Translations under genes and position numbers: made by a program
In this document: positions 1-32,221 of the stretch, one piece after another
Layout: every line of letters begins with the position of its first letter
How positions within the stretch are numbered: the stretch's first letter is position 1
Notes under the pieces: model-generated
The model's input: the letters and a program-made list of their open reading frames with translations, nothing else
What the model was told of the DNA's origin: nothing
Databases searched by the model: none
NCBI RefSeq assembly: GCF_027947535.2
Contig: NZ_JAAGKO020000071.1
Coordinates: forward strand, 1-32,221
From: Streptantibioticus silvisoli
GTDB taxonomy: Bacteria > Actinomycetota > Actinomycetes > Streptomycetales > Streptomycetaceae
Reading direction: 5' to 3'
DNA: 32,221 nt

Positions 1-693
1 GGTGGCGCGGGTGAAGGTGGCGGGAATGGGCATGAAGTCTCGTGTCCTGTCCAGTCGGGTCGCAGAGGCCATTTGGCGTTTCGCTGTGTTGCAGCACAGT
101 TCTCTGCGGCTCGCCCATTCTTAGCGACCGGGAAAACGGCAGGCAATTGTGTGATGTACGACCCGTGGTAGTTGAGGGGCGGCTCGTGCTTATTGCGGTG
201 GCGTGTTTATGTGCTCGTTACGCCTTTACATGTCCTTCACGTCTGCCGGGTGGGTACTACGTGGCTTCGTGTGTGACGTGGGTCCTGTCGGGGGCGTCAC
301 ACGGGAGGGGGTGCTCCCTTGCCGAACGTGAGGGCGTGAACGCGATGGGTGCCGACATTTCACGGGTTCCACCCCAAGGCGGACGGGGGCCGGCGCCGGA
401 GCGGGTGCGGGTTCCGGTGCGGGGTCCGGTACGGGTTCCGGTGCCGGCTCCGGTGTTCGTGCTCGCCGGCCACCGCTGACCGCCCGGGGCCTGGTGCGGG
501 GTGAAGCGGGGTTAAAAGGGGGCGGCCCGCTGGCGGAAGCCGTTCGCTTGGCCCGGCCGGGCGCAGCCGTACGGACGCGGTGGGCCTCGGTGATCTTGAG
601 TGCGCGGCCGGTCGTGGCCGCCTCCCGCCCCGCCGCAACGCGGACGGCGGATAGCGGTGGAGCGGCCGGATCGGGCGGAGGTGTCGGATCGGC
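1..693. other. Left-edge stretch with no supportable gene
   Basis: The first 350 bases are clearly less GC-rich than the rest of the window and hold no reading frame with actinomycete-like third-position bias. From about 400 to 460 there is a simple-sequence patch of repeated GGGTTCCGGTGC-like units. Open frames on both strands here encode Arg/Pro/Val-rich low-complexity sequence and match no family I know. I treat it as intergenic or decayed DNA. The lower GC could mark foreign DNA continuing to the left, which cannot be judged from this window. Confidence 0.5.
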
Positions 694-718
694 GGGGGCC
701 GGGGCGGCCCCGGGGCCC
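694..718 (-). terminator. GC-rich hairpin just after the tetR stop
   Basis: CCGGGG (699-704) pairs with CCCCGG (708-713) around a 3-base loop, and the flanking GGGCC/GGCCC can extend the stem with a small bulge. It starts one base beyond the stop of the minus-strand TetR gene. There is no T-tract, as is common for actinomycete terminators. Confidence 0.4.
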
Positions 719-1417
719 TCAGGCTTGCTCTGGCTGGGGGCTCGCGGCCGGATCGACGAGGTCGAGCGGCTGGTGCGGGTCGAGGCTGAGGCCGGCCGAC
801 CGCAGGGTGTCGTCCAGTACGCACCAGATCCACCGCGCGAGGTGCCGGGTCAGGTCCTCGTGGGTGAGGCCGCCGGGGTCCTCGACCCAGCGCACGCTGG
901 CCGCGTCGACGAGGCCCACGATCCCGAAGCCGAGGGGCTCGGCCGAGGACGGGTCCGCGTCCAGGGCGGTCAGGTGGCCGGCGAAGATCCTGGCCAGGTG
1001 CCTGCCGATCGCGGTCTTGACGTCGGCGACGGCGTCGAGCGTGCCGGTGTGCCGACTGAGGTAGAGGTAGAGAGCGCTGTTGGCGCGCAGCCAGCTCACG
1101 TAGGCGTCGACCGCGTTGGTGATCATCTCCATCGGCGTGCCCGTCGGCCGCCACACCGGTTGCAGTGCCGCCGTGACCAGTTCGCCCGCCCGCGCCGCGA
1201 CGGCGCGCTGGAGATCGCCCGCGTCGGCGAAGTGCTTGTACAGGCGGGTGCGGGCCACCCCGGCCCGGTCGGCGATCTGCTGGGTGGACACCTCGGAGCC
1301 GTGGGCCGCGATGGCGGCGATGGCGGCGTCCACGAACTCCGCACGGCGCCGCTCGTGCTGCCCCTCCCAGCGTGTCTTACGTCCGTCCACCTGCTGCGGA
1401 GTCTGTCTCGGGGGCAT
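719..1417 (-). CDS. TetR/AcrR-family transcriptional repressor
   Basis: This 232-residue protein has the TetR layout. An N-terminal helix-turn-helix (about residues 25-70, with STQQIADRAGVARTRLYKHF as the recognition region) is followed by a helical ligand-binding domain. The ATG is at 1417, with a short GGAG two bases upstream. It is divergent from the diiron oxygenase gene at 1675, and a perfect 25-bp palindrome (1506-1530) lies between them. TetR proteins usually bind such palindromes, repress themselves and the divergent operon, and release when a small ligand binds the C-terminal domain. I infer that it controls the oxygenase/reductase pair and that its ligand is related to their substrate. 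The family call is firm; the ligand is unknown. Confidence 0.93.
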   Translation of the reverse strand: MPPRQTPQQVDGRKTRWEGQHERRRAEFVDAAIAAIAAHGSEVSTQQIADRAGVARTRLYKHFADAGDLQRAVAARAGELVTAALQPVWRPTGTPMEMITNAVDAYVSWLRANSALYLYLSRHTGTLDAVADVKTAIGRHLARIFAGHLTALDADPSSAEPLGFGIVGLVDAASVRWVEDPGGLTHEDLTRHLARWIWCVLDDTLRSAGLSLDPHQPLDLVDPAASPQPEQA

Positions 1418-1505
1418 GGCTCCGAGTTTATCCGTGCGGTGGCCGCCGGGGTCCCGGCGGTGGCGGGGGCTACCCGTGGGCGGCCGCGTGCACTAGCCTC
1501 GCTGA

Positions 1506-1530
1506 TTATGGGTACATGGTGTACCCATAA
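1506..1530. promoter_or_regulatory. Perfect 25-bp palindromic operator
   Basis: TTATGGGTACA (1506-1516), spacer TGG, TGTACCCATAA (1520-1530): an uninterrupted 11-bp inverted repeat, centred 95 bases upstream of the tetR start and 157 bases upstream of the oxygenase start. Size and symmetry fit a TetR dimer site. The AT-rich outer arms stand out from the surrounding GC-rich DNA. Confidence 0.8.
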
Positions 1531-1543
1531 GAGATCTCCGGCT

Positions 1544-1598
1544 CGGACGGAAGCCTCCGGACGGAAGCCCCCAAGCGGAAGCTCCGGACGGAAGCCTC
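1544..1598 (+). repeat. 14-bp tandem repeat in the oxygenase leader
   Basis: The unit CGGACGGAAGCCTC occurs at 1544-1557, 1558-1571 (one change), 1572-1584 (shortened, degenerate) and 1585-1598, followed by a weaker copy. It lies between the palindromic operator and the oxygenase ribosome binding site, so it is probably in the 5' leader of the mRNA. Each unit carries a GGAAG core. Confidence 0.75.
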
Positions 1599-1674
1599 CG
1601 GGCGGGAACCCCGGTCCGGCCGGCGATCTCCAGCTCGGACAGCAATCCCCGGCTTCGACAGAAAGGTGTCGACC

Positions 1675-2679
1675 GTGAACCGCAGCACGCACATCGAGCC
1701 CGAGGGCCCCGGCGGCGCCCCATCGCAGGTCGGCGTCCCATCGCAGGCCGGGGCACGGGTGAGGGCGCAGGACGCCGCGAACGTGTCCGGCGCGCCCGGG
1801 CGCACCGTGACGGAGGACGTCTCACGCCGTCTGCTGGATTCCGCGTCCCAGCTCTCCTACGACCCGGCGACCGAGGTCGACTGGGACGCGCCGCTGCCCG
1901 AGGACGGCCACGGGCTCGCCCCCGAGTGGAGCACCCTGTACGGCACCCGGCTGTGGGACGAGATGACCGAGCGGCAGAGGGTCACCCTCACCCGGCACGA
2001 GGTGTGCTCGATCATGAGTACCGGGATCTGGTTCGAGATGATCCTTCAGCAGCTGGTGCTGCGCGACCAGTACGTGCGCGACTACGCGACCGCCGAGTTC
2101 CAGTTCGCGCTGACCGAGATCGCCGACGAGTGCCGGCACTCGATCATGTTCGCCCGCGCCTGCGAGAAGATGGGTGTGCCGGCCTACTTCCCCAAGCGCC
2201 TGGTCGTCGAACTCGCCCGCATCCTCAAGACGGCGGGCACCGCCGAGGTCGCCTACGGCGGCATCCTGGTGGCCGAAGAGGTGCTGGACATCATGCAGCG
2301 GGACGCGATGCGCACGGACGGTGTCCTGGACCTGGTCCGCACCACCAGCCGCATCCACGTCGTCGAGGAGTCCCGGCACATGCGCTTCGCCCGCGCGGAG
2401 ATCCGCCAGCGGGTGCGCCGGGCCGGCCCGCTGCGCAAGCACACGTCCGCCCTCGGCATCGCCGTCGTCGCGTACTTCATCATCACCAGCCTGGTGAACG
2501 AGGAGGTCTACGCGGAGGCCGGCCTCGACAAGGAGCGGGCACTCGCCGCGGCCAGGTCGAACCGTCACCACCACACCATGATGCGGTCCGGCTCCGCACC
2601 CCTCATGGACTTCCTCGGTACCCAGGGCCTGCTGACCCGCCCGGCCAGCGCCATCTACCAGCGCGTGCACATGCTCTGA
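1675..2679 (+). CDS. AurF-like non-haem diiron oxygenase
   Basis: A 334-residue cytoplasmic protein of the AurF (p-aminobenzoate N-oxygenase-like) diiron family. Ligand-type residues sit in the expected order: a Glu at 109 or 121, E152-x-x-H155 (in EIADECRHSIMF), E201, then H228-x3-E232-x2-H235 (HVVEESRH). The spacing of the last six matches AurF closely. GTG 1675 is chosen because AAAGG (1662-1666) is eight bases upstream; GTG 1666 in frame overlaps that site. Family members use O2 and two electrons to oxygenate amines or other small molecules. The ferredoxin reductase gene at 3044 is the obvious electron donor and the divergent TetR the likely regulator. The substrate cannot be read from sequence. 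Similar stand-alone genes occur in mycobacteria and streptomycetes, so it need not belong to an antibiotic cluster. Confidence 0.88.
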   Translation: MNRSTHIEPEGPGGAPSQVGVPSQAGARVRAQDAANVSGAPGRTVTEDVSRRLLDSASQLSYDPATEVDWDAPLPEDGHGLAPEWSTLYGTRLWDEMTERQRVTLTRHEVCSIMSTGIWFEMILQQLVLRDQYVRDYATAEFQFALTEIADECRHSIMFARACEKMGVPAYFPKRLVVELARILKTAGTAEVAYGGILVAEEVLDIMQRDAMRTDGVLDLVRTTSRIHVVEESRHMRFARAEIRQRVRRAGPLRKHTSALGIAVVAYFIITSLVNEEVYAEAGLDKERALAAARSNRHHHTMMRSGSAPLMDFLGTQGLLTRPASAIYQRVHML

Positions 2680-3043
2680 CGGAACGTCAGCGAACGCGCC
2701 CCGTTCGACCGGAGGTCGTGTCGGGTGCGACCCCGCCGGCCGGGGCAGCGCGTTCCGGTCGGCACCGCGTTCCCGGCGTCGCCAGTGCCGGCCGACCTCC
2801 GCGGCCCGTCCGCCAACCGTCGAGGCCGCGCGGTCCGTCACGCCACCGGCCACCACCTCTCCGCCGGCCGTGCGCCAAGCGTCTCGGCCACGCGGTCCGT
2901 CCCGCCATCGGCCGCAGTCCCTAACCCCACCGTCCGCCACCTCTCCACCTCTCCGCCGCCCGCGCGCCCGCCCGACCACCGGCCGCCGAGGCGAACGCCA
3001 CACGTCCCGCCGCCCCGGCGATCACCCCAACGGAAACCGGACC
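2680..3043. other. 364-bp gap with imperfect repeats
   Basis: No gene is seen between the oxygenase and the reductase. A 28-base sequence at 2824-2851 recurs at 2886-2913 with three differences (period 62), and CACCTCTCC is repeated around it. A weaker GTCCGCCA copy lies on each side. No clear promoter or terminator was found, so whether the two genes share a transcript is uncertain. Confidence 0.55.
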
Positions 3044-4540
3044 ATGGCCTACGCGATCACCCAGACCTGCTGCACCGACGCCTCGTGCATCGCGGTCTGC
3101 CCCGTCAACTGCATCCACCCCGCCCCGGGTGAACCGGACTTCGGCACCACCGAGGTGCTTTACATCGACCCGCGCACCTGCATCGACTGCGGTGCCTGCG
3201 CCGACGCCTGCCCGGTTGACGCCGTCTCGCCGGTCGACGTGCTGTCCGGCGCCGACGCGGTCTACGCCGAGCGCGGCGCCCGTTACTACGCCGGGCGTAC
3301 CGCCGACCCCGTCTGGAGCGCACCGCTGATTCCGCGCTCCCTGCCGGCGGGGACGCCCGCGCCGCGGGTCGCCGTGGTCGGCACCGGGCCGGCCGCCTGC
3401 TATGCGGTGCAGGCCCTGCTGCACGCGACCGACGCCGAGGTCACGATGATCGACCGGCTGCCGGTGCCGGGCGGACTGGTGCGGTTCGGGGTCGCACCGG
3501 ACCACACCTCGACCAAGCGCATCGGTGAGTCGTTCGCCGCGCTCCTGCGGCATCCGCGGGTCCGCGTCCACCTCGGCGTCGAGGTCGGCGTCGACCTCAG
3601 CCACGCGGACCTGGCCCGGCACCACCACGCGGTGGTCTACGCGGTCGGGGCGGCCGCCGCGCGCCCGCTGGGCATTCCGGGGGAGGACCTGCCCGGCAGC
3701 CTGTCCGCCACGCGCTTCGTCGCCTGGTACAACGACCACCCCGAGGTCCCCGGCGGCCTGGTCGACCTGTCCGACGTCCGGCGCGCGGTGGTCGTCGGCA
3801 ACGGGAACGTGGCGCTGGACACCGTGCGCGTGCTGGCGGGCGGGCCGGACCGCCTGGCCGGCACCGGCATCGCGGGCCACGCGCTCGCCGCGCTGCGCTC
3901 CGGCGCGGTGCGCGAGGTCGTCGTACTCGGCCGCCGCGGCCCCCAGGACGCCGCGTACACCTGGCCGGAACTGCACGCCCTCAAGCACCTTCCCGGCGTG
4001 CGGCTGGTCGTCGCCGATACTCCCGGGACGCGGGCGGCGATCTCGTCGGCCGCGCCGGACGACCACGCGGCGCTGCTGAGCGACGTGCCGATCGAGGCGG
4101 TCGACCTCGCGGCGCCCCCGCCGCCGGGCCGCCGCATCGTGCTGAACTTCTTCTCCTCGCCCGTCGAGGTGCTCGGCAACGGCCGGATGTCCGCCCTGCG
4201 AACGACCACAGGGCCGGTCGACGCCCAGCTCCTGATCGGCGCGATCGGCTACCGCGGCACCCCGTTGCCGGACCTGCCGTTCGACAGCGCGACCGCGACC
4301 GTTCCCCACGAACGCGGCCGGGTCGCACAGCTGCCGGGGACGTACGTCGTGGGCTGGATCAAACGCGGCCCCTCCGGCGGCATCGGCGCCAACCGCCTGT
4401 GCGCCCAGGAGACGGTGGATGCCCTCCTCGACGACGCGGCGGCCGGCCGGCTGCCCACCCCGCCGGCGACCGCCCGCGACTTCGCCCGCCTGATACGCAA
4501 CGTCGGCCGCGACGCACCGGCGGGGCCCGCGATCCGCTGA
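3044..4540 (+). CDS. fprB: Ferredoxin-fused NADPH:ferredoxin reductase (FprB-like)
   Basis: A 498-residue protein. Residues 1-60 form a bacterial ferredoxin domain with Cys at 9/10, 15, 19, 23 and a second set C46-x2-C49-x2-C52-x3-C56-P, predicting two Fe-S clusters. From about 107 it is an adrenodoxin-reductase-type flavoprotein: FAD motif GTGPAA (113-118), the hallmark FGVAPDHTSTKRI (148-160), an NADPH motif GNGNVALD (252-259), and a C-terminal GWIKRGPSGGIG. This matches mycobacterial FprB-type proteins. It moves electrons from NADPH through FAD to the built-in ferredoxin. The start is ATG 3044, which begins the conserved ferredoxin sequence; GGAAA lies upstream. Its position after the diiron oxygenase suggests it reduces that enzyme. 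Confidence 0.93.
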   Translation: MAYAITQTCCTDASCIAVCPVNCIHPAPGEPDFGTTEVLYIDPRTCIDCGACADACPVDAVSPVDVLSGADAVYAERGARYYAGRTADPVWSAPLIPRSLPAGTPAPRVAVVGTGPAACYAVQALLHATDAEVTMIDRLPVPGGLVRFGVAPDHTSTKRIGESFAALLRHPRVRVHLGVEVGVDLSHADLARHHHAVVYAVGAAAARPLGIPGEDLPGSLSATRFVAWYNDHPEVPGGLVDLSDVRRAVVVGNGNVALDTVRVLAGGPDRLAGTGIAGHALAALRSGAVREVVVLGRRGPQDAAYTWPELHALKHLPGVRLVVADTPGTRAAISSAAPDDHAALLSDVPIEAVDLAAPPPPGRRIVLNFFSSPVEVLGNGRMSALRTTTGPVDAQLLIGAIGYRGTPLPDLPFDSATATVPHERGRVAQLPGTYVVGWIKRGPSGGIGANRLCAQETVDALLDDAAAGRLPTPPATARDFARLIRNVGRDAPAGPAIR

Positions 4541-4586
4541 CGGCGGGGGCGCGCAGCGGTATGACGGGCCCTGTGGGCGGGCGGAC

Positions 4587-4608
4587 CCCGGGAGAGCCTG
4601 CTCCCGGG
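4587..4608. terminator. Hairpin between convergent genes
   Basis: CCCGGGAG (4587-4594), loop AGCCTG, CTCCCGGG (4601-4608): a perfect 8-bp stem lying 46 bases past the reductase stop and about 95 bases past the stop of the converging XRE gene. It could serve both directions. There is no T-tract. Confidence 0.65.
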
Positions 4609-4703
4609 CGGCCACGAGTGCCGGCGTCCCGTTCACGGTGTCACGGCTCCGCAGTCCCCAACGTGCGGCCGGCCTCCTGACCGCGAACGGCGCCCACTGC
4701 GGC

Positions 4704-5534
4704 CTATCCGGTGAGGGACTGTGTCCCTATGACGGAGAGCAGCGCGAGGCGTTCGGCGTCCTGGGTGCCGGGTTCGGCCGTGTAGACCATGATGCGCAGG
4801 TCGTTGCCGGTGACGGTGAGCACGTCGCAGTCCAGGGTCACGGCGCCGACCTGGGGGTGGTCGACGGTCTTGCGCGCGCTTTCGTGCTGATCGGCCTCGG
4901 CGGATTCCCAGAGTTCGCCGAAGAGGGAGCTTTCGGTGCGCAGTTCGCAGACGAGACGCCGCAGTCGCTGGTCCGCCGGATAGCGGCCGGCTGTGCGGCG
5001 CAGGTCGGCCACCTGCGCGGCGCGTAGTGCCGCCCAGGATTCGGTGGTGTGGCGTACGCGCGAGCCGGCGCCCAGGAAGTTGCGCCACACGGCGTTGAGG
5101 TCCTTGCCGTGCCATTCGCCCATCAGGGCCGTATAGAGGGGATTGGCGAGCAGCTGGGTCCAGGCGGCGTCGAAGACCGCGACGGGGGTGTTGGCGAGGC
5201 GGTCCAGCATCCGCTGGACGCTCGGTGTGACGTGCGCGGAGATCACTTCGGGGCCGGGCGGCGCGAGCCCGGCCAGCGCGAAGAGGTGGGAGCGCGCGTC
5301 CGCGGAGAGCCGCAGGGCGCGGGCCAGGGCCTCGACGACCTGCGCCGAGGGGTGGGCGGCCCGGCCCTGTTCGAGGCGGGTGATGTAGTCGACGGAGATC
5401 CCGGCCAACTGGGCCAGTTCCTCGCGGCGCAGCCCTGCCGCACGCCGGTGACCCCCGGTGGGCAGGCCCGCCGTCTCGGGCGCGACCTGGTCGCGCCGCT
5501 GCCGCAGTGCCCGGCCGAGTTCCGTTGTCGCCAT
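4704..5534 (-). CDS. XRE-family regulator with MmyB-like ligand domain
   Basis: A 276-residue DNA-binding protein. The N-terminal helix-turn-helix (about 31-85) contains GLRREELAQLAGISVDYITR and the ExGRAAHPS turn typical of Streptomyces XRE regulators. The C-terminal 170 residues match the MmyB-like PAS-related ligand domain, with TPVAVFDAAWTQLLANPLY near its start. The ATG at 5534 is used; an upstream in-frame ATG at 5627 would add 31 residues that do not fit the family. It is divergent from the SDR gene at 5917, a common pairing in actinomycetes where the regulator controls the neighbouring oxidoreductase. An inverted repeat at 5566-5590 in the shared region is a plausible binding site. 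Confidence 0.93.
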   Translation of the reverse strand: MATTELGRALRQRRDQVAPETAGLPTGGHRRAAGLRREELAQLAGISVDYITRLEQGRAAHPSAQVVEALARALRLSADARSHLFALAGLAPPGPEVISAHVTPSVQRMLDRLANTPVAVFDAAWTQLLANPLYTALMGEWHGKDLNAVWRNFLGAGSRVRHTTESWAALRAAQVADLRRTAGRYPADQRLRRLVCELRTESSLFGELWESAEADQHESARKTVDHPQVGAVTLDCDVLTVTGNDLRIMVYTAEPGTQDAERLALLSVIGTQSLTG

Positions 5535-5916
5535 GCGGACAGTGTGACAAACGTGCCAGTGCATGTTCCTGGTACTAGTGGTCCCAGGAAGACGGGTCCA
5601 CTCGCTGTTCACGCTTTTTATCCGCATCGTGGAGGCATGACGGCAACGGCAGCGGCATCTGCATCAGCAGCTCCGGTGTCCGGCCCGGGTGACCCGAACC
5701 GCAGGCACGGCAAGGAACACAAGGGCCACCAGGATCACCGGACCGTCGGGGCTACGAGGCCGGCGGGATCGGCGAGGTCACCGGTGGCCGATCCGACGCC
5801 GTTGGCGCCCGCGCCCGCGCCGCGCCGGTGCCTACGCCGCGATGGAACAACCTGATGACCGCACGAGAGCCGCACCTCCCGGCCGCCACGGTCGGCAGCG
5901 GAAAGGAACAGCACGC
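5535..5916. other. Divergent control region with a doubtful small ORF
   Basis: This is the shared upstream region of the XRE and SDR genes. It carries the inverted repeat at 5566-5590. A 72-codon open frame (5637-5855, plus) starts with ATG only one base after GGAGG, which is too close to be a good ribosome site. Its product is Ala/Pro/Arg-rich and unrecognised. I regard it as unlikely to be a gene, but it may lie in the SDR leader. Confidence 0.45.
5566..5590. promoter_or_regulatory. Inverted-repeat operator upstream of XRE gene
   Basis: TTCCTGG (5566-5572) and CCAGGAA (5584-5590) form a perfect 7-bp inverted repeat with an 11-base spacer containing TACTAG. It lies 32 bases upstream of the XRE start codon in the divergent region, where an autoregulatory site would be expected. 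Confidence 0.55.
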
Positions 5917-6696
5917 ATGAGCAAGCTCGCACTCGTCACCGGCGCCACCTCCGGAATCGGCAGGGCGTTCGCCGAACGGCTGGCGGCCGACGGTTACGAC
6001 CTGGTGATCGTCGGGCGGCGCCGGGAACGGCTGGAGGAGTTCGCCGCCGCCCGTCCCGGGACCGAGGTCCGCCCCCTCGTGGCCGACCTGTCCACCGACG
6101 AGGGCATCGACACCGTCGCGCAGGTCTGCGCGACCGAGCCGCTGACCCTGCTGGTGAACAACGCGGGCGTGGCCCACTACATGCCCCTCGCCGACCTGCC
6201 CGCCGACAAGGCCCGCGAACTGGTCAAGGTCAAGGTCCTCGCCCCCACGCTCATCACCCGTGCCGCCGTCGCGGGGATGCGGGACCGCGGCCGGGGCGCG
6301 ATCGTCAACGTGGCCGGCATGATCGCCTTCAGCGGCCCCGCCCCCCAGTCCCAGCTGCCCCGCCGGGCCGTCTACGCCGGCACCCTCGCCCACCTGGTCG
6401 CCATGTCCCAGACCCTCAGCGCCGAACTCGAGGGCACCGGGGTCCAGGTCGAGGTGGTGTGCCCGGGTGTGGTGGCCACCGAGTTCCACGAACGCCAGGG
6501 CCTCGACCTGAGCGCCGTGCCGCGGATGAGCGCGGACGACGTCGTCACCGCGGCCCTGCGCGGCCTGGAACTCGGCGAAGTCGTCTGCGCCCCCGGTGTC
6601 GAGGACGCGAGCCTTCTCGACGCCGTCTTCCACGCCGACCTGGCGGCCTTCGGAGCCCAGAGCGTCGACCTCGCCACCCGCTACCGGACCGGCTGA
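5917..6696 (+). CDS. Short-chain dehydrogenase/reductase lacking the catalytic Lys
   Basis: A 259-residue Rossmann-fold SDR protein. The cofactor motif TGATSGIG lies at 8-15, an Arg-rich NADP-type loop (GRRRER) follows near 36-41, and NNAG is near 82-85. The active-site Tyr is present at 153 (RRAVYAGTLAH), but residue 157, normally Lys in Y-x3-K, is Leu (CTC). The usual Ser region reads NVAGMIAF, with Ala-Gly where Ser-Ser is typical, although S139 is nearby. The fold and the C-terminal PGVVATEFHERQG are otherwise well kept. Start ATG 5917 has AAAGGA nine bases upstream. It may be a non-catalytic or altered SDR, controlled by the divergent XRE regulator. Substrate unknown. Confidence 0.92.
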   Translation: MSKLALVTGATSGIGRAFAERLAADGYDLVIVGRRRERLEEFAAARPGTEVRPLVADLSTDEGIDTVAQVCATEPLTLLVNNAGVAHYMPLADLPADKARELVKVKVLAPTLITRAAVAGMRDRGRGAIVNVAGMIAFSGPAPQSQLPRRAVYAGTLAHLVAMSQTLSAELEGTGVQVEVVCPGVVATEFHERQGLDLSAVPRMSADDVVTAALRGLELGEVVCAPGVEDASLLDAVFHADLAAFGAQSVDLATRYRTG

Positions 6697-6985
6697 CCCG
6701 TAGCGCCAGCGGGCGAGACCCGTCCTGACCGCGACCGGCCCCCTCCTGTCCCCGGTTCACGGTCCCGGCATCCCGCGCATGCCCCAGGACGACCGTGCGG
6801 CACCCGAGGTGCGTAACTCCCCCCTGGCGTCGACGCCGCCCCCGTCGTCGCGCTACCGGTGACGACCCGGACAGGCCCTGCGCCAGGGGGCGTTCGGCCT
6901 GCGCGCGGGCCTGCGGGGAGAACGGGGGGTACTACGCTTGCCGCGCAGCGCCGACACGCGCGGGCGGACCCGACAGGAGACCGAA

Positions 6986-7837
6986 GTGACCAACAAGCCG
7001 TTAGACGACGCCGGGGCCGCGCAGAAGCCGCTCGATCTCCAGCAGAATCGGCCCCACAGCGCGCGGATGTACGACGTCTACCTGAGCGGGAAGACCAACT
7101 ACGCCGTCGACCGCGAGGCGGCGGCCCAGGTCGCCGAGGTCTATCCGGGCATCTACACCTGCGCCCGCGAGAACCGTGACTTCATGCACCGCGCGACCCG
7201 GGTCATCGCCGAGGAGTACGGCATCCGCCAGTGGCTCGACATCGGCACCGGCATACCGACCTCGCCGAACCTGCACGAGGTCGCGCAGTCGATCGTGCCG
7301 GACGCCAGGATCGTCTACGCCGACCACGACCCGATCGTCCTCGCGCACGCCCGCGCCCTGCTGGACAGCACCCCCGAGGGCCGGACCACCTACGTCCAGG
7401 CGAACGTGACCGAGCCCGACACCATCCTGTCCGACCCGGAGCTGACCGACACGCTGGACCTGACCAAGCCGGTCGCCCTGTCGCTGAACGCGCTCATGCA
7501 CTTCGTGACCGACGCGATGGACCCGTACGGGATCGTCGACCATCTGATGGGCGCGCTGCCGTCCGGCTCCGTGCTGGCCCTCAGCCACTGCACGCCCGAC
7601 TTCGACCCGGAGACCTGGCAGAAGGTCACCGACATCTACAACGCGAGCGGCACGCCGGTGCAGTTCCGGTCGAAGGAGGAGGTCACCAAGTTCTTCGACG
7701 GCCTCGACCTCGCCGAACCCGGTATCTCCGTCGGCCACCGCTGGCGACCGCAACTCGGCCACATCCGCCGCAGCCCCGACGCCGAGCCCAGCGACGCGCT
7801 CGTCAGCCTGTGGGCGGGCGTCGGCATCAAGCCGTAG
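6986..7837 (+). CDS. SAM-dependent methyltransferase (PF04672, formerly DUF574)
   Basis: A 283-residue methyltransferase of the actinomycete-expanded PF04672 family. Typical features are an N-terminal PHSARMYDVYLSGKTNYAVD (23-42), the SAM-binding motif DIGTGIPTSPN (85-95), the acidic DHDPIVLAHARALL strand, and a late RWRP segment. GTG 6986 is chosen because AGGAG (6975-6979) lies six bases upstream; an earlier in-frame ATG at 6938 has no such site. These proteins are very numerous in Streptomyces, mostly with unknown substrates. It is probably a single-gene unit: there is a 289-base gap upstream, and no gene follows for 1.5 kb. Confidence 0.93.
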   Translation: MTNKPLDDAGAAQKPLDLQQNRPHSARMYDVYLSGKTNYAVDREAAAQVAEVYPGIYTCARENRDFMHRATRVIAEEYGIRQWLDIGTGIPTSPNLHEVAQSIVPDARIVYADHDPIVLAHARALLDSTPEGRTTYVQANVTEPDTILSDPELTDTLDLTKPVALSLNALMHFVTDAMDPYGIVDHLMGALPSGSVLALSHCTPDFDPETWQKVTDIYNASGTPVQFRSKEEVTKFFDGLDLAEPGISVGHRWRPQLGHIRRSPDAEPSDALVSLWAGVGIKP

Positions 7838-9397
7838 CACCGGGGAACGCCGGCCGGGCCGCGGCACCCGTAACGCTGCGATCGCCGCGGCGGCGACATC
7901 GTCCGTGGTGGCTGCTCCGGCCGCTCGGAGCGACGGCACCCGCTACGCCCACCGCCCGGCCGTCGACCGCAGCACCGCCCGAGGGGGTGGCCGAACCCGC
8001 ACCGGGACCGGTCACCCCCTCGCCGCACGTCCGGCCGCGTGCTGTCGGCGCTCCGGCGCCACCGGCCGGCGGATGATCGGAGGACGGGCCGTCGGACAGC
8101 GGGTCACCGGCATGCGTCACGCGGTGACGGCTCCGAAGAGGGTTGTCCGCGACGCGGTCGACACCGTCGTCGTGCCCGGCCGCGCGACCGCAGCGCGCTC
8201 GGCGAGCCGCGTCGGCAGGGCCCACGAGGGTGAGGACGTTGCCCAGGACAGCGAGCGCCCCCGGACAACGCTGCCGCCGGCGACCCCGTCCCGGCCGGCG
8301 ACCGCCAGCACGCCCCTCGCCGCAGCCCCGACCAGCCGAAATGGCCCGCTTGCCGCAGGCCTGATCGGCGGCGCAAGGAGGCAGGAGAGTATCGCCGTAC
8401 GTCGCGCCGCGAACTTCACTGGTGGAATGCAGCGCGCTGAGATCGGCCACGGACGCGAGGCGCTCGTCGTACGGTCATACCGCTGGTACCCGTCGACCGA
8501 TCGACCGATCGACCGGGTGCGAGGCAGGCTCCGGCTCGGCCGGAGCGAGGGCGACGACGGGATGGGCGTTCCGCGGGCGGCGGTCGGGTTCGTGCCTTCC
8601 CGACGGCTGCGGGGACCGTGGCCGGCCGCTGCCCCTGACCGACCGTCGGGTCCGCGGCCGCGGACCGGCGGCTGAGCCGGGCGCGCGCGAGGCGTCGTTC
8701 CGATCTTCAGCGCGGCGTTCCTCGTCTCCGTCGCCGCCGCCTCCACCGCGTCGGGCACGGCCGCGGCGGCCCGGCCCGAGAAGCCCGCCGGCGCGGCCGT
8801 CAGGTCCATCGTTGCCCTGGTCAACCGGTCTGCCGCCGCGCCGGTGCGTCGGCGTCCGGCTCCCGCGGCCGGTCGCGGTGAGAACGATCCGGCGCTTTCC
8901 GGCCACGCGGTCGCGTACCGGCGACGGCCCGCCGCCGATCGCCGGGCCGGGCCGGCCGGTCGAAGCCGCTCCCGCCCGGTCCCGGCCGACCCGTCGGCCG
9001 GCCGGCCACCCGGTGTACCCGCGGCCGAGGCGTGGCGCCCCGCGCGGGGAGGGGACCGTCACCGACGGCGCCCGGGGCGAGGCGGGGACGCGGCCCGGTT
9101 CCGCCCGGCACGGCGGCCCGGCGGGGCACGGCCCGGGGAGCGGGTCGCGCGGGGGCGGCGGATGCGTCCCGACATGCGCCGGTCGGACCCTGTTGTCACA
9201 CTGGGATCGAGCCTGCCGACCATCGACCCCCGGCGCGCTCCGTGACGCGCCCGGTAGGCTCCGTCAGGCAGGCGCGGCGCGAACGGCCGACGTTGCTGCC
9301 TGCGCGCGCGGGTCCGTACCCGTTCGAGCCGCGCGCGTCCGGTCGGCCCCTCCGCCGAGCCACTGCGGGCGGAGTTCGGGGGAAGGATCGCCACGGC
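7838..9397. other. 1.56-kb stretch without a convincing gene
   Basis: Very GC-rich DNA with many long open frames on both strands, all Arg/Pro/Ala-rich and none with a recognisable domain, good start or ribosome site. A few short segments keep coding-like third-position bias, notably around 8676-8830 (both strands) and 8390-8475 (minus), and may be decayed gene fragments. An 8-bp unit TCGACCGA is repeated at 8493-8514 (2.75 copies). The last part should hold the promoter of the phosphatase gene at 9398, but no clear -10/-35 pair was seen. Confidence 0.5.
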
Positions 9398-11248
9398 ATG
9401 ACGAGCGACGCGGACCAGCCGTGGGGCGACGACCTCGAGGCGGTGCTCCGGCAGATCGAGGCCGCGAGCGTCACCACATCCGGGAGCGACGGGAAAGGCG
9501 TGGACGAATTCCCTGAGGACGCCACAGCGGCGGGGGCGACCGGTGAAGCGTTCCCGGTCAGGCCCTCCGTCGTGCTGGACGTCGGCCGCGAACTGGAGCG
9601 GGCCAGCTCGGCGGCCGGTGCCCTGGAGGCGGTGGCCGCGCTGGCCGCGCCGGGGTTCGCCCTGACCGGCGGCGTGGTCTTCGGCCTGACCGATGACATG
9701 CTGACGCTGCTGAGCCAGCGCGGATACCCCATCGGGTCCGAGACCGAGTTCCGCATGCCGCTGGAGACGGACTACCCGGCGGCGCAGGCGGTGCGCACCG
9801 GTGAGCCCGTGTACATCTCCAGCCGCCAGGAGTACCGGGACCGGTTCCCGGCCACCTGGCCGCTGGCCTCCCGGCTGTCGCGCAGATCCTGGGCGTACGT
9901 TCCGCTGATCACCGGCGGCAGCGTCTCGGCCGTCTGGCTGGCGGTCTTCTCCGCGCCGCAGGTGTTCGACGAGCGGGTGCGCGGCCTGTTCGACTCCCTC
10001 GCGCGCGGCATGGCCGGCGCGCTGGAGCGCGGGCAGGGCAGTGAGGCGGAGCTCGCGCTCTCCGGCGGCCTGCGGCGCAGCATGGGCGGCGCCGGGACCG
10101 TGCCGCTCGGCCTGAGCACCGCCACCCGGTACGTGCCGACCGGCGGAGGCGCGCTGGTCGGCGGCGACTGGTTCGACGTGATCCGGCTGCCGCACGGGCG
10201 GCTGGCCCTGGTCATCGGGGACGTCGAGGGCCACGACAGCCAGGCGTCGATCCTGATGGCGCGGCTGCGCACCGCCATCCACGCCTACGCCGTCGAGGGG
10301 CACCGGCCCGACGCGGTGCTCACCCGCGCCGACCGCTTCCTGGCGTCCCTGGACACCGAGCGGTTCGCCACCTGCCTGTACATCGAGGCCGACCCGGCCA
10401 CCGGCCACCTCCAGATCGCCCGGGCCGGCCACCCGCATCCGTTCCTGCGCATGCCCGACGGCACCTGCCTGATCCGCCACATCCCCGGCGGCCTGCCGCT
10501 CGGACTGCTGCCCGGTGAGAACGACTATCCGGTGGCGGAGACCGAACTGCGCCCCGGCGAGCTGATGCTGCTGTGCACCGACGGCCTGATCGAGGCCGGC
10601 GGGTACGACCTCGACAGCGGCTGGGACCGTATCCGCGACGCGCTGGCGCCGGGGCCGGCCAACGATCTGGAGGCCCTGGCCGACGGACTGATCCGGGCGG
10701 CCGGCGACACGTCGACGTTCCACTGGCCGGCGGACCGGCGGCCGCGCGGCGGTGACGACATCGCGCTGCTGATCCTGCGCCGCGACGGAGCCGGTGAGCA
10801 GCGCGTGCTGCCGGAACGGCAACTGGTCCTCACCATAGGCCAGGACCAGGCACGCGGGGTGGCCGCCGCCCGCGCCGAGCTGCGCGGGATGCTGCACGAC
10901 TGGGAGACCCCCGACCAGGTCGACTCGGCGGTGCTGCTCGCGACGGAACTCATAGGCAACGTCCTGATCCACACCGACCAGCCCGCGATACTCGACGCCC
11001 GCATCTCCCGGCGGGCCGGCAACCGGGTCCTCCAGATCGACGTGACGGACGGCGGCGACGACCTGCCGCACTTCCGGGCCCCCGGCGAACTCGCCATCTC
11101 CGGGCGCGGTCTGATGCTGATGGACGCGCTGTCCGACCAGTGCGGCGTCCGCCCCGAGTCGGAGGGCAAGACCACGTGGTTCACCCTGTCGGAGAAGAGT
11201 GCCACCGGCCAGCACCTGGGTGACGACGGCGGCCGGACCACGCCCTGA
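9398..11248 (+). CDS. GAF-SpoIIE phosphatase-HATPase fusion regulator
   Basis: A 616-residue soluble signalling protein. A GAF-like sensor (about 60-210) precedes a PP2C/SpoIIE serine phosphatase domain (about 235-462), with metal-binding motifs GGDWFD (255-260), GDVEGHD (274-280), TDGLIE (394-399) and GGDD (451-454). A C-terminal RsbW-type HATPase (about 475-600) has the N-box ELIGNVLIH (517-525), VTDGG (549-553) and SGRGLMLMD (568-576). Such proteins act in partner-switching control of alternative sigma factors: the phosphatase dephosphorylates an STAS anti-sigma antagonist, and the kinase domain can phosphorylate it or bind sigma. ATG 9398 has AAGGA ten bases upstream; the open frame continues 366 bases further upstream with low-complexity sequence that I exclude. 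No STAS or sigma gene is adjacent, so partners lie elsewhere. Confidence 0.94.
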   Translation: MTSDADQPWGDDLEAVLRQIEAASVTTSGSDGKGVDEFPEDATAAGATGEAFPVRPSVVLDVGRELERASSAAGALEAVAALAAPGFALTGGVVFGLTDDMLTLLSQRGYPIGSETEFRMPLETDYPAAQAVRTGEPVYISSRQEYRDRFPATWPLASRLSRRSWAYVPLITGGSVSAVWLAVFSAPQVFDERVRGLFDSLARGMAGALERGQGSEAELALSGGLRRSMGGAGTVPLGLSTATRYVPTGGGALVGGDWFDVIRLPHGRLALVIGDVEGHDSQASILMARLRTAIHAYAVEGHRPDAVLTRADRFLASLDTERFATCLYIEADPATGHLQIARAGHPHPFLRMPDGTCLIRHIPGGLPLGLLPGENDYPVAETELRPGELMLLCTDGLIEAGGYDLDSGWDRIRDALAPGPANDLEALADGLIRAAGDTSTFHWPADRRPRGGDDIALLILRRDGAGEQRVLPERQLVLTIGQDQARGVAAARAELRGMLHDWETPDQVDSAVLLATELIGNVLIHTDQPAILDARISRRAGNRVLQIDVTDGGDDLPHFRAPGELAISGRGLMLMDALSDQCGVRPESEGKTTWFTLSEKSATGQHLGDDGGRTTP

Positions 11249-11346
11249 GCCGTTCTTCGGCACGGTCCGGCCCGGCAACCCGCCGTCCCGGTCCGAGGAT
11301 CGGGCGACTCCCCGTCTGCCTGGCTCAACTCCCTTGCCGTGGTGCT

Positions 11347-11450
11347 TCGTTCACCGGCCGGCCCGAGGACCCGCCGGTCCGTGACGCAGGCCTTGGCCCG
11401 GCCCGCCGAAGCGAGCGCCTCGTTCGCCGGACGGCCCGAAAACCCGCTGG
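11347..11450. repeat. Imperfect 31-bp direct repeat between convergent genes
   Basis: TCGTTCACCGGCCGGCCCGA at 11347 and TCGTTCGCCGGACGGCCCGA at 11420 start two 31-base copies (11347-11377, 11420-11450) with five differences and a period of 73. They fill most of the gap between the phosphatase and PucR stops. No strong hairpin terminator was seen here. Confidence 0.6.
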
Positions 11451-11453
11451 CCG

Positions 11454-12674
11454 TCATCCCTGTTGCGCCGAGGGACGTTCCGGGGTGACGCGGCGGTCGA
11501 TCTCGAAGGCCAGGGCGAGTTCGGCGACCGCGCGGGGTGCGCCGAGGGAGCGTCCGGTGTGCTCCTCCAGGCGGCGCAGGCGATGGCGCACGGTGTTGGG
11601 GTGGCAGAACAGGGCGTTGGCGGCGCGGTCGGCCGAGCCCCCGCTGTCGAGCCAGACGCCGAAGGTCTCCAGGAGCAGGGCGCGTTGAACCGGGGGAAGC
11701 CGGTCGAGCCCGGCCAGCACGGCGTGGGCGACGCGGCCGGTGATCTCCGGGGCGCTCGCGGCGGCGACGGCCAGCGGGTCGCGGTCGAAGACGGTGACCC
11801 TGCCGCCCTCGAAGGATCCCAGGAGCGCGATCCTGGCGAGCCGCAGCGCGGCGGCGGTGTTCAGCAGGTCGTCGTACGGCGGACTGATCCCGGCACGGCC
11901 GGCGGTGCTGGACGCGGTGATGGCGGCGAGGCGTTCGAGGTTCCGGGCGGGGTCGGGGAGCTGGACGATTCCGACCTCGATGTCGTGCAGCAGGTGCCAC
12001 GCCGAACCGGCGCCGATGGCCCTGAGGGCTTCCGCGGCGCCGCGGACCGCGTGACGCCCGGGCCCGGGAACCCGGGCCGCGACGGCGACGTAGGGCCCGC
12101 GCGGCGGAATCCGCAGGACCGCGGCGGCGTCCCAACCGTCGGTGCCTTCCGGCCTGCCTTCCAGCAACGCCGTTACCAGGGCCGAGCGTCGCTGTTCGCG
12201 GCCCAGGGCCTGCGCGGTGAGTTCCTCGCGGTAGCCCTCCGCCATCTGCTGGGTGTAGGTGTCGAGCACCAGCCACATCTCCGACGCGGCGCGGACCGTG
12301 ACCTCCGCCGGAACGCCACCTCGTGCGGCTTCCTCCGCCAGGCAGTCCCACAGGAAGCGGGCGGAGACCCGGTACGCCTCCATCACCGCCGTCAACGGCA
12401 CTCCGGCGTGCGCTCGCCGCCGCCCGTTCTCCCGCGACTCGGGCGACGACAGCGCCGGCGTGCGGCCCAGGGGACCGAAGACGTAGGTGACGTTGTCGAG
12501 GCAGGTCCTGCGCAACTCCTCAGCGCTGACGGCGGCTTCGGTGCGGTAGACGGGCACGGCCGCCCGGATCCGGGTGACCAGCGTGTCGGCGATCCGCTCG
12601 GCCCGCTCCAGCATCCGGGCACCGAGCCGTTCGACCTGGGCATCGAGACTGTCTTCCTGCGGTGGTTGTCGCAC
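11454..12674 (-). CDS. PucR/CdaR-type transcriptional regulator
   Basis: A 406-residue regulator. The N-terminal part is a helical sensor region resembling RsbT co-antagonist-like domains (about 10-165, including MLERAERIADTLVTRIR and GVPLTAVMEAYRVSARFLWD). A GGDEF-like middle domain follows, and a PucR C-terminal helix-turn-helix lies at about 335-395 (LFCHPNTVRHRLRRLEEHTG). The HTH signature is distinctive. The start is GTG 12674, with no obvious Shine-Dalgarno sequence, so the exact start is uncertain. It is divergent from the alpha/beta hydrolase gene with a 247-base shared region that contains the palindrome GCGGTACCGC (12688-12697). That arrangement suggests it regulates the hydrolase; this is inference. 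Confidence 0.92.
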   Translation of the reverse strand: MRQPPQEDSLDAQVERLGARMLERAERIADTLVTRIRAAVPVYRTEAAVSAEELRRTCLDNVTYVFGPLGRTPALSSPESRENGRRRAHAGVPLTAVMEAYRVSARFLWDCLAEEAARGGVPAEVTVRAASEMWLVLDTYTQQMAEGYREELTAQALGREQRRSALVTALLEGRPEGTDGWDAAAVLRIPPRGPYVAVAARVPGPGRHAVRGAAEALRAIGAGSAWHLLHDIEVGIVQLPDPARNLERLAAITASSTAGRAGISPPYDDLLNTAAALRLARIALLGSFEGGRVTVFDRDPLAVAAASAPEITGRVAHAVLAGLDRLPPVQRALLLETFGVWLDSGGSADRAANALFCHPNTVRHRLRRLEEHTGRSLGAPRAVAELALAFEIDRRVTPERPSAQQG

Positions 12675-12687
12675 GGACCAATGGTAT

Positions 12688-12697
12688 GCGGTACCGC
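12688..12697. promoter_or_regulatory. 10-bp palindrome in the PucR/hydrolase divergent region
   Basis: GCGGTACCGC is a perfect palindrome 14 bases upstream of the PucR start. It could be part of an autoregulatory site, but palindromes this short are not rare in GC-rich DNA. Confidence 0.3.
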
Positions 12698-12921
12698 GGC
12701 AGGGATCTGCTGGTGTTGCGAGGTCGCGGCAGGGGCGGATTGTTCCCGGCGATAATCGGCAAGGGGAATCCGTGTTCGTCCGGACATCGACTTCCGGGAC
12801 GTGCGGACGGGAGGATCACCGGACCGATGGCGATCCGCACCCCGGACGACGCGCAGGAGCAGGCACGTCGGCCGGGGGCGATCGCGTTCCCCCTCCGCAT
12901 CCTTCGAACGGTGGCGCAGCG

Positions 12922-13761
12922 ATGAGTCCGAGTGCTCGTGAAAGGCAGGAGATCGACAGGGCGAACGCCTCAGGTCTGCGGCCGGTGGTCTTCGTGCACG
13001 GGTTGTGGATGCTGGCTTCGAGCTGGCAGCCCTGGCGCGCGCTCTTCGAGGAGAACGGCTACACCACCCTGGCCCCCGCGTGGCCCGACGATCCGGAGAC
13101 GGTCGCGGAGGCCCGCGCACACCCGGAGGTCTTCGCGGGCAAGCGGGTGAGGCAGGTCACCGACCATGTCGCCGAGGTCATCGCGGAACTCGGCCGGCGG
13201 CCCGTCGTCATCGGCCACTCCTTCGGCGGTCTGATCACCCAGCAACTCGCCGGCCGCGGGCTGGCCGCAGTGTCGGTGCCGATCGACTCCGCGCCGTTCC
13301 GGGGCGTACTGCCGCTGCCGTTCTCGGCGCTGAGGTCCGCTCTGCCGGTCCTCGGCAACCCCGCCAACTACCGGCGGTCCGTCACCCTCACCTACGAGCA
13401 GTTCCGCTACGCCTTCGCCAACGCCGTCAGCGACAGCGAGGCCCGGCACCTGTACGACACCTACCCGGTGGCGGGTTCGGGTGTTCCGCTGTTCCAGGCC
13501 GCCACGGCGAACGTCAACTCCCGCACCGAGGCGAAGGTCGACACCGCCAACCCCCGCCGCGGCCCGATGCTCCTCGTCACGGGGGAGCGGGACCACATCG
13601 CTCCCCGGGCCATCGCCGAGGCATCCTTCCGCAAGCAGCAACGCAACCCGGGGATCACCGAGTTGCTGGAGATCCCCGGCCGCGGCCACTCCCTGGTCTT
13701 CGACTCCGGCTGGCGCGACGTCGCGCACGAGGCGCTGGGCTTCGCCAAACAGCACGCCTGA
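12922..13761 (+). CDS. Alpha/beta-hydrolase
   Basis: A 279-residue alpha/beta-fold hydrolase with no signal peptide. The oxyanion strand VVFVHGLW is at 22-29, the nucleophile elbow GHSFGG places Ser at 100, the acid is probably D224 (VTGERDHIAP) and the His is H256 (GRGHSLVFD), so the triad looks complete. The cap region (about 125-200) contains ANYRRSVTLTYEQFRYAFAN, common in actinomycete hydrolases related to non-haem haloperoxidases and esterases. The start is ATG 12922; the ribosome site is weak, but upstream sequence in frame is low-complexity. It is divergent from a PucR-type regulator that may control it. Substrate unknown. Confidence 0.92.
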   Translation: MSPSARERQEIDRANASGLRPVVFVHGLWMLASSWQPWRALFEENGYTTLAPAWPDDPETVAEARAHPEVFAGKRVRQVTDHVAEVIAELGRRPVVIGHSFGGLITQQLAGRGLAAVSVPIDSAPFRGVLPLPFSALRSALPVLGNPANYRRSVTLTYEQFRYAFANAVSDSEARHLYDTYPVAGSGVPLFQAATANVNSRTEAKVDTANPRRGPMLLVTGERDHIAPRAIAEASFRKQQRNPGITELLEIPGRGHSLVFDSGWRDVAHEALGFAKQHA

Positions 13762-13880
13762 CCACGGGAGTTGACGCCCGCCGGCGGCGGTTCGCCCTCG
13801 CCGCGCGGGCCGAACGGCCCCGGCGCGCAAAGGACTTCGCGATGCCGGGGCCGACTCCCGTCCGGACGGCCGACGGCCGA

Positions 13881-13910
13881 CGGCCGCCCCGGCAGGTGCC
13901 GGGGCGGCCG
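13881..13910. terminator. Strong bidirectional hairpin terminator
   Basis: CGGCCGCCCCGGCA (13881-13894), GG, TGCCGGGGCGGCCG (13897-13910): a perfect 14-bp inverted repeat with a near-minimal loop. It lies between the hydrolase stop (13761) and the stop of the converging chitinase gene (13945), and can end both transcripts. Confidence 0.8.
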
Positions 13911-13944
13911 CGACTGGTGAAGGGTGGTGCGCCGGAGTCCTCGT

Positions 13945-15012
13945 TCAGCAGGTGAGGTTGGAGCCCGGGCTCACGCCGAGGATCTGCGCGAAGTTCTCGT
14001 AGTCGTTGACGCGGTCCTGCATCTCGGCGGTGTTGCCGCCGTTGCACTCGATGCTGCCGTTGATGCTGCGGATGGTCTCACCGAAGCCGGCGCCGTTGAC
14101 CATGGCGTTGTGCGCGGTCATGGTGCCGGGACCGTTCTGGGTGTCCCAGTACCACAGGGCCGTCTTCCAGGAGACCGCCGGGTCCTGCTCGGCCAGGGAG
14201 GGGTTGTCCAGCAGGTCGATGCCCAACGCGTCCCCCGCCGCCTTGTAGTTGAAGTTCCAGCTGATCTGGAGCGGGCCGCGCCCGTAGTACGAGTAGGTGC
14301 CGGCCGGGCAGCCGTAGGACTCGCTCGCGCAGTAGTTCCCCGACTTGTCGACCTCGGTGACGTAGACCAGCCCGCTCGTCTCGTGGTCGACGTTGGCCAG
14401 GAACGCTGCGGCCTCCTGGCGCTGCACCGTGTCGCTGCCGGTGGTCGCGAAGCCCGGGTAGGCGCTCAGCGCGGCGGTCAGGCCGGCGTAGGTGTAGAAG
14501 GAGTTGCGGTTCGGGAACATCTGGTCGAACTGGGCCTCGCTCACCACGAATCCGCCCGTGGGCGGGGGGTTGCCGCCTCCGCCGGTGCAGGTGTAGGGCG
14601 ACCAGTACCAGGTGCTGATGGTCGGGTCGTAGCCCGGGTTGTCGTGCGTGGCCTGGTAGAGGCCCCCGTTGGGGGCGTACGTGACGATGTCACCGGTGAC
14701 ATAGGACTGCCCGGCGACCCAGGTCGGGTAGGAGCAGCTGCCGCCGCCGACGGGGGTGGACCCGGAGCAGGCGCCCTGGTCGGTCCAGACGGCCGCGACG
14801 CCGGGCGTCTCGCCCTGGGTCCACCACTGGGCCGACCAGTTGTGCCCGTTGTAGGAGGCGGCCTGTCCGCCGGTGTAGACGGCCGTCGAACTCCAGCCGG
14901 CGTCACAGGCCACGGCCGGGGTCGCCGCGGACGCCGATACCGCGGGCAGCAGAATGCCGAGTGCCAGCGCCGACAGCAGCGCCATGAGCAGCGCTGCGAT
15001 GCGTTGTCTCAA
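13945..15012 (-). CDS. Secreted family 19 chitinase with chitin-binding modules
   Basis: A 355-residue exported chitinase that hydrolyses chitin with GH19 chemistry. Order: signal peptide (about 1-29, Leu/Ala-rich, ending SASAA), a CBM5/12-type chitin-binding module (about 34-82, with YNGHNWSAQWWTQGETPG), a second related module (about 93-142), a GGGGNPPPTGG linker, then the GH19 catalytic domain. Catalytic Glu residues are E211 (HETSG) and E220 (TEVDK), and the signature YYGRGPLQISWNFNY is at about 242-256. TTG 15012 is preferred because GAAGGAG sits eight bases upstream; GTG 15021 in frame abuts that site. Two CBMs are more than the single module usual in streptomycete GH19 enzymes. Upstream is a chitinase-type operator (15096-15107), so induction by chitin breakdown products is likely. 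Confidence 0.95.
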   Translation of the reverse strand: MRQRIAALLMALLSALALGILLPAVSASAATPAVACDAGWSSTAVYTGGQAASYNGHNWSAQWWTQGETPGVAAVWTDQGACSGSTPVGGGSCSYPTWVAGQSYVTGDIVTYAPNGGLYQATHDNPGYDPTISTWYWSPYTCTGGGGNPPPTGGFVVSEAQFDQMFPNRNSFYTYAGLTAALSAYPGFATTGSDTVQRQEAAAFLANVDHETSGLVYVTEVDKSGNYCASESYGCPAGTYSYYGRGPLQISWNFNYKAAGDALGIDLLDNPSLAEQDPAVSWKTALWYWDTQNGPGTMTAHNAMVNGAGFGETIRSINGSIECNGGNTAEMQDRVNDYENFAQILGVSPGSNLTC

Positions 15013-15090
15013 TCGACTCACTCCTTCGCGCGCCCCGTCGCCGGGGTCGCCATGGGGGATTGCACGAACGACACCTGATTTGCGCGTACA

Positions 15091-15107
15091 CGTCAAGGTC
15101 TGGACCA
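15091..15107 (-). promoter_or_regulatory. Chitinase promoter -35 and DasR-type operator
   Basis: On the minus strand TGGTCCAGACCT (15107 to 15096) matches the 12-bp repeat known from Streptomyces chitinase promoters and 10 of 12 core positions of the DasR site (TGGTCTAGACCA). It touches TTGACG (15096 to 15091), a good -35 box, as in classic chi promoters. No clear -10 was seen, and only one copy of the repeat is present, whereas several characterised promoters have two. The site is about 80 bases upstream of the start codon. Confidence 0.72.
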
Positions 15108-15375
15108 AGCCAAGGGCGAAGTGCCTCTTCCGGCGTCCGGTCTACGCGCCGCGGCCCGAGCGCAACGGTGCCGCGCCGCGCCGGCCGGTCCGGCGTCCAC
15201 CCCCTGAAGCCTGCACTCCAGCTCCCTGGTGGAAGCGGACCGACACGGCGGGGTCACCCTCCGCGGTGCTGGTCAGCTGATCGGCTGTCCGATGATCGAT
15301 GCGAGTCGGCCCGGTCCCGGAAAGGGTCGTGCCCCGGCCGGAGAACGGCTTGATCGGGGCTCCGGCACGCCTCGC

Positions 15376-15411
15376 CTCCCGGGGGCTGCCCGGCGCGGCA
15401 ACCCCCGGGAG
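15376..15411 (-). terminator. Strong hairpin downstream of the oxidoreductase operon
   Basis: CTCCCGGGGGCTGCC (15376-15390) pairs with GGCAACCCCCGGGAG (15397-15411) over 15 bp with one mismatch and a 6-base loop. It lies about 110 bases beyond the stop of the decarboxylase-like gene. Confidence 0.7.
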
Positions 15412-15523
15412 AACACGGCATGGTCGGATCGGTACGCCCTGCCGACGGAGGATCGCAGTCGTCGACAGCGCTTGAAGTGACGGCCAATCACATATCGTTG
15501 TTCAGTGCAGTATTGATGACTGA

Positions 15524-16384
15524 TCAGCTCATGCGCGGTACGTAGTACGGGCGGTTGTGGGCGGCGACCGGGGGAGATTGGTAGGTCCACGCGCCGGCCG
15601 CGGGGGCGTCGCCGATGAGGGTGAGCAGGTCGGCGCCGACCGGTGAGGACGCGTCGTGGACGGTGAGCCGTACGCGGTCGGCGGTCTGCGTCGCCAGCGG
15701 GAGGTACTGGTAGGGCTGGTAGACGTTCATGGGACCGGCGAGCGGGCGGCCGTCGGGGTCGGTGCCGTAGCCGGTGATGGGCGTGTTGTTGACCGGGACG
15801 CGGGGCAGTTCGGTCAGGTCGGCGTCGAAGGAGAACAACGGTGAGGCGGCCCGGCGGTCGGCGCCGTCCCCGGAGGGGGTGTTGGCGGCCTGGTGGCACG
15901 CGATGTGCCAGCTCTCGCCACCCGGACCGTTCAGGGAGGGCATGGTCACCTCGAACGAGGCCGGGTACTTGGGCTCGCCGTACAGCTTCGTGCCCGCCTC
16001 GATGGCCAGCGGGTTGTCGCACAGGACGTGGAGCCGGGCGATCCCGAGCAGTTTGGTCTGGTCGTGGCCCCGCGCGTACTCCTCGTACGACAGGCGGGCC
16101 AGGCGATCGGCGCTCGCGGTGGGGTGGGCGACGATGCTGTACTCGATCTCCTGGGTGACGCCGCCGCCGTTCGGGTACTGGGCGAAGTACAGCTGGTAGT
16201 TGAGCGTGACGCAGGCCCGGCCGCCGAAGTCGGCGGCGGTCAGGTCGGGATGGTGCTCGGCCAGCGTCTTGCGGACCGGGCCGGGGGCGACCAGGTAGTC
16301 CAGGCCGACGTTGTGCAGGGCTCCGTAGTGGAAGGGCAGCAGGTACGGGGCGGCGACGGGCGGCAGCGTGAGGTCGCTGGTCAT
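15524..16384 (-). CDS. Acetoacetate decarboxylase-like protein
   Basis: A 286-residue cytoplasmic protein. The segment AGTKLYGEPKYPASFEV resembles the G-x-PK region of the acetoacetate decarboxylase superfamily, where a Lys forms the Schiff base, and overall length and strand pattern fit. Other members of this fold are dehydratases, cyclases or aldolase-like enzymes, so decarboxylation is not assured. Its ATG (16384) overlaps the stop of the GMC gene in ATGA, which implies translational coupling. It is therefore the last gene of a three-gene operon with a sugar-dehydrogenase-type small subunit and a GMC flavoprotein. I infer that it acts on the product of that oxidoreductase, which would be a keto compound. 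The family call is moderately sure. Confidence 0.65.
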   Translation of the reverse strand: MTSDLTLPPVAAPYLLPFHYGALHNVGLDYLVAPGPVRKTLAEHHPDLTAADFGGRACVTLNYQLYFAQYPNGGGVTQEIEYSIVAHPTASADRLARLSYEEYARGHDQTKLLGIARLHVLCDNPLAIEAGTKLYGEPKYPASFEVTMPSLNGPGGESWHIACHQAANTPSGDGADRRAASPLFSFDADLTELPRVPVNNTPITGYGTDPDGRPLAGPMNVYQPYQYLPLATQTADRVRLTVHDASSPVGADLLTLIGDAPAAGAWTYQSPPVAAHNRPYYVPRMS

Positions 16385-18255
16385 GGGGCGGGCGTCTCCT
16401 CGGGTGTGGTCGGCGCGGGGACTCGCACGGGGGCCGGCGGGCCGGCCGCGCTGTGCCGTCCGGACAGGTCGCGGTGGATCTGTTCGGCGCTGCGCAGCGT
16501 GATCGCGGCCATGGTCAGGGTCGGGTTGGAGGTGCCGAGGGAGGGCATGCTGCCGCAGCCCACGGCGTACAGATTGGGGTGGTCCCAGCAGCGCTGCCAC
16601 GCGTCGACGACGGAGTCGGACGGCTGGCCGCCCATGATGTGGGTGCCGGCGCCGTGGCCCGCGCCGCGATAGGCGTAGGGCCGGCCGCCGTACTCGAACC
16701 ACCCGGGCTCCGACAGCCCCGGTTCGTACCGGCTGTGGTCCTGCGCCCCCAGCAGGGCGAAGATCTGGTCCGACACGGACTTGGCCGCGGCGATGCCCCG
16801 CTTCACGTGGTCGGACAGGTCGTAGGTGAGCACGGGTCGCGGGTTGCCCAGCAGGTCGCGGTGCCGGGGGTCGAGCGTGACGCGGTTGGCGGGGTCGGCG
16901 CTCTGCTCCATCTCGAACTGAAGGGCGAACTGCCGCCCGATCCGGTCCCCGACCGCCTGCCGCAACCGCGCGCCGAACAGCCCCCGGCCGCCGCCCGTGC
17001 CGCCGGACGCCGTAGGGTCACCGCCGCGCAGCAGGGTGGCGACCTCGCGGTCGGGCGGGCCGGCCGCCCAGGTCCAGCCCCAGTTGCCGATCTCGACCCG
17101 GAAGGGCGCACGGGTGGCCCGCGCCGGGCCGAAGCGGAAACCCTCCAGTCCGGAGGTCGACCCGGAACCCCGGTAGGGGCCGGTGCGTTCGGGCATGAGG
17201 CCCCAAGTGAGCAGGACCGGGTGGTCCATCAGGTTGCGGCCCACCTGTCCGCTGGAGTTGGCGAGGCCGGAGGCGAGCAGCAGCCGGGCGTTCTCCACGG
17301 CGTGCGCGGCCAGTACGACGGTGTCCGCCCGCGCCGTCCGCCGGATGACGCGGGCGGGCTGCGCCGGATCGTCGTAAAGCTGGTACTCCACCCCGGTGAT
17401 CCGGCCCCCGGCGTCCGCCACGAGCCGGCCCGCCACCGCCCGGGTGAGCAGGGTGACGCTCGCGCTCCAGCGGGCCTGCGTGCGTGCCGGGGTGTATTTG
17501 GCCCCGGTCGGGCAGACGGGGATGCAACTGGCGCTGCCCTCGCACGCCGGCCCGTACGCTTCGGTGGCCGTGCTGTTGCGGGCCTGAGGGGTACCGACGA
17601 CCCGCAGTTCGATCGGCCGCGTCCCGGCCGGCTCCATGACGTGGCGCCCGTCGAGCCGGTCGGCCAGCATCCGGTCGAGATGGCTCGCGGGGATCGCACG
17701 CTGCGGGAAGTCGTAACCGTCCCGCAACGGCAGCCCGACCAGCTCCCGCTGCTCCGCCGGATCGCCGGCCACCCCCAACTCGTGTTCGGCAGCCCGGTAG
17801 TACGGCTCCAACTCCGCATAGTCGAACGGCCAGTCACGGCCGTAGCCGAAGTCCGCGGTGCGGAAGTCCTCCGGGTGCATCCGCGGCGTCAGGCCCGTCC
17901 AGGCCGTGCCCGTACCGCCGTTGACCCGGAGGTAGCCGCTCGCGTAGGGCAGCGGACCGTTCTGGACGAAGTGCCCGTCGGCCCGGTAGCCCCCGCCGGG
18001 GCTGCCGCGCAGGTCGAGCACGTCGGGTGACGGGACCAGGGAGTTGTCCGCGATCGCCGCGCTGGGGACCTTCGCCGTCGCGGTACGGAACCGGTCCACG
18101 TCCGCCGCCCGCCCCGGCCCGCGGTCACCGTCGCCCACACCGGCCTCCAGGACCAGGACGCGCCAGCCCCGCTCGCCCAGCCGCCGTGCGATCAGCGAGC
18201 CCGCGATCCCCGCCCCGACCACGACCACGTCGAAGTACTCCTCGCCGGGCCTCAC
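16381..18255 (-). CDS. GMC-family FAD oxidoreductase with Fe-S-type Cys motif
   Basis: A 624-residue flavoprotein of the GMC family, in the branch of FAD-dependent gluconate/glucose/sorbitol dehydrogenase large subunits. The FAD motif VVVGAGIAGSLIARR is at about 11-25, and C238-x5-C244-x3-C248 (CEGSASCIPVC) has the spacing of the [3Fe-4S] ligands in FAD-dependent glucose dehydrogenase. Late motifs are GAGHGAGTHIMGG, with the catalytic His region, and SNPTLTMAAITLRSAEQIH. GTG 18255 is used because it begins the Rossmann sequence and overlaps the upstream stop in GTGA. The C-terminal 30 residues are Pro/Ala-rich. It likely pairs with the small subunit encoded just upstream. No cytochrome c subunit is nearby, so the electron acceptor is unknown. 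Confidence 0.92.
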   Translation of the reverse strand: MRPGEEYFDVVVVGAGIAGSLIARRLGERGWRVLVLEAGVGDGDRGPGRAADVDRFRTATAKVPSAAIADNSLVPSPDVLDLRGSPGGGYRADGHFVQNGPLPYASGYLRVNGGTGTAWTGLTPRMHPEDFRTADFGYGRDWPFDYAELEPYYRAAEHELGVAGDPAEQRELVGLPLRDGYDFPQRAIPASHLDRMLADRLDGRHVMEPAGTRPIELRVVGTPQARNSTATEAYGPACEGSASCIPVCPTGAKYTPARTQARWSASVTLLTRAVAGRLVADAGGRITGVEYQLYDDPAQPARVIRRTARADTVVLAAHAVENARLLLASGLANSSGQVGRNLMDHPVLLTWGLMPERTGPYRGSGSTSGLEGFRFGPARATRAPFRVEIGNWGWTWAAGPPDREVATLLRGGDPTASGGTGGGRGLFGARLRQAVGDRIGRQFALQFEMEQSADPANRVTLDPRHRDLLGNPRPVLTYDLSDHVKRGIAAAKSVSDQIFALLGAQDHSRYEPGLSEPGWFEYGGRPYAYRGAGHGAGTHIMGGQPSDSVVDAWQRCWDHPNLYAVGCGSMPSLGTSNPTLTMAAITLRSAEQIHRDLSGRHSAAGPPAPVRVPAPTTPEETPAP

Positions 18256-18833
18256 CTGCCGCCTCCCGTCGCCCCGGCGGGCGGCAGCGACCAGGAGCCG
18301 TAACCGGGCCGTCCGGTGCCGGGCGCGTGACCGCCGAAGCTGCGCCACACCAGGGCGCCGGCGTAGGCGTGCGCCGAGACCGGGGAGGGGACGGGCGGCC
18401 CGTCCTCCCCGGGCAGCCCCGGCCACGTTCCCAGGTACCACAGATGGCACACGGCCCGCGCGAGGTCGCCGAGCGCCTCGTCACCGGTGAGGAGCTCGTG
18501 GACCGGGAGGCCGGCCGGCCCGTCGGCGTCCCCGCCCGCGCGGTCCAGCGCACCGAGCAGATCGCCGTAGCGCCGGGGGCCCAACTGCCGTGCCACCAGG
18601 GCCCGGTAGACCTCCGCCAGGCCGGTCTCCGCGAGTTCGGCGGCGTCGAACCCCGTCAGCGCGACCGAGAGGCGGACGAACCGCTCGGCGTCCAGCCCGG
18701 CAGTGGTGTCCTGCTTGAGGGTGGACTCCTGTCCGGGGCCGGTGTCCGGACCGGCGGTGTCCGGACCGGTGAGATCGGAACCGGCGGGATGGGGGCCGGC
18801 GGGGTCCGGGCCGCCGGTGGCCGGGGCGCTCAC
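18252..18833 (-). CDS. Sugar/gluconate dehydrogenase-type small subunit
   Basis: A 193-residue protein resembling subunit 3 of gluconate 2-dehydrogenase and the small subunit of sorbitol/glucose dehydrogenases (AERFVRLSVALTGF near 49-62, then ALGDLARAVCHLWYLGTW and SPVSAHAYAGALVWRSFGGHAP). In the known complexes this subunit escorts and stabilises the GMC subunit encoded next to it. Those proteins usually carry a Tat signal; here the N-terminus is instead a Gly/Pro/Thr/Asp-rich low-complexity segment (about 5-35) with no twin-Arg motif, suggesting a cytoplasmic complex. Start GTG 18833 lacks a clear ribosome site, so the true start could be internal. Its stop overlaps the GTG of the GMC gene by four bases. 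Confidence 0.8.
   Translation of the reverse strand: MSAPATGGPDPAGPHPAGSDLTGPDTAGPDTGPGQESTLKQDTTAGLDAERFVRLSVALTGFDAAELAETGLAEVYRALVARQLGPRRYGDLLGALDRAGGDADGPAGLPVHELLTGDEALGDLARAVCHLWYLGTWPGLPGEDGPPVPSPVSAHAYAGALVWRSFGGHAPGTGRPGYGSWSLPPAGATGGGR
18741..18769. repeat. 15-bp tandem repeat in the small-subunit N-terminus
   Basis: GGTGTCCGGACCGG occurs at 18741-18754 and 18756-18769. It encodes part of the Gly/Pro-rich N-terminal segment of the small subunit, which probably varies in length between strains. Confidence 0.6.
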
Positions 18834-19112
18834 CCGGCATCTCGCTCGCAGCGCCGGTCATCGTCAGTCGACGTCATCGGCCGAACCCCCTCGGTGTGAC
18901 TTCCCGCCCCCGGTCGCGTGATCCGCCGAGATCCCTACCTCGGCGCCCGACCGTTCATGCCTTGCTATGTCGCCCCGTGTGAGTGAACTTCAACTCAGCG
19001 CGACGAACGCCGCGTTGGCCGCGTTGCCGTCGAGGCGTCGACTCCGGCGAACGCCCGGGCCGCCGAGCGCGCGGAGCGGGCGCCCGGCATCCGCCCGGAG
19101 CGGAAGGCCGCG

Positions 19113-19229
19113 GCATCAGCGCAGGAGGAACCCGCGCATCCGGTGCAGGCGCCGCGGCACGTGGTCATGGCCGTTCGGCACTCGGCGTGCATCGGCGCAG
19201 CAGGAACCCGCGCATCCGGTGCAGGCCCC
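19113..19229. repeat. 41-bp direct repeat, period 76
   Basis: 19113-19153 and 19189-19229 match except at three positions and share AGGAACCCGCGCATCCGGTG. On the minus strand both encode LHRMRGFLLR; one copy continues for a few codons and the other stops at once. This suggests a local duplication at the end of a decaying gene. Confidence 0.75.
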
Positions 19230-19498
19230 AGGCGGTGCACACGGCTCCCATCGCGGTGAGGAACAGCAGCGGGTTGGCGAACCTCGGTCCCGGTGGGGAG
19301 TCGCGTCCCAGGAAAGTAGCAGCGGCGACAGGCAGCTGCAATCAGTTAACTCGATTACGCAAAAACCTGACAAGGCATCGGGTGTCCTCGGTGTGCGCCG
19401 GGTTTCCGCTGGTCAGCGCCGATGCGGGGGAGTGTGGAGGCGTGGGGATGGTCTCCCGGCCACCGCGGTTCTCCGGGCGCGGCCGGGCCCCCACCGCG

Positions 19499-19553
19499 AC
19501 GGGACACCTGCGGCCGGCCGGCTTTGCCGGTCGCTGGCCCGCAGGTGTCCCGT
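19499..19553 (-). terminator. Large composite stem-loop
   Basis: ACGGGACACCTGCG (19499-19512) and CGCAGGTGTCCCGT (19540-19553) form a perfect 14-bp stem. Inside the loop CCGGC (19518-19522) pairs with GCCGG (19526-19530) around TTT. It lies 115 bases past the stop of the glycosidase gene and is likely its terminator. The nested design is unusually elaborate. Confidence 0.65.
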
Positions 19554-19668
19554 GGCTTCGGTCAACTTCCGCGCCGCGCAGGCGACTTCCCGGTCGCACG
19601 CGCCGGTGCTGGCCGCTGCGACGAACCCTGTGGAGGGCGGCCCCGCGGTGTGTCGGGGAGGGCGCGGA

Positions 19669-22575
19669 TCAGGGGTAGATCTGGAAGTCGGAGAGCTGGG
19701 CGGCCGGCCACCCGGTGTTGGCGGTGAAGGTCAGGCGGACGTAGCGGACCGTGCTCTTGGGCAGGGTGATGGTGACGGTGTTGCCGGTGGAGGGGTCGAA
19801 GGTGTAGCCGGCGGCTGCCTTCAGGGTGGTCCAGGTGCTGCCGTCGGTGGAACCGGAGACCGACAGGGTCTGGGTGCGGGTGTTCCAGGCCGACGATGGC
19901 GGCACGTCCAGCGTCACGGAGCCGATCTGCACGTCGGAGCCCAGGTCGGCCTGCGCCCACTGCGGGAAGGCGTTCTGCGCGGATTCCCAGTAGCTGCTGG
20001 TGTCACTGTCGTTGGCGTTGGAGACGGGGAAGCCGCCGGCGCTGCTGCTCGCGGTCAGTACGGCGCCGGAGGCGAGGTTGGTGGTGCCGGTGACGCCGGT
20101 GCCGGTGAGCGTGGCGCCGACCGGGGTGGAGGTGGTGGAGTTGGCGATGGCGAGGCTGCCGTTCTGGGCGCCGCCGGCGGTCGGGGTGAACGTGACGCTG
20201 ACCTTGCAGGACGCGCCTGCCGCGAGCGTGGCGCCGCAGGTGTTGGTCTGGGCGTAGGGACCGGAGGTGGTGACCGAGGAGAGGGTGGCCGCGCTCGCGC
20301 CGGGGTTGCTGACGGTCACGGTCTGCGCGGCGGTGGTCGAGCCCACCGCCTCGTCACCGAACGCGAGCGAGCCGGGGCTGACCGACACCGGCGTGTGGAC
20401 GGTGGTTCCGCCGTCGCTGCCGACCAGTTGGACGGTGGTCGGGCTGCCCGGTTCGCTGCTCGGGATGGTCAGGGTGCCGGTGGTGATGCCGGAGGTGGGC
20501 GCGGTGTAGGAGACGTCGATCTGGCACCAGATGCCGGGATCGGTGTCGTTGGCCGCGTCCAGCGAGCTGCCGCACGGGTGGCTGGCGTCCTTGGTGACGG
20601 TGAAGCCGCCGCTGGCGGAGATGCCGCCGAGGGCCGCCGCGGCCCGGGCGGTGTTGTAGATCGTCACCTTCTGCACCGGGGTCGCCGAACCGACCGCCGC
20701 GTTCTCGAACGTGACGGTGCTGGGGAACGCGGCGAGCGGGGCCGAGGACGGGAACCCGCAGGTGGACGGGGTGGCCGACCAACCGGTGTTGCCGGAACCG
20801 AGGTTGAGGGCGAACCCGGAGGAGCAGTCCTCGACACCGCCGACGCCGACCCCGGTCGCGGTCACGCCGGAGACGCTGGCGGAGCCGGAGGTCTGGTCCT
20901 GGAAGACGTAGGTCCCCACGCCGTTGACGGTGTCGTTGCTGATGTTGACCCCGGTGATGGCCTTGCCGCCTTCGAGGGTGCCCTCGAACTGGAACGCCTC
21001 GTAGGGGCTGGAGTCGATCTCGTTGCCCGTCACGTTGATCGTGCCGGACATCGCGGAGTCCAGGGCGAAGAACCACATGGCGCCGACGCCGTAGTCCCAG
21101 CCCGGGTCGAACTGGCCGGTGCGCACGAGCTTGTTGCCGCTGATGGTGGTGGTGCCGGCCAGGGCGGCGGCGCCGAAGCGGTTGCCGACGTGGATGCCGC
21201 CGCCGCGGGTGACGGTGTCCTGCACGAGGTTGTTGGTGACGCTGTTGTCCGAACCGCCGTACAGAGCGATGTTGTTGGCCAGGCCGGGGGAGTCGACGGT
21301 GTCGTGGTCGAAGGTGTCGCCGCTGTCGTTGGTCGAGGACCACATGGCCAGGCCGTCGTCCTGGGTGTTGCGCAGGAAGCTGTTGGAGACCGAGGAGTCG
21401 GTGACCCCGCCGTCGAAGTTGATGCCGTCGGCGAGGGTGTCCTGGATGCGCATGTTCTGGAACTTCAGGTTGGTGGTGGCTCCCACCACCCAGGCGCCGA
21501 CCTTCTCGTTCTGGATCCAGACGTTGGAGATCGTGGTGTTGTTGAAGCCGCCGTTGAACCCGTTGACCGTTCCGTCACTGTCGTCACGGGTGTTGACGTT
21601 GCCGAACATCGACAGGTCGTGGACGGTGACGTCGGTGGTCTGGCCGACGTTGCCGTAGAACTCCACGTTGTGGCCGGTCAGTTCGGTGTACCACTCACCG
21701 GCGCCGGCGACCCCGACCTTGTTCAGGCCGATCGGGGAGCTGATCTTGAACAGGCCCTTGGGCAGGTAGACACCGGTGCCCGCGGCCTCGGCGTCGCTGA
21801 TCGCCTGGGTCACCGCGGCGGTGGCGTCCGTGACACCGGTCGGGTCCGCGTTGTACGGCGCGGCGGTGACGTCGAGGTAGCCGGCCGGCTTGGGCAGCGG
21901 GGCGGCGACGTTCTCGAAGTCGGCGGTGTTGACGACGTACCAGGGCGCGGTGTCGCCCGCGTCGACCTGGAGTTTGACGACGGTGCCGGCCGGGAGCACG
22001 GACGGGAACATCGTGCGCACGTCGTTGTAGAAGTCGTGCGGCACGGCGCTTTGCGGATCGCCCACGTCACCGGGGTTGTTGGTGAAGGTGTAGGCGCCGT
22101 ACAGCCAGCTGTCCTGGGAGGTGAGCTGGAGGTCCTGGGTCTTGGTGCCGTTGACGTACAGGCTCAGCGGAGCCGTCAGGCCAGTGCCGTCCAGCGAGTC
22201 GGGGATCGCGTAGTGGAAGTCGACGGCGTTGGCCGGCGCGGTGAGGGTGAACTGGACGTACTTGCCCTGGCCGACCAGTTGCACGGCCTGACGTCCGGTC
22301 GCCTCGGAGGCCAGCGAGCCGTAGGTGTAGTCGGGGGCCAGCACCGAACCGTTGGTCGAGGCGCTCGCCGCGAGGTACTCGGTGAACGGCACCGACGCAC
22401 CGGGCACGGTGGCGGCGGCGGCCTGACCGGCCGGCAGGGCCAGCAGCGGCGCGGCGGCCAGCAGAGCTGCCGCGGTGACACCGGCCATCAGGCGTCCGGT
22501 CCGCGCGACGGCGCGGTGTGCACGGGGTTCGCGGGGTGTCACCCGCGGGCGGGGGCGGGGAGGGCGGAAGAACAC
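19669..22575 (-). CDS. Secreted beta-helix glycosidase, mycodextranase/GH87-like
   Basis: A 968-residue exported multidomain protein. Order: long basic N-terminus and signal peptide (about 1-55, ending GQAAAA); a CBM35-like module (about 62-225); a right-handed parallel beta-helix (about 232-600) with an acidic cluster around D383 (ADGINFDGG) and D406-D407 (QDDGLAMW); a tandem of immunoglobulin-like ASH/choice-of-anchor-type domains (about 605-800); and a C-terminal F5/8 type C (discoidin-like) module (about 831-968). This layout and the acidic motifs fit alpha-1,3-glucanase/mycodextranase enzymes, which attack fungal cell-wall glucan; the exact GH family is inferred. GTG 22575 has GAAGGAG seven bases upstream. 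With the chitinase it suggests fungal-wall degradation. Confidence 0.85.
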   Translation of the reverse strand: MFFRPPRPRPRVTPREPRAHRAVARTGRLMAGVTAAALLAAAPLLALPAGQAAAATVPGASVPFTEYLAASASTNGSVLAPDYTYGSLASEATGRQAVQLVGQGKYVQFTLTAPANAVDFHYAIPDSLDGTGLTAPLSLYVNGTKTQDLQLTSQDSWLYGAYTFTNNPGDVGDPQSAVPHDFYNDVRTMFPSVLPAGTVVKLQVDAGDTAPWYVVNTADFENVAAPLPKPAGYLDVTAAPYNADPTGVTDATAAVTQAISDAEAAGTGVYLPKGLFKISSPIGLNKVGVAGAGEWYTELTGHNVEFYGNVGQTTDVTVHDLSMFGNVNTRDDSDGTVNGFNGGFNNTTISNVWIQNEKVGAWVVGATTNLKFQNMRIQDTLADGINFDGGVTDSSVSNSFLRNTQDDGLAMWSSTNDSGDTFDHDTVDSPGLANNIALYGGSDNSVTNNLVQDTVTRGGGIHVGNRFGAAALAGTTTISGNKLVRTGQFDPGWDYGVGAMWFFALDSAMSGTINVTGNEIDSSPYEAFQFEGTLEGGKAITGVNISNDTVNGVGTYVFQDQTSGSASVSGVTATGVGVGGVEDCSSGFALNLGSGNTGWSATPSTCGFPSSAPLAAFPSTVTFENAAVGSATPVQKVTIYNTARAAAALGGISASGGFTVTKDASHPCGSSLDAANDTDPGIWCQIDVSYTAPTSGITTGTLTIPSSEPGSPTTVQLVGSDGGTTVHTPVSVSPGSLAFGDEAVGSTTAAQTVTVSNPGASAATLSSVTTSGPYAQTNTCGATLAAGASCKVSVTFTPTAGGAQNGSLAIANSTTSTPVGATLTGTGVTGTTNLASGAVLTASSSAGGFPVSNANDSDTSSYWESAQNAFPQWAQADLGSDVQIGSVTLDVPPSSAWNTRTQTLSVSGSTDGSTWTTLKAAAGYTFDPSTGNTVTITLPKSTVRYVRLTFTANTGWPAAQLSDFQIYP

Positions 22576-23309
22576 GGAGCGGCTCCTTCGGCTTTCTGGT
22601 GGGGGAGGGCCGCGCCTCGTCCACCACCGGATCGCCGGCGGACGGGGCGATGTGCACATGGAGCGGCGGCGTTACGGGCGGAGCGGCGGCACTCGGCGGC
22701 GCGATGCACCACGGAGGTCGTTGCGCGACGGCGCTCCGCGGCAGGCATCACCTAACCACCGGCGGAAGTCGGCCACAATATGTCGACCGAACATTGCAAG
22801 AAATGAACACGGTGATGAGACTTGTCGACGGAGGGGGGTCGTATGGGCGACTGCGAGGGCGGATCGCGGCGGTCGCGGTGGACATGGGTGGGGGCGGTGG
22901 GCGCCGGGCGGCGGGTGGGATGGGGTTGGCGCGGAGTGGCGGGTGCGGGGGACGGCTGCGCCGGCGACGGCCGGTGACGGTGCGGGTGCGCCGGAGCGGG
23001 TGGCGGGAGCGTACGGCTCGGGTGGGTCGTATGAAGGCGAACGGTGGGCGGCGGTTCGCGAAGGGGTGAGGTGCACCTTCCGGCCCGGACCGATGCGAGC
23101 GGCCGCGTCGAACACCTCTGTTGAACCGGTTCACGTGGACGGCGCGGGTTGAGGGCGAACGCGATCCTCATCGGCGTTGCCCCGGGTGGAACTCCGTTGC
23201 CGACCCGCGGAGTTGGGTCGGCAGGTCGTCGATCACCACGCGGAAGCGGTCGGACGGAACGGGGATTCCGTCACGGCGCGGGTGGCTGACCGGGATCCGG
23301 GGAGTGAGG
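22576..23309. other. 734-bp gap with the glycosidase upstream region
   Basis: No gene is supported. Bases 22770-22830 are locally AT-rich and probably hold the glycosidase promoter; an imperfect dyad CAATATGT/ACATTG spans 22776-22796. TGTCGAC followed by C or G and GA occurs twice, near 22781 and 22825. From about 22860 to 23050 the DNA is a G-rich low-complexity run. The sequence 23168-23309 is read only as the out-of-frame tail of the broken hydrolase gene next to it. Confidence 0.55.
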
Positions 23310-24265
23310 TCAGCCGTTGAAGGCGTTGTGCGGGGCCGATTCCCCGAGTTGGCGAGCGAGATCGACCAGGTCAGGCAGTCGCAGCACCCGCCCGTCGAAC
23401 CCTGGCAGGGGGACGTGGAGCGATGCGGTCCAGCGGGCAGGGATCGCGTGCAGTCCGTAGAAGGCACCCGCGAGGCCGCCGGTGACCGCGCGACGGTGTC
23501 GGTGTCACCGCCCAGGTCGATCGCCGCACGGATCGCGCCCTCGAAGCTGTTGGTGCCGCGCAACGCCCGGACTGCCGAGCCCAGGCAGGGCCAGACCGCG
23601 CCGTTGAACTCGGTCGCCTGATCGGGATGCCAGTCGGGCGCCAGGACCGTGGCGTATCGCCGGCGGTGATCGGGATGGACGTGAGCCAGAATGTCCGGGA
23701 GGGCGCCGAGAGGGTCGGCGTCCGCGAGGGCGACCCGGACGAGTTCGTGGAACACTGCGGTGCCCTCCCAGGCGGCGCGGTCGCCATGGGTGAGAGCGGC
23801 GATGCGCCGGGCGGCATCCATGGTGGCCGGTCGGCCGGCACCTGCGAAATGGACCGCAGATGTCGAGGCCCTCATCAAAGAGCCGTTGCCGGCCGCTCGT
23901 TGGTTGACCCGGAGATGGGTCGCGGCGGCCAGGTCCCATGGCATGCCGTTGGTCAGGACGTCCTCGGTCTGCAGGCCGATGTCCTTGGGACCGGCTGCCG
24001 CCCACCGCTGGAAGCGGGCGAAGACGTCCGGCAGGTCCAGCCCTCCCCGCTGCAGGAGTGACTCCGCGACGAGGACGGCCATCTGTGTGTCGTCCGTGGC
24101 CTCGCCCGGCTCCCAGCCGCCGCCTCCGCACATCTCGCCCCCGCCCCCCGGAGTGGGGAACCGAGCCGAGAACACGCCCTGGGGGCCGAACTCGAAAGGC
24201 GCTCCCAGCGCGTCACCCACCGCCGAGCCGACCACGGCGCCGACCGCCCGCTCAATACGCTTCAC
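23310..24265 (-). pseudogene. ADP-ribosylglycohydrolase (DraG family), frameshifted
   Basis: The first 259 codons encode a good DraG/ARH-family enzyme, which removes ADP-ribose from proteins or small molecules using two Mg ions. Motifs are GDALGAPFEFG (17-27), the metal site D58-D59-T60 (ATDDTQM), GNGSLMR (126-132) and the second metal site GGDTDTVA (252-259). Right after this, near 23486-23496, one base is missing. The normal C-terminus (VTGGLAGAFYGLHAIP and onward) continues in another frame to a stop at 23310, which would give about 318 residues. As written, the frame runs to 23168 with a 106-residue unrelated tail. The start is GTG 24265. It may be a pseudogene or a sequencing error in a GCGCG run. 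It follows the VOC gene on the same strand by 75 bases. Confidence 0.88.
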
Positions 24266-24340
24266 TCGCGCAGGCTGTCGGTGGCACTTCGGTGACCGTG
24301 CGACTGCGCCGGCTGAGGCTCTTCGGGCAGCTGAAGCGCG

Positions 24341-24778
24341 TCAGTCGGCGTGCGGGCCTTCGATCAGTTCGATGAGGTTGCCCTCGGGGTCCTTCACGTA
24401 GGCGAACCGGGCGCCGGGCCGTACGGCGGGGGCCGGGGGCCAGACGGGGGTGCCGCCCGCTTCGGTCAAGTGGGCGAAGGCGTGGGCGAGATCGTCGACC
24501 GCGATGGCCCAGTGGCCGTAGCCGCGATCGCGGGAGGCGTCCAGGGGGTCGTCGAACTCGCGGACCCGGCCGGAGCCGGCGCGTTCGATCAACTCGACCT
24601 GGAGGCCGCCCGAGCCGCGCAGGACGGTGGTACGCACCGGTGGTTCGGGCAGTTCGAAACACTCGACGACCTCGTCCAACCCCAACGCCTCCTGATACCA
24701 GCGCTGTTGGGCATCGAGGTCTGCGACGGAAATGCTGACGTGATGGAAGGCGGCGGAGAACGGGCGGCTGTCGGTCAC
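24341..24778 (-). CDS. VOC-family (glyoxalase-like) protein
   Basis: A 145-residue single-chain VOC protein with two beta-alpha-beta-beta-beta units: FHHVSISVADLDAQQRWYQE at 11-30, and GHWAIAVDDLAHAFAHL in the second half, ending DPEGNLIELIEG. Metal-ligand type residues are present (H12/H13, the Glu in QVELIE, the His in GHWAIAV, the Glu in NLIELIE). GTG 24778 is preferred because AGGA lies six bases upstream; an earlier in-frame ATG at 24832 would start inside the operator. The family includes glyoxalases, dioxygenases and resistance proteins, so function cannot be fixed. It is divergent from a TetR gene with a 33-bp dyad between them, which predicts ligand-induced expression. Confidence 0.9.
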   Translation of the reverse strand: MTDSRPFSAAFHHVSISVADLDAQQRWYQEALGLDEVVECFELPEPPVRTTVLRGSGGLQVELIERAGSGRVREFDDPLDASRDRGYGHWAIAVDDLAHAFAHLTEAGGTPVWPPAPAVRPGARFAYVKDPEGNLIELIEGPHAD

Positions 24779-24817
24779 GGCGGGTCCTGGGCTTGGGAGC
24801 TGATGGGGGACGGCAAG

Positions 24818-24850
24818 GTAAATGCCATTCACCTGGTGAGTGGTGTTAAC
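24818..24850. promoter_or_regulatory. 33-bp dyad operator between VOC and tetR genes
   Basis: Arms GTAAATGCCATTCACC (24818-24833) and GGTGAGTGGTGTTAAC (24835-24850) are inverted copies matching at 12 of 16 positions, with a one-base centre. The dyad occupies most of the 81-base gap between the divergent starts, ending 9 bases before the tetR ATG. It is a likely TetR site, and the right half TGTTAACCTAAG may include a -10 element. Confidence 0.7.
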
Positions 24851-24859
24851 CTAAGTGGC

Positions 24860-25459
24860 ATGCCCCCACCTGTCAAACGTTCCGTCGGCCACCACCACGG
24901 CAATCTGCGCAGCGCGCTGGAGGAGGCCGCGCTCGAACTGATCGCGCGATCCGGGCCGCGCGGATTCACCCTCGCCGAGGCCAGCCGGCGGGCCGGGGTC
25001 AGCGTCGCGGCTCCCTACAAGCACTACGCCGACCGGGAGGCGCTGCTCGCCTCGCTGGCCGAGCGCGGCTACGCCGAGCAGCGCCGCCGCTTCACCGCGG
25101 CCCTGGCGCTTTCGCAGGACCCGGTCGAGCAACTCGCCGCGTTCGCTTCCGCCTACGTCCTGTTCGCGGTCGAGGAACGGGCACTGTTCGAGATCATCTT
25201 CGCCGCCGGGCTCGACAAGTCCCGTTATCCGACGCTGGCGCAGGCCGGGAACGACGTGCTGGCGCTGCTGACGGTGCCGTGCACGAAGGTACGCGGTACC
25301 GGTCCGGCCGCCCGCGAACTTCTCCTGACGGTCTCCGCCGCCGCCCACGGACTTGCCGTCTTCCTGCTCGAAGGCGTCTTCGGCCCCACCCCGGACTGCG
25401 TCGACGCCACCCGCCAGCGGGCCGCGGCAGCCGCGAAATCCTTGGCCGCCGCGGCCTGA
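24860..25459 (+). CDS. TetR/AcrR-family transcriptional regulator
   Basis: A 199-residue TetR protein. The HTH lies at about 18-62 (ALELIARSGPRGFTLAEASR, then AGVSVAAPYKHYADREALL), and a TetR_C-type ligand domain follows with ALFEIIFAAGLDKSRYP. ATG 24860 is the first start after the operator and has no strong ribosome site, so the mRNA may have a very short leader or be leaderless. It is divergent from the VOC gene across the 33-bp dyad and probably represses both. The ligand is unknown. Confidence 0.93.
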   Translation: MPPPVKRSVGHHHGNLRSALEEAALELIARSGPRGFTLAEASRRAGVSVAAPYKHYADREALLASLAERGYAEQRRRFTAALALSQDPVEQLAAFASAYVLFAVEERALFEIIFAAGLDKSRYPTLAQAGNDVLALLTVPCTKVRGTGPAARELLLTVSAAAHGLAVFLLEGVFGPTPDCVDATRQRAAAAAKSLAAAA

Positions 25460-25559
25460 GGGCTTACCGGTTGCCGGCGGACCCACGGGAATGCGCCCGC
25501 CCGGGGCCGTCCAGGCGCGGGCGGATCCAGGCGGGCGAACCCAACCGGTCCGAACCCAA

Positions 25560-25588
25560 CCGGACCGGACCGAACTGGTCCGGTCCGG
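25560..25588. terminator. 12-bp stem terminator between convergent genes
   Basis: CCGGACCGGACC (25560-25571), loop GAACT, GGTCCGGTCCGG (25577-25588): a perfect inverted repeat between the TetR stop (25459) and the LapA-like stop (25676). The surrounding DNA carries further CCGGTCC/AACCGG repeats. Confidence 0.75.
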
Positions 25589-25675
25589 CCCGGTTTGGAT
25601 CGTGCGCCTGCGGTGGCCGAGAGGTCGCGAGCAACGGGCGCCCTCTCGGCAACCGGCGCAGGGGTGACGGGCTCG

Positions 25676-26086
25676 TCAGTGCCCGGGGAGATGGAGACGG
25701 TGACTCCCGCGATGCCTGGTCGGCCCGGGGCGGCGTGTCGCTCCCTCGCGGGAGGGGTCCGTGGCCGATGTCCCACGGGCGTCGTCAAGCTGTCCCCTCA
25801 TGTCGTCGCGCTCGGCGACGGCGTCCCGCGCCTCGTGGCGTGCCGCGAGATGCTTCCTCCTGCGGCGGGCGAGAAGGGCCGCGCCGCCCAGCATGAGCCA
25901 CAGCCCGAGACCGAATATCAGGGCCAGGGCCAATCCGCCGAGGAAGGCTCCGAGCACGCTGATCGTGAACGGATGGCTGCCGAACATGGAGACTGCGTAA
26001 TTGGGGCCTCCGGAGAGGTTGAAGGCGATGAGCAGTGCCGAGAAAACGGCGGTGGCCGCAATCAACAGCAGGCCGATGATCAGCAT
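25676..26086 (-). CDS. LapA-like two-helix membrane protein
   Basis: A 136-residue membrane protein of the small LapA/DUF1049-like type. Transmembrane helix 1 lies at about 2-23 and helix 2 at about 42-70 (LGAFLGGLALALIFGLGLWLM), with a short outer loop between them. A basic RRRRKH stretch and a charged cytoplasmic tail (about 74-115) follow, probably coiled, and the end is Pro/Arg-rich. GAGGTG six bases before ATG 26086 is a clear ribosome site. Such proteins are common in actinomycetes and of unknown function. It appears to be a single gene; its neighbour upstream on the same strand is a stress-type PRC-barrel protein 545 bases away. Confidence 0.85.
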   Translation of the reverse strand: MLIIGLLLIAATAVFSALLIAFNLSGGPNYAVSMFGSHPFTISVLGAFLGGLALALIFGLGLWLMLGGAALLARRRRKHLAARHEARDAVAERDDMRGQLDDARGTSATDPSREGATRRPGPTRHRGSHRLHLPGH

Positions 26087-26601
26087 CTAATGCACCTCAT
26101 ATTCGCGATGATGTTGCCCGGACAATCCTGGGTTCCCGCATGTCGGGCGGCAGATGTCACGCCGGTTGTCCCCACTCGGGTAACGCGGATCGGCTGACGA
26201 GGATTCGGCTGCACTCCGCGTTCCACTATTCCCGCCATCCTCGCCATTCCCGTCAATCTCCCGGCGCCGAATGCGAATGGGAAATTACTTCCGCTTCCGC
26301 TGCGCAACGGGCCGAATGGCGGGCAGCCTTGGTTCCGTCATCCCGGCATCCTCGCCGCGGTGAATGACGGCGTCCACGGACGGGATCAGGCCCAGCTGCG
26401 GCTTGGCTGCTCCGTGACGCTGGCGGATTCATCCACCCGCCGGATCATCGGCGTCGCGTACTGCACCGCCCGAGGAGTTCGCCGGTCAGAGGGAACGCGG
26501 CCGCGCACGGGTTCGGGTTCGGGTTCGGACAGCTGCCACGCGCCCGGGGCGGATTCCGCGCCGGTGAACTCGCGAGACCGGGCGGCGGTCCGCGCTCCGG
26601 T
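26087..26601. other. 515-bp gap upstream of the LapA-like gene
   Basis: No gene seen. Bases 26100-26380 are less GC-rich than average and likely hold the LapA-like promoter, but no confident -10/-35 pair was found. GGGTTC is repeated three times near 26511-26528. Confidence 0.5.
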
Positions 26602-26629
26602 CCGCAGTCCGTCCGGAGCGGGACTGCGG
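26602..26629 (-). terminator. Hairpin at the end of the PRC/DUF2382 gene
   Basis: CCGCAGTCC (26602-26610), a 10-base loop, GGACTGCGG (26621-26629): a perfect 9-bp stem starting one base beyond the stop codon. Confidence 0.65.
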
Positions 26630-26630
26630 C

Positions 26631-27509
26631 TCAGCGCCGACGGTCCCGGTTCTTCGCGCTCTTGTCGACGTCGGTGTCCTCGACCGGGCCGGCGTCGATC
26701 CGCTCCTTGCGGACCTGCCCCGTCACGGTCTCCTCCTCGACGTGCTCCTCCACGGTCATCCGGACCCGCTCCACCGGCTCGGCCGTGGTCTCCACCACCG
26801 TACGGTCCTCGTACAGGGTGACCTCCTGCTCCGCGTCGGCCATCGCGGGGCCGGACAGCATGGCCTCGTCCCGGTTGGCCTCGGTGATCGGCTCCCGCTC
26901 GATCCGGACCTCCTCCTTGCGCACGGGTACGGTCATCTGCTGCTCCTCGGTGACCACGTACTTGCGCAGCCGCGCCCGACCCGTCTCGTGCCGCTCGGTG
27001 CCGACCCGCATCCGCTCCTCCGACCGGGTCATCGAAGCCTCGGTGGGCCGCCCGCCGGCATTCCCCGCCGTCTCATCCGTGATGCGACCCGATGCCGCGG
27101 ATTGACCACCGGCCGCAGTGGCGGCGCCGGCCGCCGTACCGGTACCCGCCTCGGTACCCGCGGCGGCCTGGTGCTCCTGCCAGGCCCTGTCCCAGTCGAT
27201 GCCGTAGTAATCGAAGAGGACGTGCTCCTCCTGCTGGGACAGGTGGCCGTTCTCATCCACATCGACGTTCGGCGCGTTCTTCACCGTTTCCTTGGTGTAA
27301 GGGATCTCCAGGTGATCGCCGCTCAGGGTGGCGTCCCGGATCGGCACGAATATCTCGTGCCGACCGAGCATGCCGGTCTTGACCGCTATCCAGTCGGGCC
27401 GCCCCGTCGCGTCATCGAGAAACACGTGGTGCGCCTCGCCTATCCTGTCTCCGCCCGGGTCGGTGACGGCGTGGTCGAGTACCGCGGGGATTTGATCTTC
27501 GGTGATCAT
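26631..27509 (-). CDS. PRC-barrel and DUF2382 (YsnF-type) stress protein
   Basis: A 292-residue soluble protein. An N-terminal PRC-barrel (about 1-75, with GEAHHVFLDDATGRPDWIAVKTG) is joined by an Ala/Gly/Thr-rich linker (about 112-150) to a C-terminal DUF2382 domain (about 165-280) rich in Glu, Val and Arg, with RLRKYVVTEEQQMTVPVRKE and ERVRMTVEEHVEEETVTG. This is the common actinobacterial relative of Bacillus YsnF, which belongs to the general stress response; its molecular role is unknown. ATG 27509 has an excellent AAGGAGGA four bases upstream. A SigB-like promoter match lies at 27541-27565, giving a leader of roughly 25-30 bases. Confidence 0.92.
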   Translation of the reverse strand: MITEDQIPAVLDHAVTDPGGDRIGEAHHVFLDDATGRPDWIAVKTGMLGRHEIFVPIRDATLSGDHLEIPYTKETVKNAPNVDVDENGHLSQQEEHVLFDYYGIDWDRAWQEHQAAAGTEAGTGTAAGAATAAGGQSAASGRITDETAGNAGGRPTEASMTRSEERMRVGTERHETGRARLRKYVVTEEQQMTVPVRKEEVRIEREPITEANRDEAMLSGPAMADAEQEVTLYEDRTVVETTAEPVERVRMTVEEHVEEETVTGQVRKERIDAGPVEDTDVDKSAKNRDRRR

Positions 27510-27540
27510 TTAGTCCTCCTTGAGATACGCCTGTTCATCA

Positions 27541-27565
27541 CGTACCGCCATAGGGGAACGAAAAC
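27541..27565 (-). promoter_or_regulatory. Possible SigB-type promoter
   Basis: On the minus strand GTTT (27565 to 27562), 14 bases, then CGGTAC (27547 to 27542) fits the Streptomyces SigB consensus GNNT-N14-16-GGGTAC with one mismatch. It lies in an AT-rich patch 33 bases before the PRC/DUF2382 start codon. Confidence 0.4.
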
Positions 27566-27733
27566 ACCTCAAAGATCTTAAAATCGGGCATGGGATAAAT
27601 CGCCGCATTATGCCCTTGTTTTGCGCGACGGCAACTTCTTCCCCCTGGGGCCCGGATGCCCGGTGGGTTGGTCGGCGGTCGACGGGTGCCCGGTCGCCGG
27701 TCGCGGTACGTGGACGGGCCCGGAACGCATCCT

Positions 27734-27761
27734 CGCTGAGCGCCTGAGCTTCTTGTTCAAC
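27734..27761 (-). repeat. IS 3'-end sequence, copy 1
   Basis: The minus strand starting GTTGAACAAGAAGCT, at the transposase stop codon, matches 22 of 28 bases of the plus-strand sequence at 32124-32151. The two copies face each other across the IS and the NTPase gene. Confidence 0.6.
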
Positions 27762-29290
27762 CACTTCGTCGGGGTTTGGTGCCGACCTTGTGGGGAGCGG
27801 TCGCTGGTACGCCTCGCCTGTGGCGAGGACTCTTCCGACGTCGTAGCGGGTGGCGGGGCGGCGGTTCTTCGAACCGGGCGGGCGCCCGGGCCGGGGCTGG
27901 TGGGCTTCGGTGCATCGGCCGGCGAACCCCCGTTCTCGTGCGGAGGTTCCGGAACCGGCGCCGGACGCGGGCCGGGGTGAGTTTGTGCAGCGGTGCGGGC
28001 TTCTCCCAGGGGCGGCGTAGGTCGGTGGCGAGGGGGCGGGCGAGGCGGAGTTGGGTGTGGGCGGCGGCGATGATCAACCAGGTCCAGCGGTCGACGGCAG
28101 CGGAGTCGCGCATGCGGGGCCGAGTCCAGCCGAGGGTCTGTTTGAGCATGCGGAAGGTATGTTGTCGAAGCGCCGTAGGAAGGCCTGCCAGCAGCGGTCG
28201 ACGTCGGCCAGGGTGACGCCGGTGCGTGAACACCACAGCCAGACCGGTTTGTTGACCCCGCCGGACGGCAGGTGTTCGACGTCCAGGCGGATGACGGTGC
28301 CCTCGATGATCGGCAGAGGGCCGTCGTGGTCGAGCCAGGCGGCCCGGCGGATCAGCCTCGGGTGCAGCCGGTCCCAGGCCCGCGTGGTGGCCGTGCCGTA
28401 GGGCCGGGTGTCGGAGACCGTGACGGCCTGTTCCTCGCCCCAGGTGGCGGGGTGGTCGAAGACGAACTCCCCGCCGAGTTTGGGCGGTCGGCCGCCCTTG
28501 GGGGCGCAGACGCGCGGCGGTGTCGGGTGGCGCATGACCTGGTCCGAGCGCGTCCGACCCAGGATCTCGATCGGCGGGCCGGACAGCAGGTGGGCGATGC
28601 GCGGGGCGTCGTAGTCGGCGTCCAGCACTATCAGGATGTCCGGATTGCCCTCGACCCACTGGCCCGCGGCGATGAGCCGTTCGACGACATCGCGGGCCTG
28701 GGCGGTGGTGGCGGCCAGGTCCGCGCCGGGGGTGAGTCGGACTGCGTCCAGGAGGGCGGTCCAGGAGGTACGGCCGGTCTCCAGGGCGGCGACAACCGAG
28801 TAGGTCCAGCCGGCGAATCATCTGGTGCTTGGCGGTGCTGCGGCCGTAGGTGTGGCAGAACGAGCGGTCCGGCACGGTGTTGGTGTCCGGCCGCAGCCCC
28901 GGCGAGACATCCACCGCCAGGACCAGCCGGCCATCGGCTCCCGCGGCAGCGGCACCCCGGCGAGCACCCGCCGCAGTCGGGCGACGTCGAGCCCGCCGCG
29001 GTTCAGGCCGGGGTAGAGGGAACCGTGACCACTGCGGTGCTCCGGTGCCAGCGCGAGGTCGACGAGCGATCGCACCGGTCCGTCGGTGCACAGCACTGCC
29101 TCGGTCAACTCGAACAGCGCGTCCGCGCGGCCTGCAAGGCAGTCGTAGAAGTCGGTCCGGAACCGGGACGGCACAGCCAGGGATTCGACGCGGACAGCGT
29201 CGTGCAGCGCACTTACCCTCGTGGCCTTTTCATGATCAACAGCTTTCACGACGCACATGCTCACACTCCCGTCGTTCCGCTGTCGCTTAG
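27736..29290 (-). mobile_element. Degenerate insertion sequence, about 1.55 kb
   Basis: The limits are proposed from the extent of the transposase and from related ends. Reading inward, the right end starts CTGAGCGCCTGAGC (from 27736), and the left end starts CTAAGCGACAGC (minus strand from 29290). They share CT[A/G]AGCG and an offset AGC, a weak terminal inverted repeat. No target-site duplication was recognised. The element carries only a broken transposase gene and is presumably immobile. Confidence 0.6.
27757..29258 (-). pseudogene. IS701/IS4-like DDE transposase, many frameshifts
   Basis: Joined across frames it resembles a large Streptomyces DDE transposase family of about 450-480 residues. 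Pieces in order: a start at ATG 29258 and SRFRTDFYDCLAGRADALFE; DGRLVLAVDVSPGLRPDTNT with the first Asp; GWTYSVVAALETG; LDADYD with the second Asp; ATWGEEQAVT; IEGTVIRLDVEHLP with the Glu; HTFRMLKQTLGWTRP; RPPGSKNRRPATRYDVGRV; and KVGTKPRRSG with a stop at 27757. Frame changes occur near 28940, 28813, 28160, 27929, 27885 and 27800, so no functional product is possible. The family assignment rests on recalled consensus motifs. Confidence 0.85.
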
Positions 29291-29533
29291 TTTCGGACGC
29301 CCGCTGTTCCGGGAGGTCCTCTCCGACAGGTGACCGCCTGCACCGGCTGTGCGATCCGGGGCAGGCGTCGGGCGGAACCGTGATCGGAGCAGATGCTGCT
29401 TGCCTGGAAGCGCACGGATCACCGAAGCGGTTTCCGATTGCGGGGACGGTCGGCCCCGCCTGGGGCGGTAGAGGCAGCGGTGCGGCGACCGGCTTTCTCC
29501 TGCCCCGGTGTCGGGCTGGCGCATCATTGCGGC

Positions 29534-32128
29534 ATGACGACCTCACCCCGCCAAGACGCCCAACAGCCCATCCCGGAAGGCGTGTTGCCGCTGGGTGAGC
29601 CCTTCACCGGCCTGGGGGGCGTCGTGTGGTCGGTGGGGTGGGCGCGGGACGGGGATCGGCTCCTCCTCGCCGCCGGCAGCAGCGGCGGGGGGGTGGGGTT
29701 GTGGGTGGTGGAGAAGGATGCCGACCACGCCGTCCCCCTCGGCAAACCCCTCGACTTCCCGGGGGGCGGCGTGTTGTCGGTGGGGTGGGCGCGGGACGGG
29801 GACCGGCTCCTCCTCGCCACCGGCAGCGACGGCGGGAGGGTGGGGTTGTGGCAGGTCTGTCGGCCGACGGTGGTGCCTCGGCTGCCGGGTTATCGCTCGG
29901 ACGGGCTCGCTGCGGGGGCGGTCGATGAGCTGGAGCGGGACGGGGAGGCGCGGGCGGTTGCGGAGCTGGTGACGGCGCGGACGGCGAGCCCGCCGCTGGC
30001 GGTCGGGTTGTTCGGTGACTGGGGTGAGGGCAAGAGCCACTTCCTCGACCTCGTGCGCCAGAAGGTGGAAGGGCGCAGCGGTCGTCCGGGGGCGTGCCGG
30101 TTTGTGCGGCAGGTGCGTTTCAACGCCTGGCATTATGCGGAGACCGGTTTGTGGGCGAGTTTGGTTGCCGAACTGTTCTCGCAGCTCGCCGCACCGCCCG
30201 GGGAGGACCCGGGCGCGGCGCAGCGGGAGTTGTCGGCGTTGTCTGCCGAGTTGGTTGCCAGGCGGCGGGTTCCTGAACGGCTGGCTGCTGCCCGCGAGCG
30301 GCGCGACGTGCTGAGCAAGAACGCGAAGCGGGCTGCTGCGGATTGGGCGGACTTCGATCGGACCCTGCGGGCCCTGGATGGGAGGAAGAAGCAGAAGCTG
30401 AAGCTGCCGGGGGAGTTCGGCGGCCTCAGACTCAGGGCCGCGTTGCAGGGTCTGCGCGCCATCGTGAGACCCGGCGACACCGTGAGTCCCGCAGGGGTGC
30501 TGCTGCGCCTGTTCGCTCCGGCCCTGGGCTGGTTCGTCCTGGCGGCGGTGGTCATGGCGGGGGTCGTCTTCGGGCTGCACCTGCTGGCGCCCCATGTACG
30601 GCATTGGCTGCTGGCTGCTCCGCTGCTGGCCGGTGTGCCGCCGGTGGTGGCCTCGGTGCGTCGGTTCCTCAAGGGGCGGAAGACCTGGAAGGCCGTGTTT
30701 CCCGGCGTGCGGGATGTGGCCGAGAAGGTGCGGGCCCGGGCGCAGAGCGATCTGGCGGTGGCCGATGCCGAGGTCGCCGCCTTGGAGCGGGAGATGCAGA
30801 ACCTCACCGCCGCCGGTCAGCTGGCGGGTTTGGTGGGGGAGCGTGCGGCTGCGGGCGACTACCGTAGCCAGTTGGGGGTGATGACGCAGATCCGTGAGGA
30901 CTTCGAACGTATGGCCTCCATCCTGGCCAACGACACCCGCGAACCCCGCGCGGATGCAGGACGGGCCGGGCCGGTCAGGGACAGCGCGGGCGACGAGCTG
31001 CCGAAGATCGACCGGATCGTCGTCTACATCGACGACCTCGACCGCTGCCCGCCCGCTCGGGTCATGGAGATGCTGGAAGCGGTGCACCTGCTGCTCGCCG
31101 TCGAGCTGTTCGTCGTGGTCATGGCCATCGACCCCCGCTGGCTGCTGAGCGCGGTCGCCGCCCACTACCGCGATGTCCTCCACGTCCCCGGCAACGTGTT
31201 GGCCGACGGCGCCGACGACACCCAGGCGTCCACGCCCGCCCAGTACCTGGAGAAGATCTTCCAGGTCGTCCTGACCCTCCCGCCCGTCGACCGGCGCGGC
31301 CACACCAGCATGATCAACAGCCTCATCGACATCCAAGCCCCCGCCACCGGTGCCGACGAAAACCGGACGGCGGCCTCCACCACCGGAACCACCGAACCGC
31401 TGCGCACGACAGGGCGACCGGCAGACCTGCCGACGACCACCGACGGCTCCTGGGACGAGGAGATGTACGGACCGGCCGTCGACGGCCTGCCCGTCATCGA
31501 GCTGCCCGACCCGCTCACCTTCACCGAGGACGAGGCAAGGCTGCTGCGCATCGTCGGACCACCGAACCTGCCACTGACACCCCGCTCGATCAAACGCCTG
31601 ATCAACAGCTACGGACTGCTCACCGCACTGCGCCAACCCCACCACCAGCACGACCTGGAGGAAATACCCGCCACCACAAAGCCGGACGGCACCCCGGTGC
31701 CGGCCCACCACCCCTACCGCGCCGGCCTCGTCCTGCTCGCAGCCCTCGTCGCCCATCCCGCCCTCGGCCAACACCTGTGCCGGCAGATGCACGCCCAGAC
31801 CGAGGACACCACCGAGGACATCACCTGGGAGACCTTCCTCGAGCGACTCGCATCACTCCCGGCCGACGAGCCGGTCACCGCTGGCGTCGGCGACGACGGG
31901 CAGACGACCGGTCCGCACCGGATCGACACCCGGCAGGTGGACGATCTGGTGGCCGGACTCCGGGGGATCACCGCGGAGGCGGCCGGCGAGGGGCTCCACC
32001 TCCCCGACCGCCTCGCCGCGTGGAAACCCTGGATCGTCCCCGCCGCCCGCCTCTCCTTCCCCGCCGGACAGATCGTGAAGACCCTGACGACCCGCCCCAC
32101 CCCGAGCCCTCGACGAGACGGGCGTTGA
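29534..32128 (+). CDS. KAP-family P-loop NTPase with N-terminal WD40 repeats
   Basis: An 864-residue predicted STAND/KAP NTPase. Residues 25-107 hold two WD40-type units (VWSVGWARDGDRLLLAAGS and VLSVGWARDGDRLLLATGS). The KAP domain has Walker A GDWGEGKS (161-168), the FNAWHYAETGLWASL motif (196-210), two transmembrane helices inserted at about 326-350 and 357-376, a charged coiled stretch (about 395-460), Walker B IVVYIDDLDR (495-504), VVVMAIDPRWLL (527-538) and the C-terminal TPRSIKRLINSYG (682-694). KAP proteins are membrane-tethered, ATP-driven switches often linked to phage or plasmid defence. ATG 29534 begins the family-like sequence, but there is no ribosome site, so a leaderless mRNA is possible. 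The tail PRRDGR and the stop codon may derive from an IS end. No effector gene is visible. Confidence 0.9.
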   Translation: MTTSPRQDAQQPIPEGVLPLGEPFTGLGGVVWSVGWARDGDRLLLAAGSSGGGVGLWVVEKDADHAVPLGKPLDFPGGGVLSVGWARDGDRLLLATGSDGGRVGLWQVCRPTVVPRLPGYRSDGLAAGAVDELERDGEARAVAELVTARTASPPLAVGLFGDWGEGKSHFLDLVRQKVEGRSGRPGACRFVRQVRFNAWHYAETGLWASLVAELFSQLAAPPGEDPGAAQRELSALSAELVARRRVPERLAAARERRDVLSKNAKRAAADWADFDRTLRALDGRKKQKLKLPGEFGGLRLRAALQGLRAIVRPGDTVSPAGVLLRLFAPALGWFVLAAVVMAGVVFGLHLLAPHVRHWLLAAPLLAGVPPVVASVRRFLKGRKTWKAVFPGVRDVAEKVRARAQSDLAVADAEVAALEREMQNLTAAGQLAGLVGERAAAGDYRSQLGVMTQIREDFERMASILANDTREPRADAGRAGPVRDSAGDELPKIDRIVVYIDDLDRCPPARVMEMLEAVHLLLAVELFVVVMAIDPRWLLSAVAAHYRDVLHVPGNVLADGADDTQASTPAQYLEKIFQVVLTLPPVDRRGHTSMINSLIDIQAPATGADENRTAASTTGTTEPLRTTGRPADLPTTTDGSWDEEMYGPAVDGLPVIELPDPLTFTEDEARLLRIVGPPNLPLTPRSIKRLINSYGLLTALRQPHHQHDLEEIPATTKPDGTPVPAHHPYRAGLVLLAALVAHPALGQHLCRQMHAQTEDTTEDITWETFLERLASLPADEPVTAGVGDDGQTTGPHRIDTRQVDDLVAGLRGITAEAAGEGLHLPDRLAAWKPWIVPAARLSFPAGQIVKTLTTRPTPSPRRDGR
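29630..29851 (+). repeat. Two near-identical 75-bp WD40-coding repeats, period 147
   Basis: 29630-29704 and 29777-29851 begin with the same 26 bases (TCGGTGGGGTGGGCGCGGGA and on) and differ at only about five positions. Each encodes the central strand part of one WD40 unit. The synonymous as well as coding identity points to recent duplication or ongoing gene conversion. Confidence 0.85.
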
Positions 32129-32151
32129 ACAACAAGCTGAGTGCCTGAGCG
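32124..32151 (+). repeat. IS 3'-end sequence, copy 2 (vestige of another element)
   Basis: GTTGAACAACAAGCTGAGTG and on, matching copy 1 (27734-27761, inverted) at 22 of 28 positions including the first nine. The similarity reaches leftward into CGACGA (32111-32116). In a second frame 32110-32148 reads TRRALNNKLSA followed by a stop, resembling the C-termini of actinobacterial transposases. No other part of that element is seen. Confidence 0.55.
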
Positions 32152-32221
32152 CCTGCCCCGAACCATCGCACCGCCGAGCCGCCGAACCCGCGAGCCACCT
32201 CGCCCCCCGAACCCCCAAGCC

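Follow-up and report, generated by a model that had tools for sequence, protein, structure and literature searches.

On the reverse strand of the window, the 32,221-nucleotide stretch of Streptantibioticus silvisoli DNA analyzed here, three consecutive genes encode a predicted dehydrogenase small subunit, a GMC-family FAD oxidoreductase, and a protein with a predicted acetoacetate-decarboxylase (ADC)-superfamily fold (Table 1). The GTGA and ATGA overlaps named in the preliminary description are exact in both coordinates and strand, and because −4 spacing recurs in other genomes, at 46 of 56 scored small subunit-GMC junctions and 43 of 60 scored GMC-third gene junctions (starts picked automatically), they exceed what chance would give. 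Overlaps of 4 nt are a frequent arrangement within bacterial operons; they allow translational coupling but do not fix stoichiometry, so they do not establish the equimolar translation claimed earlier. A frame artifact was rejected for genes 2 and 3, where divergence from S. scopuliridis is ~0.10 at codon positions 1 and 2 vs. ~0.275 at position 3.

Table 1. Genes, junctions, and candidate functional residues of the three-gene operon (window coordinates)
Feature	Position	Strand	Remarks
Gene 1, dehydrogenase small subunit (predicted)	18252..18833	(-)	GTG start, 193 aa
Gene 2, GMC-family FAD oxidoreductase, catalytic subunit	16381..18255	(-)	GTG start, 624 aa; GMC_oxred_N + GMC_oxred_C
Gene 3, ADC-superfamily fold	15524..16384	(-)	ATG start, 286 aa; predicted structure
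GTGA overlap, gene 1 stop/gene 2 GTG start	18252..18255	(-)	4 nt
ATGA overlap, gene 2 stop/gene 3 ATG start	16381..16384	(-)	4 nt
C238-x5-C244-x3-C248, predicted 3Fe-4S ligands	17512..17544	(-)	invariant in 85/85 GMC rows
H534, putative catalytic His	16654..16656	(-)	aligned with conserved FAD-GDH His; invariant in 85/85
N577, putative catalytic Asn	16525..16527	(-)	aligned with conserved FAD-GDH Asn; invariant in 85/85
K139 in E-P-K motif	15968..15970	(-)	aligned with Schiff-base lysine position of ADC/MppR/SbADC

The closest PDB relatives of the gene 2 product are FAD-dependent glucose dehydrogenase (FAD-GDH; 6a2u, E = 1.1e-61 over residues 8-601) and fructose dehydrogenase (FDH; 7w2j). Its FAD-binding motif is kept and so is the C-x5-C-x3-C motif, whose match to the [3Fe-4S] spacing of FAD-GDH had been pointed out from the sequence: the cluster itself is predicted from the alignment and from the ligands of the Burkholderia cepacia enzyme, given in excerpts of the source as Cys212/Cys218/Cys222 and spaced as C238/C244/C248 are here (PMC6719666). 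The same excerpts name a His/Asn catalytic pair in FAD-GDH (PMC6719666), of which, by alignment, H534 and N577 are taken as the counterparts. The 85-row GMC alignment admitted sequences from other loci at a tblastn E of ≤1e-40 over 450 residues, and six sequences shorter than 590 or longer than 720 aa (L014, L038, L041, L064, L066, and L069) were dropped. Two further identities were rejected for gene 2, namely the mycofactocin-linked GMC protein MftG (40.2 bits vs. a cut-off of 387.45) and pyranose oxidase (TIGR02462, 58.5 vs. 544.9 bits). Pyranose oxidase and the C-glycoside 3-oxidases nonetheless share the GMC fold, GMC superfamily membership, and actinobacterial occurrence with gene 2, while to our knowledge having neither a small subunit nor an Fe-S cluster. 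The actinobacterial C-glycoside 3-oxidases, in the parts of the source available, oxidize glycosides with O2 (PMC10646112).

By its predicted structure, the gene 1 product is a small subunit of the FAD-GDH/FDH type (GDH gamma or FDH small). The best structural matches of its AF2 model are the FDH small subunit and the GDH gamma subunit at Z 8.9-9.9, with the next at Z 3.0; the fold is helical with Z below 13, and Foldseek by itself gave a nonsignificant E of 0.58. Against PF12318 (FAD-SLDH small subunit) the protein reaches E = 0.0014 and 19.3 bits, below the gathering cut-off of 24.2, and a small-subunit profile run against PDB sequences found nothing real. Residues ~1-45 are Pro/Gly-rich and modeled with low confidence, the alignments placing the conserved domain from about residue 48. 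In agreement with the preliminary description, a signal scan of the window protein found no RR and no twin-arginine signal at this N-terminus, although the scan was run without a positive control and gave no signal for a cytochrome-linked Azospirillum small subunit either. Among relatives, 7 of 62 small subunits gave nominal RR-plus-hydrophobic matches when any start was permitted, some of which lay within the conserved domain itself or in sequence added upstream.

The absence of a cytochrome subunit likewise stood, in that the three operon genes and the ten scanned window ORFs include no cytochrome gene; one cytochrome query, run without a positive control, found no partner elsewhere in the organism's own genome. 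Judged from missing signals only, the dehydrogenase appears to be cytoplasmic. Mycofactocin was rejected as its electron acceptor, no maturase match exceeding the cut-off in the 98% complete genome. An unlinked cytochrome acceptor is possible because a related glucoside 3-dehydrogenase relies, as reported in the portion of the source available, on a mono-haem cytochrome c (PMC9915066). The cassette resembles the direct-electron-transfer (DET) FAD dehydrogenases (B. cepacia FAD-GDH, 6a2u and 8hdd; Gluconobacter fructose dehydrogenase, 7w2j and 8jej) in its GMC subunit with C-x5-C-x3-C and His/Asn and in the fold of its small subunit, but the latter carries no Tat signal or other sign of export, and an ADC-fold enzyme is encoded instead of a multi-haem cytochrome.

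For the gene 3 product, the ADC fold proposed in the preliminary description is unsupported by sequence tools: Pfam, NCBIfam, and PHROGs gave no match at E up to 1, phmmer returned chance-level rows only, and a profile search of PDB sequences returned none. Structure comparison of the predicted model, in contrast, confirms an ADC-superfamily fold rather than an unrelated one, with 12 PDB entries of the superfamily matching the AF2 model (pLDDT 80.1) at Z 16.9-17.4 and the next at 6.2. The resemblance extends to MppR, the Streptomyces bingchenggensis aldolase-dehydratase (4zbo/6eej), Swit_4259, and the decarboxylases 3bh2, 3c8w, and 3cmb, at Z ~17 over 203-216 residues, and includes a P-K motif at the Schiff-base lysine; identity is however 10-14%, the PF06314 cut-off is not reached, and the third protein has a near-invariant residue set of its own (N62, Q64, Y66, E79, E81, Q109, R117, and W159 in 71 rows). 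Three of its distant relatives score 16.6-24.2 bits against PF06314 (gathering 29.8), and the window protein itself has no match. Alignment to ADC rows by hhalign was not meaningful, and hmmsearch --max aligned little outside the E-P-K stretch, with a nonsignificant E of 0.11 for the window protein. The family assignment came solely from structure comparison and distant relatives.

E137-P138-K139 is invariant in all 71 third-protein rows, and from the alignment K139 is presumed to be the Schiff-base lysine, equivalent to MppR K156 and SbADC K122, which we take to be the imine-forming residues. As in MppR, it is the single lysine at the motif, whereas acetoacetate decarboxylase proper has a second one (PKK); at that position the third-protein rows have Y (33), H (19), F (10), R (6), S (1), E (1), or L (1, in L058).

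The three-gene order, which might have been peculiar to this locus, recurs: the GMC gene is also present in 60 of the 66 loci carrying a third-protein relative. Across 394 Streptomycetaceae genomes the third protein is patchily distributed (59 genomes), and 60 of 66 listed places were kept after four fragments and two weak matches (G425, 25 residues; the second of G463, 42 residues) had been dropped. Of these, 55 have a GMC match of at least 900 bits no more than 3 kb away, or 57 if two partial GMC matches (G463 and G454), hand-added to the 64 full ones, are counted, so that 3-5 places have no such GMC nearby and the genes occur together in 53 to 55 of the genomes sampled. Conversely, 8 of the 64 high-scoring GMC places are in genomes without a third-protein match and a ninth genome (G693) has the two genes apart; the dehydrogenase can therefore exist without the third protein. 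One locus (L046) keeps the third gene and lacks the other two. GMC and third-protein distance matrices, compared over 58 rows with full-length GMC after long extensions at the N-terminus of the third protein had been cut off, correlate at r = 0.961, a value matched in 0 of 2000 permutations; mirror trees can also come from joint inheritance alone. The tree was built by a quick method with a midpoint root, SH-aLRT support only, and long branches flagged. The combination had been called unusual, which holds insofar as no paper describing it was found among the matches listed (in open-licence full text, and so no proof of absence), but not as to rarity, since it recurs in dozens of Kitasatospora and Streptomyces genomes: the parts are of known types and their combination seems undescribed.

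The strand and distance of flanking genes vary among loci, and the commonest neighbor family, a methyltransferase, is found in just 11 of 66, followed by PEP mutase and luciferase types (9 each) and an SBF-like transporter (8); the cassette is therefore the unit. Ten ORFs of the window in the vicinity of the operon were scanned; they include a GH19 chitinase, an alpha-1,3-glucanase, regulators, and an AurF-type oxygenase, among others, with no biosynthetic cluster apparent. A link to polysaccharide degradation was also rejected, as neither chitinase nor glucanase is among the neighbor families recurring in at least 4 of the 66 loci. In sister branches a ferritin-like gene (PF12902 type) replaces or supplements the ADC-fold gene, and two sister loci (L116 and L118) together with six that carry the ferritin-like gene do without the third protein, which is thus not in every case required by the dehydrogenase. 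NRPS/PKS genes lie near some sister or relative loci (L116, L118, and L060). A lipothrenin cluster, in the part of its description available, includes a GMC gene (PMC10616846).

Plasmid neighborhoods were examined for 8 of the 124 records with a GMC match, plus four third-protein matches. In this other GMC branch, iolE (inosose dehydratase), GH15, and ferritin-like genes are each found in 5 of the 8 loci, and all three stand beside the GMC gene in two Streptomycetaceae loci; the Azospirillum locus, one of the eight, has a cytochrome c gene and none of the iolE/GH15-type pathway genes. These clusters of GH15, Fe-S GMC, ferritin-like, small-subunit-like, and iolE genes, found in rhizobia and some Streptomycetaceae, share with our cassette the GMC family with its cysteine motif and small subunits that have no Tat signal from annotated starts. 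They differ in their ferritin-like and inositol-type genes, and no ADC-fold gene is annotated or matched in the stretches seen. Third-protein genes unaccompanied by this GMC can adjoin a gene for another oxidizing enzyme: in Nocardia a TauD dioxygenase with a 4-nt overlap, at a locus also containing glycosyltransferases and an aminotransferase; in Kutzneria a locus with TauD, A-PCP, and thioesterase genes; and in S. calidiresistens another GMC. At L055 neither of the two neighbors scanned is an oxidizing enzyme.

We propose, at a probability of about 0.52, that the operon specifies two enzymes, a soluble FAD/3Fe-4S dehydrogenase of two subunits and an ADC-superfamily Schiff-base lysine enzyme, which together would carry out oxidation followed by imine chemistry in the cytoplasm. 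The small subunit would have lost its role as a secretion hitchhiker and been retained as a folding aid for the catalytic subunit and a cover over its surface cluster. The GMC protein would oxidize a substrate resembling a sugar, glycoside, or cyclitol at a secondary alcohol, with electrons passing from FAD via 3Fe-4S to an acceptor that is either soluble or a quinone, in place of a dedicated multi-haem cytochrome. The resulting ketone could then be captured as an imine on K139 and undergo elimination, retro-aldol cleavage, cyclization, or decarboxylation, with translational coupling keeping an unstable keto intermediate near the enzyme that consumes it. In favor of this reading stand the folds and homologies of the three products, the invariance of the Fe-S cysteines, H534/N577, and K139, the linkage and −4 overlaps conserved across genomes, the correlated distances, the iolE, GH15, and ferritin-like genes beside the other GMC branch, and the oxidizing neighbors of third-protein genes that lack this GMC. 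The sugar or cyclitol substrate is suggested by relatives of ~39-44% identity, and the Azospirillum locus, with its cytochrome c gene and no such pathway genes, speaks against it. The window operon has no conserved pathway neighbors, which we counted against the proposed function, along with the GMC genes that have no third protein, the third-protein places with no such GMC nearby, and the neighbors seen at L046 and L055.

Oxidation followed by decarboxylation or rearrangement was what the preliminary description had envisaged, and the Fe-S FAD sugar-dehydrogenase relative, the ADC-fold enzyme, and the conserved neighborhood are in line with it; decarboxylation specifically fares worse, the second lysine being absent. 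That the GMC protein makes a beta-keto acid or similar product for the third protein to decarboxylate would agree with the ADC fold and the retained position of the Schiff-base lysine, yet we consider it unlikely: in 68 of the 71 rows the residue beside it is not lysine but Y, H, F, or R, with S, E, and L in the other three, the PF06314 gathering score is not reached, and the superfamily also holds nondecarboxylating enzymes, MppR and aldolase-dehydratases among them. MppR, which also has a single lysine at the motif, cyclizes a keto acid, which according to excerpts of the source is retained (PMC10367076).

The involvement of MppR in enduracididine biosynthesis offers a precedent for a tailoring cassette of specialized metabolism, in which dehydrogenase and ADC-fold enzyme would act on a scaffold synthesized by genes at another genomic site. 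The NRPS/PKS genes near relatives, the company the third protein keeps in Kutzneria and Nocardia, and its patchy distribution make such tailoring a possible, if tentative, alternative, against which speak the lack of a biosynthetic cluster in the ten scanned window ORFs and the recurrence of neighbors in minorities of loci only. Considerably more speculative is a lysine/imine-based oxidative cleavage of glycosides or cyclitols, in which the ADC-fold enzyme would eliminate the aglycone or a ring hydroxyl from a cytoplasmic keto-sugar and the ferritin-like protein of sister clusters would serve as a processing enzyme in its stead or alongside it; among keto-sugar lyases we know of no imine-based elimination chemistry of this kind. 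Least probable by our estimate is that the third protein is no pathway enzyme and serves the dehydrogenase as a ligand-binding or maturation partner. The two sister loci and the six with a ferritin-like gene that have the dehydrogenase without it were counted in favor of such a role, but the invariant E-P-K stretch and the nearly invariant polar residues N62, Q64, E79, E81, and Q109 argue against it, and the third protein is found without this dehydrogenase too, which is unexpected for a dedicated partner.

Dehydrogenases with FAD, a surface 3Fe-4S cluster, and a small subunit form an electrode-relevant class, and the loci described here suggest that members lacking the signal also exist in actinobacteria, a cyanobacterium, and proteobacteria. 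A branch of the ADC superfamily without a name gains a definite partner, as well as an active-site lysine that is open to testing. If a substrate is found, these co-located genes would define an oxidize-then-cleave pathway.

The cassette lies exactly at the coordinates that the preliminary description had assigned to its three genes, and we propose, at a probability barely above one half (about 0.52), that it encodes an FAD/3Fe-4S dehydrogenase that oxidises a sugar- or cyclitol-like alcohol in the cytoplasm, after which the acetoacetate decarboxylase (ADC)-fold enzyme would act on the resulting ketone by imine chemistry, with decarboxylation as one option among several. Homology supports the oxidation class and the lysine, and the absence of signals supports the cytoplasmic localisation; the substrate, the electron acceptor and the second reaction we infer. 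Every part of the cassette either falls within a known kind or is a divergent offshoot of one, and no description of the three-gene combination was found in the literature among the matches listed. The genome holds a single copy of each gene, and the cassette is flanked by an alpha-1,3-glucanase gene upstream and a GH19 chitinase gene downstream.

Cassette genes and other located features (L, DNA stretches carrying relatives; G, genomes of the family sample)
Feature	Position	Strand	Remark
Three-gene cassette	window, 18833 down to 15524	-	
Gene 1, dehydrogenase small subunit	window, 18252-18833	-	GTGA overlap with gene 2
Gene 2, GMC-family FAD oxidoreductase	window, 16381-18255	-	ATGA overlap with gene 3
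Gene 3, ADC-fold protein	window, 15524-16384	-	
AurF-type N-oxygenase gene, then gene with ferredoxin and pyridine-nucleotide oxidoreductase domains	window, 1666-4540	+	possibly an oxygenase with its own reductase
Two GMC + third-gene copies	G453:C1:1376-4233 and 75514-78371	opposite orientation	equal scores; close to an end of a genome assembled as one contig; may form an inverted repeat
Luciferase-like gene and ADC-fold gene	L046:4586-6846		K. aureofaciens ATCC 10762
PEP mutase/isocitrate lyase-type gene	L006:2801-3715		S. xanthophaeus; directly upstream of small subunit
PEP mutase/isocitrate lyase-type gene	L041:9361-10245	opposite to cassette	downstream of cassette; one of eight such loci

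The GMC protein carries GMC_oxred_N and GMC_oxred_C domains (Pfam), and its closest PDB relatives are FAD-dependent glucose dehydrogenase (FAD-GDH) and fructose dehydrogenase. Its C238, C244 and C248 align with Cys212, Cys218 and Cys222 of B. cepacia FAD-GDH, which the cited passages name as cluster ligands, also describing an extra disulfide of FAD-GDH as not conserved (PMC6719666). The three cysteines, H534 and N577 are invariant in 85/85 aligned GMCs, and from the alignment with PDB relatives we read the last two as a putative catalytic pair. The small subunit (193 residues) scores below threshold against PF12318 (19.3 vs. a cut-off of 24.2 bits), and plain Foldseek ranks the fructose dehydrogenase small subunit first without significance (E 0.58); its AF2 model, built from 26 sequences (pLDDT 73.5, pTM 0.62), finds five structures at Z 8.9-9.9 (next row 3.0), all of them fructose dehydrogenase small subunits or FAD-GDH gamma subunits.

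The third protein has no family match in Pfam, NCBIfam or PHROGs up to E 1, and three of its distant relatives match PF06314 weakly, below cut-off (E 2.8e-5 to 0.0059). Its AF2 model (pLDDT 80.1, pTM 0.82) finds 12 ADC-superfamily entries at Z 16.9-17.4, with the next row at 6.2. E137-P138-K139 is invariant in 71/71 rows and lines up with the P-K motif of ADC, an alignment not significant for the window protein taken alone; the second lysine of PKK is missing, being replaced by Y, H, F or R in 68/71 rows and by S, E and L in the remaining three. The position of K139 corresponds to K156 in MppR and K122 in the S. bingchenggensis aldolase-dehydratase (PDB chain numbering), the lysines that form the imine in these enzymes. 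MppR works through an active-site lysine, according to the passages cited (PMC10367076).

In contrast to direct electron transfer (DET) dehydrogenases, the cassette complex has neither a Tat signal nor a cytochrome gene in its operon, and is not to be filed among them. An RR signal was absent at the annotated starts of the small subunits of Ruegeria, Cupriavidus, Pararhizobium, Gloeothece and Pseudoalteromonas in a scan run without a positive control; allowing every possible start, nominal matches appear in 7/62 small-subunit relatives, some inside the conserved domain. Since the same scan was likewise negative for the annotated Azospirillum small subunit, whose locus has a cytochrome c gene, and had no positive control, it cannot by itself tell the two types apart. 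A related enzyme, glucoside 3-dehydrogenase, hands its electrons to a mono-haem cytochrome c in the account cited (PMC9915066), so that an unlinked cytochrome is a possible acceptor for the cassette.

Exact peptide patterns, which reach close relatives only, found 66 loci with a third-protein relative in 84,980 species genomes, with a GMC match in 60 and a small subunit in 59 within the available stretch (L063 and L038 end at contig edges, and the L041 GMC is a fragment). Junctions lie at -4 in 46/56 scored relatives between small subunit and GMC and in 43/60 between GMC and third gene, counts that are approximate because gene starts were picked automatically. The third protein is matched in 59/394 genomes of the family sample, one of them (G425) probably spuriously over 25 residues, and in 2/394 of the class-wide sample, both of the window's own family. 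A GMC match of at least 900 bits lies at most 3 kb from 55 of the 60 retained third-protein places, six of the 55 leaving space for another gene between the two, and linkage rises to 57/60 once two partial GMC matches are counted; among 64 GMC places of at least 900 bits, eight are in genomes without a third-protein match and one (G693) stands apart from the third gene. The stretch L111 (G504:C293), from a genome assigned to the window's own family, is letter-for-letter identical in L007 (Saccharothrix sp. ST-888), which carries a Pseudonocardiaceae name; the latter strain name may be wrong.

The GH15, iolE and ferritin-like neighbours of GMC relatives point to sugars or cyclitols as the substrate type. 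In eight plasmid loci opened around GMC relatives of ~39-44% identity, out of 124 plasmid records with a match, iolE, GH15 and an annotated ferritin-like gene occur in five each, mostly in the same loci (rhizobia, Sinorhizobium, Pseudoalteromonas); the Gloeothece locus lacks iolE and has a glucan glucosidase together with the ferritin-like gene, and the Azospirillum locus instead carries a cytochrome c gene. GH15, iolE and ferritin-like genes all occur in two loci of Streptomycetaceae, L120 and L121. Partial or full sets drawn from GH15, small-subunit-like, ferritin-like, iolE and sugar isomerase genes and one or two Fe-S GMCs occur at L103, L106, L107, L109, L110, L120 and L121, a type that looks like a glycosyl-cyclitol catabolic cluster; some related copies lie on rhizobial plasmids typed as conjugative, and of these the copies in L104 and L106 are close to an acyl-homoserine-lactone synthase gene.

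Around the cassette itself, flanking genes vary in strand and distance, and the recurrent neighbours across the 66 loci, named by Pfam on one or two members each, are methyltransferase (11), PEP-mutase type (9, Pfam having been run on two of the nine), luciferase type (9) and SBF-like transporter (8). The third protein occurs without this GMC in Nocardia (4-nt overlap with a TauD dioxygenase gene), in Kutzneria (TauD, A-PCP and thioesterase genes alongside) and in S. calidiresistens (near another GMC); at locus L055 the two scanned third-gene neighbours are not oxidising enzymes. Missing from L046 are the small-subunit and GMC genes, which in L023 stand between the luciferase-like and ADC-fold genes; this looks like a clean deletion.

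Over 58 rows, distances correlate at r 0.961 between GMC and third protein, 0.850 between GMC and small subunit and 0.813 between small subunit and third protein, values reached by 0/2000 permutations for each pair. A tree of 85 GMC rows unites the 54 ADC-linked ones with two that lack both partners (SH-aLRT 100); ferritin-linked and GH15/iolE-type rows fall outside this group, as do those accompanied by both partners (Streptacidiphilus, Kitasatospora, S. diastatochromogenes, Ruegeria). Six of the eight GMCs without a third-protein match adjoin a gene resembling the PF12902 ferritin-like protein of L065 (53-59% identity, tblastn), and L116 and L118 have neither partner; plasmids of Cupriavidus and Ruegeria hold third protein, small subunit, GMC and PF12902 gene together. 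Next to the small subunit-GMC pair, a ferritin-like gene stands in place of the ADC-fold gene or together with it in L112-L115, L117, L119, L123-L125, L059-L061, L065, L069 and L071, assigned to PF12902 by Pfam in the last three and by similarity elsewhere; the literature, among the matches listed, holds nothing on a stand-alone protein of this type. One parsimonious story would be that an older module had both processing genes and that the window's branch retained the ADC-fold gene alone.
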